NCBI GenBank assembly: GCA_003402375.1
Contig: QFXJ01000045.1
Span: 169,290 to 233,289 of the forward strand
Length of the DNA: 64,000 nucleotides
Reading direction: 5' to 3'
Origin: Candidatus Nitrotoga sp. CP45
Lineage (GTDB): Bacteria > Pseudomonadota > Gammaproteobacteria > Burkholderiales > Gallionellaceae
Shown: positions 1-64,000 of the stretch, one piece after another
Position numbering within the stretch: position 1 is the first letter of the stretch
How the letters are laid out: every line of letters starts with the position of its first letter
The notes under the pieces: generated by a model
Database searches by the model: none
What the model was told of the DNA's origin: nothing
What the model saw: only the letters and a program-made list of their open reading frames with translations
Position numbers and translations under genes: made by a program

Positions 1-48
1 GCATATTCACGCTGCCAAACGCGCTCCATTTTGAGGTTCAGGAAGAAG
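1..48. repeat. Dispersed repeat, copy 1 (pairs with 22320-22364)
   Basis: The opening bases (GCATATTCACGCTGCC then TCCATTTTGAGGTTCAGGAA) recur with a few substitutions and a short gap at 22320-22364, ahead of the dienelactone hydrolase gene. Both copies lie in non-coding DNA upstream of a gene for an exported protein. I do not recognise the family; it could be the end of an old mobile element or a conserved upstream element. The copy may continue beyond the left edge of the window. Confidence 0.5.
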
Positions 49-167
49 CTTCGGGCTACGTCCTACACAGCTTCCCAACCAAGGTAAAAAAAGCGCACAA
101 TTCATGTGCTACAAAACCGGATAATTCTAAAACCCCGCGACATTTTCTTTTTTTACCGGTCATTAAA

Positions 168-896
168 ATGAATATATTTTTACCATTCCTTAGTATTGTC
201 TTTTCAAGCGTTGCGATTGCCGCTCCTGTAATGGCTACCAAAGTCAATTCCGACAGTACCGTTACCTTAAATTCAGTTGGTAAGTCAAAGGTAGGTTCAA
301 CAAAAACAGTTCAGCAAAAGAAAAGCAAAAAAATTGTTAACCATGCTAAGAAAAAAGGGGGCAAGAAAGTTGGCATAACGCAACAACCCGTACTAACAAA
401 AAGGGACAACGCTGACGGGACCATTACCTATAAAACATCGGGGAAACCGAAAGCGGATTTATCAGAAACAATTTCACTAAAGGAAAGTAAAGAAATTGAT
501 AAACAAGCTAAGGAAATAGGTGTCAAGGTTATTGATATAAAGGAACAACCCGTCATGACAAAGAAGGTTAATTCTGACGGAAGCGTTACCTATAACTTAG
601 TAGATGATTCAAAGGCCGATTCCCCCGAAACTGTTCCACCTAAACAAGGCAAAGATATCGAAAAACAAGCAGAGGATACAGGGGTAAAAGTTATTGAAAT
701 AAAAGAGCAACCTGTTATGACTAAGAAATTAAACCCAGACGGAACCGTTACCTATAATCCAGTGGGAGAACCGAGCGCCGATACCCCAGAAACTATTCTG
801 AAAAAAGAAGGCAAGGAGGTTGATGACAGATTCAAGGAGCTGGGTGTGAAAGTTATTGACGTTACGCCGAAAAGAGACATAACGCCTCAACAGTAA
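168..896 (+). CDS. Secreted Lys-rich tandem-repeat protein, unknown function
   Basis: Predicted 242 aa. The N-terminus has a hydrophobic signal peptide of about 22 residues ending near AIAAPVMA, so export is likely. The rest is built from about four tandem units of roughly 54 residues with the pattern EQPVMTKKVNSDGSVTYN, then KADSPET, then a Lys/Glu-rich stretch ending GVKVIDI. The last three units are closely alike and the first is diverged. The VNSDGSVTY-like segments suggest a repeated beta-hairpin, which is inference. No catalytic motif is visible. The gene is AT-rich and stands alone ahead of a palindromic repeat. I do not recognise a named family. Confidence 0.75.
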   Translation: MNIFLPFLSIVFSSVAIAAPVMATKVNSDSTVTLNSVGKSKVGSTKTVQQKKSKKIVNHAKKKGGKKVGITQQPVLTKRDNADGTITYKTSGKPKADLSETISLKESKEIDKQAKEIGVKVIDIKEQPVMTKKVNSDGSVTYNLVDDSKADSPETVPPKQGKDIEKQAEDTGVKVIEIKEQPVMTKKLNPDGTVTYNPVGEPSADTPETILKKEGKEVDDRFKELGVKVIDVTPKRDITPQQ

Positions 897-950
897 TTTC
901 CCAGCCACTTGCAGGTTGCATGCCAGGGATATAATTTTTTAGTGCGTTTA

Positions 951-1060
951 GGGAAACACTGATTAATCCACAATCGTCGTTCCCGCGAAAGCGGGAACCC
1001 AGTTAAATCAATAAGCTGGATCCCCGCTTTCGCGGGGATGACGAATTAATCAGCGTTTCC
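951..1060. repeat. MITE-like element: long imperfect inverted repeat with nested palindromes
   Basis: A segment of about 109 bp begins GGAAACACTGATTAAT and ends ATTAATCAGCGTTTCC, its near-exact reverse complement. Inside are two GC-rich palindromes in opposite orientation (TTCCCGCGAAAGCGGGAA and CCCCGCTTTCGCGGGG) separated by about 20 bp. It lies between two convergent genes (repeat protein and antiporter). It encodes nothing. It could fold as a cruciform and act as a bidirectional terminator. The structure is that of a non-autonomous mobile element or REP doublet. Confidence 0.8.
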
Positions 1061-1071
1061 TTAGGTCTCCG

Positions 1072-2400
1072 CTATTTCTTGGTAGACCAAAAACGACTTA
1101 TTAAAGGTTTAACGCTCGTCCCGTGTAAAAGAATGGAAAGCGTGATAACTACGAGCGTCATCTGAATCATTTGCTTAGCGATATTTTCTGGAAGACCATG
1201 CTGTATTGCATACATGAGATAGTAAATGGACCCGATGCCACGCACACCGAACCAACCTATCATCCAGCGTAGGCGCCACGTGGTAGAGGTATAGGCAAGG
1301 CTTATGAATACACTAACGGGGCGGGCTACGGTAAATAGAAATGCAGCTAGAGTGATTGTTTGCCAATTAAAAAATTGAACCGACAGCATTCCACCAATCA
1401 AAAAAACGAGCAGCAGCTCCGATAGCCGCTCTAAATGCTCCTCGAAGATTAAGGCTTCTGCGCTGATTTTAGGAGGGAGATCACTTTCCACGCTCACGCT
1501 AGCTATCTTAGGTTCTTGCGGTTGAACTTCTTGCACTTCCGCTTGATCCCGCTTCAGTTCCATCCGTTTAGTACGGGTTAGCATATTTTCGGTCTGACGT
1601 AATGCAACGCCCGCAAAGAATACGGTCAGGAATCCCCACGCATTAACAGAGACACTCAATCCATAAACTACGGCGATAAGTCCTAGTCCTACCAAATCAT
1701 CTAATACCTCATGCTTGGGGTCTTGCCCACGCAACATCCAGCCCAAATGAGCAAGCGCTGCTCCACCGAACACGCCTAAGCCAATTGCTGCCGAAGTTGC
1801 CCACAGCACATCCAGTAAAATCCATTTTGTACCAAAATCACCGAGTTCATGCAGACCTAGCAACCCCAATCCAAGCATTACAAAAGGGAACCCACTGCCA
1901 TCGTTCATGCCCGCTTCACTTGTTAAAGTAAAACGAAAATGATCATTGTCACCGGCGTGTCGGGACTGTACATCGGTTGCCAAAACCGGGTCGGTGGGCG
2001 CTAAAATCGCTCCAAGCAGTACGCCAGCACCTATGGGAAAATCAAGTACATAGTAAGCAAAAATAGCGACCATTCCCACCGTAATAGCCATGGATACCCA
2101 TGCAAGTAAAATAGGTGGTCGCCAACGCGATAACTTTACCGGCACGGGCATTTTTACCCCCGCCGAAAATAACGAAATCAGGACGGCGATTTCCGTCAAG
2201 AGTTCTAATTGTGCTGATTGTTTAAAGGGATCGAAATGGAATAGATTTAGAAATATAGGGCCGGCTGCAACGCCAACCATTAAATATATAATGGAGGAGG
2301 TAAAGGGCGAACGACCCAGGATGGTGGATGTCAGCCCCCTCGCTAATAAGATACCTCCGATTAGTAAAAACCAGTGTGTATTAGTCATTGCAGACCCCAT
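1072..2400 (-). CDS. Cation/proton antiporter (CPA family, Na+/H+ exchanger)
   Basis: 442 aa inner-membrane protein with about 11-12 hydrophobic segments. The sodium/hydrogen exchanger signature is visible: GAILAPTDPVLATDVQ (about residues 127-142) and the following EAGMNDGSGFPFV (about 162-174) carry the acidic residues expected in the ion path. A charged loop at about 270-315 (KRDQAEVQEVQPQEPK) splits the membrane domain. Expected role is exchange of Na+ or K+ for H+ in pH and salt homeostasis; the substrate cannot be read from sequence. The start could be Met1 (2400) or Met5 (2388). It is convergent with the repeat protein across the MITE-like element. Confidence 0.85.
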   Translation of the reverse strand: MGSAMTNTHWFLLIGGILLARGLTSTILGRSPFTSSIIYLMVGVAAGPIFLNLFHFDPFKQSAQLELLTEIAVLISLFSAGVKMPVPVKLSRWRPPILLAWVSMAITVGMVAIFAYYVLDFPIGAGVLLGAILAPTDPVLATDVQSRHAGDNDHFRFTLTSEAGMNDGSGFPFVMLGLGLLGLHELGDFGTKWILLDVLWATSAAIGLGVFGGAALAHLGWMLRGQDPKHEVLDDLVGLGLIAVVYGLSVSVNAWGFLTVFFAGVALRQTENMLTRTKRMELKRDQAEVQEVQPQEPKIASVSVESDLPPKISAEALIFEEHLERLSELLLVFLIGGMLSVQFFNWQTITLAAFLFTVARPVSVFISLAYTSTTWRLRWMIGWFGVRGIGSIYYLMYAIQHGLPENIAKQMIQMTLVVITLSILLHGTSVKPLISRFWSTKK

Positions 2401-2731
2401 TAAGATTTAATTTTGCCTCCACCTGATCGAATTTAAAGTGAGTGATTATGCTCACAGTGGGTAAGCTCTTAGTGGTTATTCTTGTATTTGCCCACCAGCA
2501 TCAATGGCTATCGGATGGAATCAGACGGGATATTCTTTATATGGAATCAGGTTTAACGACGTTACTAAATCATACAAGCGAGAATAATTCATCAAACACT
2601 GTATGGACTCAAAGGTCATGCTTAGAAAGATCGGATTTCGCTAGCAGCCGGTTATTTCCGACATGGGAATCCAGAGGTCGGCAGAAAATTTATGTATGAA
2701 CGCCTTGCGGTTATTGAATACACCAAAAACT
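2401..2731. other. Intergenic region, no supported gene
   Basis: About 330 bp between the antiporter start and the YqjD-like gene. The ORF track gives an 85 aa plus-strand ORF at 2442-2699, but its composition (Ser/Asn/Arg mix, no domain), lack of a convincing ribosome site and lack of partners make it doubtful. The antiporter promoter should lie here. No clear repeat or terminator was seen. Confidence 0.5.
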
Positions 2732-3016
2732 CTAATTTCTCCTTTTATTAAGTAGTTTCCCCAAGGTAAAGCTCAGGACTATGGCAATGCTTAAACATTT
2801 GAGAGGGCTGCTTTGAATGCAACTCCTGCCTTTATCTAAAAGTTGATGATAGGTGTCTTCCAATTGTGCAGCTCGATAAGCAAGTGATTCAACAGTTCTG
2901 TGCGAGCCATCCGCCAAACTAGCAATTACATCCATTTCCTTATCGGCAACCTTATCAATTACCTCGTGCAACGTTGATTCAATATTTTTCTTGGGGTTTG
3001 GTGATGTGGCATCCAT
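2732..3016 (-). CDS. YqjD/ElaB-like (DUF883-type) membrane-anchored protein
   Basis: 94 aa. It has a long amphipathic helical N-terminal part (residues about 10-65) followed by one C-terminal membrane segment (LKCLSIAIVLSFTLGKLL) and a short basic tail (NKRRN). This is the layout of the ElaB/YqjD family, which are C-tail-anchored inner-membrane proteins with a cytoplasmic helical domain; E. coli YqjD binds ribosomes in stationary phase. A more typical member is at 49486. Ribosome site AGGATT precedes the ATG. It is monocistronic. The family call is from layout and weak similarity, not from a diagnostic motif. Confidence 0.6.
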   Translation of the reverse strand: MDATSPNPKKNIESTLHEVIDKVADKEMDVIASLADGSHRTVESLAYRAAQLEDTYHQLLDKGRSCIQSSPLKCLSIAIVLSFTLGKLLNKRRN

Positions 3017-3209
3017 GATTGAATCCTTATTAAAAATTGGAAGAATAGAACCCTCTCCTAAATGCGCGTCCGTAGACTTATCGAGTACAAATAATCACCT
3101 GCAAGGATGAGCTGTAATCTTATTAGCAAGACACAGGGAGCAATCGTAGGTTAATTGAAAGAGAGAGCATGGTCTGTGCGGTGGTACACAATCTGGAAAA
3201 TTATCCAGT

Positions 3210-3792
3210 TTATTTTTTCAGGTCACTGGCTCGGTCGCGCGCTCCCGAGCAAGCGAAGAAGCAAACAGACGGCCCGCAAACCCGCGCTGATACATGACTT
3301 CCATCTTGAATGCCCGAGAGGGCAGCAGAGAACAGACGGTGGATGGTCGAATCCTTCCACACCAGCTTGCCGGTCGCCCCGATGGAACCTTGCCGTCCAG
3401 GGTGGTTTGGATGGTATCGAGATGTTCGGTGCGCTCGGTCAGCACCTTGCGACATTGGCCATAGGCGGTGATGACTTCGGCAGTAATCGCGTCCGTTCGG
3501 GCTTGGGCGATGGCAAAGTGCCGGAATACTTCCTGAATCCAGACTTGCCGGTGGTTTTGCTTTCCTAGCGGATTGGGTAGACGTCGGTGCTCCCGCGAAA
3601 CAGCCAACGAAATAGCGCCATTTTTTCGGCGGTGGAAAGACGAGAGGGTTCCGGCTCCAAGACTGGCGGCACTGGTTCAAGTGTGGTTGGCTCTGGCTGG
3701 CAAGTGCCAATAAAGATACCGTGACCGTCCAGCAACGCGATCAGGCGGGCGTTTTCTGCTTGCAATGCGGTCAACTGATCGCGTTCACTTAT
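3210..3792 (-). pseudogene. Decayed remnant of a TOTE-type primase/helicase gene
   Basis: Two pieces of one protein family survive in different frames. The upstream piece (about 3792-3565) reads ERDQLTALQAENARLIALL, a proline/glutamate linker, then STAEKMALFRWLFRGSTDVY and a stop. This is how proteins of transposon-encoded (TOTE) conflict systems begin: a coiled coil leading into an archaeo-eukaryotic primase domain. The downstream piece (about 3570-3390) reads RTDAITAEVITAYGQCRKVL then TERTEHLDTIQ, like the C-terminal helicase part of such proteins. Almost everything between is deleted and frameshifted. The codon where Met is expected is ATA. The 5' end overlaps the stop of the DUF6155-like gene, so it was probably once coupled to it. 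Family assignment rests on remembered motifs. Confidence 0.6.
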
Positions 3793-4330
3793 CGGCACCG
3801 TACTCGGCAAGCAAGTCGTCCATATTGTCACCCACGCCATAGCCGAAGTTATGGCAGGTGCGGCGCACCGTATCCAGCCTGTCCGCAAATGGCTGGCGCT
3901 GAACGTCGGCCAAACTGGCGACGATTTTCAAGGCCTGCTCGAACATTTGCACCAGCGCATCGAAGTAGCCCTCATCCTGCAGGCCGACATCATTGCTGAA
4001 CCCCGCTGCCCGCTCGCAATAGAACACCATCAGCTCGGCCAGACCTTCCGCTTGGCCGATGGCTTTTTTGTAATCGGCGATAGGCTTTTTTGCCTTGGCG
4101 ACCGAGATGTCTTGATTCTTGAACACGTCGGGCCATAGCCAGCGCTCGATGGTTACCTTGTACGGTTTGAGCACGTCGTCGCCCAGATTGAGGCGCGCGT
4201 GCAGGAAGGTTTGGTTATCCTTGTTGGCTGCGTACAGATCTTGCAGCAGACCGAGCAGTCCGGCACGGTCGAAATCGGCCAGTTTGGTTTTGACGTCACT
4301 CCACGAGACTGAGTTTTTCTTGGTGACCAT
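3785..4330 (-). CDS. DUF6155-like hypothetical protein in the type I RM operon
   Basis: 181 aa, mainly helical and soluble, with no signal peptide. The N-terminus (FDRAGLLGLLQDLYAANKDN then TFLHARL) resembles the DUF6155 group, whose function is unknown. The C-terminus ends CHNFGYGVGDNMDDLLAEYG. No catalytic motif stands out. It starts 3 bp after the rhuM stop, so it is cotranscribed with the restriction genes, and it overlaps the start of the TOTE-like remnant. Position at the 3' end of a restriction operon suggests an accessory gene of the defence island. The domain name is tentative. Confidence 0.6.
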   Translation of the reverse strand: MVTKKNSVSWSDVKTKLADFDRAGLLGLLQDLYAANKDNQTFLHARLNLGDDVLKPYKVTIERWLWPDVFKNQDISVAKAKKPIADYKKAIGQAEGLAELMVFYCERAAGFSNDVGLQDEGYFDALVQMFEQALKIVASLADVQRQPFADRLDTVRRTCHNFGYGVGDNMDDLLAEYGADK

Positions 4331-4333
4331 TCT

Positions 4334-5404
4334 TTATTTTCCCTCTTCATCGGATTTGTGTTCAGATTCGATCTGTTTGACCAAGCGGTCGAAATCACTC
4401 TCATACAAGCGATCCTGCACGATGCGGTACTTCTCAAATTCGCTTTCGGCGTGTGCCTTGGCAATTTCCGCCGTGACTTTGCCCGCGTCCTGCAACACTT
4501 TCCGGTCCGTGGCCTCGATAAAGCGGTTGAGGCGCGTTTCCCAATCCTGCATGGTCATGGGAATCTTGCGCTGCGCCATGTCCTCGGCCACATCCAGATA
4601 GGCGTTGACCAGGCGGGAAAGCTGCGCCATTTCCTGCTCGGTCAGGTAGTTCTTGGCCACCACCACATCGAATTTTTGAATCTTGCCCGCCGGGGCATCC
4701 TTCCACGTGCTCAGCCCCATGTTCGCCTTATCGGCGTCTGCACGGTGGTAGACGATCTCGGCCGCCGTCTGCCCGTGGATGGCCCAGTGCAGCTTGTTTT
4801 GCACGGTGGCGAAAAAGCGTTTGGTAGCCAGCGCTGTGATGTCGTAGTCAATCGACGTGGCGTAAATGTCAGTGATCTTCTGGTAGAACTTGCGCTCCGA
4901 AAGGCGAATCTCGCGGATGCGCTGCAACTGCTCTTCAAAATACTGCTCGGTGAGAACGGAGCCACCGGACTTGATGCGCTCGTCATCCATCACATAGGCT
5001 TTGATGGTGAACTGCTCGATGATGCCGGTTGCCCACTTGCGAAACTGTACGGCACGTTCGGAGTTGACCTTGTATCCCACGGCGATGATGGCCGCGAGGC
5101 TGTAGTGCTGAGTGTCGTACGTCTTGCCATCAGCGGCGGTTATTCGAAATTTTCGAATAACTGAATCTTCCTCCAATTCGCTGTCAGAAAACACTTTTTT
5201 CAGGTGGTAGTTGATGGTGTGGGTTTCTACGTCGTAGAGCACGCCCATCATCTTTTGCGTCAGCCAGATGCTCTCATCCGCATAAATGGTCTCCACACCG
5301 CCTTGCCCACTGGCCGCGACGAAGGTCAGGTATTCGGCCGCTGATGAACGGACGAGAGATACCTCGTTTTTCTTGGGCGCTTGCGGTTGTTTGTTCTTGC
5401 TCAT
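4334..5404 (-). CDS. rhuM: RhuM family protein, accessory to the type I RM locus
   Basis: 356 aa from the ATG at 5404, chosen because AAAGGAGAT sits 6 nt upstream; the ORF-track extension reads through a palindromic repeat (PPPNLPLEGGG). Residues about 30-110 carry the RhuM hallmark: WLTQKMMGVLYDVETHTINY then HLKKVF and a region resembling phage anti-repressor DNA-binding folds. Further on are KWATGIIEQFTIKAYVMDDE, then KFYQKITDIYATSIDYD, typical of the family. RhuM was first described on a Salmonella pathogenicity island and is frequent next to hsdS; its molecular role is unknown. It lies downstream of hsdS across a repeat pair and is tightly followed by the DUF6155-like gene. Confidence 0.85.
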   Translation of the reverse strand: MSKNKQPQAPKKNEVSLVRSSAAEYLTFVAASGQGGVETIYADESIWLTQKMMGVLYDVETHTINYHLKKVFSDSELEEDSVIRKFRITAADGKTYDTQHYSLAAIIAVGYKVNSERAVQFRKWATGIIEQFTIKAYVMDDERIKSGGSVLTEQYFEEQLQRIREIRLSERKFYQKITDIYATSIDYDITALATKRFFATVQNKLHWAIHGQTAAEIVYHRADADKANMGLSTWKDAPAGKIQKFDVVVAKNYLTEQEMAQLSRLVNAYLDVAEDMAQRKIPMTMQDWETRLNRFIEATDRKVLQDAGKVTAEIAKAHAESEFEKYRIVQDRLYESDFDRLVKQIESEHKSDEEGK

Positions 5405-5417
5405 ACCTATCTCCTTT

Positions 5418-5520
5418 GTTCCTCCCCCTTCAAGGGGGAGGTTAGGTGGGGGATGGGGTGTTAAGTTGATCACAAATTTCACCCATCCCCACCCCAGCCC
5501 TCCCCTTGAAGGGGAGGTAG
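5418..5520. repeat. Inverted pair of GC-rich palindromic repeats between hsdS and rhuM
   Basis: Two head-to-head copies of one unit. The left reads CCTCCCCCTTCAAGGGGGAGG followed by TGGGGGATGGGGT; the right reads CATCCCCACCCCAGCC followed by CTCCCCTTGAAGGGGAGG. Each palindrome can form a strong hairpin. The same unit flanks the DUF559 gene at about 8410 and 8817. They resemble REP/BIME doublets. They could also uncouple or attenuate transcription between hsdS and rhuM. Confidence 0.85.
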
Positions 5521-5522
5521 CA

Positions 5523-6749
5523 TTACGCCACCGTGACTTGGCCGTTCATCAGTAGGGGCAGGAGCCAGTCGCGTAATCTGGAAAGCTCTTGATTTTCAAA
5601 AATAGATTGCTTAATTTTTTTAAACCAGGGCGTTACGACATCTTGATATCTTTGTGCGACAGAGCGTTCAGGAAGAACAATTCTTGATTCTTTTAAAAAC
5701 TTGAAATGCCGTGCATATCCATAACTAGATAAGTCGATATCTGATACCACTTGATACATGAGGTAGCCGGGCATTCTTTGGCTTTCGGAAAGCAAAATCT
5801 GCGTGCCATCTGCTCCCCGCGCATAGTTGAAGTTCACCAACTTGACTGCTCTAGTGTGATCGCCAAACACAACATGGGGTTGCTTGGGAACGATTAGGGA
5901 TGATTGTTCGTTTGTAAAACCACAGATATAACTCTGGCCTTGATCGATCACTGGGATCAAGCCGGTCTCAAGGATGTTTTTGTTCAGTATCTTTGTTGTA
6001 GTGGGCACCTTACCCAAGACATCTCCGATAAGCGAATCCTCCCACCCCGCCGGAATCTCCCGTTTCAGGGTGGGGTTGTAAACCATCTTGCCGCCGGAGG
6101 ATTTGTAGGGTTTGCCGTTGGCGTCGGGGAAGTCTAACTGCACGAACCAGTAGTCGTACAGCGTCTTGGCCATCGCCTCCAACTCGGCGTTGATGCGGTT
6201 GTTGCAGTCGATTTTGGCGTCTAGGGCGGAGAGGACGGCGGCGATTTTTTTCTGCTCAGAAATGTCCACAGGCAATACAACGGGAAGCGAACGTATTATT
6301 CCTAGATTAATTAATGGAACAGTGCTCCCTGTGTTTCTATTTGTAATTGCATTAAAAATCCATGGGCTGGCTAGCCACGCGTATAAAAAATTGGGGTCTG
6401 CTTTTTCTGTGTCCGCACGAAACCGGAGTTGCTTGTTTGATATGACATATCTTTTGTAAGCGCCACCCTTGGGAATCATTCCAACTTGGCCGATAGTTCC
6501 AGCGGCGGTGAATATTAGGTCGCCTTCAATTGCGTAAGCATTCAACTCATCTGCCTTTTCCTCTGTCAAAAAAACGAAACCGTCGTCAATAAATTTCCGG
6601 TAGTCGATGGTTAAGTTATTGCCCCGGATAACGGGAATGCCTTCGTTTCTGAAATACTGTTTTCCTATGTTGCTTCCGAATGGCCCCGAAATTACTGATC
6701 GACCTGCTGCCGCCAAATCTCCAAGCCTTACTTTTTTCCTATTACTCAT
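5523..6749 (-). CDS. hsdS: Type I restriction-modification specificity subunit HsdS
   Basis: 408 aa. HsdS recognises the two halves of the bipartite target and forms the M2S1 methylase with HsdM. The usual two-fold layout is visible: target recognition domain 1 (about 1-150), a central conserved helical spacer (SEQKKIAAVLSALDAKIDCN then LEAMAKTLYDYWF), domain 2 (about 220-370), and a C-terminal helix (FENQELSRLRDWLLPLLMNG). The target cannot be predicted. The ATG overlaps the hsdM stop by 8 nt, so the genes are coupled. Length is normal and there are no internal stops. Confidence 0.95.
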   Translation of the reverse strand: MSNRKKVRLGDLAAAGRSVISGPFGSNIGKQYFRNEGIPVIRGNNLTIDYRKFIDDGFVFLTEEKADELNAYAIEGDLIFTAAGTIGQVGMIPKGGAYKRYVISNKQLRFRADTEKADPNFLYAWLASPWIFNAITNRNTGSTVPLINLGIIRSLPVVLPVDISEQKKIAAVLSALDAKIDCNNRINAELEAMAKTLYDYWFVQLDFPDANGKPYKSSGGKMVYNPTLKREIPAGWEDSLIGDVLGKVPTTTKILNKNILETGLIPVIDQGQSYICGFTNEQSSLIVPKQPHVVFGDHTRAVKLVNFNYARGADGTQILLSESQRMPGYLMYQVVSDIDLSSYGYARHFKFLKESRIVLPERSVAQRYQDVVTPWFKKIKQSIFENQELSRLRDWLLPLLMNGQVTVA

Positions 6750-8376
6750 ACCGCAATCCCGTCAACTGCTTCCTGATCTCCTGCTCCAACCCCGCCGATT
6801 CCTTGAAAAGCTTGTCCAGGTTGTCGGTAAAGCCCTGCAACTTTGCGGCGAACTGCGCCGGCGTCAGATCGCTGTACTCGATCTTCACGTCGAAATACTG
6901 CCCGGCACTCAAGCTGTAATTCTTGTCGGTGATCTCGTCGTAGCTCACAACCACCGAGAAATCCTCCACCGCCTGCTTGGCGTTGAAGGTAGCGATGATG
7001 CGGTTTTCCTCAGCATCGGAAAGCAGGGTTTTCTGATTCTTGCCATCCTTGACCTTGGTGCCAAGGTTGGAGGCATCAACCAGTACCACACCTTCCTTGT
7101 TGGCGTCGTCGATGAATAGGATGGAAACATTGGTGCCGGTAGTTGCGAAGATGTTGCTGGGCATGGAGACCACGCCGGCGAGCATCTTCTTGTCCACCAG
7201 ATGTTCACGAATCTTCCTGTCGATACCCGACTGGGCGGTGACGAATCCGGTGGGCACCACGACCGCCGCCTTGCCGCCAGGTTTCAGCGAATAGATGATG
7301 TGCTGGAGAAAGAGCTGGTAGATGGACATCTTATCGACGGCCTGCTTGGGAATGTTCGGCACGCCCGCGAAGAAGCGTTCCTGATGCTCCTTGGCGTCCA
7401 GCTCGTTGCGGTCATCACTGAAATCCATCTTGAAGGGCGGATTGCTGACGATGTAGTCGAACTTCTTCAGCACCTTGCCCTCCCGGTGATAGGGGTGGAG
7501 CAGGGTGTTGCCCTGGATGATGTGGGGGATGGAGTGCACTAGGTTGTTGAGGATGAGGTTCAGGCGCAGCAGGCTGGAGGACTTCTGCGAGATGTCCTGC
7601 GAATAGATGCTGCAGCGTTGCTCGCCGATGGCGTGGGCGATGTTCATCAGCAGGGAGCCGGAACCGGCTGATGGGTCGTAGCAACTGACATCCTTGACCT
7701 TGCCGCGCACCGCCTCCGGCACCAGGATGGCTGCCATGATTTTGGCGACGGCGTGCGGGGTGTAATACTCGGCGTATTTGCCGCCGCTGTCTTTGTTGTA
7801 ATCTTTGATCAGGTATTCAAACAGCGCAGCGTAGAAGTCATATTTCTGCGTGAAGATGCGCTCGAAGCTGAAGTCGCCCAATTTGTTGATGAGGGCGCGG
7901 CAGAAGGCGTCGCGCTTGGAGGGATCGGAGATGAATTCGCTGACCCGGTCGAATAGGGTGATCTTGGTGCCGCCATCGGTTTTCACCGCGAAAATTTCAT
8001 TGTTGCTGATAGCGATGTCGCGCAGGGTATCATCAAACAGTTTGGCGAATTCCGGCGCGGTCTGACGGTTCCACAGGTGGGCAATGAAGTGCTCGGGTTT
8101 CAGGCGAGCGGTGTCCGGCCCCATCTGCATTTGCAGCATGTCCAGCTCGTTGGTACTCAGGCTGGCGATGGCTTGTTCCCACTTGTCTGCCTGCGCGAGG
8201 TCGGGCCGGATTTTCTTGGCCTCGAAGGCGAATTTGTCATTGAGAAATTTATAGAGAAAGACCTGGGTGATGATCTTGAATTCGTTGCCGTCGTTGCCCA
8301 AGCCATAGGCGGCGCAGATGGCTTTTATGCTGTCGATCAGCTCACGCGTGCGTTGTTCAAATTCCTGCGTTATCAA
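6742..8376 (-). CDS. hsdM: Type I restriction-modification DNA methyltransferase HsdM
   Basis: 544 aa N6-adenine methylase subunit. An N-terminal helical domain covers about 1-150. The SAM site DPSAGSGSLLMNI (about 240) and the catalytic NPPF tetrad (about 315) are intact, followed by FAGVPNIPKQAVDKMSIYQL and AAVVVPTGFV. The start is TTG; AGGAG lies 7 nt upstream, and TTGA overlaps the stop of the DUF559 gene, so translational coupling is likely. It pairs with hsdS downstream and hsdR upstream. Everything visible suggests an active enzyme. Confidence 0.96.
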   Translation of the reverse strand: MITQEFEQRTRELIDSIKAICAAYGLGNDGNEFKIITQVFLYKFLNDKFAFEAKKIRPDLAQADKWEQAIASLSTNELDMLQMQMGPDTARLKPEHFIAHLWNRQTAPEFAKLFDDTLRDIAISNNEIFAVKTDGGTKITLFDRVSEFISDPSKRDAFCRALINKLGDFSFERIFTQKYDFYAALFEYLIKDYNKDSGGKYAEYYTPHAVAKIMAAILVPEAVRGKVKDVSCYDPSAGSGSLLMNIAHAIGEQRCSIYSQDISQKSSSLLRLNLILNNLVHSIPHIIQGNTLLHPYHREGKVLKKFDYIVSNPPFKMDFSDDRNELDAKEHQERFFAGVPNIPKQAVDKMSIYQLFLQHIIYSLKPGGKAAVVVPTGFVTAQSGIDRKIREHLVDKKMLAGVVSMPSNIFATTGTNVSILFIDDANKEGVVLVDASNLGTKVKDGKNQKTLLSDAEENRIIATFNAKQAVEDFSVVVSYDEITDKNYSLSAGQYFDVKIEYSDLTPAQFAAKLQGFTDNLDKLFKESAGLEQEIRKQLTGLRYE

Positions 8377-8813
8377 AGGGGTGCTCCTGTGTTATTAAGG
8401 CTTCCATCTGCTCTATCTCCCTCCCCTTCAAGGGGAGGGTGGGGATGGGGTAAAGTAGTCTTGTTCTGTAAAGCTGTCCAGATAGCCTCGACCACTGCGT
8501 CAGTTTCTTGTAAAACTTGGTTGTTCCAAAATCGCAATACCTCAAATCCAGCTTTCTGCAAACGCCTGTCGCGTTCTCGATCTCGCTCGTTTTCCAAGTG
8601 CTGGCCACCGTCAACCTCGACAATCAAGCACCTTTCCAGACAGACAAAGTCCAATACGAAATCCATGTACGGATGCTGGCGGCGAAATTTACAGCCAGCC
8701 AATTGCCGATTGCGTAGCCGTTGCCATAACCGAATTTCCGCATCGGTCATGCTGTTTCGCAGTGTTCGTTGAAGCTTTTTGACGATAATCGTGCGGTTTG
8801 TTTGAGCCTTCAT
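8373..8813 (-). CDS. DUF559 (VSR/PD-(D/E)XK-like) endonuclease-domain protein inserted between hsdR and hsdM
   Basis: 146 aa from Met at 8813; the longer ORF to 8879 would translate a repeat (KLPPLQGEGWGGDG). The DUF559 fold is clear: MTDAEIRLWQRLRNRQLAG, FRRQHPYMDFVLDFVCLE, then CLIVEVDGGQH and FEVLRFWNNQVL. Residues D, E (in VEVDGGQH) and Q/H match the nuclease-like core related to very-short-patch repair enzymes; activity is unproven. The gene is bracketed by inverted copies of the GC-rich palindrome; its last 25 codons (PHPHPPLEGEGDRAD) are the translated repeat, and its TGA overlaps the hsdM TTG. It looks like a later insertion into the operon that kept hsdM coupled. Confidence 0.88.
   Translation of the reverse strand: MKAQTNRTIIVKKLQRTLRNSMTDAEIRLWQRLRNRQLAGCKFRRQHPYMDFVLDFVCLERCLIVEVDGGQHLENERDRERDRRLQKAGFEVLRFWNNQVLQETDAVVEAIWTALQNKTTLPHPHPPLEGEGDRADGSLNNTGAPL
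8410..8452. repeat. Palindromic repeat at the 3' end of the DUF559 gene
   Basis: The sequence CCCTCCCCTTCAAGGGGAGGG followed by TGGGGATGGGGT is the same unit as at 5418 and 5480. It lies inside the DUF559 reading frame, supplying its C-terminal residues, and is in inverted orientation to the copy at 8817. Confidence 0.85.
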
Positions 8814-8816
8814 CTC

Positions 8817-8863
8817 TACCCCATCCCCACCCCAGCCCTCCCCTTGAAGAGGAGGGAGTTTTG
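8817..8863. repeat. Palindromic repeat at the 5' end of the DUF559 gene
   Basis: The sequence CCCCATCCCCACCCCAGCC followed by CTCCCCTTGAAGAGGAGGG is the mate of the 8410 repeat. On the minus strand its GGGGATGGGG part lies just upstream of the chosen ATG at 8813 and may serve as a purine-rich ribosome site. One mismatch (A for G) breaks the palindrome slightly. Confidence 0.82.
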
Positions 8864-8902
8864 TTTCACCCGCTGACATTTACATAGCTTCACTATTTTT
8901 TG

Positions 8903-11900
8903 TTATGCCGACTTACTTCGAGAACCCGTAGCAAATTCATTCATGTATTCGGCCACGACCAAGTGGTTGATGGTGCGGGAAGCATCGGGTGTCAGTTTGA
9001 TGTTTTGTTGAGTCTGAAACTCGCCGATCACGATGGGTTGCATCATTCGTTCGAAATAGCTTTCGTTATCCAGCAATTGGGTGTTTTGCAGCACCTGTTC
9101 ATCAGCCTGCTGTTTGACGCCCAAGAGCGCGTCAAACAGATTTCGATCGGTTTGCGTTAGCGCGCCGCGCTCTTGCAGGCGCTTGTGGATGCGGGTGTAT
9201 TTGGCATCGCCCCGGTATTTGGCGCGGAGCTGGTTGTTTTGGCGGTTCAGCTCTTTCACTTTGTCGTGAATGGCGCCCAGTGCGCCGATGTTGGCGTTCA
9301 TATCGTCCTGCGTGACTTCGTTGAGCTTCTTTTGCTTGAACAGCCTCTCCAGCTCTTCCCTGAGGGTGATGAATTTCGGGTCTTGCTGATCGAAGTTGTC
9401 AGCGAGCGCTTCGCGGGTCTGGCGCAAGGTGTTCTTGAGCTTGTCGGCCAGTACCAGCTCTTCTTCCTTGATCTTGGTGAACATGAAGAGCACGTCTTCC
9501 AGCGCGACGTTGAGCAGGCTGCTGGTATCGGTGGCCGATTCGATGCTTTCCTTGAGGTTGAGCAGATCAAGGTGGTTGCAGGTTTCGCGGTAGAGCTGGT
9601 TGAGCTTATGGAAGTCGAGCTGTTGCAACAAGCCGTAGTCGCCCTGCAGGCGGATCAGGTTATAGAGGCTGCGGGCATCGGTCAGCGCTTTCTTGAGCGC
9701 CAGTAGGGTGGCACGGTCCTGAATCTGGCTAATCTGCCGTGAAAACTCCTCGGCGTTTTCGATATTGAAGCGGAACAGGATGTCCTTGATTGTTTCGATT
9801 TCCTGCGCAATCTCTTCGGCGGATTTAAACAGGTTGGAGTAATGCTCCTGCTCGTCGCCCAGCTCCTCATTTAACTCTTTCAAGTAACGCTGGTTCGTTT
9901 CTTCAAACTCTTTACTGATATCGGCGAAATCAACCACGTAACCGTAGCGGAAATCCTTGTACGGGCGGTTGACCCGTGTCAGTGCCTGGAGCAGGTTCTG
10001 TTTACGGATCACCCGGCCCATGTAGAGCTTCTTCAGCCGTTTTGCATCAAAGCCGGTGAGCAGCATGTTGTAGACAAACAGCAAGTCGATTTTGCCTGAC
10101 TTGAAGTCTTCCACCCAATTCTTGCGCTCATCTTTGTTGCCCACGTCGTGCAGGATCAGCGCGGCGCTTCGGGCGCGATTTTCAAGCAGAGTGCGGGCGG
10201 CGTAGCTTTCCAGTTGCGTGGCGGCGATCAGTTCTTGCGCGGAATCCTGCACGGCATAAGCCGGTGTGGGCTGGGCTGCATAGACGGTATTGAAAATCTC
10301 AAACATCTGGCGGGCTTGATCGGCGCTGTCGCAGATGACCATGCCGCCGATGCTGGCATCGCCCAGCGCGCTTCGGCTCTTCTCGAAATCGCGCACGATG
10401 TAGTCCAGCATGGGCTCGACAAACTTGGGGTGCGCGTAGATGAGTTTGCGGTCGATGTCTCCTTGCTGAAGCTCCACGGCCGCGAGCGCTTCTTGCAGCG
10501 AGAGCTTGTAGTTGGTGGCGATCTCTTCGCGGATCAGGCGCAGGGTGTAGCCGTCGGCGATGGAGGCGTTGTAGTAGTACTTGTGGATGTAATCGCCAAA
10601 CAGGGCGCGGGAATTGTAGTCGTCTCCCAGCAGCGGCGTGCCGGTGAGGCCGATCTTGATGGCATTGCGGTCTGACTGGCTGAGATTGGCGAGAAAGCTG
10701 CCCTGCGGGTTGTAGCTGCGATGCACCTCGTCGAGAAAATAGACGCGCTGGATGCTGACATCGTAGTCTTCGGCGTGCACCACATCCGGGTCGTCCTGAA
10801 ATTTCTGGATATTGACCACGGTAATTTCAGGTTTGCCGGTATTGTTGTGAAGCACTTGCGTGGTCTTGATGTCGCGAGCAAAGGCATCGCGGCTATCAAT
10901 GGTATGCACGATCAACCCGCGCCCGGAAAATTCACGTTGCGCCTGGGTGAGTAGGTCGATCCGGTCGACGATGAAATAGAACTTGGGGATGATGCCCCTG
11001 CGCTGGAAATAGTCGGTGAGAAAACGGGTGTTGTAATAGGCTAGCGCGGTTTTGCCGCTGCCCTGAGTGTGCCAGATGATCCCCATGCGTACACCGGCAT
11101 CCAGCTTCCGTTCAATCGCCTTGGTAGCGAAGATCTGCGGGTAACGCATGACGTGCTTATGCAGGCCGTCGGCCTCGTTCACATAGACAAGCGCAAAGCG
11201 CAACAGAAAGGCCAGACGGTCACGGCTGAGCAACGATGTGCAGATGCGATTGGTCGGAGTGTCGGGCGCTTTATTGCTGAGGAATTCCGGGCTGTGCTTG
11301 ATGACGTTGAGGTTGTTATCACGCAGCACCTCGTTTTCAAGCACATCATCCTCGCCGGTCAGCAGGTCTGCCAGATTCAGCTCCTCTTCTTCGCGGAAGT
11401 AGTTGAAGATCGGCGCGTCATACGAGGGGCTGGCGTAGAACGCTCCCTCGATAGGGTGTGGCGAGCCGTCTTCGTACTCCATGTTATTGGAGAAAACCAT
11501 CAGCTGGGTAATGTTGATGAAGCGACGGAAACGGGGATTGCGGCAGCGCGTGATAATGCGGTTGCGCTCGGCAAGCACGCCTTCACGGTTGTTGGGTTTC
11601 TTGACCTCGATGAATACCAGCGGCATGCCGTTGATGAGCACGGTGATGTCCGGCCGGAATTCGTCGTCGCCATTCTTGCAGGTTAACTCGGTGACGACAT
11701 GGAAGCTGTTGTTGCTGAAGTTCTCGAAGTCGATCAGCCGGATACCTGAGCGCTCCGTAAGCTTTTCGTAGAAGGCTTTGCCGAGGTCTTCGTTATCCAG
11801 CAGGAGTTTAACGTCTGCCAACAGCCGGTCAATGTCGTCATGCTCAATGCCGGGATTGATCCGGGCGATGGCGGCACGAAACAAGTCTGGAAAGATATTG

Positions 11901-12007
11901 GTCTCTTCGTCCCATACGGCATTCTTGAGCGAGAGGTAGCGGTAGCCAAGCCGCACCAGATGCTGTATGCAGGGGATTTTTACGCGTGAATCTTCGCTGA
12001 AAATCAT
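8903..12007 (-). CDS. hsdR: Type I restriction endonuclease subunit HsdR
   Basis: 1034 aa from the ATG at 12007, close to the size of EcoR124I-type HsdR. The ORF-track start at 12055 would overlap the small HTH gene; GGAGATTTT precedes the chosen ATG and TGATG joins the two genes. Domains in order: N-terminal PD-(D/E)XK nuclease (FRPDITVLINGMPLVFIEVK, about 130-150), SF2 helicase with Walker A (TQGSGKTALAYYN, about 310) and DEVH box (YFLDEVHRSYNP, about 430), helicase C-terminal part (LLFVYNMLLTGFDAKRLKKL then RVIRKQNLLQALTRVNRPYK), and a helical C-terminal assembly domain. All motifs look intact. The subunit translocates DNA and cuts at distant sites when the target is unmethylated. Confidence 0.95.
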   Translation of the reverse strand: MIFSEDSRVKIPCIQHLVRLGYRYLSLKNAVWDEETNIFPDLFRAAIARINPGIEHDDIDRLLADVKLLLDNEDLGKAFYEKLTERSGIRLIDFENFSNNSFHVVTELTCKNGDDEFRPDITVLINGMPLVFIEVKKPNNREGVLAERNRIITRCRNPRFRRFINITQLMVFSNNMEYEDGSPHPIEGAFYASPSYDAPIFNYFREEEELNLADLLTGEDDVLENEVLRDNNLNVIKHSPEFLSNKAPDTPTNRICTSLLSRDRLAFLLRFALVYVNEADGLHKHVMRYPQIFATKAIERKLDAGVRMGIIWHTQGSGKTALAYYNTRFLTDYFQRRGIIPKFYFIVDRIDLLTQAQREFSGRGLIVHTIDSRDAFARDIKTTQVLHNNTGKPEITVVNIQKFQDDPDVVHAEDYDVSIQRVYFLDEVHRSYNPQGSFLANLSQSDRNAIKIGLTGTPLLGDDYNSRALFGDYIHKYYYNASIADGYTLRLIREEIATNYKLSLQEALAAVELQQGDIDRKLIYAHPKFVEPMLDYIVRDFEKSRSALGDASIGGMVICDSADQARQMFEIFNTVYAAQPTPAYAVQDSAQELIAATQLESYAARTLLENRARSAALILHDVGNKDERKNWVEDFKSGKIDLLFVYNMLLTGFDAKRLKKLYMGRVIRKQNLLQALTRVNRPYKDFRYGYVVDFADISKEFEETNQRYLKELNEELGDEQEHYSNLFKSAEEIAQEIETIKDILFRFNIENAEEFSRQISQIQDRATLLALKKALTDARSLYNLIRLQGDYGLLQQLDFHKLNQLYRETCNHLDLLNLKESIESATDTSSLLNVALEDVLFMFTKIKEEELVLADKLKNTLRQTREALADNFDQQDPKFITLREELERLFKQKKLNEVTQDDMNANIGALGAIHDKVKELNRQNNQLRAKYRGDAKYTRIHKRLQERGALTQTDRNLFDALLGVKQQADEQVLQNTQLLDNESYFERMMQPIVIGEFQTQQNIKLTPDASRTINHLVVAEYMNEFATGSRSKSA

Positions 12008-12183
12008 CAGATAAAATCTCCCTGTACTTGTTTTGTATTTGTCAGGCTGGCCCACTTCGCCCCGCGCCCCTTACCCGTAGGGGCAATCAGCCCCTTGCGC
12101 TCGCGCCAGCGGTAGACGGTGCTTTTTACCACGCTCAGGTGCTGGGCAACTTCGCTTGCGGTGACCCACGGTTCAGTATTCAT
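12007..12183 (-). CDS. Small helix-turn-helix DNA-binding protein heading the type I RM operon
   Basis: 58 aa, not in the ORF track. The protein begins MNTEPWVTASEVAQHLSV and continues VKSTVYRWRERKGLIAP, a clear MerR/excisionase-like (HTH_17) helix-turn-helix, with a basic tail (TGKGRGAKWASLTN). Its TGA overlaps the hsdR ATG (TGATG), so it is the first gene of the operon and translationally coupled. No ribosome site of good quality precedes its ATG (CATTCATGAA region). Likely roles are control of the restriction operon or a former excisionase of the island; neither is proven. It is too short to carry any other domain. Confidence 0.8.
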   Translation of the reverse strand: MNTEPWVTASEVAQHLSVVKSTVYRWRERKGLIAPTGKGRGAKWASLTNTKQVQGDFI

Positions 12184-12490
12184 GGAATTGGCGCTCGGAT
12201 TAAAGCCTTAAAGTCGTTCTAAATCGTCATCAGTCTAACAGGCAGACCGCTTGGCGACCACAAGTGAAGAGCGGCTGCACAAGCCAGTGCATAGCAATCC
12301 AAAAAGCATCGTTTTGCGCAACAACGGTGAAAAATGGGGGATATTTGAACTATTCACTTACGCCCCCGTCCTAAAGGGCATTAGGTAAACATAAAACTAT
12401 CGCCTTATTTGCAGCCTTAAATATTACTGTTTCAGGTCTATCGGATCGCAAATTGAATAATTATGTATGTAAATTAAAAAAGGTATAGAA
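12184..12490. other. Intergenic region between divergent genes
   Basis: About 300 bp separating the restriction operon (minus) from the Gly/Tyr-rich protein gene (plus). Promoters for both must be here. An AT-rich stretch at 12415-12490 (ATTGAATAATTATGTATGTAAATT) is the likely promoter side for the plus-strand gene. No repeat, RNA or convincing operator was recognised. Confidence 0.5.
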
Positions 12491-12946
12491 ATGAAGCAAA
12501 TAACAATACGCCTACCGTTGGTGTTTTTCTCAATATTTCTGGTGGGAATATCGGCCAGCCAGTCAGCATTCGGGCATGGTGGTCCGTGGTATGGTGGCGG
12601 TTGGGGTGGAGGTGGCCGAGTGGGCATCTATCTTGGCGCACCGATTGGTTTTAACTTTGGGTTTTCTCCGTATTCATACTACAGGGCGCCGTACTACGGG
12701 TCGCCGTACAATTATTTGCCTGCGCCCGTATATTATCCTTCTGTGCAGCAACCTCCGCAGGTAATTTACACTGAACGAAGAGTTGGTTCACCCCTAAGCT
12801 CACAGGAATCACCCACAAATTCTATTCAAAATTTTCAGAACTCGTGGTGGTACTACTGCACGGCTTCCAATGCGTATTATCCCTATACTAAGAAATGCCC
12901 CGGAGGTTGGTTACGCGTCGCTCCGCAGCCTGTACTCGACAAATGA
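12491..12946 (+). CDS. Exported Gly/Tyr/Pro-rich envelope protein with C-terminal Cys motif
   Basis: 151 aa with a signal peptide of about 28 residues (VFFSIFLVGISASQSAFG). The mature part opens with a Gly/Trp-rich stretch (HGGPWYGGGWGGGGRVGIYL), then a Tyr/Pro-rich segment, and ends with WWYYCTASNAYYPYTKKCPG followed by GWLRV. The two-cysteine YYC...YYPY...C..GW motif recurs at the C-terminus of many small proteobacterial envelope proteins of unknown role. It is 29 bp upstream of a glycine-zipper lipoprotein gene, so the two are probably cotranscribed. Confidence 0.75.
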   Translation: MKQITIRLPLVFFSIFLVGISASQSAFGHGGPWYGGGWGGGGRVGIYLGAPIGFNFGFSPYSYYRAPYYGSPYNYLPAPVYYPSVQQPPQVIYTERRVGSPLSSQESPTNSIQNFQNSWWYYCTASNAYYPYTKKCPGGWLRVAPQPVLDK

Positions 12947-12975
12947 CTGACTACATATAATAAGGAACCTGCGCC

Positions 12976-13563
12976 ATGCCCCAGAAATTAAAACTCTTTT
13001 CAATGCTAGTGGTGGTTTTCGGCATTAGCGCTTGTACATCGATCCCGGCGGGTCCGGGAATGCTTGTTTTACCTGGCACGGGAAAAAGCTTTAACCAATT
13101 TAGATTTGACGAAGACGATTGTAGACAATACGCCAGCGCTCAGGTTGGAGGACGCACGGCGAATCAGGCAGCCACTGATAGTGGTGTGAAAAGTGCTGTG
13201 GTTGGCACCGTAGTCGGTGTTACAGCAGGTGCTTTGTTAGGCGGGAACAGTGGTGCTGGGATTGGCGCTGGATCTGGATTGCTCATTGGTTCGGCGATTG
13301 GAGCGGGAACGGGTGACAGCTCAGGATACAACCTCCAGCAGCGTTATGACTTTGCTTATGTCCAATGCATGTATGCTAAAGGCCATCGGGTCCCAGTATC
13401 AGGTAACTTGGAAGATTCGCGGCAGCCCGTCATTAAAAACACCGCCGCTGTACGGGCACCAAGCGCGACCCCATCATTGCCTCCTGCTAGTTCTTCCGTG
13501 CCTCCGCCCCCCCCTCGCGGAAACCCGCCCCCGCCACCTTCGGGCGTTTCCACTGCCCCTTAA
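12976..13563 (+). CDS. Glycine-zipper lipoprotein with proline-rich tail
   Basis: 195 aa. A lipoprotein signal with lipobox GISAC (Cys at about residue 20) anchors it in the envelope. A segment at about 75-115 (VVGTVVGVTAGALLGGNSGA then GIGAGSGLLIGSAIGAGTG) is a glycine zipper of the YMGG/OmpA-like kind that can pack in or on membranes. Two further cysteines (DDCRQYA and YVQCMYAKGH) flank it and may form a disulfide. The C-terminus is low-complexity proline (PPPPPRGNPPPPPSG), perhaps reaching the cell wall. Ribosome site AAGGAACC is present. Function unknown. Confidence 0.78.
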   Translation: MPQKLKLFSMLVVVFGISACTSIPAGPGMLVLPGTGKSFNQFRFDEDDCRQYASAQVGGRTANQAATDSGVKSAVVGTVVGVTAGALLGGNSGAGIGAGSGLLIGSAIGAGTGDSSGYNLQQRYDFAYVQCMYAKGHRVPVSGNLEDSRQPVIKNTAAVRAPSATPSLPPASSSVPPPPPRGNPPPPPSGVSTAP

Positions 13564-13663
13564 GGGAGGCTAATCTGAGTTATGGGGTTACCCCTAAGAG
13601 TTACCCCTGTCTAAAGCTGGATGCTATAGGACAGTGTTACCCCGATTTGGACGATAAAGGCAA

Positions 13664-13688
13664 GAAAAAACCCGCACTTAGGCGGGTT
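13664..13688 (-). terminator. Intrinsic terminator of the tmRNA gene
   Basis: On the minus strand AACCCGC, a 6-nt loop, GCGGGTT and a run of T follow the tmRNA 3' end by about 35 nt. This is a typical rho-independent terminator. Confidence 0.85.
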
Positions 13689-13722
13689 TAAGGATGTTAC
13701 TGAACTTCTTGAAACACTTAAT

Positions 13723-14091
13723 TGGTGGAGGCGGCGGGAATTGAACCCGCGTCCGCAAGCACTCTACAGGCAGTTCTACATACTTAGTCAAGTTATTTAA
13801 TTTTATCCGGTAGACGCCAACCGACAGGCTGCTACCGAACGAGTTACCTAAATTTAATGCCATACAAAGTAACCCTGCATGACACGATTCCGTGTAAATG
13901 ACCTCACTCATCGCGGCCTTGCGGCCTTGAGCCCCTCCACGGACAGCAGGGTGTGAGGTCTAACCGCTTACGCGGCTAAAGCGTACGTTTCGTCGTTTGC
14001 GACTATTGGTTTTCCAGCTGATTTACGAGGTTGCGGGTCCTCGGTATGCCCTACACTGCTTTGCAACCCACGTCGAAGCCAAGTCGCCCCC
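13723..14091 (-). ncRNA. ssrA: Transfer-messenger RNA (tmRNA), one-piece
   Basis: About 369 nt. The 5' end GGGGGCGACTTGGCTTCGAC and the 3' end GCGGGTTCAATTCCCGCCGC followed by CTCCACCA form the tRNA-like domain with an encoded CCA. The internal tag frame reads ANDETYALAA and a TAA stop. tmRNA with SmpB rescues stalled ribosomes and marks the nascent chain for proteolysis. The ORFs listed across this region (13678-13911 minus, 13997-14344 plus) are shadows of the RNA. smpB is not in the window. Confidence 0.98.
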
Positions 14092-14559
14092 GGTTTCGAT
14101 ATGTTTTAGATACAAATTCCTGCTACAAAACTTAGCAGATTGTAGCAGTTATGAGTGGCGAAGGCAGAAGAAGTTCCGTATCTTCTCAATTAACTGTAAT
14201 AGCCGTTTAGGGGGTAAAGGGTTCTGGTACAAACCGCATCGGTGCTACCGTTCACGGAATCAGGCTACAGGAAATCACCAGGTACATTTGATTCATCCAT
14301 ATACGGGCAACGAAAACAGACTTGCCCCAATACTGTTTGGTTAAAGACATTCCGTTCGCCTAGACCCTTCGACTTTGCTCAAGACTGAAGGCATTGTCGA
14401 AGGGCTCTGGGTGAGCAGCTGGTGGTTCGACATGCTCACCACGAACGGTTAAGCGGGAAGTATTTATCCCCGTCCAGGTTATCCGTCACCCGTTGCTTTC
14501 ATGCAGTGATACCATGTAAATCAATTCGCTGCTTGACTCGTTGGACTACTGTTTTAACA
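14092..14559. other. Intergenic region between tmRNA and dinG, with REP-like repeat
   Basis: About 470 bp. The first part is the tmRNA promoter region on the minus strand. At about 14362-14452 lies CCCTTCGACTTTGCTCAAGA, then TTGTCGAAGGG, then GTTCGACATGCTCACCACGA with ACGG, which has the look of the common dispersed TTCGACA...CTCA...CGAACGG repeats; related pieces occur at about 23975 and 24116. The ORF-track N-terminal extension of dinG (MVRHAHHERLSGK) is a translation of this repeat and is not real. Confidence 0.65.
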
Positions 14560-16509
14560 ATGATAGATAAAAAACTCGCATTCCTGTTTTCGCCTAATGG
14601 TGCGCTGGCCGAGCACATCCCTGATTTTCGCGCGCGTCCACAGCAGGTGGAAATGGCGCAAGCCATCGCTCAGGCAATTACCGCGAATGGACAGCTTATC
14701 GCAGAGGCAGGTACAGGAACAGGCAAGACTTTTGCTTATCTCGTCCCTGCCTTGCTTGCAGGTGGTAAGGTGATTATTTCCACCGGCACAAAAAATTTGC
14801 AAGACCAACTGTTTCAGCGCGATTTGCCCACGGTACGTGATGCGCTCAAAGTGCCGGTTTCAATAGCATTGCTCAAGGGGCGTTCCAATTACGTCTGCCA
14901 TTATCACCTCGAACGCACGCAGTCTGATGGCCGCTTTACTACACGCGAGGATGCGCGCCATCTAGCCAAAATTGTGAAGTACGCGAAAATTACCCAGTCC
15001 GGCGACAAGAGTGGTGTGAGCGATGTGCCAGAGAATGCACTTATCTGGATGCAGGTAACTTCAACGCGCGATAACTGCCTGGGGCAGGAATGCCCGCATC
15101 ATAAAGATTGCTTTGTACTTAAGGCGCGCAAGGAGGCGATGCGGGCCGATGTGGTGGTGGTGAACCATCATTTGTTTTTCGCCGATTTGATGCTGCGCGA
15201 CGAAGGTGTGGCGGAACTGTTGCCAGCCTGCAATACGGTTATTTTCGACGAAGCACATCAATTGCCCGAGACCGCCAGCTTGTTTTTTGGCGAAAGTATT
15301 TCAACTTCACAAATCATCGAATTGGCGCGAGATACGCGTTTGGAGGCGGCAATTTCGGCTAAAGACTTTGCCGCGCTTCCCGCTGCCACGGACTCGTTGG
15401 ATAAAGCCGCGCGTGATTTGCGCTTGGTGTTTAAACAAAGGGAAGGGCGCATGACTGCCATCGCTATTGAAGACTTATCCAGCTGGATAGATGCCATGGC
15501 CGTGCTGATCGAAAAGCTCAAACAGGTTAACAATCTGTTGGAGAAGCAGGCAGAGCGCAGCGAGGGGCTTGAGAATTGCTGGCAACGGGGGCAGGTGATG
15601 GCGCAAAAAATTTCACAATGGCAGGACAAAGAGCAGGTGGATAGGGTGCGCTGGCTGGAAATATTTCACCAATCCGTGCAGCTCAACACGACGCCGTTGT
15701 CCATCGCGGAAATATTTTCCAAGCAAATTAATGGCCATCCGCGTGCATGGATTTTCACTTCAGCCACGATCACAGTGAAGCAGGATTTTTCGCACTATCA
15801 ATCCGAAATGGGGTTGCTTGAGGCTCAAACCGCTTGCTGGGATAGCCCTTTTAACTACCCTGAGCAGGCATTGTTATATGTGCCCCAAAATATGCTCGAC
15901 CCGAATAATCCTGGTTATACCGAAGCGGTGGTGTTGGCGGCTCTGCCATTGATCGAGGCCAGCAAGGGGCGTGCATTTTTGCTGTTCACTAGTCTGCGCG
16001 CCATGCAACGCGCACATGAGATTTTAACGGCTGAATTCGAGCGTAAGAAACTTAGTTATCCGTTGATGTTACAGGGCGAAGGTTCGCGTAATGAGCTATT
16101 GAGCCGCTTCCGTGAACACGGCAACGCCATACTGTTGGGCAGCCAATCGTTTTGGGAAGGGGTAGATGTGCGCGGCGAAGCGCTTTCACTAGTGGTAATA
16201 GACAAACTGCCGTTCGCTCCGCCGGATGACCCGGTATTGGCGGCGCGCCTTGCACAGATTACCAGCCAGGGACGTAACGCCTTTATGGAATATCAGTTGC
16301 CCCGCACAGTCATTAATCTTAAGCAAGGTGCAGGACGCTTGATCCGAGATGAGACCGATCGCGGTGTGCTAATGATTTGTGATCCGCGTTTGATAGCAAA
16401 ATCCTACGGCAAGCGCATATGGCAGAGCTTACCGCCATTCAAGCGCACACGGGATTTAAGCGAGGCGGTGGATTTTTTTCGTAGTGCATGGAAGTCATGC
16501 GTGGTGTAA
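14560..16509 (+). CDS. dinG: DinG/YoaA-type ATP-dependent DNA helicase (XPD-like, Fe-S)
   Basis: 649 aa from the ATG at 14560; the upstream 46 codons of the ORF are repeat sequence. Walker A is AEAGTGTGKTFAYLVPALL (about 45-65), followed by STGTKNLQDQL. A cysteine cluster (NYVCHYH, then DNCLGQECPHHKDCF at about 165-185) matches the 4Fe-4S site of XPD/DinG helicases, and motif II is VIFDEAHQLPE. The C-terminal half has GSQSFWEGVDVRGEALSLVV and QGAGRLIRDETDRGVL (motifs V and VI). It unwinds 5'-3' and helps resolve R-loops and replication conflicts. Whether it is DinG or the paralogue YoaA cannot be settled from sequence alone. Confidence 0.9.
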   Translation: MIDKKLAFLFSPNGALAEHIPDFRARPQQVEMAQAIAQAITANGQLIAEAGTGTGKTFAYLVPALLAGGKVIISTGTKNLQDQLFQRDLPTVRDALKVPVSIALLKGRSNYVCHYHLERTQSDGRFTTREDARHLAKIVKYAKITQSGDKSGVSDVPENALIWMQVTSTRDNCLGQECPHHKDCFVLKARKEAMRADVVVVNHHLFFADLMLRDEGVAELLPACNTVIFDEAHQLPETASLFFGESISTSQIIELARDTRLEAAISAKDFAALPAATDSLDKAARDLRLVFKQREGRMTAIAIEDLSSWIDAMAVLIEKLKQVNNLLEKQAERSEGLENCWQRGQVMAQKISQWQDKEQVDRVRWLEIFHQSVQLNTTPLSIAEIFSKQINGHPRAWIFTSATITVKQDFSHYQSEMGLLEAQTACWDSPFNYPEQALLYVPQNMLDPNNPGYTEAVVLAALPLIEASKGRAFLLFTSLRAMQRAHEILTAEFERKKLSYPLMLQGEGSRNELLSRFREHGNAILLGSQSFWEGVDVRGEALSLVVIDKLPFAPPDDPVLAARLAQITSQGRNAFMEYQLPRTVINLKQGAGRLIRDETDRGVLMICDPRLIAKSYGKRIWQSLPPFKRTRDLSEAVDFFRSAWKSCVV

Positions 16510-16574
16510 TTATTACATACCGGGATAGGGTCACCCGGGATGTGTCTGTTTCCAGTGAAAAATCAGGAGAGAAC

Positions 16575-16859
16575 TTATCGGTTGAGACGCATCTTGTCCG
16601 GTAATGTAATGTTAAGCTCCAGTACGTCATATTCGCCATGCTTCTCTAATTGAACATTGATAGATTCGCGGTCTATATGAATGTATTTCGCAATCACAAC
16701 CATAAGTTCTTCTTGGAGTGCAGGCAAATAATCTGGAGTGGGCGCACCCCTTCCGGCACGTTCGTGGGCCAGAATAATCTGTAGACGTTCTTTAGCGACG
16801 ATGGCGGTTTTTTTTTCGTTACCACGCAGGTAGCTGATTAAGCCAGCGATCATGGACAT
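16575..16859 (-). CDS. minE: Cell-division topological specificity factor MinE
   Basis: 94 aa. The N-terminal membrane-targeting and MinD-activating part ([36 protein letters not shown]) and the C-terminal dimerisation domain are both recognisable. MinE stimulates the MinD ATPase and drives pole-to-pole oscillation that places the Z ring at midcell. It starts 1 nt after the minD stop, so minC-minD-minE form one operon on the minus strand. Confidence 0.96.
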
Positions 16860-16860
16860 C

Positions 16861-17676
16861 TCAGCGGCCCCCCAGCAGTCGTTTGAAAAAACTCTTTTTC
16901 TCTACGGTAACAAAACGCATCGGTAGTCCTTCGTCACCCATAAAGCGCCCCACCACGTCCCGATAGGCTTCAGCCACGTCGCTCTTATCTAAATGGATAG
17001 CTGGAGTGCCTGCATTAGAGGCTTGGAGTACTGATTCCGATTCCGGAATTACGCCGATCAAGGGGATGCGCAAGATTTCCTGGATGTCAGTAACCGACAA
17101 CATTTCGCCAGCTTCTACCCGCTTGGGATCGTAGCGAGTAATCAGTAAATGTTCTTTCACTGGATCGAGGCCATCCACAGCGCGTTTGGATTTGGCTGCG
17201 AGAATCCCGAGAATGCGGTCCGAATCCCGCACTGATGACACCTCCGGATTAGTTACTACCAAAGCCTCATCGGCAAAATACATTGCGGTGAATGCGCCTG
17301 ATTCGATGCCTGCCGGGGAGTCACATACGATACAGTCAAAACTTTCTTTTAGTTCGTTCAGTATGCGTTCAACGCCTTCCAGGTTGAGCGCATCTTTGTC
17401 TCGGGTTTGGGATGCGGGAAGAATGTACAGGTTGTCACAGTTCTTATCTTTGATGAGTGCCTGTTTAAGGGTCACCTCGCCGTTGATGACGTTGATGATG
17501 TCATACACCACACGCCGCTCGCAGCCCATGATGAGGTCCAGGTTGCGTAAACCCACATCGAAGTCGATGACAACCGTTTTGTTTCCCCGTAGGGCGAGAC
17601 CGCTGGAGAAGCTGGCGCTGGTTGTGGTCTTACCTACACCACCTTTCCCTGAAGTAACTACAATAACTTTAGACAC
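16861..17676 (-). CDS. minD: Septum-site determining ATPase MinD
   Basis: 271 aa from a GTG at 17676. I chose this over the ORF-track start because it gives the canonical beginning [20 protein letters not shown], with AGGA about 9 nt upstream. The deviant Walker A (GKGGVGKTT), [20 protein letters not shown] and the C-terminal amphipathic membrane helix ([12 protein letters not shown]) are all present. MinD binds membrane with ATP, recruits MinC to block FtsZ assembly and is released by MinE. Confidence 0.97.
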
Positions 17677-17740
17677 GTTTATATTCCTGAACAAGATTTA
17701 GATACATTTTACCCGTAAATGGGGATGCTAAAAAATTCCT

Positions 17741-18577
17741 TTAGCTAAGCAAGGGCTGGATAATCAAATCAGAGCCATTCAGATGCACCTGAACGGGTTT
17801 GCCGCGTAAATTTTCGGGAATGCCGTTCTCGAATACCTTAAAGCAGCCAGCAACGGAAATCAATTCTGCTTCCAGGCTATGTACGAAAATACGCGCATTC
17901 TCGTTACCTTGAGCCCCCGCGATTGCACGGCCGCGCAGCGGGGCGTAAATGTGGATATCTCCGTCAGCAATCAGTTCAGCGCCTGCATTAACAACGCCCA
18001 GTACAACCAAATTACTACCTTCGGCATAGATTCTCTGGCCAGTGCGGACCGGTTTGTTGATTATCATGGTTGGACGGAAAGTTGGCGGTACTTGGGAAAC
18101 GGGATTTTGGCGTTGGGTATCTGAGTCAAGGACGTTGCTGTTATTGGTTTCTATCGTCAATCCAAATTCGGGCAGTTCGGGTGCATTATTTTTTTCTGCA
18201 TTAGGAGTAATGCTTGGGGCTGTGGTGGGAATCGGTGCCGTCTTTACTGTGGGTTTAACAATGGTGTCAGGGAAGAGTCCCAAGCCTGATTGTACGGCGG
18301 CTTCGCGCTGCTCAGTGGATCCCCCTATAACACCAGTGGCATGCATGCCATGATCCAGCATGAATGACATAAGGTCAGCAAAGTCTGGGGAAATGTTGCT
18401 GTTCGCGATAGCAGAGAGATCGAGAGCAACAGGTGTATTGGAGAAAAAATTATGCGTTTTATTAACACGCGTATCCAATTGATTTTTTAGTTGAGCCATG
18501 TCGGTTGTATTGACATAGAGCACAAATAAAGAGAGATTGGCAATTTTGAGTTTGAATGCTGGTTCTGCGTGTGCCAT
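17741..18577 (-). CDS. minC: Septum-site determining protein MinC
   Basis: 278 aa. The N-terminal FtsZ-antagonist domain (about 1-105) is followed by a Pro/Thr/Asn-rich linker (about 110-165) that is longer than in E. coli. The C-terminal beta-helical domain (about 170-278) includes RTGQRIYAEGSNLVVLGVVN, GAELIADGDIHIYAPLRGRA and ELISVAGCF, which dimerises and binds MinD. It is first in the operon, 64 nt ahead of minD. Upstream is the large glycosyltransferase gene, 106 bp away on the same strand. Confidence 0.95.
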   Translation of the reverse strand: MAHAEPAFKLKIANLSLFVLYVNTTDMAQLKNQLDTRVNKTHNFFSNTPVALDLSAIANSNISPDFADLMSFMLDHGMHATGVIGGSTEQREAAVQSGLGLFPDTIVKPTVKTAPIPTTAPSITPNAEKNNAPELPEFGLTIETNNSNVLDSDTQRQNPVSQVPPTFRPTMIINKPVRTGQRIYAEGSNLVVLGVVNAGAELIADGDIHIYAPLRGRAIAGAQGNENARIFVHSLEAELISVAGCFKVFENGIPENLRGKPVQVHLNGSDLIIQPLLS

Positions 18578-18683
18578 ATTTTTGAGTCTTTTAGAGTCTG
18601 TTGCTAAGCTTGGTAGGACTCCGCCCCCTAAGTCTTAAGAAGGTCGCGCAGTTTAACGATGCCTTCCGTGGTTTTCAAGCTTG

Positions 18684-21600
18684 TCACCGTTTATTTAAAG
18701 AATCTAGTCGATCCTTGATAATTTTCCCGACTGTCTGATGATTATATCGAGCCGCCATATCGGCTGCCGCGCGATCTGAAATACGTTGGCGATAGTCTGG
18801 ATCTTCGAACAACCGAATCATGTACTCCGCCGCATGACCCACGTCTGGATCAGCCCACATCCAACCGGGCTCGTAATAAATGAATTGGCCCGGTTTTACG
18901 GGTATCAGGGTGTAATTGACGAGACAGCTGTTTTCGCTATCCATGAATTCGAGATTACCCGAGTAGCCGGTGCCTATAACCGGCTTGCCCAAGGCCATGC
19001 ATTCTGCCATTCCCAAGCCGAATCCTTCGGAACGATGCAGCGAAACATAGGCATCGCAAACACTTTGCAGTCCATACATTTCTTCACGGGAAAGAAGGCA
19101 ATCAAGAATGGTAATGCGGGGATCCTGCTCAGCAAGTTCTTGAAGTAAGGTAAATTTTTCTAAGTGCCTCTCTCCATGGTGGCATTTAATAACCAGACCT
19201 ACACGGTCTTCAGAAATCGGAAAAGCATGCCTGAAAGCCTCAATCGTAGCCCAAGGATTTTTTCTGTCTGCGAAAGAATAAAAATCGAAATTGAATAGAA
19301 ACAGAAAACGATTATCCGGGAGCGCAAATTCAGTACGCGAATGCGGTCGTGAAATTTTTACATCTATTGCGTGAGGAATTCGGACAACGGGTTTATCTGT
19401 GACACGTTTGACGAGCTGTTCCACGAAATTGCTTGCAACCCAAATTTCATCGACTAACTCGAGTGCAGGTTGCCATTTTCTCGGAAACTTATCAATTTCC
19501 CAATGCCAGTAGCTGATTACTCGACGCCCCCGGAGATCTCCCCGCTCGAAATATCGTCGCCATACGGATTCGAGCTGATCGGGGTTCATGTAAAAAAGTG
19601 TTGTCCGTTGATCATTATCGCTGGTAAGAAAGCGATCCATACTTCGGTTGCTTTGCCTGCCCTCCATTATCACGCCGGCATCCTGAATGTTGACTTTTAT
19701 ATCTTTGGCATAACAGGTTGCCGCCATGGTGCGCACACTCTCAGCAAGACCAGCTTCCCCCCTGAAATAGCCAACAAGATTCAAACCCTCTCCAACACCG
19801 ATATTAGATTTGAGGAGTGAGTCATCCTCCTGTCGTGTAAGCTCATCATCTAGGTCAGTCAGGGTTTTTTGAGGCAAACTTATCTGGCCTGCGGCAAGTA
19901 CTTTAGCCAGGTACGCTGATCCAACGGTGGCCTTGGCCGGGGCAAACTCATTTTCTGGCAAAGAAGTAATAGCTTTGTCGTGGTAATCAGCGAACAATCT
20001 GCCGTACTCTTCGCGATTCCGCTCGAGCGACTTCTGAATAGTATTATTTTCGTGCAGCCGATAACGATACAAATTAGACGATACCAAGCGCGGCTCGGCG
20101 TACCATAAAGCACGCAGACAGAAATCCCAGTCGTGATTCGATTGATAATCACGAAATCCACCCAGTTTTTTATATAACGATTTGGAAAAGAAAAGATTCC
20201 CAGTCGAAATAGTTGGATTTAACGCTCCTAGCAAGGCACTACCGATCGTATCTGATGAGGAGAGACTGTCCTCTATTCGGGAAAGAATGTAAGCTCGATT
20301 ATTTTTTTGGGGAGTAATGACCTGATTGTGTGGATCCATGCAGATACATTTTGAAAATCCCCATTCAAATTCACTTCGCGCGATTTTCTCAACCATTTCA
20401 GCGATTCGTCCGGGTTCGAAAAGATCATCTGAATTAAGCGGATTAATGAATTCTCCCTGAGCAAGCGCTATGGCCTCGTTTAAAGTCGCATGGGCACCCA
20501 AGTTGGTGCCACGAGCAACAAATCGGTGAGGCAAGTGGCAACTCCTCAGCTTTTCTCTAATAATGTCAGGCGACCCATCGCTTGAGGCGTCATCAATTAT
20601 GATTAATTCAAGATTACGGTAGGTTTGCGCATATACCGATTCTAAAGAATGTTCGATGTACGAAGCATGATTGTAGGAAGGAATAACAACACTTACCAAG
20701 GGTTCATAACCCGACCTATAAGGCCTTGTAGTAAGCCAGCGATCGTACTGCTGCCGCAGCTCGGCACCTTTTGCGGTGTCACGGCCCAGCATTCTACCGC
20801 CCAGTGCCAAGCCGTAATTAAAGAGAATGCCTGGAAGTTGCCACTGGGTTGCCATGCCTGCGCGTCTTATCAGTGCTGAGGCCTCCCGAACTCTGTGTCG
20901 GCAGTAAAGAACGACCCCGAGCATATGCAGCGCATCGGGATCGCCGCCCCTCAACTCGAGCGCCTCCAGATATAGACGTTCTGCACTCTCAAGCTCGTTA
21001 ACGCGTTGTGCAGCTAACGCAGACTCCATGATTGAATGGAACGAGCGGGAAGCATTCGGTTTCGAGAGAGTATCAATCTCCCCACAGCAGTGTTTGTAGC
21101 GCTTTCCGCTACCGCAGGTACAAGCTTGCAGGCGCCTCGGCGGAGGAACCGATGTTTGGCAAGATTCGCCCTCCCTCCTCCTTTTAAGCGCTTCTTGAAG
21201 ATCAAAAAATGCTAATGGTTGATGTTCATTAGTCGTTACGAGCACATTCATGTCTTCGTTCACGTCGATACCTTTGGGACCTCCTTCCTGAAGGTTGTTT
21301 CGGCCCAGCTTAAAAACCCCATCGTTCATTACTCTGAACGAATTGACTGGGTCAAATCTACCTGACCAGCAGTTACCACTCTTTTCGTAGATATGCACAA
21401 AGGGGGCGCCAGCATCTGCGACCAGAATGAATCGGTCTTCCGCTATAAATCGCACACCATGCGGGAAAGTAGTTCCATGCAATATGCCTGATGGTTCGCT
21501 ATCAGGCGTCAGTTGTGGAGTGTTTTCATACAGAAAAACACAGTGTTTTCCATGGTTGCTTACTGCAATCCAGCGACCATCATTACTAAACGACACCCCG

Positions 21601-22139
21601 TCCGGAATGTCCAGGCCCTTGGCCAACAGAATTTCGTTATGTTTGACTGTTAAAGATTCAGTCACATCCAAGATATGACGAGAAACGTAATGAGCATAAT
21701 TATTACAAATCAGAACATCATACAACCCATTTTTTAAACAAATTGCAGATACAGATCCGGGCGAATAGAGCCACAGGTTGCTCGGGATTACGCCTAGATC
21801 TGGTAGTTCAACTATCTTTTTCACCGCGCCACGCGGAGGCAGCCTCAGTACTGATGCTCCACCTTTGCGATTCGCTACTATCAAAGTTTTGTCATCCAAG
21901 AAAGCGAGCCCATGCGGATTTTTCAAACTAAGGGAAGATATTTCCACGAAATCGCTAATGACCACGTTTTTATGAATATCAGTAAAGTCAAAATCCACTT
22001 CCAGTATGAGAATCTTGTTGCAATTAAATCCGGCGATGGCAAGACGTCGACCATCTGGAGAAAATTTCACATCTTCAGTACGTCCCAATCCGGCCACCGC
22101 TCTGCAAACATCATCGGATAATACAGGCTTTATATTCAT
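18684..22139 (-). CDS. Giant fusion: beta-propeller + SEC-C + TPR + GT2 + GT4 glycosyltransferases
   Basis: 1151 aa from the ATG at 22139; the ORF-track TTG adds 10 residues. Domains in order: an NHL/WD-like beta-propeller (about 1-335, with VKFSPDGRRLAIAGFN and VSFSNDGRWIAVSNHGKHCV), a SEC-C zinc motif (CTCGSGKRYKHCCG, about 340-355), TPR-like helices (about 370-450, AERLYLEALELRGGDPDALH), a family 2 glycosyltransferase (VSVVIPSYNHASYIEHSLES then LIIIDDASSDGS, about 485-720), and a GT4-type transferase at the C-terminus (SLHRSEGFGLGMAECMALGK). It has no signal peptide or membrane span, so it is cytoplasmic. Likely role is surface glycan or glycoprotein synthesis. It stands alone, without other polysaccharide genes nearby. 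The combination is unusual. Confidence 0.82.
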   Translation of the reverse strand: MNIKPVLSDDVCRAVAGLGRTEDVKFSPDGRRLAIAGFNCNKILILEVDFDFTDIHKNVVISDFVEISSLSLKNPHGLAFLDDKTLIVANRKGGASVLRLPPRGAVKKIVELPDLGVIPSNLWLYSPGSVSAICLKNGLYDVLICNNYAHYVSRHILDVTESLTVKHNEILLAKGLDIPDGVSFSNDGRWIAVSNHGKHCVFLYENTPQLTPDSEPSGILHGTTFPHGVRFIAEDRFILVADAGAPFVHIYEKSGNCWSGRFDPVNSFRVMNDGVFKLGRNNLQEGGPKGIDVNEDMNVLVTTNEHQPLAFFDLQEALKRRREGESCQTSVPPPRRLQACTCGSGKRYKHCCGEIDTLSKPNASRSFHSIMESALAAQRVNELESAERLYLEALELRGGDPDALHMLGVVLYCRHRVREASALIRRAGMATQWQLPGILFNYGLALGGRMLGRDTAKGAELRQQYDRWLTTRPYRSGYEPLVSVVIPSYNHASYIEHSLESVYAQTYRNLELIIIDDASSDGSPDIIREKLRSCHLPHRFVARGTNLGAHATLNEAIALAQGEFINPLNSDDLFEPGRIAEMVEKIARSEFEWGFSKCICMDPHNQVITPQKNNRAYILSRIEDSLSSSDTIGSALLGALNPTISTGNLFFSKSLYKKLGGFRDYQSNHDWDFCLRALWYAEPRLVSSNLYRYRLHENNTIQKSLERNREEYGRLFADYHDKAITSLPENEFAPAKATVGSAYLAKVLAAGQISLPQKTLTDLDDELTRQEDDSLLKSNIGVGEGLNLVGYFRGEAGLAESVRTMAATCYAKDIKVNIQDAGVIMEGRQSNRSMDRFLTSDNDQRTTLFYMNPDQLESVWRRYFERGDLRGRRVISYWHWEIDKFPRKWQPALELVDEIWVASNFVEQLVKRVTDKPVVRIPHAIDVKISRPHSRTEFALPDNRFLFLFNFDFYSFADRKNPWATIEAFRHAFPISEDRVGLVIKCHHGERHLEKFTLLQELAEQDPRITILDCLLSREEMYGLQSVCDAYVSLHRSEGFGLGMAECMALGKPVIGTGYSGNLEFMDSENSCLVNYTLIPVKPGQFIYYEPGWMWADPDVGHAAEYMIRLFEDPDYRQRISDRAAADMAARYNHQTVGKIIKDRLDSLNKR

Positions 22140-22393
22140 TGACTTATAATGGTAGAATGTGGCGGTCAAGTAATTTCTGGCACAACAGTAGGTATTTTTG
22201 GTGCTCTGTTTTACTCAAATACTTAGGGCGACAGATTACCCAATATTAAGTGTAAGCGATTACAGTTACGGAATCACACGATGTATGAAGTGATATCGGT
22301 TTTAGCTTCCGTGTGATTGGCATATTCGCGCTGCCGGATGTTCCATTTTGAGGCTCAAGAAAAAACTGAATAAGCTTATTTTTTGGAGAAAAT
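22140..22393. other. Divergent intergenic region with dispersed repeat copy 2
   Basis: Upstream region shared by the glycosyltransferase fusion (minus) and the dienelactone hydrolase (plus). It contains GCATATTCGCGCTGCC followed by TTCCATTTTGAGGCTCAAGA at 22320-22364, the second copy of the repeat at 1-48. The repeat ends about 30 bp before the hydrolase ATG. Confidence 0.55.
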
Positions 22394-23203
22394 ATGAATA
22401 AATTTCTATTGTTCACGGGCTTGATGTTTGCAACTTTTGCGTCTTACGCTGCCGTGCAAGGTAAAGAAGTAACCTATAGCGCCAACGGTACCCTACTCAA
22501 GGGTTATATCGCCTACGACGATTCTATACAGGGCAAGCGCCCAGGTATTATGGTGGTGCATGAATGGTGGGGACACAACGAATATGCGCGCAAACGCGCC
22601 CGTATGTTGGCGGAGCGAGGTTTCACCGCGCTGGCAATTGATATGTATGGCGACGGCAAACAGGCGCATCATCCGGATGATGCGGGCAAATTCGCCAGCG
22701 AGGTGGCAAAAAATACTGAGCTAGCCAAGGCGCGATTCGATAGCGCATATAGCTTGATTAGCAAGGAAAAAACGGTGGATTCCAACCGCATTGCAGCCAT
22801 CGGCTATTGTTTTGGCGGTTCGGTAGTGTTGCACATGGCGCGCATTGGTAAGCCTCTTAAGGCAGTGATGAGTTTCCACGGTAGCCTGGGAACAGAGTAT
22901 CCGGCAGTGGCAGGCAAGGTCAAGGCGCGGATCGCGTCCTTTACTGGCGAAGACGATCCGATGATCCCCGCTACCCAGGTCGCCGCTTTCAGACAGGAGA
23001 TGGAGAAGGCCGGCGTGACCTATAAAGCGGTGACCTATCCCGGTGCTAAGCACAGCTTCACCAATCCGGACGCAGATAAATATGGCCAAGAGTTCAAACT
23101 GCCGCTGGCCTATAACGCTATAGCAGATAAGGCTTCGTGGGATGAGGGTATGGCATTTCTGGCCGATGCATTCCATGTTGGAGATATGACTAAGCGGAAC
23201 TGA
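22394..23203 (+). CDS. Exported dienelactone hydrolase family protein
   Basis: 269 aa with a signal peptide of about 19 residues (FLLFTGLMFATFASYA). It has an alpha/beta-hydrolase fold of the DLH family: nucleophile elbow GYCFGG (Cys at about 142), then GEDDPMIP (Asp) and AKHSFTNPDADKYG (His) complete a Cys-Asp-His triad. GIMVVHEWWGHNEYARKRAR is the family's oxyanion-side motif. Family members hydrolyse dienelactones and other small esters; the periplasmic location here suggests a different, unknown substrate. Ribosome site GGAGAAAAT precedes the ATG. It is 97 bp upstream of an FMN reductase gene. Confidence 0.9.
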   Translation: MNKFLLFTGLMFATFASYAAVQGKEVTYSANGTLLKGYIAYDDSIQGKRPGIMVVHEWWGHNEYARKRARMLAERGFTALAIDMYGDGKQAHHPDDAGKFASEVAKNTELAKARFDSAYSLISKEKTVDSNRIAAIGYCFGGSVVLHMARIGKPLKAVMSFHGSLGTEYPAVAGKVKARIASFTGEDDPMIPATQVAAFRQEMEKAGVTYKAVTYPGAKHSFTNPDADKYGQEFKLPLAYNAIADKASWDEGMAFLADAFHVGDMTKRN

Positions 23204-23300
23204 AAGAACCAACAGCCACGTCGAAAAATTCAAAATGTATGGTTATGCTGACGTGGTCGAGACGTTTTAAGATCATTGGTAACATTAAAAGGAGATCATC

Positions 23301-23852
23301 ATGAACCAATATCAAATTGCCGTTATCGTTGGCAGCCTTCGTAAGGATTCATTCAACCGCAAGCTAGCTAACGCCATTGTAAAATTGGCGCCATCAGAGT
23401 TCTCATTCAAAGAATTGCAAATCGGCGACTTGCCGCTTTATAACCAAGACGATGATGCGAACCAAGCACAGCCTGTCAAGCGGCTGAAAGGGGAAATTAC
23501 AGCGTCGCAGGGCGTTCTGTTTGTAACGCCCGAATACAACCGCTCTATCTCTGGAGTGCTCAAGAATGCAATCGACCACGCCTCGCGTCCCTATGGCCAA
23601 AGCGCTTGGGCGGGCAAGCCCGCTGGTGTGCTGGGCGCTTCTCCCGGAGCCAACGGCACGGCCATGGCACAACAACATTTGCGCAATATTCTCGCGACTT
23701 TGGATATGCCAACGCTAGGGCAGCCCGAAGCATTTACCCATGTAAAGGATGGATTGTTTGACGAAGCCGGCGACATCGGTACAGCCAGCAAGAAATTCTT
23801 CCAGAACTGGATGGATCATTATGTCGCGTGGGTGAAAAAGCACGCTGTCTGA
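23301..23852 (+). CDS. NADPH-dependent FMN reductase (ChrR/YieF-like)
   Basis: 183 aa flavodoxin-like protein. The FMN phosphate loop GSLRKDSFNRKLANAI (about 12-27) and the isoalloxazine-contacting VTPEYNRSISGVLKNAIDHA (about 75-94) are the family signatures, with GASPGANGTAMAQQHLRNIL after them. Such enzymes reduce quinones, chromate and azo compounds with NAD(P)H and protect against oxidative stress. AAGGAGAT lies 8 nt before the ATG. Whether it is transcribed with the upstream hydrolase is open. Confidence 0.92.
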   Translation: MNQYQIAVIVGSLRKDSFNRKLANAIVKLAPSEFSFKELQIGDLPLYNQDDDANQAQPVKRLKGEITASQGVLFVTPEYNRSISGVLKNAIDHASRPYGQSAWAGKPAGVLGASPGANGTAMAQQHLRNILATLDMPTLGQPEAFTHVKDGLFDEAGDIGTASKKFFQNWMDHYVAWVKKHAV

Positions 23853-24228
23853 CGCAGTTATTGATTCGGCTAGATTATTGATTCGGCCAGATTATGTTTG
23901 AAGTTCGTTCGCCTTGAGTATGATATTCGCCCGCAGGCCGAAAGGTGTTGGCAAGAAACAGACAGCCCAAGCCCCGCTCGTCCTGAGCCTGTCGAAGGAC
24001 GTTTCGGTGCTGTTCGGTCCAATTTTGGATAGCGTTTCGCAGCGCTACAAAATCGTAACATATTCATTTTATGATCATTAAAAAGCTGTTCCTTGAGAGC
24101 TTGTTGAAAGGTGAATGGGCTTCGACAAGCCCAGCCCGAACGGAGTTAATACTTCACCGTGCCGGATCAATAAAAAGACAGACGCATATCGCTAAAATCT
24201 CTCCATCTGCAATATCGTACAAGCCGCT
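23853..24228. other. Intergenic region with short repeats
   Basis: About 375 bp. A 17-20 bp unit, ATTGATTCGGCYAGATTAT, occurs twice in tandem at about 23860-23895. REP-like pieces follow at about 23975-24003 (CGTCCTGAGCCTGTCGAAGG) and 24116-24145 (GGGCTTCGACAAGCCCAGCC followed by CGAACGG). No credible gene; the small ORFs here are repeat translations. Confidence 0.6.
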
Positions 24229-24783
24229 ATGTGCGCAAAATCTACGCCAAATTATCTTGCTGGCTACCCTATAGCACTGGTAGAGCAAGTGCAGCGGCTT
24301 ATCGAACAAGGCCTGCTGACCGACACACTGCTGCAGAAGTATCCGCATGCGCACGCTGTGCGCTCCGACAAGGCGCTCTATGACTATGTGCTGGAAATTA
24401 AAGGCAGGTATCTGCGCAATGCCGGGCAGCTGAGCAAGGTCGCGTTCGACGGCAAACTTCATGTCATTCAGCACGCACTGGGCACGCACACCAGCATCTC
24501 GCGGGTACAGGGCACAAAACTCAGAGCCAAGCGTGAGATCCGCATAGCGGAATTGTTCAAGGAGATGCCGCTTGAATTTTTGCGTATGATCGTTGTTCAC
24601 GAACTTGCGCACATCAAGGAACACGAGCACAGCAAAGCCTTCTATCAACTGTGCCGGCATATGGAGCCAGATTATCACCAGCTGGAATTTGACCTGCGGG
24701 CTTACCTCATCTATCTCGAAGCGACTGGCCAGCCTCTTTGGTCGGCCGCCAATATCGACGCAGTCTCGCTCTTGAATGAGTGA
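24229..24783 (+). CDS. YgjP-like zinc metallopeptidase-domain protein
   Basis: 184 aa. The zinc site is HELAHIKEHEHSKAFYQLC (about 122-140), matching the HELxH...H...F pattern of the YgjP/DUF45/WLM group. The C-terminal half is otherwise helical (EFDLRAYLIYLEATGQPLW). No signal peptide, so cytoplasmic. YgjP genes are often found beside type I restriction genes; here the type I locus is 12 kb away and a DUF2779/WYL/DUF262 module begins 155 bp downstream on the same strand. Substrate unknown. Confidence 0.85.
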   Translation: MCAKSTPNYLAGYPIALVEQVQRLIEQGLLTDTLLQKYPHAHAVRSDKALYDYVLEIKGRYLRNAGQLSKVAFDGKLHVIQHALGTHTSISRVQGTKLRAKREIRIAELFKEMPLEFLRMIVVHELAHIKEHEHSKAFYQLCRHMEPDYHQLEFDLRAYLIYLEATGQPLWSAANIDAVSLLNE

Positions 24784-24937
24784 TAAGGCCGCTGCGTTGA
24801 CCCACTGCACGCCAACTGCACGGCATAAAGCCTTGCAAAAATTTGTGTCCAAGAAAGAGCAATTCTGACACGACACAAAATGACGCATGCTGAATGATAA
24901 TGGCATTTATTCTTCTCCCTTCCAACTCATAAATAAC

Positions 24938-26437
24938 ATGCGCGCATTCTCGAAGTCGAAGCTCATGGCCCTCCGCCAGTGTCCCAAACGTTTGTGGCTG
25001 GAAGTTCATCGTCCGGACTTGCGCGAAGATTCAGCCGCGACACAGACAAGTTTTCATATAGGTTTTCAGGTTGGCGATATTGCCCAGCGTATTTATGATC
25101 CAGAGGGGCGTGGCGTCGTGATCGACTTGCAAAATGAAGGGTTCAACCGTGCATTCGAGCGTAGCGCGGAATCACTTCATTCAGCACAACCTATCTTTGA
25201 GGCAGGCTTCTCTGCCGCTGGTACATTGGCCTTCGCCGATGTAATGCTGCCGGAGCAAAAGGATGGCAAGCAGATCTGGCGCATGGTCGAAGTAAAATCC
25301 TCTACCAGCGTGAAGGATTACCACCGCGATGACGTGGCAGTGCAGGCGTTTGTGGCTCAGTCAGCGGCCGTCCCGCTGGATGCCATTGCCCTGGCGCACA
25401 TTGATAGCTCATGGGTTTATCCAGGAAATGAACATTACCAAGGGCTGCTAAAAGAAAACGATCTCACCGCCGAGGCGTTCTCTCGGACCGATGAAGTCAA
25501 AGGCTGGATTGCCCAAGCGCAAAGCATCGTCGCCGAGCCTTCCGAGCCTGCCATCGGAACTGGCGACCATTGCGGCACGCCATTTGAATGCGGTTTTTAC
25601 AACTATTGCAGTCGCGACGAGCCAAAGCCGGAATACCCGGTCTGTTGGCTGCCCCGCATTTCTTCAGCAAAGGCAAAAGAGCTCACCATAAAAGGTGTCT
25701 ACGATCTAAAGGATGTACCAGACGACCTGCTCAACGACAAACAACAGCGGGTCAAAGATTACACCCTCGCCAATGAGGTGTTTTTCGACGCTGCTGGTGC
25801 CGCAGCAGATTTGGCTGCACATGTTCTTCCCGCCTATTTTCTCGACTTCGAAACCATCCAGTTCGCCGTACCCATCTGGAAAGGTACCCGCCCCTACCAG
25901 CAGATTACCTTCCAGTTCAGCCTGCACACGCTTGCCGTATCCGGCCAGCTGGAACAGACGGCCTTCCTTGACCTTTCAGGCAATAATCCTTCCAAACCCT
26001 TCGCACATGCGCTGATTGCTGCATGTGGTGAGCAAGGTCCTGTGTACGTCTACAACGCTGGATTTGAGAAAGCGCGCATTCGCGAACTGGCCGAGCGTTA
26101 CCCGCACTTGAGTGAACCGCTGCTAGCCATCAATGCACGTGTGGTCGATCTGCTGCCCATCGCCCGCGAGCGTTACTACCATCCAAGCCAACAAGGCAGC
26201 TGGAGCATCAAAAAGGTGTTGCCCGCCGTAGTCCCCGAACTGCGCTACGAAGCCCTCGACGGCGTGCAAGATGGCGGCATGGCAATGGACGCCTTTCTCG
26301 AAGGCATCCATCCGAACACCAGCGCCGAGCGCAAAGCCCAAATCGAACAGCAACTTCTTGAATACTGCAAGCTCGATACCTACGCCATGGTACGTCTATG
26401 GCAAGTATTTGCCGGCCGCTCTGACCTGAGGCTATAA
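24938..26437 (+). CDS. DUF2779 protein: Cas4-like Fe-S nuclease fused to DEDD-type exonuclease
   Basis: 499 aa from the ATG at 24938, because the conserved motif SKSKLMALRQCPKRLWLE lies at its N-terminus; the ORF track adds 17 residues. The first half looks like a Cas4/RecB PD-(D/E)XK nuclease: FADVMLPEQKDGKQIWRMVE then VKSSTSVKDYH (E..K core), with one early Cys plus HCGTPFECGFYNYC forming a likely iron-sulfur staple. The second half is RNase-H-like: YFLDFETIQF (DxE), VYNAGFEKARIRELA and YCKLDTYAMVRLW supply the acidic residues of a DEDD exonuclease. It is separated by 3 bp from the WYL gene and is the first gene of the module. Its role is unknown; a nucleic-acid-degrading effector is the natural inference. 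Confidence 0.85.
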   Translation: MRAFSKSKLMALRQCPKRLWLEVHRPDLREDSAATQTSFHIGFQVGDIAQRIYDPEGRGVVIDLQNEGFNRAFERSAESLHSAQPIFEAGFSAAGTLAFADVMLPEQKDGKQIWRMVEVKSSTSVKDYHRDDVAVQAFVAQSAAVPLDAIALAHIDSSWVYPGNEHYQGLLKENDLTAEAFSRTDEVKGWIAQAQSIVAEPSEPAIGTGDHCGTPFECGFYNYCSRDEPKPEYPVCWLPRISSAKAKELTIKGVYDLKDVPDDLLNDKQQRVKDYTLANEVFFDAAGAAADLAAHVLPAYFLDFETIQFAVPIWKGTRPYQQITFQFSLHTLAVSGQLEQTAFLDLSGNNPSKPFAHALIAACGEQGPVYVYNAGFEKARIRELAERYPHLSEPLLAINARVVDLLPIARERYYHPSQQGSWSIKKVLPAVVPELRYEALDGVQDGGMAMDAFLEGIHPNTSAERKAQIEQQLLEYCKLDTYAMVRLWQVFAGRSDLRL

Positions 26438-26440
26438 GCC

Positions 26441-27403
26441 ATGCCCAAACGCCCTGTTTCGTTGGAAACGCTCCAGCTGTCTCATGAGCTATTACGGCGC
26501 ATACCCAAAGGCCGCACCATCACCGCCCCTGAACTGCGCCAACAACTAGCGGACGCTGGCTTTGAGCGAGATATGCGCACCATCCAGCGCCAACTGGAAA
26601 CGCTTTCCGAGTTTTACGACATCGACCGCGATGACAGCGCCAAGCCCTACCAATATAGCTGGAAACCCTGCGCCAAGGGGCTGTCGCTACCATGCCTCAG
26701 CGCACAGGAGTCATTGCTGCTCATGTTGGCTGAGCAGCACTTGAGCAGCTTGCTGCCCGCCAAATTGATGAAATCCATGGACGGCTTCTTCACCCAGGCA
26801 CGCAGCCAACTGGGGGACAAAAGTACGACCCAGCGTGAACGCGAGTGGCTGGAAAAAATACGCGTGATCAGCACCAGCCAGCCGCTGCTGCCACCCAAGA
26901 TTGACCCAACCGTGTTCGATCAAGTCAGTAATGCACTTTATGGCAACCAGTGGCTGGAGGTGGATTACAAAAACGCCGCCGGCAAACGGACGGCAACTCG
27001 AGTGATGCCACTGGGCCTCGCCCAGCAAGGACCACGCATGTATCTTGTGTGCCGTTTTGATGGCTACGACAACGAAAGAAGTCTCGCGCTGCATCGCATC
27101 CTCACCGCACGCGCCTCGACCCTGACCTTTGAACGTCCCAAGGATTTCGACCTCAAGCAATACGACGATGATGGACGCTTTGGGTACGGCGATGGGCAGC
27201 GCGTACGGTTAAGCTTCCGCATTGAAAAGGAAGCGGGTTTACATTTGCTGGAATCGCCATTATCTGCCGATCAGCAGGTGGTGGAACTAGAGGATGCCTA
27301 CGAAATTACTGCGACGGTGGTAGATTCTGCAATGCTGGAGTGGTGGTTGAGGGGATTTGGGAGGGCAGTAAGCGGGGTCGTCAAAGCTCTGTTGCCATTG
27401 TGA
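26441..27403 (+). CDS. WYL-domain transcriptional regulator
   Basis: 320 aa. An N-terminal winged helix-turn-helix covers about 1-65 (ITAPELRQQLADAGFERDMR then TIQRQLETLSEF). The central WYL domain covers about 155-240 (LEVDYKNAAGKRTATRVMPL then LVCRFDGYDNERSLALHRIL), followed by the WCX C-terminal extension. The usual W-Y-L residues are partly replaced. WYL regulators such as BrxR and CapW repress phage-defence operons and are thought to sense nucleic-acid ligands. It sits between a nuclease gene and a DUF262 gene, 3 bp and about 48 bp away, so it probably controls the module from within it. Confidence 0.92.
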   Translation: MPKRPVSLETLQLSHELLRRIPKGRTITAPELRQQLADAGFERDMRTIQRQLETLSEFYDIDRDDSAKPYQYSWKPCAKGLSLPCLSAQESLLLMLAEQHLSSLLPAKLMKSMDGFFTQARSQLGDKSTTQREREWLEKIRVISTSQPLLPPKIDPTVFDQVSNALYGNQWLEVDYKNAAGKRTATRVMPLGLAQQGPRMYLVCRFDGYDNERSLALHRILTARASTLTFERPKDFDLKQYDDDGRFGYGDGQRVRLSFRIEKEAGLHLLESPLSADQQVVELEDAYEITATVVDSAMLEWWLRGFGRAVSGVVKALLPL

Positions 27404-27451
27404 CAGATCTGCTATCTCAGCGAGATTAAGAACTAACTAAAGGAAATGGCA

Positions 27452-29854
27452 ATGCCAGAATTTTTTGAAAAAGATAAAGGTAAAGGTATCCGTGTTATTC
27501 AGCTGATCCGTTGGCTTGACTGGGCATCGGGAAAAGAGTCGGAACACGAGCACTGTGCGATTGTACTGCCCATGATCCAACGTGGCTCAGTCTGGAAACC
27601 TCATCAGGTCATTGACTTGTGGGACACAATATTTCGCGGCATGCCAATTGGGGGGATGATGGCAAGCTACATCAGCGACTCAAAGGTTCAGTTTTTTCGT
27701 CTGCGAGAAAGGGATTTGGTAACCCTACCGGAATGTGGCGGACTATCCTTGATTGACGGTCAGCAGCGCACACTTACTATGCTTTTGGCTTGGCCTGGAG
27801 CAGGTGAGCACATGAACCGCCGCATATGGGTGGACATGGGTGAACCCGATAAGTCTGACCATCTATTGCGCCTACATGTCACAACAGAAAGCCACCCTTT
27901 TGGCTACCAGCGCGGCGGCAATAGTGGTGAGTCCATTGCTCGGCTATCACTGTCAGAACGTCGTAGCGCCGCAGCGACATATGCAGACCGAACAGAAGCT
28001 TTTCAAGCGGCCAATAAAGAACACTCTGACATGCCTGGATTTGTACATGACGCGGACATCGCGCCTTGGCATAGTACGTTTGCTTTGGACTTGCGAAAAT
28101 TAATCGAGATGTATCCTCTCCATGATAGCCAAGCAATTTCAACTTATGTACATCAGGAAATGACAAATGTCCAACAACGGCTTAAGGAGCGAATTAAGAA
28201 GATTTCAGAGGAGAAATCCTACGACGAACCCTTGAGTAAAGGGATAGCCCATCACCTCAGACGTCGGTTGGACGCGATCGAAAATATCCAACAATGCGAT
28301 TTAGAGCGGCGAATTAATACGTTGATTCAAGGGTTAGAACGGTTGTTCTCCCAATATTTTCCCGTCATTGAAGTGACAACCGAAATGATGGGTACCGAGG
28401 CGGATGATGATACCAAAGATCCTCCGTTGGCCGTTTTATTCAAGCGCATTGGGACGGGTGGCACGAATTTGAGCACTGCCGACTATGTGTTCTCGGTCAT
28501 TAAGCACCGTAACCCAAATTGCCATAACATGGTTGAGAAACAATTATCGAACGTAAAGATTGCCTCAATTTTTACGCCAACAACCCTAGTTATGACTGCA
28601 GTACGGATGACAGCTGCTCAACTTGGCTTGGTCGATCATGTGAAGCTAGAGAAATCTCAATTTACACGCCTTCTACGTGGAGACAAAAATACCAAGAGTG
28701 ACGAGTCATCCGGGAACAAATTTTTGGAGGAGTTCAACCAGCAGATTGCCGAAGGAGGTTCTTTCGTCACAGATCTAGCCACGTTACTTACAACTATTTC
28801 CTACCAGAAATCACAGTTTGAAGATACACAAGACGTTGGGCTGCCAAAGCATGCGCTATGTCTCGTACATATACATGCTCTCGAAATAATACTGTATTGG
28901 GTGCAAAAACAGACTAGCAATAGAGAAGTTGCCATCCAAGAAAATCGACATCGGTTGGTACGATTCATCTTGTATTGGAACTTGGCTGTGCTGGACCCAG
29001 CAAAAGCCAGCAGTGTGTGCTTCGAGTTGTTGAAGACGGGTACAGCTGGCATTGATGGGCAATTCCCCGAAATTGAGTTAATTAGCGAGCTGGCAAAGAA
29101 AGAGAGAGAGCTGGCACTACTCATCCGGAAACCCTCATATCTTCAACAAATTCGGCACCTCACCCATTCACCTTCAGATATAGGAGGGTTACGTGATTCG
29201 AAGCGCTTTGTTGTAGCAACAGACCAAGTCAACGAAGCAGAACGCGGCCAATTGCAGCAGGCAGCAAGGCTATACGAACGATGGTGGAACTTGCACGGTG
29301 GATATAGCCATATACTGTTGCTGTGGTTGCAACGGGATTATGTTTTCCAAGCTTTTGAAGAAAAATCTGCCCAACCTGGATTAGGTGATGACACACCGTA
29401 TGACTTTGACCACATTTGTCCACAAAGCCACTGGAGTTGTTGGACGGGGAAAAAAGAAAATAGGCTGATTGATTTTCACGCTGAAACAGGCGATGGAGCA
29501 GACAAACTAGGGCACAACCGTTTAGGAAATAGCATAGGAAACGTGCGCGTGTGGAACAGCAGCCAAAATCGTGGTGACGGCGATGCAGCCCCTTATGTCA
29601 AATTGAAGTTAGGATCAGTAGAAGCAAAATCGATATTGCGCGATAGTGTAGTTTCCATTGGGGCAGTCGATGGTTTCACCGACGAGACCGAAGCGTGGAA
29701 AGATTGCTCATTCGTCAATGGAAATATGCCGAAGGATCCGAAAGATTGGACGAAGGAACGTGCTCTTGCATTTCAAAAGGCAATAGAAAATCGGACATTC
29801 AATTTGTACAAACGCTTTTATGCTGACTTAAGGTTCGCCGAATGGGAATCGTAG
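27452..29854 (+). CDS. DUF262 protein with C-terminal HNH-like motif (GmrSD-like)
   Basis: 800 aa from the second ATG, since AGGA is 7 nt before it and only 1 nt before the first. The N-terminal DUF262 (ParB/Srx-like) domain shows VLPMIQRGSVWKPHQVIDLW and the hallmark LIDGQQRTLTMLL (about 95-110), which in GmrSD is needed for NTP hydrolysis. A long helical middle follows, including LFKRIGTGGTNLSTADYVFS. Near the C-terminus PYDFDHICPQSHWSCW and LGHNRLGNSIGNVRVWNSSQ match an HNH/DUF1524 nuclease core. It thus resembles a single-chain type IV restriction enzyme acting on modified DNA, but is longer than usual and grouped with DUF2779 and WYL genes. Base composition is more AT-rich than the two upstream genes. 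Confidence 0.85.
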   Translation: MPEFFEKDKGKGIRVIQLIRWLDWASGKESEHEHCAIVLPMIQRGSVWKPHQVIDLWDTIFRGMPIGGMMASYISDSKVQFFRLRERDLVTLPECGGLSLIDGQQRTLTMLLAWPGAGEHMNRRIWVDMGEPDKSDHLLRLHVTTESHPFGYQRGGNSGESIARLSLSERRSAAATYADRTEAFQAANKEHSDMPGFVHDADIAPWHSTFALDLRKLIEMYPLHDSQAISTYVHQEMTNVQQRLKERIKKISEEKSYDEPLSKGIAHHLRRRLDAIENIQQCDLERRINTLIQGLERLFSQYFPVIEVTTEMMGTEADDDTKDPPLAVLFKRIGTGGTNLSTADYVFSVIKHRNPNCHNMVEKQLSNVKIASIFTPTTLVMTAVRMTAAQLGLVDHVKLEKSQFTRLLRGDKNTKSDESSGNKFLEEFNQQIAEGGSFVTDLATLLTTISYQKSQFEDTQDVGLPKHALCLVHIHALEIILYWVQKQTSNREVAIQENRHRLVRFILYWNLAVLDPAKASSVCFELLKTGTAGIDGQFPEIELISELAKKERELALLIRKPSYLQQIRHLTHSPSDIGGLRDSKRFVVATDQVNEAERGQLQQAARLYERWWNLHGGYSHILLLWLQRDYVFQAFEEKSAQPGLGDDTPYDFDHICPQSHWSCWTGKKENRLIDFHAETGDGADKLGHNRLGNSIGNVRVWNSSQNRGDGDAAPYVKLKLGSVEAKSILRDSVVSIGAVDGFTDETEAWKDCSFVNGNMPKDPKDWTKERALAFQKAIENRTFNLYKRFYADLRFAEWES

Positions 29855-29923
29855 CGACAGAGATCAGACTGGACCTACCAAAAGGATTCTGCTTCAAAAG
29901 TCCGCATAAATACCATCTTTCCA

Positions 29924-30970
29924 TTGGGTGTTTGTTTTGAACCGGGAATATTGTTTTTTTACGAAGCAGAAGCTGATATTCAAGACCAGGATGCATCCTT
30001 CGTGTGGTCAATACGATGGATTTATTCAGCCATATTGACCTGTACCGGAAATGAGAAAATTCCATTGCAACCCCCACAAGAAAAATTAGTCGTCGCCATC
30101 TCTTCTCGCGCCCTGTTCAACCTCGATGAGAGCCATGCCGTTTTTAACAATGAAGGCATAGAGGCCTATAGCCTCTATCAAGTGGAGCGCGAAGAAATCC
30201 CGCTCGGGCCCGGCGTGGCGTTCAATCTGGTGAAAAAATTGCTGGCGTTGAACGAGCGTGATCTAGCCAACCCGCGCGTTGAGGTTATTTTATTGTCGCG
30301 TAATAGTGCAGACACCGGACTGCGCATCTTCAACTCGATCCAGCGCCATGGCCTGAATATCAGCCGGGCGGCATTTACGCGAGGCGAGAGTACACATCCC
30401 TATATTTCGGCGTTCGGCGCGCAATTGTTTCTTTCAGCCGATCCAAGTGACGTCCGCAAGGCACTGAAAGCGGGATTCGCTGCTGCGACGATTTTGCCCT
30501 CTTCGGCAGCGCCGTTGGCTGAAGTTAATCCCACACAGTTGCGCATTGCCTTCGACGGCGACGCAGTGTTGTTCTCGGATGAGTCCGAGCGCATCTACAG
30601 ACGGGATGGGCTGGATGCTTTTGAAAGCAACGAAATGCTTGCCGCCAAGCAGCCGCTACCCGGTGGTCCGTTCAAAAACTTCCTTGCCATGCTGCACCAG
30701 ATTCAACTCGATTCACCGGGAGATACTTCTCCTATCCGTACCGCGCTCATGACTGCGCGAGGCGCACCCGCCCACGAGCGCGTCATCCGCACGCTACGCG
30801 CTTGGAACATCCGCATTGATGAAGCGCTATTCCTTGGTGGAAAGGATAAAGGCGAATTCCTGAAGGCTTTCGGGGCGGACATTTTCTTTGATGACCAGCA
30901 AAAACACTGCGAATCCGCTCGTCAGCACGTTGCTACGGGGCATGTGCCACATGGGGTGGCGAATGAGTAA
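29924..30970 (+). CDS. Cytosolic 5'-nucleotidase (NT5C1-like, PF06189 type)
   Basis: 348 aa as an open frame. Similarity to the bacterial 5'-nucleotidase family begins only near residue 50 (KLVVAISSRALFNLDESHAV), so the true start may be the TTG at 30065 preceded by GAGAAAA. HAD-like motifs are visible: RIAFDGDAVLFSDESERIY (DxD nucleophile region) and DEALFLGGKDKGEFLKAFGA with DIFFDDQ. EVILLSRNSADTGLRIFNSI is a family block. It dephosphorylates nucleoside monophosphates. It follows the DUF262 gene by 70-210 bp on the same strand; a link to the putative defence module is possible but it could be an ordinary salvage gene. Confidence 0.8.
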   Translation: MGVCFEPGILFFYEAEADIQDQDASFVWSIRWIYSAILTCTGNEKIPLQPPQEKLVVAISSRALFNLDESHAVFNNEGIEAYSLYQVEREEIPLGPGVAFNLVKKLLALNERDLANPRVEVILLSRNSADTGLRIFNSIQRHGLNISRAAFTRGESTHPYISAFGAQLFLSADPSDVRKALKAGFAAATILPSSAAPLAEVNPTQLRIAFDGDAVLFSDESERIYRRDGLDAFESNEMLAAKQPLPGGPFKNFLAMLHQIQLDSPGDTSPIRTALMTARGAPAHERVIRTLRAWNIRIDEALFLGGKDKGEFLKAFGADIFFDDQQKHCESARQHVATGHVPHGVANE

Positions 30971-31100
30971 ATTTGCCTTTTATATTGGCGGCTCTGATGC
31001 AGTAACGAAAAGATAATCGAACATGGTGGTCGGCGATATGCGACACATTACGTCGTTCCTGCATGGAAACTATGGGCGTTACCACCAAACGAGAAATATT

Positions 31101-31532
31101 ATGCCGCAATTGATTGAACACATCGACGCCATCGCCCGTCAAAAACAGCGCGATGTACTCTACATCAAATTTTCCGACCCGAAAAACCCGAATGGGGAAA
31201 TCACAAAACAGAATTCCAATTGGGACTGGGAGTCATCGGTAGGTCGGCAGTCGGTCATAGAGTGGTTAAACAGCAACCAAATCAGCTGGCAGCCCTGCGG
31301 TAATGTTGCCGACACCAATTCGATGAGGTCTTACGCTGGGCAAATTTATATCGACGTACCCTTTGAGGAGACGAACCCAGTCTATCAGCAAGTCCTCGGC
31401 TACTTGGAAAATCCCGATGGGAGCACCCGTCGGCCGGGTGTCTGGTTCTTTGCCTTGACACTCCATGCCGCCATGAAAAATGCTCATCATGATGAACCGG
31501 GTTTCTGGGACCGTTGGGCCGAGAATTTTTAA
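31101..31532 (+). CDS. Orphan hypothetical protein (duplicated in part at 40.6 kb)
   Basis: 143 aa from the ATG at 31101 (MPQLIEHIDAIARQKQRDVL), chosen because the truncated second copy begins at the same ATG and the preceding 26 codons lie in conserved upstream DNA. Soluble, mixed alpha/beta, with YAGQIYIDVPFEETNPVYQQ then VLGYLENPDG and a C-terminal GVWFFALTLHAAMKNAHHDE. No catalytic motif is recognised. It reads as a small cytoplasmic domain of unknown family. Confidence 0.7.
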   Translation: MPQLIEHIDAIARQKQRDVLYIKFSDPKNPNGEITKQNSNWDWESSVGRQSVIEWLNSNQISWQPCGNVADTNSMRSYAGQIYIDVPFEETNPVYQQVLGYLENPDGSTRRPGVWFFALTLHAAMKNAHHDEPGFWDRWAENF

Positions 31533-31740
31533 AGCAAGGCACGGATTAACGGATCGGGATAGCCATGGAGTTCATAGGCGTATATTTCTCACCGAAGCAG
31601 ATTTCCAACCCGGTGACATTTTCTCCAAGCCCACACAAGTCGGCGCTCGTGGTTGCCGATTGGATTGAGAAAAACCTACCTATCCGTATCCTTGATCCCA
31701 GTCGGGTAGTTCGGTGCTGGGACGCGCGAGAATGTCCTAG

Positions 31741-31956
31741 GCCGGCCCCGCTAGAATACGCGCCGTGCTCTATATGGCTGCCGTCGTGGGAACACGCTAC
31801 AACCCACACGTCAAAGCTGTTTATGAACGCCTGCTTGCCCGAGGCAAGTCCAAGATGTCCTCCCTCGGTGCCGCAATGCGCAAGCTGGTGCATTTGTGCT
31901 TTGGCGTACTCAAAACTCAACAGCCGTATCAACACGATTATCTGAAAAATGCTTGA
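31741..31956 (+). pseudogene. IS110-family transposase, C-terminal remnant
   Basis: The frame containing RIRAVLYMAAVVGTRYNPHV then KAVYERLLARGKSKMSSLGA and MRKLVHLCFGVLKTQQPY is the C-terminal end of an IS110-type (DEDD, serine-containing) transposase. An in-frame TAG precedes it at 31738, and the N-terminal catalytic half is missing. The 126 aa ORF on another frame (31565-31945) only partly overlaps and is not recognised. The remnant marks a past insertion/deletion in this accessory stretch. Confidence 0.8.
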
Positions 31957-32020
31957 CTTTAAAGACGGAATCTACCGGGCTCGTCCACTTATATCCAGAG
32001 ACCCAATATTTGATTACAGC

Positions 32021-32968
32021 TTAAAATAATTTACGTACTTGATTCAATACCCACTGAGTCTCGGGATCGCTTTCATATAAAGGGTGCCATATTAGATTTA
32101 ACCGAAAACCTGGGAACCCTTTAGGCGGCTCAAGGAGGCAGAGGGGAAAATGGTTCATTAGTTTTGTCGCGATGCGGAATGGAACACTCAGTAGGTAGTC
32201 GCTTCCGCTGACAATTTGTGCAGCTACCCAATAATTTCGCGTCGTTACTGCGATGGATCTTTGTAACCCCTGCTCGGCAAGCCAGGTTTCCACAATATTC
32301 GTACGCAAACCTAAGGGCGATGGATAAACATGACGTAATTCCTCGAATTGTTTGAGGTTTAAATGCTGACGGCCTGCCAACGGGTGGTTCTGGCTGACCA
32401 GACAAACTAGCCGATCACTAATCCAATTTTCAGAGCGCAATCGCTTGGAAATCTTGCTGTAGGTCTCCACGCCAATGATGAAATTGAGCTGACCGGTTTC
32501 CAGTAAAGGCTCGGGGTCCTCCGCTGTTAGCATGTGTACAACAAGCTCAACATTTGGCGCTGACTGGCGTAGGCACGCAGCTAACGCCGGTAGAACGACA
32601 TTCTCACTGTAGTCATTCATACCAATAATGAATCGCGCCCGCGAGGTGTCTGGCTCGAAGGGCTGTGCGGGCTGTATGGTACGAACTACTTGTTTCAGGA
32701 TGGAGCGCACCGGCGCTTCCAAAGCAAGGGCGCGCGGCGTCGGTTGCATCCCCTTGACCCCGCGCACCAGGATGGGGTCATCAAGCATCTCGCGTAATCG
32801 CTTCAGTGCATTACTCATGGCTGACTGACTTAGAAAGACACGCTCAGCAGCCCGAGATACATTTTTCTCTTGCATTAGCACATCAAAAACCAGCAATAAA
32901 TTGAGATCAATCTGACGCAGTGTCGAGTTATTATTTATTTCGTGAATACCTGAATCATTATTATTCAT
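32021..32968 (-). CDS. LysR-family transcriptional regulator (NodD-like group)
   Basis: 315 aa from Met at 32968. The ORF-track extension (hydrophobic VFILLFLFISS) is unlikely for this family. The winged HTH is at about 18-75: LRQIDLNLLLVFDVLMQEKN then VSRAAERVFLSQSAMSNALKR. A periplasmic-binding-protein-like effector domain follows (about 105-310). The gene is divergent from a GlcG/HbpS-like gene 70 bp away, which is the usual arrangement for a LysR regulator and its target, so it probably controls the glcG-like/yncE-like pair. Inducer unknown. Confidence 0.9.
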   Translation of the reverse strand: MNNNDSGIHEINNNSTLRQIDLNLLLVFDVLMQEKNVSRAAERVFLSQSAMSNALKRLREMLDDPILVRGVKGMQPTPRALALEAPVRSILKQVVRTIQPAQPFEPDTSRARFIIGMNDYSENVVLPALAACLRQSAPNVELVVHMLTAEDPEPLLETGQLNFIIGVETYSKISKRLRSENWISDRLVCLVSQNHPLAGRQHLNLKQFEELRHVYPSPLGLRTNIVETWLAEQGLQRSIAVTTRNYWVAAQIVSGSDYLLSVPFRIATKLMNHFPLCLLEPPKGFPGFRLNLIWHPLYESDPETQWVLNQVRKLF

Positions 32969-33038
32969 TTTACAAATTATAGCAGGGCAATTAAGCTTTC
33001 TCCGTCGAATATTCGATGATATGAAAAGGAAAAGTAAA

Positions 33039-33575
33039 ATGAAAACAACTCTTGGATTTAGCGTTAAAAAAGGTGTCCGAACTTTAGCAGCCATCACTTT
33101 GTTCAGTGTATTTGGATTCGGTCATTCTGCCCATGCAGAAGATAAACCGACCACTCCAGCTGCAACGCCTCAGCTGACTCTGGAATTGGCCCAGAAAATT
33201 GCGATGTCGACTTTACAACAATGTCGTCAGGATGGCTATGCTGTCAGTGTCGCCGTGGTCGATCGTAGCGGGGTACTTGTTACCCAGATGCGCAACCCAG
33301 CGGCGGGTCCCCATACTATTGGCAGTAGCTTAGGCAAGGCGTTTACATCCGCCAGCATGGGACAACCAACAGCGCGCTTGGCTAACGCTATCGCAGAAAA
33401 CCCCGCACTTAACGGTATGCGTGACATGGACTCCAGAATGGTGATTCTTGCCGGAGGTTTGCCCATTGTCATTGATGGTCAACGCGTCGGCGGCATTGGC
33501 GTAGGTGGCGCACCAGGAGGAAATCTGGATGAAGCCTGCGCGGCGCACGGTCTGCAACAGATCGGCGCCAAATAA
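33039..33575 (+). CDS. Exported GlcG/HbpS-family heme-binding-like protein
   Basis: 178 aa from the ATG at 33039, preceded by AAGGAAAAG. A signal peptide of about 34 residues (TLAAITLFSVFGFGHSAHA) indicates periplasmic export. The HbpS/GlcG domain covers the rest: LTLELAQKIAMSTLQQCRQD, VSVAVVDRSGVLVTQMR, GSSLGKAFTSAS and VGGIGVGGAPGG. Family members bind heme or small acids and include HbpS, an extracellular heme/redox sensor. The stop overlaps the next ATG (TAATG), so it is coupled to the propeller gene. Ligand unknown. Confidence 0.88.
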   Translation: MKTTLGFSVKKGVRTLAAITLFSVFGFGHSAHAEDKPTTPAATPQLTLELAQKIAMSTLQQCRQDGYAVSVAVVDRSGVLVTQMRNPAAGPHTIGSSLGKAFTSASMGQPTARLANAIAENPALNGMRDMDSRMVILAGGLPIVIDGQRVGGIGVGGAPGGNLDEACAAHGLQQIGAK

Positions 33576-34672
33576 TGCGCGAGCGACAACCAAAGCATAT
33601 GGAATTTGCCCGCCAGGGCTGGTTCCAGAACTTATTGCTCGTCATCGCCTTGAGTTGGACTGGTAGTGTTCATGCCAGCGGCGAGTCCACAACGTCGAAT
33701 TCTGACGTGTTACTTGTCAGCCAATTCAAGGCTCATCACTTAGCTTATGTGGATCCTCAAAAAGGTGTCATCGCGCGGGTAAAAGTAGGGCGTGCCCCAT
33801 ACGGTGTTGCCATTAGCCAGGATGGGCATGCCTATGTTGCTACCGCTGAAGGCGTTGCGGTTGTTGACATCCGTTCGCGTCTGCGTACCGCACTGATAAC
33901 GTACCGAAGTTCATTGACCGGCGTGCAATGGGGTGAATATCGGCAAGGTGGCATGGGCATCGCCGTTTCTTCAGACGGGAAAACGGTGGCCGTGGGCGTC
34001 AATCGCGGCAATCGCGCCGGGCAGTTGGAGATCATCTCGACGCAATCGCAAACCGTCACGGCCAGTGTGCCGATAGGTATTCGACCCTTCCAGGTGTTAT
34101 TCAGCAACGAGGGCGACGAGATTTATAGCATTGACCACGACTCGTATTCAGTGACCGCTTATAATCTGAACGACCGTTCATTGCGGGTCTTTGACGTGGC
34201 ACCGCTCGGCTATGGGGGGTTTGCTAAACCACACTATGCCGCTATTAACGCAAAGGGACATCTCTTGTTGCCGATACAAGGCCGCACTCTACTTCAGTTG
34301 AACCCGAAGACGGGAGAGCAAACAAAAATTCCTCTATCTGCTCAAACCCATCAGCACGGTGTTGCATTGAGCAACGATGCTTCTACGCTATTTGTTGTGG
34401 GTACAGGTCCCGCTGGTGAGGTTAGCGGTGCAGCCGTACTTAGTCGTATTAATCTGCGCGATGGACGGGAAACACATATTCCGCTACAGGTAGACCATGA
34501 ACAAATTGTGCTAAGCGACGATGGCAAGATAGCCTATCTAACTGGCGGAAACAGTTTTACGGAAGGCTGGGATGGTATTAGCGTCATAAATCTTACGAGC
34601 AATAAAATTCGATCCATCCAAGTTGACAAGCAGCCCCTGGGGATCGCGTTATGGAAAAAATACGGCATGTAA
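33575..34672 (+). CDS. Exported YncE-like beta-propeller protein
   Basis: 365 aa with an N-terminal signal segment (NLLLVIALSWTGSVHA). Seven or so propeller repeats follow, e.g. RAPYGVAISQDGHAYVATAE, GGMGIAVSSDGKTVAVGVNR and QHGVALSNDASTLFVVGTG. The fold is that of YncE/surface 40-bladed-type periplasmic propellers. There is no enzyme motif. ATG at 33575 overlaps the previous stop; Met9 at 33599 is an alternative. It probably works with the GlcG-like protein in the periplasm. A strong terminator follows. Confidence 0.85.
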   Translation: MRERQPKHMEFARQGWFQNLLLVIALSWTGSVHASGESTTSNSDVLLVSQFKAHHLAYVDPQKGVIARVKVGRAPYGVAISQDGHAYVATAEGVAVVDIRSRLRTALITYRSSLTGVQWGEYRQGGMGIAVSSDGKTVAVGVNRGNRAGQLEIISTQSQTVTASVPIGIRPFQVLFSNEGDEIYSIDHDSYSVTAYNLNDRSLRVFDVAPLGYGGFAKPHYAAINAKGHLLLPIQGRTLLQLNPKTGEQTKIPLSAQTHQHGVALSNDASTLFVVGTGPAGEVSGAAVLSRINLRDGRETHIPLQVDHEQIVLSDDGKIAYLTGGNSFTEGWDGISVINLTSNKIRSIQVDKQPLGIALWKKYGM

Positions 34673-34740
34673 ACGTACTGCGGTTGCCTTGAAGTACATG
34701 CTGTAATAATGCACTTTCGGCGGTCTTGATTTGCCCATAA

Positions 34741-34770
34741 AACACCTCCATTCCGTTAGGGGGAGGTGTT
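34741..34770 (+). terminator. Rho-independent terminator-like hairpin
   Basis: AACACCTCC, a 12-nt loop and GGAGGTGTT form a 9-bp perfect stem, followed by AACTATTTT. It closes the glcG-like/yncE-like unit and could also serve the convergent SnoaL-like gene. Confidence 0.75.
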
Positions 34771-34821
34771 AACTATTTTGGGGGAAGAATAATGTCCGGT
34801 TGATAGAAGAATTAGGCCAGC

Positions 34822-35229
34822 TCACTTAATTTCTATTCCTGCCACACGAGCAAAAGCAGCGTAATCTAATGCTGTATTTTGGTCATGCACAATTCGCCAT
34901 TGACCTTCTTGCAACTGAAACACATAAGTAAGCCAAGTGGTGAAGGGAGCATCATCTGCTTTAGACCGATATTGGTATTTGATGAGAGCCATAGCCATGT
35001 CCTCACCCACCACTTTATGGACAACTGTCCCTTCCCAAATCCAGCTCGGGTCTTTGAACCATTGCTTGTGAAGTTCAATTGTTTCAGATGGGGTGGTGAA
35101 AGCGTGCCCATTTTGAACAATAGTATATAGAGTGTCATTTTTTGTGAGATGTGTCTTAAACGCCTCTATATCTCTGCTGGAAATGGCCGCGAAATGTTTT
35201 TGTAGCGCTGTATCAAAATCTGGCTTCAT
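34822..35229 (-). CDS. SnoaL-like / NTF2-fold protein (DUF4440 type)
   Basis: 135 aa from the ATG at 35229, with GAGG 8 nt upstream; the ORF-track TTG adds six residues. The NTF2-like cone fold is suggested by FDTALQKHFAAISSRDIEAF, then the strand pair AMALIKYQYRSKADD and TWLTYVFQLQEGQWRIVHDQ followed by NTALDY. Such proteins bind or isomerise small ligands, or are calcium/calmodulin kinase association-like domains; a function cannot be assigned. It is convergent with the YncE-like gene and next to a REP sequence. Confidence 0.85.
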   Translation of the reverse strand: MKPDFDTALQKHFAAISSRDIEAFKTHLTKNDTLYTIVQNGHAFTTPSETIELHKQWFKDPSWIWEGTVVHKVVGEDMAMALIKYQYRSKADDAPFTTWLTYVFQLQEGQWRIVHDQNTALDYAAFARVAGIEIK

Positions 35230-35249
35230 ACGATATTCCTCAGTCAATT

Positions 35250-35313
35250 AGGGTGGGCACGTCTTTGCCTCGTAGAGGTTCTCGCACCCGGAGGGTGTGC
35301 CCACGCGGGCAGC
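35250..35313. repeat. REP-like element, copy A
   Basis: GTGGGCACGTCTTTGCCTCG, then AGGTTCTCGCACCCGGAGGG and TGTGCCCACGCGGG. The outer GTGGGCAC and GTGCCCAC ends pair. The same sequence in opposite orientation lies at 39797-39850 beside the RAYT gene, and its first half recurs at 38756. These are the substrate-type repeats of REP-associated transposases. Confidence 0.85.
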
Positions 35314-35395
35314 GTTAATCATACCCCAGCACCGCACTTTCCACCGCAACAGCCCAATCATGCGTATATACCCTAGCACGCACATAAATTAAGTG
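35314..35395 (-). pseudogene. 3'-terminal remnant of a REP-associated transposase gene
   Basis: On the minus strand this reads YVRARVYTHDWAVAVESAVL then GYD and a stop, matching the last 23-25 residues of the intact RAYT at 39246 ([20 protein letters not shown]). The rest of the gene is gone. It lies in the same orientation as the intact copy, so the two form direct repeats around a 3.9 kb AT-rich segment. Confidence 0.85.
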
Positions 35396-35535
35396 CCGAC
35401 TATCCGCTGCGCTGATCACCCATCAAGACCGGGTCTCGCGGCGGCTGGCAAAAAGAAGACCATATTCGTACCAGTCGCCAAACCACGCGTGAGTAAAATG
35501 TTAGGCTTCATTTCATGCAGCCTAAACTACCGAGC

Positions 35536-35571
35536 TTGACAAAATATATGACCGGTCGTATTCTTAGCATC
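35536..35571 (+). promoter_or_regulatory. tetR promoter with operator in the -35/-10 spacer
   Basis: TTGACA (35536-35541), a 17-bp spacer and TATTCT (35559-35564) make a near-consensus sigma-70 promoter. The spacer holds the dyad ATGACCGGTCGT (35548-35559). A transcript would begin about 5 nt before the tetR ATG, so the mRNA would be nearly leaderless. The same dyad precedes the downstream operon at 36511, which supports autoregulation. Confidence 0.75.
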
Positions 35572-35575
35572 AATT

Positions 35576-36163
35576 ATGATTAACAAATTATCTAAACGCA
35601 CACAACTGCTCGACCAAGGCGTCTATCTATTGATGAACCAGGGCTACCATGCAACAGGTATTAATGAAATTGTAAACGCCGTACATGTACCTAAAGGTTC
35701 TTTTTATAGCTACTTTGATAGTAAAGAGAATTTTGCTGCTGAAGCCATTAGCCATTATATCGAACCGTTTATCGAGCTATTAACGAGACACCTACAACAC
35801 TCACAAGTTGACCCACTCAGTGCTTTAAAAAATTACTATGCAGAGCTTATTGTTGAAGTGGAAAATAATGGATACAAAGGGGGATGTTTATTAGGCAACC
35901 TGATGGGTGAAATTGGTGATACCAGTGAGCTGTGTAATCAAGCGCTAAAGTGTGCTGTTGAACGCTACAAATTGTTGCAATATAAGGCATTACTGCAAGC
36001 ACAAAAAGAAGGTACAGTACGCACTGATAAGAGTGCCGAAATTATGGCTAACTTATTGGTAAATAACTGGCAAGGCGCGTTGTTACGGATGAAAATTGAA
36101 CAGTCCGTGCAGCCTTTGCAAGAGTTTTGCGATACGTTACTGAATGATTATTTTGTTGCCTAG
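35576..36163 (+). CDS. TetR-family regulator, NemR-like group
   Basis: 195 aa. The HTH is at about 10-55 (GYHATGINEIVNAVHVPKGS then FYSYFDSKENFAAEAI). The C-terminal ligand domain contains NGYKGGCLLGNLMGEIGDTS then ELCNQALKCAV. The GCLLGN block is typical of the NemR-like group, in which a cysteine near this place senses electrophiles or chlorine oxidants. Cysteines at about 103, 117 and 124 would allow redox sensing, which is inference. It is predicted to repress itself and the DUF4242-ferredoxin-SQR-DUF1641 operon through the ATGACYGGTCRT sites. Confidence 0.9.
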   Translation: MINKLSKRTQLLDQGVYLLMNQGYHATGINEIVNAVHVPKGSFYSYFDSKENFAAEAISHYIEPFIELLTRHLQHSQVDPLSALKNYYAELIVEVENNGYKGGCLLGNLMGEIGDTSELCNQALKCAVERYKLLQYKALLQAQKEGTVRTDKSAEIMANLLVNNWQGALLRMKIEQSVQPLQEFCDTLLNDYFVA

Positions 36164-36510
36164 TTGACTGTAAATTAGAAACAAGGCCGGACGACACAAC
36201 TGCCGGTTGTTTGGGTCTTTTTTATGACTAACTACAAGACCGACCGACATATATTAACCATGGATTTTGATATGGGGAAGAAAAACTTTAATGTATTTTA
36301 TTAACAAGCGAAACCGCAAATACACGAAATAGATGCATTAAATATTAAATCTCTAATGGTAGCATTCCAGCCTGGAAAGCTGCTGAATTATCAGTGAAAA
36401 TTTCACCAACCAGACATAAGTATTAATTATTTAAAATAACCGTTTAACAAAAAATTTTAAAGCGATATGGCCATGATGGTCCATATCTTTTTTTTAACAA
36501 CCAGTAAAAG
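36164..36510. other. AT-rich intergenic region with terminator hairpin
   Basis: About 350 bp, strikingly AT-rich. GATATGGCCATGATGGTCCATATC followed by seven T at about 36463-36493 is a rho-independent terminator placed just ahead of the operon promoter. ACAAGACCGACCGAC at 36235 looks like a degenerate half of the regulator dyad. No ORF is supported. Confidence 0.6.
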
Positions 36511-36527
36511 ATGACTGGTCATATAAC
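36511..36527 (+). promoter_or_regulatory. TetR-type operator overlapping the -10 of the sulfur/flavoprotein operon
   Basis: ATGACTGGTCAT is a perfect 12-bp dyad that matches the ATGACCGGTCGT in the tetR promoter at ten to eleven of twelve positions. It abuts TATAAC (36522-36527), a plausible -10 hexamer. A recognisable -35 is absent. The ribosome site AGGAG of the first gene follows. Confidence 0.72.
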
Positions 36528-36542
36528 AACATAGGAGACAAT

Positions 36543-36827
36543 TTGCCTAAATATATTATTGAACGAGAAATCCCAAACGCAGGCCAATTAGCCGCAGCAG
36601 AGTTGCAACAAATATCACAAAAATCCTGCTGTATTCTGAATGAAATGGGGCCGCAAATTCAGTGGGTGGAAAGTTATGTAACAGACGACAAAATCTATTG
36701 CATTTATATTGCACCCGATAAACAAAGTATTAAAACACATGCAGAACGTGGTGAATTTCCGGCAAATTCTATTGCTGAAGTAATAACCATGATTAATCCA
36801 ACAACAGCTGAACATGGCAGGGGTTAA
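36543..36827 (+). CDS. DUF4242 small protein (nickel-binding-like)
   Basis: 94 aa. The start is TTG with AGGAGACAA just upstream, giving the family beginning MPKYIIEREIPNAGQLAAAE. Other DUF4242 blocks are LQQISQKSCCILNEMGPQIQ, WVESYVTDDKIYCIYIAPD and HAERGEFPANSIAEV. The family is a ferredoxin-like alpha/beta fold; one Streptomyces member was reported to bind nickel. A vicinal Cys-Cys (SCC) is notable. It is the first gene of an operon with a ferredoxin-like protein, an SQR-like flavoprotein and DUF1641, 5 bp ahead of the ferredoxin gene. Function unknown. Confidence 0.85.
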   Translation: MPKYIIEREIPNAGQLAAAELQQISQKSCCILNEMGPQIQWVESYVTDDKIYCIYIAPDKQSIKTHAERGEFPANSIAEVITMINPTTAEHGRG

Positions 36828-36832
36828 ACATC

Positions 36833-37012
36833 ATGAAAATACAATGGGATAAACAAAGATGCTCTCACTCTGGCAACTGTGTTAAATCATTGCCCGAGGT
36901 ATTTAAAATTTTAGACGGGCAATTTGTTATCGAGCCTGATAAAGCGGCTTACGATGAAGTCATTAAAGTTGTAAATCAATGTCCTTCAGGCGCACTTAAA
37001 TGTATCGATTGA
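36833..37012 (+). CDS. Small 4Fe-4S mono-cluster ferredoxin-like protein (Fer4_19)
   Basis: 59 aa, absent from the ORF track. It reads MKIQWDKQRCSHSGNCVKSL then PEVFKILDGQFVIEPD and VVNQCPSGALKCID. Cysteines 10, 16, 50 and 56 and the CPSGAL block fit the divergent mono-cluster ferredoxin family, in which the cluster is held by three or four of these ligands. As a small electron carrier it probably serves the flavoprotein encoded 100 bp downstream. It begins 5 bp after the DUF4242 stop and is AT-rich like its neighbours. Confidence 0.88.
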   Translation: MKIQWDKQRCSHSGNCVKSLPEVFKILDGQFVIEPDKAAYDEVIKVVNQCPSGALKCID

Positions 37013-37112
37013 CTAATTAAAATGAGTCTTCTTGTACTTAGCTCTGTATCTTTATGATTAATATGCTTCTGAGAGTTGATTGTTTAATTAATAACCTATT
37101 AAAGGAGTCATT

Positions 37113-38312
37113 ATGGCTAGCAAAACAAAACGTATTATCGTTGTTGGTGGAGGGATTGGCGGCACGATGACCGCTAACAACTTAGTTGCTAAGCTTTATC
37201 CTGAAATTCTAAATGGTGAAATTGAGATTATGATGCTCTCAAACTCCCCCAACCATGTTTACAAGCCAGCCAATATGTATGTGGCTTTTAATGCTTATCA
37301 TCCTCATGAATTAGTCCGCAAACAACGTTCATTATTACGCCCTGAAATTATTTTTCATGTTGATGGTGTTGAAAGCTTTGAATTTAAGCAAAATCGCGTC
37401 CTCTGTGAAAGTGGTAAGCGATACGATTATGAGTATCTCGTTATTTCAACAGGCTGTGTTCCCGCGCCAGAACGCATTGAAGGCTTGAAGGAAGCAGGTG
37501 ATCATTTTTATCAGACTAAAGCGGCGCAACAACTTGCTCAAAAATTACGCACCATCGAAGAGGGTCGTATATTTATAACAGTCAATTTCCCCAAAACCCC
37601 TAACGTGCCTCATCAATGTGGCATTGCTCCTATCGAAACCACGTTAATGCTTGATGAATATTTACGTAAACGAAATGTGCGAGACCGTGTAGAGATTATT
37701 TATAGCTATCCTACGGTCTCTCAATTATTGCGTAATTGTTTATTTCTACAGAAACCAACCTGTGACGTGTTGCCTACCATTTTTGATAGTAAAGGCATTA
37801 AATATCAACGCGGTTTTACTTTAGATAAGGTTGATCCCGGAGCAAAGATAGCTTATTCGGAGGAAGGCAAATCCCAAGAGTTTGATATTTTAATGGCCAC
37901 TCCACCTATCCGCGCGGTAGATGCCGTAATTAATTCAGGAAAATCAGAAGCACAAAATAATGAAGGCTGGTTACCTACTGACTTTGAAACCTTGAAAATG
38001 TACGGTTCCGATAATGTCTATGTGATGGGCGATACCGTTGATTTGCCAGTTAGTAAAGCCGGCGGCACTTGCCATAACCAGTCACCTGTCGTCGTGGAAA
38101 ATATCGCTTCGGAAATTCGTCGCGGTTATACCTCTGCCATTTATGATGGAAAAGTTCAAGCAATCGCTCAAATGGGATTGGAAGCCGGCATGCCACTCTG
38201 GTACGACTATAAGAGTGATGTACAGGTCGCACCACCTACCAAGCTCGGGGGGTTAATGCGTAAAACGTTTAATCGCGGTATTTATTGGGCCGTTGCGCGT
38301 GGGATAGTTTGA
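37113..38312 (+). CDS. FAD-dependent pyridine-nucleotide-disulfide-type oxidoreductase, SQR-like
   Basis: 399 aa. The FAD site is IIVVGGGIGGTMTANNL (about 8-24). NHVYKPANMYVAF and EYLVISTGCVPAPERIEG follow the pattern of sulfide:quinone oxidoreductases and related flavoproteins, and DNVYVMGDTVDLPVSKAGGT is the second FAD block. Cys169 in VPHQCGIAPIE aligns with the catalytic CxGAP cysteine of SQR; Cys115 and Cys320 are other candidates, and the usual second catalytic cysteine position lacks a cysteine. A C-terminal amphipathic stretch (LMRKTFNRGIYWAVARG) suits membrane association. Likely it oxidises sulfide or a related sulfur compound to quinone. AAGGAG precedes the ATG. Its operon is TetR-controlled. 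Confidence 0.82.
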   Translation: MASKTKRIIVVGGGIGGTMTANNLVAKLYPEILNGEIEIMMLSNSPNHVYKPANMYVAFNAYHPHELVRKQRSLLRPEIIFHVDGVESFEFKQNRVLCESGKRYDYEYLVISTGCVPAPERIEGLKEAGDHFYQTKAAQQLAQKLRTIEEGRIFITVNFPKTPNVPHQCGIAPIETTLMLDEYLRKRNVRDRVEIIYSYPTVSQLLRNCLFLQKPTCDVLPTIFDSKGIKYQRGFTLDKVDPGAKIAYSEEGKSQEFDILMATPPIRAVDAVINSGKSEAQNNEGWLPTDFETLKMYGSDNVYVMGDTVDLPVSKAGGTCHNQSPVVVENIASEIRRGYTSAIYDGKVQAIAQMGLEAGMPLWYDYKSDVQVAPPTKLGGLMRKTFNRGIYWAVARGIV

Positions 38313-38328
38313 TTAAAGGGGAATTCTT

Positions 38329-38742
38329 ATGTCTAAAGAAATGCAGTTAAATATAGTTGAAGAAAAACTTATGTCGGATACGGCACTTTATGACCCAGCA
38401 ACTATCGAGGGCATTAAGAACTTAATCGAAAAAACAGCCCCATTAGTACAAGCCGGTCGGTTCAACAACATCATCGATTTATTGTCAATCATATCGGACA
38501 ATATCCAATTCCTTGATGAAGCGGCACTGGAAAAAACTACTAAAGTAGGCGAGGAAATTTTAGCGCTGGGCTGGACAGCCGGTAATGCTGTCCGTATGGC
38601 GAATGCTCAAACGGAGGCATTAGAAAAGCCACCCGGTTTGTTTCAATTGATCAGCTCCCTAAACGACCCCGATGTTCGTCGTTCATTACATTTTTTCATT
38701 GGTACGATGCGCATTATTGGCCGACAGATGAAAAATGACTAA
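38329..38742 (+). CDS. DUF1641 protein, partner of the SQR-like flavoprotein
   Basis: 137 aa, all helical and soluble. DUF1641 blocks: IEGIKNLIEKTAPLVQAGRF, NIIDLLSIISDNIQFLDEAA and SLNDPDVRRSLHFFIGTMRI. The family often sits beside SQR-like or heterodisulfide-reductase-like genes; its molecular role is unknown. It starts 16 bp after the flavoprotein stop with AAAGGGGAA as ribosome site, and is the last gene of the operon before a strong inverted repeat. Confidence 0.87.
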   Translation: MSKEMQLNIVEEKLMSDTALYDPATIEGIKNLIEKTAPLVQAGRFNNIIDLLSIISDNIQFLDEAALEKTTKVGEEILALGWTAGNAVRMANAQTEALEKPPGLFQLISSLNDPDVRRSLHFFIGTMRIIGRQMKND

Positions 38743-38755
38743 TTAGTCAAGTAGA

Positions 38756-38814
38756 GTGGGCACGTTTTTGCCTCACGGGCGCTGCGCGGTTTTATCGGGC
38801 AGCGCCCGTGAGAT
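38756..38814. repeat. REP-like element with 14-bp perfect inverted repeat
   Basis: GTGGGCACGTTTTTGCCT begins as in the other REP copies, then CTCACGGGCGCTGC and GCAGCGCCCGTGAG form a perfect 14-bp stem with a 13-nt loop. It lies between the convergent DUF1641 and sugE genes, where it could terminate both transcripts. Confidence 0.85.
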
Positions 38815-38820
38815 GATGGG

Positions 38821-39141
38821 TTAGGCCGGTGTTGCAAGCTTGAGGCCAACAATACCGGCGACGATTAGGCCAAGACTTAACAGCCGCATAGGATTGGCTG
38901 ACTCACCGAGCAAAACAATGCCCAGGATTGCGGTACCGACGGCACCTACACCTACCCATACAGCATATGCGGTGCCTATTGGCAGCGACTTCATGGCGAT
39001 ACCGAGCAGTCCGAAGCTAATGATCATTGAAAGTACGGTGCAGACCGTTGGCCAAATGCGGGTAAAGCCATCTGTGTATTTAAGCCCAACCGCCCAGCCG
39101 ATCTCAAACAAACCTGCCACAACAAGAATAAACCAATTCAT
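38821..39141 (-). CDS. sugE: SMR-family guanidinium/quaternary-ammonium exporter (SugE/Gdx)
   Basis: 106 aa from the Met at 39141; the ORF-track extension translates the riboswitch-like leader. Four membrane helices are evident. [20 protein letters not shown] carries the essential Glu of the SMR family (about residue 13) in the [12 protein letters not shown] context typical of Gdx rather than EmrE, followed by [20 protein letters not shown]. Gdx proteins export guanidinium in exchange for protons. A guanidine-II riboswitch-like leader directly upstream supports this. Confidence 0.93.
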
Positions 39142-39157
39142 AAATACCTCTCTGATA

Positions 39158-39205
39158 GGTGGGGCCGTCCCCAGTTGATGTATAGAGGTGAGGTCGTCCC
39201 CACTT
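39158..39205 (-). promoter_or_regulatory. Guanidine-II (mini-ykkC) riboswitch
   Basis: In the sugE direction the leader holds two short hairpins with ACGR loops: GTGGGG-ACGA-CCTCAC (39203-39188) and TGGGG-ACGG-CCCCA (39173-39160), separated by 14 nt. Two ACGR-capped stems in tandem are the definition of the mini-ykkC motif, which binds guanidinium and exposes the ribosome site. The sugE ribosome site GAGAGG lies directly after the second stem. Confidence 0.9.
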
Positions 39206-39245
39206 CTGAGATGCCTAACGTAAAATAGTGCCCACGCGGGCAGCA

Positions 39246-39788
39246 TTAATCATACCCCAGCACCGTATTTTCCATCGCAACAGCCCAGTCATGCGCATGC
39301 ACCCCATCACGCACATAGCGGTGAAATGTCGAATGAGGCCAATCAACCGCACGTTGACCATGCCCGTGTTTAACCGGGTTGAAATGAATGTAATCGAGAT
39401 GGCGGGCAAAATCATTTTCATCACGAATTGGGTGTTCCCAGAATCGCCGTTGCCAGATAGTCGATTCGCGATGTTTGAGTTTGGATGCAGTCACCCAGTC
39501 GGCACGACGATAATCTTCTCTGCAGGCCAAAGACACCGCTCGCTTGATTATCATCCAACGGGCGGAAAAATCGGCATCACCGTCAGGTAATGTCCACACG
39601 AAATGCAAATGGTCAGGCAACAACCCCCATACATCTATGACGAAAGGACGCGCCATGCGCACCGTTTGGATTGAGGCGCGCAATGCGTTACGAATCGCTT
39701 CGTCACATAGAATCGACTGCCGCCGGTAAGCGACCACCGTAAAGAAATATCTTGAGCCTGCAGCCATTGCGCGGCGATAACGTGACAT
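39246..39788 (-). CDS. REP-associated tyrosine transposase (RAYT, Y1 HUH family)
   Basis: 180 aa. Y1-transposase features: [20 protein letters not shown] near the N-terminus, the HUH metal site in [18 protein letters not shown] (about 57-74), and [20 protein letters not shown] then IHFNPVKHG with the candidate catalytic tyrosine. RAYTs process single-stranded REP sequences and are thought to spread them. REP-like elements lie on both sides (39227-39245 and 39797-39850), and a remnant of a second copy is at 35314. No internal stop; it may be active. Confidence 0.93.
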
Positions 39789-39796
39789 AGAATCCG

Positions 39797-39850
39797 CGTG
39801 GGCACACCCTCCGGGTGCGAGAACCTATACGAGGCAAAGACGTGCCCAAC
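39797..39850. repeat. REP-like element, copy B (inverted)
   Basis: GTGGGCACACCCTCCGGGTG, then CGAGAACCTATACGAGGCAA and AGACGTGCCCAACC. This is the reverse complement of copy A at 35250-35313 with few differences, located immediately upstream of the RAYT gene. Confidence 0.85.
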
Positions 39851-39942
39851 CTTGACTTTGATCCCGTACCTTTCTTTACACATCATGCCGCTACACTTAA
39901 TATGCGCACACTACATACGCATATGAGAAAAGGATCGCTACC

Positions 39943-40188
39943 ATGCTCCAGCTTTATGATGAAACAGCTTCAAAAAAGGCAACAAATTTAAGCATTAACA
40001 GTGACTTGCTGTCAAAGGCAAGAGAATTAAAAATTAATCTATCTGCCACTCTAGAGCGAGCACTGGCAGATGAGCTTAGAACTACTGTGCGAGACAAATG
40101 GCTTAAGAGTAATAAAAAAGCTATAGATTCATTGAATGAATTAGCTGAAAGAAATGGTTTATTTTCTGATTCATACCGGAATTTCTAA
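39943..40188 (+). CDS. ccdA: Type II antitoxin CcdA
   Basis: 81 aa. An N-terminal ribbon-helix-helix (KKATNLSINSDLLSKARELK) binds the promoter. The C-terminal part is the toxin-binding tail typical of CcdA (EELAERNGLFSDSYRNF-like ending). GAAAAGGATC is the ribosome site. Its stop overlaps the toxin ATG (TAATG). CcdA neutralises CcdB and autoregulates the pair. Its place next to a RAYT and other accessory DNA fits a mobile or island-stabilising module. Confidence 0.93.
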   Translation: MLQLYDETASKKATNLSINSDLLSKARELKINLSATLERALADELRTTVRDKWLKSNKKAIDSLNELAERNGLFSDSYRNF

Positions 40189-40505
40189 TGAGCCAATTTA
40201 CTCTTTACCGCAATGTTGATAGTACCTCTAATGAGACATACCCATACTTCGTTGACATTCAAAACACTTTACTCAATGACTTAAACTCACGGGTTGTTAT
40301 ACCATTGTCACCGCACACGGCATTACAAAAAACTGACGTTAAGAATCTATGTCCAATTATTGATATTGATGGTACAAGCTTTGTACTACTTACTCATCAA
40401 ATAACATCTGTTCCAAAATCAATTTTAAAGTCCGAAGTGAGAACACTGGAACATATCCGATATGAAATACTCGGTGCGATGGACATGCTTATTTCAGGTA
40501 TCTAG
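40188..40505 (+). CDS. ccdB: Type II toxin CcdB (gyrase poison)
   Basis: 105 aa. CcdB features: FTLYRNVDSTSNETYPYFVD then IQNTLLNDLNSRVVIPLSP, LCPIIDIDGTSFVLLTHQI and the C-terminal MLISGI, where the terminal Gly-Ile corresponds to the gyrase-contacting WGI end of E. coli CcdB; the Trp is replaced by Ser here. CcdB traps DNA gyrase on cleaved DNA. ATG overlaps the ccdA stop. Replacement of the Trp could weaken the poisoning. Confidence 0.93.
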   Translation: MSQFTLYRNVDSTSNETYPYFVDIQNTLLNDLNSRVVIPLSPHTALQKTDVKNLCPIIDIDGTSFVLLTHQITSVPKSILKSEVRTLEHIRYEILGAMDMLISGI

Positions 40506-40560
40506 CGCCGCGCGAGACCTGCCCCAGCTGTCCTGACCTGAATCCTGATTCCGTTGTCGG

Positions 40561-40781
40561 GCGATATGCGACACATTACGTCGTTTCCATATGGAAACTA
40601 TGGGTGTTGCCACCAAACAAGAAATATTATGCCGCAATTGATAGAACACATTGACGCCATCGCTCGTCAAAAGCAGCGTGCTGTACTCTACATAAAATTT
40701 TCCGACCCAGAGAACCCGGATTGGGAAATCAAAAAATCAAATTCCACTTGGAACTGGGAGTCATCGGTAGGTCGGCAGTTT
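40561..40781 (+). pseudogene. Truncated duplicate of the 31.0-31.25 kb locus
   Basis: This segment repeats 31030-31250 at high identity, including the non-coding upstream part (GCGATATGCGACACATTACG) and the first about 50 codons (MPQLIEHIDAIARQKQRAVL). It diverges abruptly after GGTCGGCAG, leaving a truncated frame that runs into sequence antisense to the RluF-like gene. The missing C-terminal half makes it non-functional as a copy. Confidence 0.85.
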
Positions 40782-40830
40782 GCATGGTCGAGTATGTGGC
40801 GAGATGAAAACTATATTGCAATATTCAGGG

Positions 40831-41549
40831 TTAAAATCGCTCATATGGCATCAAATAACGCCACAGCCCGGGCTGTAATTTGGCCATCGATATTCGCCCG
40901 ATTCGGATCCGTTTCATGGCCAGCAGCTGTAGCCCGACACTTTTGCACATATGTGCGATCTGCCCGGGTTGCGCCCCTTTGAGGGCAAAACGCAGCCGTG
41001 TTTCGTTTTGCCAGCTGACCTTGATTTGAGGCAGTGCCCTACCATTAAAACTGAGCCCGTGCTTGAGGTGCTTGAGCCCATCGGGGGGAGTTTACCCGCG
41101 ATCTCCACAATATATTCCTGCTCAATCGTGGCTGCATCATCGATCAGCTTGCGCGCCACTCGAAAATCTTGGGTAAATATTAACAGGCCGCTTGCATTCT
41201 TCTCTAACGCTATACCTTGCTTCAGTCGAGCAAAGTGTTGCTTGGTGATGTGAATGCCTGATGGATCGTCAGTCGCCCGCGTATCGGCGCAAATAAGTTG
41301 CTGCGCAGCGTTGGCATCTATGTCTGCGACAGGCGGTTGGTGAAACAAAATGGTCACTGGCGTAACCGGTACGAGACTAGCTTCTGGGTCGAACTCGATT
41401 TTTTCTTGTTGCGACACCATGAATTGCGGTTTGTCCACCACTTGTCCATCGACCATCACCCAACCACCTGCAATATAAAGTTCGGCCTCCTTGCGTGAGC
41501 AGGAGGTTAATTCTACGAGGCGTTTCGAGAGACGAACGGGGGGTGTCAT
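40831..41549 (-). pseudogene. RluF-like RNA pseudouridine synthase with a frameshift in a C run
   Basis: The 5' part encodes an S4 domain (RLSKRLVELTSCSRKEAELY) and a synthase core (GIALEKNASGLLIFTQDFRV). At about 41084-41092 the frame is lost after EIAGKLPP, within a run of six C. Adding one C restores GLKHLKHGLSFNGRALPQIK, then AHMCKSVGLQLLAMKRIRIG and a proper stop at 40831, i.e. the family's normal C-terminus. The catalytic Asp of the usual GRLDKxxxGL motif is Glu here, as I recall for a betaproteobacterial subgroup. It is either a sequencing slip, a recent pseudogene or phase-variable. Confidence 0.85.
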
Positions 41550-41614
41550 GGCAAGTGCATACTAAAAAAGGAACACTATTGTAAATGCTCAAGTCCCGCT
41601 ATCACATGTAAAAT

Positions 41615-41857
41615 ATGAATATGGACGCAAATAAAAAAACAGTAAAAACTCCCAGTTTGGACGGTATCACCTTGGAAACTATCATTACGCAACTATCCGA
41701 AAACATGGGCTGGGAGGCTATGGGTATCGCTGTGCCAGTGCGATGTTTTACTCATGATCCCAGTATCAAATCCAGCTTGAAATTTTTACGAAGAATGCCG
41801 TGGGCTCGTAAAAAAGTGGAGCAGTTATATTTACAACACATCCAAGCCATTGTTTAA
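41615..41857 (+). CDS. VF530-like DNA-binding protein (DUF2132)
   Basis: 80 aa. The VF530 family pattern is clear: LDGITLETIITQLSENMGWE then VRCFTHDPSIKSSLKFLRRM and PWARKKVEQLYL. The family is a small alpha/beta fold with predicted DNA binding; its role is unknown. It is divergent from the RluF-like gene, 65 bp away. Met3 is an alternative start. Confidence 0.88.
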   Translation: MNMDANKKTVKTPSLDGITLETIITQLSENMGWEAMGIAVPVRCFTHDPSIKSSLKFLRRMPWARKKVEQLYLQHIQAIV

Positions 41858-41987
41858 ATATTATTCTGCACGCTTAACGGGCAGTTTTCGACACGAAGTG
41901 GGGCTGGGCTGTTTGTAAATAGATGATCAAGATCTGATTGATCCACCCAGAATATGCTTGAACTTATCCTAGTCAAATCAATAATCA

Positions 41988-42821
41988 TCATTGCGGCTCT
42001 TGTACGCTGACAATGCGAATCTTGCGCTCGGAAGGGGGATAGTCCACCCCGGCAGCGCGAATTTTATCGATTATCGCCCGGTTGATCTCCGCTCCCACCG
42101 AGCCGTAATCAGGTGCCTTAACCCAAGGTTTGACAGCGATACCGATGGATGCGTCGGTAAGGTTCCTTACCCCAATGAATGCCGCAGGCTGTCCCAACAC
42201 ACGTGAATTAGACTTAACTACTTCGGCGATTGCCGTGAGTGCTCGCTCAAGATCATCGGCTTGGGCGATGGCTACACGCAAGTCAAGTTGCCGGATATGA
42301 CCATAGTTGTGCAGAATCTCCCCGACAATTTTGCGGTTGGGCACTACAACCACTGAGTGATCTGCCTGGCTAAGTTTGGTGGAAAAAAGGTCAATTTCCT
42401 CGACTTGGCCTTCGACGCCGACTATAGCGATATACTCTCCCACCCTAAACGGTTGGGTGAAGATAATCGTGAATCCCGCCGCGAGATTGCTCAACACCCC
42501 TTGCATTGCAAGAGCAACACCAGCTCCAGCCACACCCAATCCAGCGATGAGGGGTAGTAATTCGACACCGAGATTTTGCAGCGCCATGATTAAGGATAGA
42601 CCCACCACCATCAGGCGCACGGCGCGCACCAGAAGTAATAGCACCGGCGGCTCGAGTTGGAGTTTACTAAGCCAGCGATGGAAGACTGAGCCGACCCAGC
42701 GCCCTGTATAAAAGCCAACTATTAAGATAAGGATCGCAACAACGACCTTAGGGCCAAACTTGATGCCCAAGTCAATGAGCGTGTTTTGCGCTTGTTCTAT
42801 AATAGAAAATTGATTTGGCAT
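41988..42821 (-). CDS. mscS: Small-conductance mechanosensitive channel (MscS family)
   Basis: 277 aa, the size of E. coli MscS. Three membrane helices lie in the first about 120 residues. The pore helix is GLGVAGAGVALAMQGVLSNL then AAGFTIIFTQPFRVGEYIAI, the Gly/Ala-packed TM3 of the family, followed by the beta domain (GVEGQVEEIDLFSTKL) and the alpha/beta vestibule. It releases solutes on osmotic downshock. Monocistronic on the minus strand. Confidence 0.95.
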   Translation of the reverse strand: MPNQFSIIEQAQNTLIDLGIKFGPKVVVAILILIVGFYTGRWVGSVFHRWLSKLQLEPPVLLLLVRAVRLMVVGLSLIMALQNLGVELLPLIAGLGVAGAGVALAMQGVLSNLAAGFTIIFTQPFRVGEYIAIVGVEGQVEEIDLFSTKLSQADHSVVVVPNRKIVGEILHNYGHIRQLDLRVAIAQADDLERALTAIAEVVKSNSRVLGQPAAFIGVRNLTDASIGIAVKPWVKAPDYGSVGAEINRAIIDKIRAAGVDYPPSERKIRIVSVQEPQ

Positions 42822-42958
42822 GGCACGATTTCCGCTGATTTGATTACATAGGCTAAAAATAGCCTGTGAATTATTAGATTTTTCTTAGGGGTGCCCCCTC
42901 AGATAATTTTGGATTTATGGGAGGCTTCTTTTTTAAGTGCTTGTGTTTGTAATATTCG

Positions 42959-43231
42959 TCACTGTGGTATTTGATTGATCACCTTTTGTAGTTGCGGGAG
43001 ATCACCTGAATTTTTTATTGTTGGATTTTTTCCTTCTATCTTCTCTTGGGCCCAGTCCGCCGCTTCTCCCGCACCCCATGACACTAGGGAGGCAAATACA
43101 AACACCAGTATGTCCCGTTTTTTACCATTGCTAAAATCTTGCTCATCCAAAAAACGGCGAACATACCAAGCAACAATGAAAAACACGATGGTGGAAATTA
43201 TCAGGTTCCACATGGAGGGCAGCGAGAACAT
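42959..43231 (-). CDS. Small membrane protein, unknown function
   Basis: 90 aa. One hydrophobic segment at the N-terminus (LIISTIVFFIVAWYVRRFL) and a second weaker one (DILVFVFASLVSWGAGEAAD), then a charged C-terminal tail (KIEGKNPTIKNSGDLPQLQK). It starts 10 bp after the YqhA gene stop, so the pair is cotranscribed. I do not recognise the family. Confidence 0.65.
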   Translation of the reverse strand: MFSLPSMWNLIISTIVFFIVAWYVRRFLDEQDFSNGKKRDILVFVFASLVSWGAGEAADWAQEKIEGKNPTIKNSGDLPQLQKVINQIPQ

Positions 43232-43240
43232 AACTTATTT

Positions 43241-43798
43241 TCAGGTTATGGAATGGCCACTATTTTTTCCGTGGTCTTCCGCTTTGTGGGTCAAGAACAG
43301 CGATGCACCAATCAGGGCGATAGCGCCACCAAGATAAAGCAGGTCAAGTGGGGACGATATTTTCATGTTCAGCGCTTCCTCGAACAGGGTGACGATCAAA
43401 ATCATTAGAATCACCTTGGCCAATCGCGCTTTAAGATCGTCCAGACTTGCGATAACCAGGATTTTGCTAGAGGTTTTGCTGCCATGAGCTTCATCAATGT
43501 CGCTAACAAATAATTCATACATACCGAGTGAGAAAATCAGCATGAAGGTTGCAAGCAGGTAGCCGTCGACTACTTCCACCACATGGGAGATGGTCTGGTC
43601 ATGAAGGAGTTTGCGTGCCTCTTCGGTCAGCGCAGAATCAGCATAATGCAACATGTGACTGATAAGGTACACCACGTCCACCGTGGCCATATAAAAAATC
43701 GCAGTGGCGGCGGCCATGCTTGCCACAACCGCTACCACCACCACAAAACGTCCGTTCCAGAGTGCAGCTTCAAGCCATTTTTCGATAGTTTTTAACAT
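43241..43798 (-). CDS. yqhA: YqhA family (UPF0114) membrane protein
   Basis: 185 aa with four membrane helices. UPF0114 features: LEAALWNGRFVVVVAVVASM near the N-terminus, VVEVVDGYLLATFMLIFSLG and YELFVSDIDEA in the middle, then a charged loop and two C-terminal helices. Function is unknown; E. coli YqhA is an inner-membrane protein. Followed closely by a second small membrane-protein gene. Confidence 0.87.
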   Translation of the reverse strand: MLKTIEKWLEAALWNGRFVVVVAVVASMAAATAIFYMATVDVVYLISHMLHYADSALTEEARKLLHDQTISHVVEVVDGYLLATFMLIFSLGMYELFVSDIDEAHGSKTSSKILVIASLDDLKARLAKVILMILIVTLFEEALNMKISSPLDLLYLGGAIALIGASLFLTHKAEDHGKNSGHSIT

Positions 43799-43929
43799 GT
43801 AGATACGATGTCTGATAGATGAACCGAATAGTGCAGGTCAGTGGGAACTATGAGTCCAGCCTTGGTATATTCAAGGATGGGATTACTAGGTATTGCTGGA
43901 TTTTCAAGCCATGGGGGTAAACCTACTAT

Positions 43930-44724
43930 TTAGCTTTTCCAAAATTTCCACCACGGGTTTGGATTGATTGCCGGCTTGGTACCATCTTTCGCAAGATTTT
44001 TGTCTAACACACGTTGTGAATCGTCGCGTAAATCTTTCAGTCCCATCGCATCGTAGGCTTGCACCATGATTTGCAGAGCCTCGCGTGTGGCCGGAGCCTG
44101 TGGGAATTCAATGAGTACGCCATTAGCACGATTGACAGCGGCGATATTGGCGCCGCGGCGTAAATAATAACGTGCGACTTGCGTTTCATGCCGCGCCAGC
44201 GCATTCACCAAGTATTGCATGCGTAATTTTGAATCAGCCGCATATTTGCTGTTAGGGAAGCGTGTGACCAGATCTTTGAATGCATCAAAAGCTTCGCGCG
44301 GTGCTTTGGGATTACGCTCGGACACGTCTGGTTGAAACCCTTCGCCAAACAGACCGAGATCTTCGTCGAAATTAACCAAGCCTTTCAAGTAGTAGGCGTA
44401 ATCTACGTGCTGGCTGTTTGGGTACTGCTTGATAAAACGCTCTACCGTTGAAAGTGCTGATTCGGGTTCGTTTTGTTTGTAGTAGGCATATGCAGTTTCA
44501 ATCAGTGCCTGTTGTGCGTAACGGCCGTAAGGGTATCGGGATTGCAAGGTTTCGAATAATTTTATGGCGCCAGAGTAATTGGCACCGTTCATCTGTTCCA
44601 TGGCCTGAGCGTAAACGCCCTCGGCGGAATCTGCCAGCGCGGAAGTGGGTTTTTCGTTCTTCGGAGTGAAAATACTGCACGCAGTTAGCATAAGCAGGAC
44701 AATTAAAGTTAAACTGTGGCGCAT
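43930..44724 (-). CDS. bamD: Outer-membrane assembly lipoprotein BamD
   Basis: 264 aa from the ATG at 44724, giving a lipoprotein signal with lipobox LTACS (Cys at about 16). Five TPR-like repeats follow: AEGVYAQAMEQMNGANYSGA, IKLFETLQSRYPYGRYAQQA and ESALSTVERFIKQYPNSQHV are typical. BamD is the essential partner of BamA in outer-membrane protein insertion. It is divergent from rluD, as in many proteobacteria, with almost no spacer if the longer rluD start were used. Confidence 0.95.
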   Translation of the reverse strand: MRHSLTLIVLLMLTACSIFTPKNEKPTSALADSAEGVYAQAMEQMNGANYSGAIKLFETLQSRYPYGRYAQQALIETAYAYYKQNEPESALSTVERFIKQYPNSQHVDYAYYLKGLVNFDEDLGLFGEGFQPDVSERNPKAPREAFDAFKDLVTRFPNSKYAADSKLRMQYLVNALARHETQVARYYLRRGANIAAVNRANGVLIEFPQAPATREALQIMVQAYDAMGLKDLRDDSQRVLDKNLAKDGTKPAINPNPWWKFWKS

Positions 44725-44791
44725 GGCAGAATCCAAAAAAATAGTATCCAATTATACCGCAAACCTTGCTGCAACTAGCCCACTTACATTG

Positions 44792-45739
44792 ATGACTGCA
44801 CCACTTTTGTTTAAGGTTCCCCACGAATGCGCGGGGATGCGCCTTGATCAGGTATTAGCCAAGCTGCTCCCAGAATATTCTCGCAGCCGTCTGCAAGACT
44901 GGATCACGCAGCAGCAGGTTCAACTCGATGGGGCGGCCACCACTTCCAAACAAAAGGTATGGGGCGGCGAAGCGATAGAAGTCATACTGCAATCAAATCC
45001 TGCCGAACAACCTTATCAGGCCGAAGATATCGAGCTAAACATCTTATTTGAAGATGACAGCATACTCATCATCAACAAGCTGGCAGGACTGGTGGTGCAT
45101 CCCGGTAGCGGAAATTGGAATGGTACTCTGCTCAACGCCTTGCTCCATCATGCACCTCAACTTTCAGAAGTACCGCGTGCCGGCATTGTACATAGGCTGG
45201 ACAAGGATACCAGCGGACTGCTGGTCGTTGCAAAAACACTTACCGCGCAGACAGCGCTGGTGCGCCAGTTGCAGGCACGCAGCGTGCAGCGCGAATACTA
45301 TGCGCTGGTATATGGCGAAGTGGTACGTGCCGGTACGGTAAATGTACCTATAGGCCGCCATCCTACGTTGCGTACGAAGATGGCAGTAGTTGAGGACGGC
45401 AAACCCGCAATCACGCATTACACCATAGCGGAGCGCTTCCCCGGCTGTACCTTGCTTCGCTGCAAATTGGAAACCGGGCGGACCCATCAGATTCGCGTTC
45501 ACCTTGCCTATATTCGTCATCCGCTGGTTGGTGACTCTGTATATATCAAGGGGGCGCAGAAATGCGCGCCACAATTACGCCCCCTTTTGGCCGTTTTCCC
45601 ACGCCAGGCATTGCACGCAACACAACTCGGACTAGAGCATCCGACAACGGGTGAATGGTATGAATGGCAAGCCCCGATGCCATACGATATAACGCAGCTA
45701 CTAAAAAACATCAGGAGCACATCGAATGAATCTGCTTGA
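44792..45739 (+). CDS. rluD: 23S rRNA pseudouridine synthase RluD
   Basis: 315 aa from the ATG at 44792 (MTAPLLFKVPHE), which leaves room for promoters between it and bamD. The upstream ATG at 44723 would overlap the bamD start codon. S4 domain: GMRLDQVLAKLLPEYSRSRL (about 15-35). Catalytic motif IVHRLDKDTSGLLVVAKT with the essential Asp (about 140). LETGRTHQIRVHLAYIRHPL follows. RluD makes pseudouridines in helix 69 of 23S rRNA (1911, 1915, 1917). Its 3' end overlaps the pgeF start by 14 nt. Confidence 0.94.
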   Translation: MTAPLLFKVPHECAGMRLDQVLAKLLPEYSRSRLQDWITQQQVQLDGAATTSKQKVWGGEAIEVILQSNPAEQPYQAEDIELNILFEDDSILIINKLAGLVVHPGSGNWNGTLLNALLHHAPQLSEVPRAGIVHRLDKDTSGLLVVAKTLTAQTALVRQLQARSVQREYYALVYGEVVRAGTVNVPIGRHPTLRTKMAVVEDGKPAITHYTIAERFPGCTLLRCKLETGRTHQIRVHLAYIRHPLVGDSVYIKGAQKCAPQLRPLLAVFPRQALHATQLGLEHPTTGEWYEWQAPMPYDITQLLKNIRSTSNESA

Positions 45740-46463
45740 ACATTGCATTATCCCTGATTGGCCTGCCCCAAAAAATGTCAGGACGCTACAAACCACGCGT
45801 AATGGCGGAATCAGCGCTGCTCCTTACAACAGTTTTAATCTAAGCAGTAATGTAGGTGATGTACCTTTAGCCGTGGCGCGCAATCGCATGCTGTTGGAAC
45901 CAATGCTGCCAAGCGAGCCCGTGTGGCTTAAACAAGTGCATGGTGTAGCAGTAGTTGATGCGGCACAGGCTGAGTGTTGGCCCGAAGCCGACGCCTGTGT
46001 ATCTGCACACGTTGGCGCGGTATGTGTAGTCATGACAGCGGATTGTCTGCCAGTACTGCTGTGCAATGATAAGGGTAGTGTAATCAGTGCAGTGCATGCA
46101 GGATGGCGCGGATTGTGTGATGGGGTCATTGAACATACCGTGCGTGCTATGGGTGTGCCTTCCGATACGCTCATGGCTTGGCTGGGGCCTGCAATCGGTG
46201 TGCAAGCTTTCGAAGTGGGTGATGAAGTTCGTGCAGAATTTGTTGCTAAGGATTCGCGGGCTACTGCTGCTTTTGTACCGAGTACATCCGGAAAATGGCT
46301 CGCTGACATCTATCAACTTGCAGGCCTACGCCTGAACGCATTGGGTATTACGCGTGTATACGGCGGCGGCCTGTGTACCTATACAGATAGCACAAATTTC
46401 TTTTCTTATAGGCGCGATGGTGTGACGGGAAGGATGGGAACATTTATATGGCTGGACAAATGA
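45726..46463 (+). CDS. pgeF: Peptidoglycan editing factor / multicopper-like laccase-domain protein PgeF (YfiH)
   Basis: 245 aa. Family motifs: TRNGGISAAPYNSFNLSSNV near the N-terminus, WLKQVHGVAVVDA (zinc His), MTADCLPVLLCN (Cys) and SAVHAGWRGLCDGVIEHTVR (His). The three ligands form the zinc site. E. coli YfiH removes misincorporated L-Ser precursors in peptidoglycan synthesis, and other members have purine nucleoside phosphorylase or adenosine deaminase activity. GGAGCACATCG precedes the ATG, and the gene overlaps rluD by 14 nt. Confidence 0.93.
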   Translation: MNLLEHCIIPDWPAPKNVRTLQTTRNGGISAAPYNSFNLSSNVGDVPLAVARNRMLLEPMLPSEPVWLKQVHGVAVVDAAQAECWPEADACVSAHVGAVCVVMTADCLPVLLCNDKGSVISAVHAGWRGLCDGVIEHTVRAMGVPSDTLMAWLGPAIGVQAFEVGDEVRAEFVAKDSRATAAFVPSTSGKWLADIYQLAGLRLNALGITRVYGGGLCTYTDSTNFFSYRRDGVTGRMGTFIWLDK

Positions 46464-46584
46464 TTCTCGTGCTCTTATAGGTTCGGTTCACGAATAGAGG
46501 TGCCATTAAAACAATCATTGCAACTTTTGTCCTGCTTCGATACTCTTACGTATGTTGTTAAATAGACCTTCTGGAGAAAATACC

Positions 46585-47268
46585 ATGCAATACCAAACCA
46601 TTTCGCAGCCAGGTACATTAGGGCTGGTACAAAATAAAGTCCTGCGTAACACCTACATGATGCTGGCTCTTACCATGCTTCCTACGATCATGGGCGCATT
46701 TATCGGCTTATCCACTAATTTCTCGTTTATGGCACAGAATCCAATCATGGCTCCGCTGCTGATGTTCGCCGTGATGATGGGTATGCTGTTCGCTGTCTCT
46801 GCGCTGCGCAATAGCGTGTGGGGCATCGCCATGCTGCTGGGCTTCACTTTTGTCGCGGGTGTTTTCCTTGGCCCAATTTTGCAACATGCACTCCATCTGC
46901 GCAATGGCGCCCAACTTGTGGGCATGGCTGCTGGCGGAACCGGACTGATTTTCTTTAGCTTGGCGACCATTGCTACTGTTACCAAAAAAGATTTCAGCTT
47001 TATGGGGAAGTTTCTGTTTATTGGTCTAGTTTTGCTGGTAATCGCTTCGCTGGCCAATATCTTTTTTGCTATTCCAGCCTTGTCGCTCACTATCTCAGCT
47101 ATCGCCGTATTGCTTTTCTCGGCTTACATTCTTTACGATATCAGCCAAATCATACATGGCGGCGAGACGAACTATGTAATGGCAACCATGTCGCTGTATT
47201 TGAATATATACAATATTTTCGTCAATCTACTAAGCTTGCTGATGGCATTTAGTGGTGAACGCGACTAA
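46585..47268 (+). CDS. Bax inhibitor-1 (BI-1/YccA-YbhL) family membrane protein
   Basis: 227 aa from the ATG at 46585, with TGGAGAAAAT upstream. Seven membrane helices. The BI-1 signature appears as NTYMMLALTMLPTIMGAFIG, FFSLATIATVTKKDFSFMGK and SAYILYDISQIIHGGETNYV, where the Asp pair of the pore is in LYDIS. E. coli relatives are YccA (an FtsH modulator) and YbhL; the family leaks Ca2+ in a pH-dependent way. Which paralogue this is cannot be decided. A strong terminator follows. Confidence 0.92.
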   Translation: MQYQTISQPGTLGLVQNKVLRNTYMMLALTMLPTIMGAFIGLSTNFSFMAQNPIMAPLLMFAVMMGMLFAVSALRNSVWGIAMLLGFTFVAGVFLGPILQHALHLRNGAQLVGMAAGGTGLIFFSLATIATVTKKDFSFMGKFLFIGLVLLVIASLANIFFAIPALSLTISAIAVLLFSAYILYDISQIIHGGETNYVMATMSLYLNIYNIFVNLLSLLMAFSGERD

Positions 47269-47287
47269 AGCCGGATTAATTAAGTTT

Positions 47288-47316
47288 AAGAAGGCGGCGC
47301 AAGCCGCCTTCTTTTT
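47288..47316 (+). terminator. Rho-independent terminator after the BI-1 gene
   Basis: AAGAAGGCGGC, loop GCAA, GCCGCCTTCTT and TTT: an 11-bp stem with a T run. Confidence 0.95.
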
Positions 47317-47465
47317 GTGCGGCCGGTAGGGCGCACTTACTTGAAGATGAACGTCTCCTACTCGCTCTGGAAGGAGAGAGTTAGCTGAATGGCATTTGGA
47401 GCTTGGGTTGTATTTTGGTTTTAGGTTAGAATTCACCCTGTTCTGTAATTTGGATAGAGAAACTC

Positions 47466-48698
47466 GTGGCATTGATTGTTCAGAAATATGGTGGTACTTC
47501 GGTAGGCAGCCCAGAGCGCATTAAAAATGTGGTGCGCCGCGTGGCGAAATATAAAGCGCTCGGGCATCAAATTGTCGTCGTGGTTTCTGCCATGAGCGGT
47601 GAGACCAATCGACTGATCGGGCTTGCGAAAGAAATGCAAGCTCAGCCTGATCCGCGTGAGTTGGATATGGTAGTTTCTACCGGCGAACAGGTGACAGTCG
47701 GGCTAGTATCGATGGGGCTGATGCAAGAGGGACTGAAGGCCAAAAGTTATACAGGCGCACAAGTTAAAATCACCACCGACAGTGCGTTTACCAAAGCACG
47801 TATCCTTAGTATAGATGAGCAAAATATTCGCACCGATTTAGCTAACGGATATGTGGTTGTAGTGGCTGGGTTTCAAGGCATAGACAAAGAGGGAAACATT
47901 ACCACCTTGGGACGCGGCGGTTCTGATACTACTGGGGTAGCTATTGCTGCAGCGCTTCACGCTGACGAATGCCAGATTTATACCGATGTTGATGGCGTAT
48001 ACACTACCGACCCTCGCGTGGTGCCGGAAGCCCGCCGCCTTAAGACTATTACCTTCGAGGAGATGCTAGAAATGGCCAGCCTCGGCTCCAAGGTATTGCA
48101 AATCCGCGCAGTTGAATTTGCCGGAAAATACAAGGTTAAGTTGCGCGTGCTATCCAGCTTCGAGGAAGAGGGCGATGGTACGCTGATTACTTTTGAGGAA
48201 GACGAAAAGATGGAGCAGGCGATTATTTCAGGTATAGCCTTCAACCGTGACGAAGCCAAGATCACCGTGCGTGGTGTACCGGATAAACCGGGCATCGCTT
48301 ACCAGATACTGGGGCCGGTAAGTGAAGCCAATGTTGACGTGGACATGATAATTCAGAACGTCGGTGTGGATGGTTCCACCGATTTTTCCTTTACCGTGCA
48401 TCGTAATGAATTTGATAAGGCGATGGATATTCTGAAAAACCAGGTGCAAAGCCACATTGGCGCACGAAATGTGGTGGGCGACAACAAGACTGCCAAAGTT
48501 TCGGTAGTTGGAGTCGGAATGCGTTCGCACGTCGGCATTGCCAGCAAAATGTTTCGTACTTTAGCGGAGGAGGGGATTAACATTCAGATGATTTCCACTT
48601 CGGAAATTAAAATCTCTGTTGTTATTGATGAGAAATACCTGGAGCTGGCTGTGCGTGTGCTTCATAAGGCATTTGATTTGGACCTGGAGCCAGCATAG
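47466..48698 (+). CDS. lysC: Aspartate kinase (monofunctional, lysine-pathway type)
   Basis: 410 aa from a GTG start. It phosphorylates aspartate, the first step to Lys, Thr, Met and diaminopimelate. The kinase domain begins ALIVQKYGGTSVGSPERIKN (KYGGTS motif) with TTLGRGGSDTTGVAIAAAL further on (about 150-170). Two ACT domains cover about 265-410 (GVPDKPGIAYQILGPVSEAN; SHVGIASKMFRTLAEEGINI) and mediate feedback control. The alpha-subunit of split aspartokinases ends differently; an internal beta-subunit start is possible but not tested. Confidence 0.96.
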   Translation: MALIVQKYGGTSVGSPERIKNVVRRVAKYKALGHQIVVVVSAMSGETNRLIGLAKEMQAQPDPRELDMVVSTGEQVTVGLVSMGLMQEGLKAKSYTGAQVKITTDSAFTKARILSIDEQNIRTDLANGYVVVVAGFQGIDKEGNITTLGRGGSDTTGVAIAAALHADECQIYTDVDGVYTTDPRVVPEARRLKTITFEEMLEMASLGSKVLQIRAVEFAGKYKVKLRVLSSFEEEGDGTLITFEEDEKMEQAIISGIAFNRDEAKITVRGVPDKPGIAYQILGPVSEANVDVDMIIQNVGVDGSTDFSFTVHRNEFDKAMDILKNQVQSHIGARNVVGDNKTAKVSVVGVGMRSHVGIASKMFRTLAEEGINIQMISTSEIKISVVIDEKYLELAVRVLHKAFDLDLEPA

Positions 48699-48717
48699 CA
48701 TCAGTAGTTTTATGCTA

Positions 48718-49071
48718 TTAGTAGCGAGTATATGATCGGAATAAACGAATTATTACGGGCACAATCAACATTTTTACTTTGCTTGTTAATATACCGGCAC
48801 CAAAGGCAAGATTCTTCTTCAAGATATTTCTCAAAGATCCACGAGATACTGCCAGAGCGGCAATTAATGCGATGCCTATTAAATAGGGATGATGTGTTAA
48901 GAGTTTAAAAGTATGGCTTCGTGGAAATTCTCCTGAATTACCGGACCCGACGGTTAAATCCTCAGCAACAGAAAGTCGTTGGATAAAATTATTTTGATAG
49001 TTACGCCGATTTTCTTCCATCCGATCCAAAAGAATTTTCTTTTGTTCTTCAAGAGACGATGACATTGTCAT
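48718..49071 (-). CDS. YqjK-like membrane protein of the yqjDE operon
   Basis: 117 aa. A charged helical N-terminus (SLEEQKKILLDRMEENRRNY) is followed by a hydrophobic segment (HPYLIGIALIAALAVSRGSL) and a basic C-terminus. Position directly behind yqjE (4-nt overlap) and the layout match YqjK of enterobacteria, though similarity is weak. AGGATGTAAT precedes the ATG. Confidence 0.6.
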   Translation of the reverse strand: MTMSSSLEEQKKILLDRMEENRRNYQNNFIQRLSVAEDLTVGSGNSGEFPRSHTFKLLTHHPYLIGIALIAALAVSRGSLRNILKKNLAFGAGILTSKVKMLIVPVIIRLFRSYTRY

Positions 49072-49436
49072 ATTACATCCTTTAATAGCTTTGCATCTTT
49101 CTCTAATTCGGTACGTAACGTTTCAAATGGGCAGTCTGGGCGTGTTCTATTTTGATTTGCCAGGAAAACTCCACAGGCTGATAAGGTATATAAAGCTACA
49201 ACACCCCATGCAGATGCCACACGGTACGGAGTTTCCCAGTAGCTAATGATAATGGCTACACCTAAAAAAGTCAGGCTTAATAATGCCAAAAAAAACAAAA
49301 TAACATAACTAATTATCTGGGCGCTCAAATAGTGCCATTGGATCTTTATTAAGATCGGCACCAGTTCCATATAATCGCCCATACGGTCACGCGCAATTAA
49401 GCCAAGCTGTTTCGCTTTTTTGATTTTTTCAAACAT
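49068..49436 (-). CDS. yqjE: YqjE / phage-holin-like (DUF1469) membrane protein
   Basis: 122 aa. Two membrane helices (IISYVILFFLALLSLTFLGV; SAWGVVALYTLSACGVFLAN) with a charged C-terminal tail (PFETLRTELEKDAKLLKDVI) are the DUF1469/Phage_holin_3_6 layout. E. coli YqjE is the partner of YqjD. It overlaps the YqjK-like gene and follows yqjD by about 50 nt. Confidence 0.85.
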   Translation of the reverse strand: MFEKIKKAKQLGLIARDRMGDYMELVPILIKIQWHYLSAQIISYVILFFLALLSLTFLGVAIIISYWETPYRVASAWGVVALYTLSACGVFLANQNRTRPDCPFETLRTELEKDAKLLKDVI

Positions 49437-49485
49437 GACGTTTATCTCAACTTAAGAATTATTAAGTGCCCTGCGGTGAATCAAA

Positions 49486-49896
49486 TTAACGCCGTGAAAC
49501 TAATAGGCCAAGTAAAAAACCAATTGCAGCCGCATATCCTACCGCTTGCAAAGGATGTTCTTTTACATACCCTCTGGAGCAATCGACCCCTTCATTGAAA
49601 TGTTTCCGTGCATCGGCTGCGACAATTTTCGCAACTTCCTTTGCAGATGCCATTTTTGTCATCAATTTTTCCTTGGCCGCTTCTAAATCAACATCAGATA
49701 AGTTAGGCATACGAGAAATTAAATCGTCTAAATCGGCACGCAGATTAGACATTTCGCTACTGGCGAGTGCTCCTGCTTGTTTTCCAGCGGATTTTGTAGC
49801 GTCCAAAACATTTCCTAGTGCTGCACCAGTCCGTTGAGCCATGTTTTCTGTGGCTGCAATTACATCTTCCGCCTGATTTGAAATGGTACTTGGCAT
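49486..49896 (-). CDS. yqjD: YqjD/ElaB-type (DUF883) ribosome-associated membrane protein
   Basis: 136 aa from the ATG at 49896, with AAGGAG 9 nt upstream; the ORF-track TTG adds three residues. A long coiled helix (SNLRADLDDLISRMPNLSDV, AKEKLMTKMASAKEVAKIVA) ends in VKEHPLQAVGYAAAIGFLLG then LLVSRR, the exact C-tail anchor of the DUF883 family. E. coli YqjD tethers ribosomes to the membrane in stationary phase. First gene of yqjD-yqjE-yqjK. Confidence 0.9.
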   Translation of the reverse strand: MPSTISNQAEDVIAATENMAQRTGAALGNVLDATKSAGKQAGALASSEMSNLRADLDDLISRMPNLSDVDLEAAKEKLMTKMASAKEVAKIVAADARKHFNEGVDCSRGYVKEHPLQAVGYAAAIGFLLGLLVSRR

Positions 49897-50571
49897 AATG
49901 ATCAACTCCTTCTCTAATTAGTAGTGAAATTTACAGTAGTTATATCTAATATCAGTGTATTAAATTTATTAATTTTGATCCGTTCGCTGGCGCACATATA
50001 TTTAATGTTAACCGGAAGTTCATGATACAGCCAAATGCATTGATTCTGGAACAGTCGGCAAGATGGTTATTATTATCTGTAAATTTATTTTTAATGTGAT
50101 ATTTGTTTATGTTAAACAACAAATTATGATGTAAAAATAGAATTCGATGTTTCCGTTGCATAGTCGAATCCATAGATGAAAATGATTTCAAACCGGATTG
50201 ATATGTAGGAATTTTGGGGGCAGGCAGTGTGTTTGTATGAAGTGGACGGGGTGGTAATGTCTGGCGTGGCAAAGTGGCTGTACATTTTAGGGAGCGTTAA
50301 AGAACTGGATTGATGCGGCAAGTCGTGATTGATTCAGAACCCCAGCCGTTCACAATCATTTTCGTTGGAAATTCGTTCTCCCTTCGGATCGGTTTTAAAT
50401 TGAGTTAAGTAAAGCCTTGCATCATATTCGACATGAGAATACAATTACGAACTATTATCACTTGTAATATTAGATAGATTAAAATTTTTATCGAATTTCC
50501 CCGCCGTTAGTAGTGCATTACGTACCAGGCATTTTTTGATTTGATATTAATTAAATTTGGAGAAATACACC
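49897..50571. other. Long AT-rich divergent intergenic region (yqjD / TonB receptor)
   Basis: About 675 bp with no supported gene. It must hold the promoter of the siderophore receptor. ATGAGAATACAATTACGAAC then TATTATCA at about 50430-50460 has a loose resemblance to a Fur box (GATAATGATAATCATTATC) but the match is too weak to call. No repeats or RNA were recognised. Confidence 0.45.
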
Positions 50572-53037
50572 GTGCATACCCGTAACCTCAAATGCATTGC
50601 TACCGTGGCGCGAAAACATGCTGGCATCCAAGCTTCATGCAACCATCGCCAAACTAAGCTCGCTATTGCAATGAATAGCGCGTTAATCTGTTTTGGAGTA
50701 GCGACTATCACTTTGTCGGGTGTCGCGGTTGCGCAGTCAAACATTGTTGCCAGCACTACCGAACATGCATACAACATTTCTGCGGGCTCATTGAAAGCTG
50801 GACTGGATCTTTTTGTAAAACAGACAGGTGTTAAGCTCTCTTCTGATCCTACCGAACTCAGCGGAAAAACAACACAAGGACTCCAGGGAAATTACACCAC
50901 CCAAGCGGCGCTTAATCAATTGTTGGTTGAAAGTGGTTTGCAAGCGGTGCCGCAGGGTAACGGGTATGTCGTAAAGAAAGCACAAGCATCTAAATCAAAT
51001 CCTGAGCTAACCGACAATGAAACCACGCTACCAGTAATATTGGTTTCTGCAAAAAACAGTGCTGGTTACACAATAGCTAAAACCACTACTGCAACCAAGA
51101 CAAATACTCTTCTGCGCGATGTGCCGCAATCTGTGTCCGTTGTGACGCAGGATATAATTAAAGACCAAGCTATTCAGAGTATGGCTGAAACAGTGCGTTA
51201 TGTCCCGGGTATGGGTATCTCGCAAGGGGAAGGGAATCGTGATGCCTTGGTTTTTCGCGGTAATCGTTCCACAGCGGATTTCTTTGTTGATGGCATACGC
51301 GATGACGTCCAGTACTACCGTGATCTTTACAATATAGAGAGAGTTGAAGTGCTGAAAGGCCCTAATGGGATGATTTTTGGCCGAGGCGGCTCCGGGGGGG
51401 TTATAAACAGGGTTGTTAAAGAAGCTGGCTGGAGCCCCATACGTGAAATTACGGCACAGGTGGGTTCATTTGATACAAAACGTGTGGCTCTTGATGTCGG
51501 CCAAGGTGTTAATGAAGTTGCCGCTGTCCGCCTCAATGCAATGTATGAAAATTCGGGCAGTTATCGTGATGGCGTAGATTTGAAGCGGTATGGAGTTAAT
51601 CCTACCGTTACGATTATGCCAACTGACAATACTAAAGTTGTGTTAAATGCGGAGTATTTTAAAGACGAGCGCGTAGCAGACCGGGGTATCCCTTCCTTCA
51701 AGGGACGTCCTTTCAACACTAACGCGTCAACATTTTTTGGTGATCCTAATCGCAGCCCGGCGGAATCAGAACTTAAAGCAGTCAACGCACTGATTGAGCA
51801 CAAGTTTGATAATGAAGTAACGATTCGCAACCGCACACGTTTCGCAACCCAAGATAAATTTTATCAAAACGTGTACCCAAACGCGGTCAATGCTGCGGGA
51901 ACCGAGGTGGCGATTAATGCTTATAACGATACAACCCAGCGGGATAATTTCTTTAACCAAACGGATCTTTTGTTTTCCCTGAATACAGGGGCGGTGAAGC
52001 ATGATCTGGTCGTTGGTCTTGAAATAGGCCACCAAGATACAAGTAATTTACGTAAAACCGGATTCTTCAACAATACAACTACATCGGTTAACGTACCTAC
52101 CAATAACCCGATTACGGCTGTTCCAATTACATTCAGGACACAGGCTTCAGATGCAGATATACACAGTGTCACAAAACAGACATCGCTGTATGTGCAAGAC
52201 CAGATCAAATTATTGCCTGAATTACAAGCAATTCTCGGATTGCGCTACGATAGATATGAAGTGGATTTCCGTAAGAATAACGCCACTCCTCCTCTTGATA
52301 TAAATACCAATGATAATTTCCTCTCACCGAGAGTTGGGCTGGTTTACAAGCCAATCGAGACAGTCTCAATTTATACAAGTTATAGTTTGGCATATGTGCC
52401 TAGAGCCGGTGAACAACTCACTTCACTAACGGTGACCAACAAAGCGCTCGAACCGGAAAAATTCAAAAATGTGGAAGTTGGAGCTAAGTGGGATATTTAT
52501 CCTAACCTGGCTTTGACCACTGCTGTGTTTCAGTTAGACCGTACCAATGTGATTCTTCCCGATCCGAATAATGCAGCCATTTCTGTTTTAGGCGGTGGCC
52601 AGCGCAACAAAGGCTTGGAGTTAGGTCTGGCAGGCCGAGTTACTTCGGCTTGGAGCGTCATGGGTGGATATACCTATCAAGATGGTGAAATCACCAACTC
52701 GCAATCGGCTACCGCTAAAAAAGGAGCCGTTTTGGCGGAGCTTCCAAAAAATACATTCTCACTGTGGAATCGATATGATTTTGCCCCCGGATGGGGTGTT
52801 GGGCTTGGTGTGATCAATCGTGGCGCTATGTACACCTCGACTGATAATACTGTTCGCTTGCCGGGCTTTACTCGGGTAGATGCGGCTGTTTATGCCAAAA
52901 TTGATAAGAATATGCGGGCTCAGTTGAATATCGAAAACCTGTTCGATAAGAATTATTATGCCTCTGCCCATAATAACAACAACATCACACCAGGTTCACC
53001 CATTGCCGCAAGGGTGTCACTCATAGCTAATTTCTAA
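50572..53037 (+). CDS. TonB-dependent siderophore receptor with STN signalling domain
   Basis: 821 aa from the GTG at 50572 (GGAG 11 nt upstream); the ORF track starts five codons earlier at a TTG. A signal segment lies at about 35-55 (FGVATITLSGVAVAQS). The STN domain covers about 60-125 (YNISAGSLKAGLDLFVKQTG). A plug domain (TNTLLRDVPQSVSVVTQDII then RVEVLKGPNGMIFGRGGSGG) and a 22-strand barrel follow, ending in ARVSLIANF with C-terminal Phe. The type is that of catecholate/hydroxamate ferric siderophore receptors. STN receptors usually signal to a FecR/FecI pair, but none is in the window. Fur control is expected but not shown. Confidence 0.93.
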   Translation: MHTRNLKCIATVARKHAGIQASCNHRQTKLAIAMNSALICFGVATITLSGVAVAQSNIVASTTEHAYNISAGSLKAGLDLFVKQTGVKLSSDPTELSGKTTQGLQGNYTTQAALNQLLVESGLQAVPQGNGYVVKKAQASKSNPELTDNETTLPVILVSAKNSAGYTIAKTTTATKTNTLLRDVPQSVSVVTQDIIKDQAIQSMAETVRYVPGMGISQGEGNRDALVFRGNRSTADFFVDGIRDDVQYYRDLYNIERVEVLKGPNGMIFGRGGSGGVINRVVKEAGWSPIREITAQVGSFDTKRVALDVGQGVNEVAAVRLNAMYENSGSYRDGVDLKRYGVNPTVTIMPTDNTKVVLNAEYFKDERVADRGIPSFKGRPFNTNASTFFGDPNRSPAESELKAVNALIEHKFDNEVTIRNRTRFATQDKFYQNVYPNAVNAAGTEVAINAYNDTTQRDNFFNQTDLLFSLNTGAVKHDLVVGLEIGHQDTSNLRKTGFFNNTTTSVNVPTNNPITAVPITFRTQASDADIHSVTKQTSLYVQDQIKLLPELQAILGLRYDRYEVDFRKNNATPPLDINTNDNFLSPRVGLVYKPIETVSIYTSYSLAYVPRAGEQLTSLTVTNKALEPEKFKNVEVGAKWDIYPNLALTTAVFQLDRTNVILPDPNNAAISVLGGGQRNKGLELGLAGRVTSAWSVMGGYTYQDGEITNSQSATAKKGAVLAELPKNTFSLWNRYDFAPGWGVGLGVINRGAMYTSTDNTVRLPGFTRVDAAVYAKIDKNMRAQLNIENLFDKNYYASAHNNNNITPGSPIAARVSLIANF

Positions 53038-53068
53038 ATTCTGCTAGGTATCAAAAAATATGCCTTAG

Positions 53069-53095
53069 CCCCGCCAAATTGGCGGGGTTTTTTTA
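53069..53095 (+). terminator. Rho-independent terminator of the TonB receptor gene
   Basis: CCCCGCC, loop AAATT, GGCGGGG and TTTTTTT: a 7-bp GC stem with a T run. Confidence 0.95.
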
Positions 53096-53096
53096 T

Positions 53097-53729
53097 ATGT
53101 CCGAAAAGATTGTTGCGTTTTCTTGAATTTCTTCTCAAGTTAGTTTGCGTGAGTTTAGGATTGAATGTACCCGCGCCCACAACAGTCCGTAGTCCTAGCG
53201 GGCATTAATGATATGCCCTTTCCCCATTCCCGTGGAGTGTCCGCGCGGTTTTGCCCGAATATCCAGGAAATAGTTATTAACCAGTATGTTTTTTTCCTGA
53301 AAGTTGCCTGGAAAGTTGCCTGGATACCTGTGCCTTTCAGCTGATGCCTGCATTGAGCGTATCCTTTCGTCTTATTGTTCAATGTATCATATGGCATGGT
53401 ATGGTCAATTAAATTAAATAGTTAGCTGTAGTAAGTCACATCAAAGCGTTAAATCATAGAAAATTCTCATAGTCACACAGGCAACCAAGAGTATCACTAG
53501 CCAGCGGCAAGCATGCATCCAGAGTACGACTTATCGTTGATCATCGAAGCATGACTGTGTTGTGGTGCGGACGTGGCAAAAGCAAGCCAGTCACTATCAT
53601 CAAATAAGGCGGCATCCAATAGCAGATGCCAACGATGAAACCAATAACCTCAGATACCACATAGTTAATGTGGCAAAAACTGACCCAAGCAGCATATTTC
53701 ACCCAATTAGTGCGACATACATTTGAAGA
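53097..53729. other. Long intergenic region, no supported gene
   Basis: About 630 bp. The ORFs at 53155-53397 and 53541-53750 (minus) have no recognisable domain and lack ribosome sites. A short direct repeat GAAAGTTGCCTG occurs twice in tandem at about 53300-53325. The stretch may hold decayed coding DNA; nothing can be named. Confidence 0.45.
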
Positions 53730-53746
53730 TGCATAAAATTGGTGCA
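53730..53746. promoter_or_regulatory. NtrC (GlnG) binding site upstream of glnK-amtB
   Basis: TGCATAAAATTGGTGCA closely follows the NtrC consensus TGCACyAAAATGGTGCA as an imperfect dyad. It lies 63 bp ahead of the -24/-12 element at 53810, about 90 bp upstream of the predicted transcription start, a normal enhancer distance. NtrC itself is encoded at 62289. Confidence 0.72.
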
Positions 53747-53809
53747 TCAATACCCTATTTTATTTTTATGGTATTCATCAACATATTGTTATTTTTAAAT
53801 AAATTATAG

Positions 53810-53825
53810 TGGCACGGAAGATGCT
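53810..53825 (+). promoter_or_regulatory. Sigma-54 promoter (-24/-12) for glnK-amtB
   Basis: TGGCACGGAAGATGCT matches TGGCAC-N5-TTGCW with GG and GC separated by 10 bp. The start would be near 53837, giving a leader of about 355 nt before glnK, longer than usual. Confidence 0.72.
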
Positions 53826-53829
53826 TTTG

Positions 53830-54531
<702 letters not shown>

Positions 54532-54541
54532 GGAGAACGCC

Positions 54542-56044
54542 ATGAAAAAACTTTTTGCACTTTTCGCGTTGTTGGGCATGTTGTATGGTTTAGCAGCTCC
54601 GGCATTTGCGGAGGAGTCCACCGTTCCTGCGACAGCATCGACAACCACCACAGTCCAGACTCCTGCGGCAACTGACGCAGTCAAGCCTGCCGAAGTGGCA
54701 GCCACACATGTTGCCGTTCCTACCCCAAATAAGGGTGACACGGCGTGGATGCTGACGGCCACCCTGCTGGTCATCATGATGTCTATCCCCGGTCTTGCAC
54801 TGTTCTACGGCGGTCTGGTGCGCAGCAAGAATATGTTGTCCATCCTGATGCAGGTGTTCGCCATCTTTGCGCTGATCATCGTGCTGTGGGCAATTTATGG
54901 TTACTCGCTGGCATTCACACAGGGCAATGCATTTATCGGCGGATTTGACAGGTTGTTCCTGAAAGGCATCTTTGATCCGGCCACTGGCAGTGTTGCCAAT
55001 GTGGCAACTTTCAGCAAAGGTGTGGTGATTCCTGAATTCGCCTTTGTGGTCTTTCAGGCTACCTTCGCCGCCATCGCCGTTGCATTGATCGTGGGTGCTT
55101 TCGCCGAACGGATGAAATTCTCTGCTGTGTTGTTGTTCTCTGCATTGTGGTTTACCTTCGCATATTTGCCGATTGCGCACATGGTGTGGTTCTGGATGGG
55201 GCCGGATGCCTACACTACTCAGGCTGCGGCTGATACTGCAACGGCAGCGTCAGGATGGTTGTTCCAGAAGGGCGCATTGGATTTCGCAGGCGGCACTGTG
55301 GTGCATATCAACGCGGCTGTTGCGGGTTTGGTCGGTGCCTTCATGGTTGGCAAGCGCATCGGCTACGGCAAGGAACCAATGGCACCGCACAACATGGTTA
55401 TGACCATGATAGGCGGTTCCCTGCTGTGGGTTGGTTGGTTCGGCTTCAATGCTGGCTCGGCTCTTGAAGCATCAGGTACGGCCACGCTGGCCTTTGTCAA
55501 CACACTGGTTGCTACTGCCGCTGCCGCACTCACATGGACGTTGGCGGAACAGTTATTGAAAGGCAAACCATCCGTGCTGGGTGCAGTTTCCGGAGCGGTC
55601 GCTGGCTTGGTTGCCATCACTCCCGCTTGCGGCTGGGTGGGTGTAGGTGGTGGTCTGGTTATCGGCGCGCTGGCTGGCGTGGCTTGTTTCTGGGGTGTAA
55701 CCGGTTTGAAGAAACTGCTGGGGGCAGATGACGCGCTGGATGTGTTCGGCATCCACGGCATCGGTGGCATTTTGGGTGCATTGCTTACCGGCGTGTTCAA
55801 CACCTGGAGTATGGGTGGCGCTGGTATCGTTGATTACGTCAATAACATCATCGTCGATACCACTGTTAGCGGACAATTGTGGATACAAGCACAAGCCGTG
55901 CTTACCACGATAATCTGGTCCGGTGTGGTTGCCTTTATTTGTTACAAAATTGTAGATATGACCATCGGTTTGCGTGTCAAGCAAGAAGAAGAGCGCGAGG
56001 GGTTGGATACTGCAAGTCACGGCGAACGCGCCTATAACTTCTAG
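54542..56044 (+). CDS. amtB: Ammonium transporter AmtB
   Basis: 500 aa. It begins with a cleavable signal peptide (LFALFALLGMLYGLAAPAFA) and an extended Thr/Ala-rich leader of about 50 residues before the first channel helix. Eleven membrane helices follow. Ammonium-site motifs: PGLALFYGGLVRSKNMLSIL, FAYLPIAHMVWFWMG, GGTVVHINAAVAGLVGAFMV (first pore His) and DVFGIHGIGGILGALLTGVF (second pore His). AAGGAGAA precedes the ATG. It is cotranscribed with glnK. Confidence 0.97.
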   Translation: MKKLFALFALLGMLYGLAAPAFAEESTVPATASTTTTVQTPAATDAVKPAEVAATHVAVPTPNKGDTAWMLTATLLVIMMSIPGLALFYGGLVRSKNMLSILMQVFAIFALIIVLWAIYGYSLAFTQGNAFIGGFDRLFLKGIFDPATGSVANVATFSKGVVIPEFAFVVFQATFAAIAVALIVGAFAERMKFSAVLLFSALWFTFAYLPIAHMVWFWMGPDAYTTQAAADTATAASGWLFQKGALDFAGGTVVHINAAVAGLVGAFMVGKRIGYGKEPMAPHNMVMTMIGGSLLWVGWFGFNAGSALEASGTATLAFVNTLVATAAAALTWTLAEQLLKGKPSVLGAVSGAVAGLVAITPACGWVGVGGGLVIGALAGVACFWGVTGLKKLLGADDALDVFGIHGIGGILGALLTGVFNTWSMGGAGIVDYVNNIIVDTTVSGQLWIQAQAVLTTIIWSGVVAFICYKIVDMTIGLRVKQEEEREGLDTASHGERAYNF

Positions 56045-56485
56045 TCTGTTTCATCTTAAGCATGTCTTGAGAGCCTATCTTCGCAAATGTTGGGGAAACT
56101 GGTTATAGACCCTTTGCGATCTGCTGCACTCTTTAGATCACGGCTATCAGCATAACGCTTCCCTCTTGTCCGGTGCTGGCCATCGGACAAGAGCATTGGG
56201 CTTTCCGTTATTTTAAGCAATGTTTACGTAGAAACGATCCTTCGGCCAAAGCTAACGCTAACGCCACGCAGGTAATAGACTGTAGGCGTGAATGAAGGCC
56301 ATATTCCGGCTGTTGGCGATGCGCGCAGATGAATTATTCTGGATTTTTTAATTCTTCCTGTCGTTATTTTTTCCAAGCGCACCAATTACAGGCACTTTCC
56401 GATAGCAATGGCACTGACATCGTGCAGGCCAAGCTTAATCCATAGTATTAATTTAATAACTTATTGATTTAACCATAAAAAAATA
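56045..56485. other. Intergenic region between amtB and the nir operon
   Basis: About 440 bp without a gene. GCACCAATTACAGGCAC at 56379-56395 is an imperfect NtrC-like dyad (perfect left half GCACC, degenerate right half) about 110 bp upstream of the sigma-54 element. CTTGTCCGGTGCTGGCCATCGGACAAGAG at about 56164-56193 (CTTGTCCG/CGGACAAG) is a hairpin that may terminate glnK-amtB. Confidence 0.55.
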
Positions 56486-56502
56486 TGGCATCAATATTGC
56501 TT
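56486..56502 (+). promoter_or_regulatory. Sigma-54 promoter (-24/-12) for cobA-nirBDC
   Basis: TGGCATCAATATTGCTT fits the -24/-12 consensus: GG and GC are 10 bp apart and TTGCTT is a good -12 box. The start would be near 56513, about 93 nt before the cobA ATG. Nitrogen control of nitrite assimilation by NtrC is the natural reading. Confidence 0.75.
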
Positions 56503-56605
56503 ATAGTAAATCATCATAACCAATGAGCTGTTTTAATTGTGAGTTTGTGTGTCGCTGGATTCTTTGTTTATATGCCAACGGATTAGTCGAGAAAATGGAG
56601 TAAAC

Positions 56606-57358
56606 ATGAAAAATGCACGGGTATATTTGATAGGGGCAGGGCCAGGCAGTTTGGAGCTGCTGACTTTGGGTGCAGTGCGGGCCATTGGACTAGCGGATGC
56701 CATTCTGATTGATGATTTAGTGAACCCTGATGTTCTGGAATTTGCCCGAGGCAACGCGCAGATTGTTCATGTGGGGAAACGCGGAGGGTGTAACTCTACG
56801 CCACAAACATTCATCCACAAGCAGATGATTTCATTGGCGCGTGCAGGCAAGGTGGTAGCGCGCATCAAGGGCGGTGATCCGTTTATGTTCGGGCGCGGGG
56901 GTGAGGAGCTACAAGCTTTGCGGCAAGCCGGTATTTCGGTATCTGTGATTAGTGGCATTACTTCCGGCATGGCAGTTACGGCTTCTTTGAACATTCCGCT
57001 AACGCATAGAAACTGCACGCATGGCGTAACCTTTGTCACGGGTCATACGCAAGGAGCAGAGGAACCGAATTGGCAAGCATTGGCGGCGACGGGCACCACT
57101 CTGGTTATATATATGGGCATGTCCAATTTAGGGCTCATCGTGCAGCAATTGATAGCGAATGGGTTATCGGTAGATATGCCCGCAGCCGCAATCCAAAACG
57201 GTACGCTGCCTAATCAGCGGCAAGTATTGGCCACGCTGGGGAAACTTGAATCCTTGGTAGTTGCCGAAAAAATGGCTAGCCCGGCGATCGTGGTTATTGG
57301 CGAAGTAGTGCGATTTGCCGAAATGGGGGAGCAAATTTCGCAGCAATTGGCCGCATAA
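56606..57358 (+). CDS. cobA: Uroporphyrinogen-III C-methyltransferase (SUMT)
   Basis: 250 aa from the ATG at 56606, with ATGGAGTAAAC upstream. It methylates uroporphyrinogen III twice with SAM to give precorrin-2, the path to siroheme. Motifs: VYLIGAGPGSLELLTLGAV (about 6-24), VARIKGGDPFMFGRGGEELQ (about 85-105) and TGHTQGAEEPNWQALA. It lacks the CysG dehydrogenase/ferrochelatase part, so siroheme must be finished by an enzyme elsewhere. Cotranscribed with nirB, whose product needs siroheme. Confidence 0.95.
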   Translation: MKNARVYLIGAGPGSLELLTLGAVRAIGLADAILIDDLVNPDVLEFARGNAQIVHVGKRGGCNSTPQTFIHKQMISLARAGKVVARIKGGDPFMFGRGGEELQALRQAGISVSVISGITSGMAVTASLNIPLTHRNCTHGVTFVTGHTQGAEEPNWQALAATGTTLVIYMGMSNLGLIVQQLIANGLSVDMPAAAIQNGTLPNQRQVLATLGKLESLVVAEKMASPAIVVIGEVVRFAEMGEQISQQLAA

Positions 57359-57382
57359 AAATTTGTAAATAGGAGTGATGTC

Positions 57383-59806
57383 ATGAAAAAAATGAAGCTG
57401 GTTATGGTAGGTAATGGAATGGCGGGTGTACGGACTTTGGAAGAGTTATTGAAACTGACGCCCGATTTGTATGACATTACCGTATTTGGTGCCGAGCCTT
57501 ATCCTAATTACAACCGCATCATGTTGTCCCCGGTATTGGCGGGCGAACAAGGCATCCAGGATATTATCCTGAACGATATTGACTGGTATAAGCAAAACAA
57601 TATCACCTTGCATCTGAACAAAAAGGTTGCGCATATCGCCCGAAAAAATAAGGTAGTGGTGGCTGAGGATGGTACCGAAGCCGAATACGATAGATTGTTG
57701 CTGGCGACGGGTTCCAGTTCCTTCATTTTGCCGGTTCCTGGCAAGGAATTGGCGGGTGTGGTTGGCTACCGGGATATTCAAGATACCAAAGCGATGATAG
57801 CCGCAGCGGAAAAATATAAGCATGCGGTGGTTATCGGCGGCGGCCTGCTCGGGCTGGAAGCCGCCAATGGTTTGGCGCTTAGAGGTATGGATGTCACCGT
57901 GGTGCATCTCATGTCATGGCTGATGGAACGTCAACTGGATGACAATTCAGCCCAAATGCTGCAATCCGCTTTGGAAGCCAAAGGTTTGAAATTTATGTTG
58001 GAGCAGCAAACGCAAGAGCTGGTCAGCGATGATCATGGCCGCGTAAAGTCGATTCGTTTCAAGGATGGCAGTGAGATTCCTGCTGACCTGGTGGTGATGG
58101 CGGTTGGCATTCGCCCGAATGTTGCGCTGGCAGAAGCAGCCGGGATTTACTGTAATCGCGGTATTGTGGTGAGCGATACCATGCAAACCTATGACCCTAG
58201 TATCTATGCAGTGGGTGAGTGCGTTTCACATCGCGGTATCGCTTATGGTTTGGTCGCCCCGCTATTCGACATGGCCAAGGTCTGTGCCAATCATCTGGCG
58301 CGCATGGGAATCGCATACTACCAAGGCTCGGTTACCTCGACCAAGCTCAAAGTTACCGGAGTAGATTTGTTTTCGGCCGGGAATTTTACTGGTAGCAATG
58401 AAACGAATGAGATCGTCATGCACGATGTCAGTGGCGGGCGATACAAAAAATTGGTACTGAACAACAATACGCTGATCGGCGCAGTGATGTATGGCGATAC
58501 CAAGGATAGCTCGTGGTATTTCCAGATGATACGTGATGGCAAAAATGTCTCCGAAATCCGTGACCAATTAATATTTGGCCAATCCCATCTCGGCAATGCT
58601 GGCTCTCAAGGGCAAAACCTTGCGGCCACCATGACAAACGCGATGGAAGTCTGTGGCTGCAATGGAGTATGCAAAGGGACTATCGTCAAGGCAATCAAGG
58701 AAAAAGGCCTATTCACGTTGGAGGATGTACGCAAGCACACCAAGGCTTCAGCTTCCTGTGGTTCATGTACCGGTCTGGTCGAACAAATTCTCGCTTCCAC
58801 CGTTGGAGGCGCTTATGCGCCACCCGCTACGACTGTGAAGCCTTTATGTGACTGCACTGCTCACAGTCATGAAGAAGTGCGCAAAGCAATTCGCGAGGAA
58901 AAGTTGATTTCGATCTCGCAAACCATGGCGTTCCTTAACTGGAACACCACAAATGGATGTGCCAAGTGTAGGCCGGCATTAAATTTTTACCTGCTATGCG
59001 CTTGGCCGCATGAAGCAAAGGACGATCCACAATCACGCTACATTAATGAGCGCGCCAACGCCAATATACAAAAGGACGGTACATTCTCGGTAGTGCCGCG
59101 TATGTACGGCGGTATAACCACTCCGCAGCAGCTGCGTCGCATCGCTGATGTAGCAGAAAAATACAACATTCCGACGGTTAAGGTGACAGGCGGACAACGT
59201 ATAGATTTGCTCGGCGTAAAAAAAACAGATTTGCCGAAGGTGTGGGCAGATCTGGACATGCCATCAGGCTACGCCTATGCAAAAGCTTTGCGCACGGTCA
59301 AAACTTGTGTGGGCAGCGAGTGGTGCCGATTCGGTGTGCAAGATTCGACGCAGATGGGTATCGACATCGAACGCGCGTTTGACCATATGTGGATGCCGCA
59401 CAAATTCAAGGTTGCCGTGTCTGGCTGCCCGCGTAACTGTGCGGAATCAGGCATTAAAGATGTGGGCATAATCGGCGTGGAATCAGGTTGGGAAATCTAT
59501 GTGGCGGGTAACGGCGGTATCAAGACTGTGGTCGCGCAATTTCTGGTGAAGGTAAAGACTCATGATGAAGTGATGGAGTACACCGGCGCATTCGCCCAGC
59601 TTTATCGCGAAGAAGCGCATTACCTAGACCGCACAGTACATTACGTCGAACGGGTTGGTCTGGACCATGTCAAGAAACACGTGGTAGAGAATGCAGCCAA
59701 TCGTAAAGCGCTATATGCAAGATTGCTTTATGCGTTACAGGGTGCAACAAACCCATGGGCCAAAGAAAACATCAATGCGCGTGAATTCGAATCGCTGGCA
59801 ATTTAA
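57383..59806 (+). CDS. nirB: Assimilatory NADH nitrite reductase, large subunit NirB
   Basis: 807 aa. Domains in order: FAD/NAD(P) oxidoreductase (MVGNGMAGVRTLEELL at 8-23; VVIGGGLLGLEAANGLALRG at about 145), a BFD-like [2Fe-2S] domain (CGCNGVCKGTIVKAI, then ASCGSCTGLVEQIL; about 420-475), a second Cys-bearing segment (TNGCAKCRPALNFYLLC), the ferredoxin-like half domain, and the siroheme/4Fe-4S site (TCVGSEWCRFGVQDST; SGCPRNCAESGIKDVG). All cluster cysteines are present. It reduces nitrite to ammonium in the cytoplasm. AGGAG lies 9 nt upstream. nirD follows 13 bp later. Confidence 0.97.
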   Translation: MKKMKLVMVGNGMAGVRTLEELLKLTPDLYDITVFGAEPYPNYNRIMLSPVLAGEQGIQDIILNDIDWYKQNNITLHLNKKVAHIARKNKVVVAEDGTEAEYDRLLLATGSSSFILPVPGKELAGVVGYRDIQDTKAMIAAAEKYKHAVVIGGGLLGLEAANGLALRGMDVTVVHLMSWLMERQLDDNSAQMLQSALEAKGLKFMLEQQTQELVSDDHGRVKSIRFKDGSEIPADLVVMAVGIRPNVALAEAAGIYCNRGIVVSDTMQTYDPSIYAVGECVSHRGIAYGLVAPLFDMAKVCANHLARMGIAYYQGSVTSTKLKVTGVDLFSAGNFTGSNETNEIVMHDVSGGRYKKLVLNNNTLIGAVMYGDTKDSSWYFQMIRDGKNVSEIRDQLIFGQSHLGNAGSQGQNLAATMTNAMEVCGCNGVCKGTIVKAIKEKGLFTLEDVRKHTKASASCGSCTGLVEQILASTVGGAYAPPATTVKPLCDCTAHSHEEVRKAIREEKLISISQTMAFLNWNTTNGCAKCRPALNFYLLCAWPHEAKDDPQSRYINERANANIQKDGTFSVVPRMYGGITTPQQLRRIADVAEKYNIPTVKVTGGQRIDLLGVKKTDLPKVWADLDMPSGYAYAKALRTVKTCVGSEWCRFGVQDSTQMGIDIERAFDHMWMPHKFKVAVSGCPRNCAESGIKDVGIIGVESGWEIYVAGNGGIKTVVAQFLVKVKTHDEVMEYTGAFAQLYREEAHYLDRTVHYVERVGLDHVKKHVVENAANRKALYARLLYALQGATNPWAKENINAREFESLAI

Positions 59807-59819
59807 AAAGGGGCAAATC

Positions 59820-60131
59820 ATGAACACTTGGCATGAAGTCACAACCTTAGAAGAAATACCACCTCTGGGCGCGCGCGTGGTTACGACAAAACAGGGGGAC
59901 ATCGCACTGTTCCGTACTGCGGAGGGAGAGGTATTTGCGCTGCTCGACCGGTGTCCGCATAAAGGTGGCCATCTGTCACAAGGCATCGTATTCGGGAAAA
60001 AAGTTGCCTGCCCGTTGCATAGCTGGAATATCTGCCTGGATGACGGCAAAGCAGTGGCGCCAGACGTAGGGTGCACGCGCTCTTATCCAGTCAAGGTAGA
60101 AAATAATGTGGTGTATTTATCGCTTGCATAA
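59820..60131 (+). CDS. nirD: NADH nitrite reductase small subunit NirD (Rieske-like)
   Basis: 103 aa from the ATG at 59820; the ORF track began inside nirB. The two Rieske motifs are CPHKGGHLSQG and CPLHSWNICLDDG, complete with Cys and His, so this member can hold a [2Fe-2S] cluster, unlike E. coli NirD which lacks the ligands. Ribosome site AAAGGGGCAA. Small subunit needed for nitrite reduction by NirB. Confidence 0.95.
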   Translation: MNTWHEVTTLEEIPPLGARVVTTKQGDIALFRTAEGEVFALLDRCPHKGGHLSQGIVFGKKVACPLHSWNICLDDGKAVAPDVGCTRSYPVKVENNVVYLSLA

Positions 60132-60181
60132 AGTTACAGAATTATCCGAAGGTTAATTTCATAACGTTAAAGGTGATGAAA

Positions 60182-60988
60182 ATGGATTACGTGCAACCTA
60201 TCAAGTTAATAGCGCAACTTGTTGTTGTCGGCGAAAAAAAAGCGTCTCTCAGTGTTAGGGATATGCTGCTTCGGGGTTTTCTTTCCGGGGTGCTGCTGGG
60301 TTTTGCGACTGCACTTGCGTTCAGGGTCTCAGATGGATTTACGGGAGGTGCGGCTGCACTGGTGATGGGGGTTATTTTTCCTGTCGGCTTTGTGATGATC
60401 GTACTACTCGGTTTGGAATTGGTTACAGGCAGCTTTGCGTTGCTACCGATGAGTGTCGCTGATGGAAAAATAAGTGGCAGGGAAATGTTGCGGAATTGGG
60501 GCTGGGTTTTCCTCGGGAATTTGCTGGGCAGCCTGTTTTTTGGTGGGTTGCTGGCCTTGGCATTGACTGGAACTTCGCCTGCCCCGGGTGGCCGATTGGC
60601 AGAAAAAATTATTGCGGTCGCTCAGGCTAAAACGCTTGCTTACCAGCACGCAGGTTCAATTGGCTGGCTCGCTGCCTTGATCAATGGCATTCTCTGTAAT
60701 TGGATGGTGACTTTGGGCGTAGTGTTAGGTTTGATCTCTACCTCAACGATTGGAAAAATCATTGCTCCCTGGTTGCCAATCATGACATTTTTTGCACTTG
60801 GGTTTGAACACTGTGTCGTCAATATGTTCGTCATACCTACCGCAATTCTATTGGGTGCTGATATCAGTGTTTATCAATGGTGGTTCTGGAATCAAGTTCC
60901 GGTCACCCTGGGAAATTTAATTGGAGGTTCGATTTGTACCGGCATGCTCTTGTATGCTACATATGGCAGAACAAACAAACATGCTTAA
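60182..60988 (+). CDS. nirC: Formate/nitrite transporter family, probably NirC
   Basis: 268 aa from the ATG at 60182, chosen because AAAGG sits 8 nt before it. Six membrane helices. FNT motifs: FATALAFRVSDGFTGGAAAL, LGLELVTGSFALLPMSVADG and GILCNWMVTLGVVLGLISTS, then FALGFEHCVVNMFVIPTAIL, which carries the pore histidine. Position behind nirBD suggests nitrite uptake rather than formate. A terminator-like hairpin follows. Confidence 0.92.
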   Translation: MDYVQPIKLIAQLVVVGEKKASLSVRDMLLRGFLSGVLLGFATALAFRVSDGFTGGAAALVMGVIFPVGFVMIVLLGLELVTGSFALLPMSVADGKISGREMLRNWGWVFLGNLLGSLFFGGLLALALTGTSPAPGGRLAEKIIAVAQAKTLAYQHAGSIGWLAALINGILCNWMVTLGVVLGLISTSTIGKIIAPWLPIMTFFALGFEHCVVNMFVIPTAILLGADISVYQWWFWNQVPVTLGNLIGGSICTGMLLYATYGRTNKHA

Positions 60989-61149
60989 TTGTAAGGATGG
61001 TTACGGTGCATCAATGTGACGGTTGCCGGAAGGGTAGCTGTCACAATAGAATAAAATCTGGTTTTGCTTTACTGTAAATTTGCGGTGAATTTTTTGCAAT
61101 GATTGCAATTGTTTAAAAAACCCCCTGATGAAACCATTCTGTATATTTG

Positions 61150-61184
61150 TCGCCCAACGTTTTTAGGCGGGCGATGGATTTTTT
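61150..61184 (+). terminator. Terminator-like hairpin after nirC
   Basis: TCGCCC, an internal loop and GGGCGA followed by TGGATTTTTT. The stem is short, so this is a moderate call. It would separate the nir operon from ntrBC. Confidence 0.55.
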
Positions 61185-61213
61185 AATAAACCATGGAGTA
61201 ATTATTTCAAAGA

Positions 61214-62266
61214 GTGAAAATGCTTGTAGCCGACACCTTTCTACCTACCTTTGAATACCTTGCTACTGCAGTTATTTTGCTGGATGAGCAATCGCATATC
61301 ACTTATCTTAATTCGGCTGCGGAAAACCTGTTTGCCTTAAGTAGCAAAAGTCTGATCGGTTATCCGATACAGCATATTTTCACCCACACTGAGCAACTGA
61401 CTGCTGCAATGCAGCATGCAGTAACCAACAATGCCAGCTATATCGAACATGACTTGATGCTTGGCATACCGCCGCATGGCAAGCTGCATTTGCGTTGCGC
61501 CGCTACGCCACTGCAATTAAACAACTATTTGCTACTTGAATTTCATACGATTGATCGCTCGCTAAAATTAGCGCGTGAAGAACAGATGTTAGACCAGACT
61601 CAAGCTAACCGCCTTCTGCTACGCAACTTGGCACATGAAATCAAGAACCCGTTGGGTGGCATACGGGGTGCTGCACAATTGCTGGAACATGAACTAGAGA
61701 AGCCCGGTTTACGTGAATACACTCAGGTCGTTATTCAGGAAACTGACCGTTTGGTTTCGCTAATGGAAAAACTGCTTACCCCGCAACATAAACCCAATTT
61801 ATGTTCTTCCCTTAACATTCATGAAGTACTTGAAAGGGTGCGTAGCGTGGTTCTAGCTGAATTCCCAGAAAAATTGTCTATCCGGCGTGATTACGACATC
61901 AGCCTGCCAGTACTCACGGGCGACAAGGAGCAACTTATTCAGGCAATCCTCAATCTTGTACGTAATGCTGCACAGTCCATGCAGGGACAAGGCAATATTG
62001 TGCTACGCACACGCATCTCGCGCCAAATAACTTTGATGAAAAAACGCCATCGCTTGGCTGTAATCGTTCAGGTCATTGACGATGGCCCGGGCATCCCCGT
62101 ACATTTACAAGATAAAATATTTTATCCACTGGTCACAGGCCGTGACAATGGTCATGGCCTGGGACTGACCCTGGCGCAAGATTTTGTCAGCCAACATGAA
62201 GGCAGCATAGAGTTTGACAGTGAACCGGGACGTACCTGCTTCTCTGTAATGTTGCCACTAAAATAA
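61214..62266 (+). CDS. ntrB: Nitrogen regulation sensor kinase NtrB (GlnL)
   Basis: 350 aa; GTG at 61214 or ATG two codons later. An N-terminal PAS domain covers about 10-115 (YLATAVILLDEQSHITYLNS). The H-box NLAHEIKNPLGGIRGAAQLL (about 135-155) is that of NtrB, followed by N-box NLVRNAAQSMQGQG and G-boxes DDGPGIP and GHGLGLTLAQDF. It is cytoplasmic without membrane helices. It phosphorylates NtrC when nitrogen is short and is switched to phosphatase by P-II. ntrC begins 22 nt after its stop. Confidence 0.96.
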   Translation: MKMLVADTFLPTFEYLATAVILLDEQSHITYLNSAAENLFALSSKSLIGYPIQHIFTHTEQLTAAMQHAVTNNASYIEHDLMLGIPPHGKLHLRCAATPLQLNNYLLLEFHTIDRSLKLAREEQMLDQTQANRLLLRNLAHEIKNPLGGIRGAAQLLEHELEKPGLREYTQVVIQETDRLVSLMEKLLTPQHKPNLCSSLNIHEVLERVRSVVLAEFPEKLSIRRDYDISLPVLTGDKEQLIQAILNLVRNAAQSMQGQGNIVLRTRISRQITLMKKRHRLAVIVQVIDDGPGIPVHLQDKIFYPLVTGRDNGHGLGLTLAQDFVSQHEGSIEFDSEPGRTCFSVMLPLK

Positions 62267-62288
62267 AGTGAACAAAATGGGAGCCAAT

Positions 62289-63686
62289 ATGAAACCTGTT
62301 TGGGTCATTGACGATGACCGTTCCATACGCTGGGTTCTGGAAAAAGCTTTGACACGTTCAGATATTAACTTTACAAGTTTTGCTTCGGCCGATGAAGCTT
62401 TAACCGCGCTGCGGCATAGTACGCCGCAAGTGGTCATTAGTGATATCCGTATGCCCGGCAGCTCTGGGCTGGATTTTTTGCAAAAAATACGGGAAAGGAT
62501 TCCGAGTTTGCCAGTCATTATCATGACTGCTTATTCTGATCTGGAAAGTGCGGTGTCGGCATTTCAAGGTGGCGCTTTTGAGTATCTGCCCAAACCGTTT
62601 GACGTCGACCAGGCTGTCGCACTAATCCGCCGCGCATTAGAACAAAGCCTGCGTACTGATGCACCTACAGAAGAGCAATCAGCCGCACCTGCACCAGATA
62701 TCCTGGGACAAGCGCCAGCGATGCAAGAAGTATTCCGCGCTATTGGACGGCTCGCACACTCCCATGCAACTGTGATTATCAACGGCGAATCTGGCACCGG
62801 CAAGGAGCTGGTAGCGCAAGCTCTGCACCGCCACAGCCCGCGCGCCAACGAACCCTTCATCGCCATTAACACTGCGGCTATTCCAAAAGATTTACTCGAA
62901 TCGGAGTTGTTTGGCCATGAGCGTGGTGCGTTTACCGGCGCGGCTAGCACCCGCCGTGGCCGTTTTGAGCAAGCCGAAGGGGGCACACTGTTTCTTGACG
63001 AAATCGGCGACATGCCGGCGGAGCTGCAAACACGTTTATTGCGTGTGCTGTCGGACAAAAATTATTATCGCGTTGGAGGGCATCAGCCGATTAAAACCAA
63101 TGTACGTATTATCGCCGCCACGCACCAGAATCTGGATGAGCGGGTAAAAGAAGGCTTGTTTCGTGAAGATTTATTTCACCGTCTCAACGTCATCCGTCTG
63201 CGTTTGCCTCCACTACGTGAACGGCGTGAGGATATTCCCTTGTTGGCGAAATATTTTTTGCATAAAAAAGCAGGTGAACTTGCTGTTGAACAAAAGACCT
63301 TCAGCGAGGACACACTGAATTATCTTGCAACACAGAATTTTCCCGGCAATGTGCGGCAATTGGAAAACCTTTGTCATTGGCTCACTGTAATGACGCCATC
63401 ACAACAGATAGAAATTGCCGATCTGCCACTTGAATGGCGAGAAGCGTCCGCTGTCACTGACGCTCCATCCAACGATTGGCTTTGTGAATTGGGTCTTCAA
63501 GTTACGCTTGCATTGCAACGTGGCGATCAAAATATACTAGACAGTTTAAACCAGCAGTTCGAACGCACACTTATCACCCAGGCGCTTAAACACACTGACG
63601 GTAGGCGCATAGAAGCCGCGGCACTTCTGGGTATGGGGCGCAATACGATGACACGCAAGATTCAGGAATTGGGATTGGATCAATAA
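62289..63686 (+). CDS. ntrC: Nitrogen response regulator NtrC (GlnG), sigma-54 activator
   Basis: 465 aa from the ATG at 62289. Receiver domain about 1-120 (VWVIDDDRSIRWVLEKAL; phospho-Asp in VVISDIRMPGSSGLDF). AAA+ domain about 140-370: Walker A GESGTGKELVAQALHRHSPR, the GAFTGA sigma-54 loop (HERGAFTGAASTRRGRFEQA) and Walker B GGTLFLDEIGDMP. The Fis-type HTH is at the C-terminus (RRIEAAALLGMGRNTMTRKI). It binds sites such as that at 53730 and drives the sigma-54 promoters of glnK-amtB and, probably, cobA-nirBDC. Confidence 0.97.
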   Translation: MKPVWVIDDDRSIRWVLEKALTRSDINFTSFASADEALTALRHSTPQVVISDIRMPGSSGLDFLQKIRERIPSLPVIIMTAYSDLESAVSAFQGGAFEYLPKPFDVDQAVALIRRALEQSLRTDAPTEEQSAAPAPDILGQAPAMQEVFRAIGRLAHSHATVIINGESGTGKELVAQALHRHSPRANEPFIAINTAAIPKDLLESELFGHERGAFTGAASTRRGRFEQAEGGTLFLDEIGDMPAELQTRLLRVLSDKNYYRVGGHQPIKTNVRIIAATHQNLDERVKEGLFREDLFHRLNVIRLRLPPLRERREDIPLLAKYFLHKKAGELAVEQKTFSEDTLNYLATQNFPGNVRQLENLCHWLTVMTPSQQIEIADLPLEWREASAVTDAPSNDWLCELGLQVTLALQRGDQNILDSLNQQFERTLITQALKHTDGRRIEAAALLGMGRNTMTRKIQELGLDQ

Positions 63687-63728
63687 ATAGCGGCGATATT
63701 ATTTTATTTTTCATCACTTGGTAAAAAC

Positions 63729-63746
63729 CACCAGCTTTAGCTGGTG
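63729..63746 (+). terminator. Hairpin after ntrC
   Basis: CACCAGCT, TT, AGCTGGTG: an 8-bp perfect stem about 45 nt beyond the ntrC stop, followed by TATTTAGAGTTTTA. The weak T run makes it a possible terminator. Similar hairpins mark ends of some transposons, and an IS630 gene begins nearby. Confidence 0.6.
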
Positions 63747-63809
63747 TATTTAGAGTTTTAAACACTGTGTGAGCTTTATTACACGCTCTGTGGATATGGT
63801 TTTAGCGTA

Positions 63810-63847
63810 GTCCGCCACGGTTCGCCCACATTTAGTGGGCAGCGGAC
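63810..63847. repeat. Nested inverted repeat upstream of the IS630-type gene
   Basis: GTCCGC ... GCGGAC encloses GCCCAC, a 5-nt loop and GTGGGC. It lies about 80 bp before the partial transposase and may belong to the element's end or be a separate REP-like unit. Confidence 0.5.
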
Positions 63848-63925
63848 GTAGTCTCAACCCACCTACTTTATAGACCCGGCACGATTTATAAATGAACTTA
63901 TCTTGGTTTTCGATGTTCATAGGGT

Positions 63926-64000
63926 ATGGAAAAAGAAGATGCCCGCAAGCAGTCGCGAGAAGTACTGCATGAACGCCGCAAGCAAGTCATTCGTATGCAC
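63926..64000 (+). mobile_element. IS630-family transposase, 5' part (cut by window end)
   Basis: 25 codons are visible: MEKEDARKQSREVLHERRKQ then VIRMH. This is the way many IS630-type transposases begin, just ahead of an HTH that would follow. The frame is open at the window edge. Whether it is complete cannot be seen. Confidence 0.65.

Follow-up and report, generated by a model that had tools for sequence, protein, structure and literature searches.

The riboswitch and the exporter gene

The window, a 64,000-nucleotide stretch of contig QFXJ01000045.1 from Candidatus Nitrotoga sp. CP45, carries on its minus strand a gdx/sugE gene preceded by a guanidine-II (mini-ykkC) riboswitch (Table 1). 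Read 5' to 3' on that strand, the locus runs from one half of a REP sequence through TATTTTAC, the heptamer GTTAGGC, ATCTCAGAA, hairpin P1, the linker CTCTATACATCAAC, hairpin P2 and CCTATCAGAGAGGTATTT to the gdx ATG, and a gene for a REP-associated tyrosine transposase (RAYT) lies upstream of the riboswitch.

Table 1. Features of the gdx locus, in window coordinates
Feature	Position	Strand	Basis
Left half of REP (GTGGGCACGTTTTTGCCTC), 18/19 identical to the copy at 35253	38756..38774	+	repeat comparison
attC-like palindrome, 14-bp stem, R'' missing	38772..38812	-	attC matches
GCCTAAC overlapping the gdx stop, attC-like R'	38820..38826	-	sequence, attC alignment
gdx/sugE, predicted guanidinium exporter of the SMR family, 106 aa	38821..39141	-	homologues, NCBIfam
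Shine-Dalgarno AGAGAGG, 5 nt before the ATG	39147..39153	-	sequence
Guanidine-II hairpin P2 (TGGGG-ACGG-CCCCA)	39160..39173	-	sequence and Rfam
Linker CTCTATACATCAAC between P1 and P2	39174..39187	-	sequence
ACCTCT (last two P1 bases and linker start), complementary to AGAGGT of the Shine-Dalgarno region	39184..39189	-	sequence
Guanidine-II hairpin P1 (GTGGGG-ACGA-CCTCAC)	39188..39203	-	sequence and Rfam
5' border heptamer GTTAGGC, integron core-site-like (GTTRRRY)	39213..39219	-	comparison of copies
Right half of REP (GTGCCCACGCGG)	39228..39239	+	repeat comparison
REP-associated tyrosine transposase (RAYT)	39246..39788	-	NF047646, 174.5 bits, cut-off 80

The Rfam covariance model RF01068 (mini-ykkC) matches the minus strand at 39203-39160 with 40.5 bits, against a gathering threshold of 32 bits (E = 1.3e-4 for the window and 1.4e-6 for the genome), and a search of the whole 2.8-Mb genome returned this guanidine-II match as its only one. 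Both hairpins have an ACGR loop closed by GG/CC pairs, no stem pair is broken, and 18 nt separate the aptamer from the gdx start. The preliminary description had proposed this class from two hairpins with ACGA and ACGG loops directly before sugE/gdx, and on each of these points it agrees with what we find; its coordinates, 39158-39205, are right to 2 nt, and the strand, which it left unstated, is minus. It passed over the cassette and REP surroundings. Among the 80 gdx genes closest in sequence, 35 have paired ACGR hairpins at such spacing upstream, against 0 occurrences in a 1.23-Mb control taken from elsewhere in the same loci, a frequency far beyond chance. With its two GC-rich hairpins, short linker containing a putative anti-Shine-Dalgarno sequence and place directly before gdx, the aptamer is identical in kind to guanidine-II of the E. 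coli sugE type, from which it differs in lying within a candidate cassette relic beside REP and RAYT sequences. It is an unremarkable representative of an established riboswitch class, placed upstream of gdx, an identification that we regard as nearly certain.

The gdx product aligns without gaps to Gdx-Clo, the nearest solved guanidinium exporter (E = 8.5e-30). In this alignment the residues E13, W16, S42, Y59 and W62, which we take to be ones that matter in Gdx-Clo, are identical, as is K101. The protein also passes the NCBIfam SugE equivalog (157.8 bits against a cut-off of 126) and scores far below the cut-offs of the Qac/EmrE models. These comparisons support its assignment as a Gdx-type guanidinium exporter, the family to which it had earlier been fitted, and no functional difference from Gdx-Clo (6wk5) or E. 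coli SugE is seen in the sequence. A mechanically called ORF of 141 aa (39246-38821) runs through the riboswitch. Because the alignment to Gdx-Clo begins at the ATG at 39141, where the homologues also begin, we take that ATG as the true gdx start and the start at 39246 as an artefact of an open leader; the preliminary description was thus right that the ORF track had set the start too early.

Within the family, 25 of 150 genomes carry guanidine-II elements, and within the order 31 of 200 do; on our reading of the downstream sequence, these elements precede gdx or carboxylase-type genes. In sister genera (L010, L011, L013, L014 and similar loci) the gene that follows is carboxylase-like (MFDKVLIANRGAIACR...) and probably encodes a guanidine carboxylase; searches of the CP45 genome for urea/guanidine carboxylase gave partial matches only, none over the cut-off. 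Elsewhere in the window, an Rfam search places a tmRNA gene at 13723-14091 on the minus strand.

Probable control of gdx translation

In the published model of guanidine-II function, guanidinium induces loop-loop docking of P1 and P2, so that an anti-SD within the linker releases the Shine-Dalgarno (SD) sequence (PMC9094411, PMC7544219, PMC12186494). Applied to this leader, the model predicts that in the absence of ligand the SD (39153-39147) would be paired with the linker and the end of P1 (ACCUCU), or sequestered in a long hairpin that forms as an alternative. When the ACGA and ACGG loops bind two guanidinium ions, P1 and P2 would dock and free the SD for translation of Gdx, which would in turn export guanidinium in exchange for protons. 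Control of gdx translation by this textbook mechanism is likely, and the leader would be expected both to respond to the ligand and to switch its SD.

The complementarity between linker and SD covers 6 nt in the window and is also present in some of the nearest relatives. In the predicted ligand-free fold the SD is mostly paired (0.29 unpaired), and imposing P1 and P2 on the fold changes this little, to 0.39. Because the linker and SD of each of 50 leaders paired no better with each other than with swapped partners (354 of 400 swaps were as good), the SD-release step is one that we can only infer, and family-wide linker/SD covariation, for which swapped partners did equally well, was discarded. 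Against shuffled sequence, an advantage was seen for the first 11 linker nucleotides alone (9 of 300 shuffles were as good).

Two other views of the leader were considered. The SD might be sequestered by a 5' flank (GGCAUCUC, with GAGAGGU) that encloses both hairpins, rather than by the linker; this pairing is part of the MFE structure predicted for the window leader and for several close relatives, and reaches -12.0 kcal/mol in L058. It is unsupported over the 50 leaders, however, where 188 of 400 swaps did as well, and the transcript may not include the flank, so that we think this arrangement unlikely. We hold it just as doubtful that the RNA fold has been kept while control of gdx has been lost, the REP/RAYT junction having removed the native promoter and left the gene either silent or constitutively expressed by read-through. 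It is true that only 24 nt separate P1 from a REP half upstream of it, that no sigma-70-like promoter was found before the leader, where read-through from the RAYT side is a possible source of transcription, and that degraded guanidine-II leaders are known upstream of gdx in the same genus, both decaying and below the Rfam cut-off: one has a broken P2 stem (L137), and the other keeps only P2 (L138). By contrast, both loops, all stem pairs and the protein are intact in the window, which suggests continued selection, and, because control would act on the ribosome site, any promoter would do, including whichever one a cassette lands under.

Borders of the segment and the surrounding REP

Integron core sites follow the rule GTTRRRY. 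The GCCTAAC at the gdx stop is the exact complement of the GTTAGGC at the 5' border, and the sequence that follows the stop (CGGGCGCTGCCCGATAAAACCGCGCAGCGCC) shares 91% identity with the blaOXA-2 attC across 34 nt, a short match with E = 1e-3. The matching blaOXA-2 cassettes lie in class 1 integrons, with intI1 adjoining in R46, and plasmids of Thauera and Serpentinimonas carry similar sites. In the attC alignment R' is in register, whereas the R'' of the other sites reads ...CTTCAACGTTAAAC and the window has GGCAAAAACGTGCCCAC instead; an R'' (GTTRRRY) is absent from the 3' end, and the REP sequence GAGGCAAAAACGTGCCCAC stands in its place. The palindrome is unique in the genome, and its interpretation as an intrinsic terminator was rejected because no T-run follows it. 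A strict R'/R'' regular expression for attC gave no match, because the real R'' sites here deviate from it (GTTATG, GAACG). Of the marks of a gene cassette, the segment thus has the 5' core site and, after the gene, the R' and central palindrome of an attC; an attC R'' and an array with intI, or mobilisation by intI, were not found. Since R'' has been lost to REP sequence, the segment would be a relic and not an intact cassette.

Complete REPs in this genome have the form GTGGGCACGTYTTTGCCTC-GTAGAGGTTCTCGCACCCGGAGGGT-GTGCCCACGCGG, or a shorter one in which the middle is missing. Around gdx, the two halves stand in the correct order and orientation, with 453 bp that include the putative cassette replacing the 25-nt middle, which argues for a cassette relic inside the REP that flanks the RAYT. 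Either the cassette could have entered the REP, or a REP unit could have recombined into the attC. In its NF047646 transposase, its GTGGGCACG...GTGCCCACG REPs and its further copies in the genome, the unit resembles known RAYT/REP elements, and it differs from them in that the REP is split by the gdx segment. One complete REP lies at 35253-35309, and the sequence from there to 35346 resembles the remnant of a RAYT 3' end whose ORF is gone (for 35253-35346, 84 of 120 positions are identical to the RAYT end at 39228). Units of ~580 bp bounded by inverted GTGCCCACGCGG, at G000:C12:44604-46452 and C49:14142-14738, are probably other RAYT copies.

Origin of the riboswitch-gdx segment

The copies nearest to the window segment are in an Accumulibacter-labelled MAG (94% DNA identity), in Ferrigenium (85%) and in a Geobacter-labelled MAG (76%). 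Similarity to these three starts 8-20 nt before P1, at the border heptamer or only a few nt away from it, and stops at or just after the stop codon, and the flanks are unrelated; the MAG labels may be wrong, and four different contexts remain regardless. The heptamer at the 5' border is GTTAGGC in the window and in the Geobacter-labelled copy and GTTGGGC in Ferrigenium, while the Accumulibacter-labelled copy has TTTAGTTT, which does not fit GTTRRRY.

A more complete arrangement is found in G561:C19 (L181/L200), where the core site (GGGCGTTATGCC) is followed by guanidine-II (35.7 bits), gdx and an attC (GCCTAACAATTCGTTCAAGCC...GGTGTTATG). The Gdx of L181 shares 82% protein identity with that of the window, and its attC is up to 92% identical, over the full length, to the attC of aadB and to comparable sites, which occur in at least 5000 plasmid records. 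We read L181 as an intact relative that displays the ancestral cassette layout with a class-1-type attC. In L155, an attC-like site follows gdx and P1 has been lost. The attC sites of L181 and L155 were recognised by eye, and one was confirmed by a database match. Relatives of the window Gdx were not found on viral contigs; plasmids yielded sugE genes only 66-73% similar, and no copy of the window cassette.

We propose that riboswitch and gdx would have arrived together as an integron gene cassette composed of core site, riboswitch, gdx and attC, and that the window copy would be its relic, with an attC that lacks R'', set inside a REP beside a RAYT and with no integron around it. A cassette origin for riboswitch and gdx is probable from these sequence comparisons, and the account as a whole, a translational guanidine-II switch of gdx in a cassette relic, is one that we hold to be highly probable. 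That guanidine-II and gdx form a self-regulating integron gene cassette which circulates among Proteobacteria, and of which the window holds a REP-captured relic, is a wider proposal towards which we lean only slightly.

The locus could instead be an ordinary chromosomal guanidine-II/gdx pair, inherited vertically or acquired by homologous recombination, in which the heptamers and palindrome arose by chance or as a terminator and the REP and RAYT came later. Consistent with this, guanidine-II and gdx occur together in several genomes of the genus, REP sequences recur in the CP45 genome, and an integron integrase above the cut-off is absent from it. Most same-genus Gdx copies, however, share only 67-72% protein identity with that of the window (one shares 48%) and are less alike than the Accumulibacter- and Ferrigenium-labelled copies (96% and 88%), and a tree, with weak support, does not group the genus. 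Further, homology extends no farther than the gene borders on either side, the palindrome after the gene is similar to blaOXA-2 attCs and is without a T-run, and L181 has the layout of a cassette. A chromosomal origin therefore seems to us quite improbable, and we retain arrival as a cassette as the preferred reading.

Also in favour of a cassette origin, integron integrases well above the cut-off are encoded by a genome of the same genus (G061, 508 bits) and by Ferrigenium (G062, 473 bits). In G061 the integrase adjoins a Qac-like SMR gene (L211, G061:C86:13620-15168), and the sequence between them looks like a class 1 attI1. The second SMR gene of the CP45 genome (L217, G000:C51:69269-69583, minus strand) is Qac/EmrE-like and has just upstream an attC-like site that is 82% identical over 79 nt to an Acinetobacter plasmid site; the stop of a 228-aa ORF falls within the GCCTAAC of this site. 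The L217 protein has the motif SKVIATSALK where the Qac-like homologue of G061 has GEVIATSALK, a change of the essential Glu to Lys, and may be non-functional.

SMR/SugE genes on integrons are already known (PMC2716321, PMC7695847), and Gdx genes have been reported on plasmids and integrons (PMC7695847, PMC12186494). The window segment shares a core site, a single ORF and an attC with the stop in R' with SMR-gene cassettes (qac; SUG homologues, PMC2716321, PMC7695847); unlike them, it includes a riboswitch of a validated class, has lost R'' and lacks both array and integrase. Among the open-access papers searched, we found no description of guanidine-II inside an attC-bounded cassette, and what is new is probably the evidence for riboswitch and gene as an integron-cassette relic, the riboswitch itself being routine. 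A proposed aminoglycoside riboswitch, likewise an RNA sensor claimed inside integron cassettes, was rejected experimentally (PMC9410878), whereas the class of the RNA described here is well established, by biochemistry and by structures.

If the cassette reading is true, integrons would spread efflux genes together with the sensor of their ligand, and a bona fide metabolite riboswitch would be packaged in integron cassettes. This would bear on the dispute over whether riboswitches can travel in cassettes, the aminoglycoside example having been rejected (PMC9410878), and on the route by which Gdx genes reached plasmids and integrons (PMC7695847, PMC12186494), and it would explain the presence of gdx of the window's lineage in unrelated hosts and between unrelated flanks.
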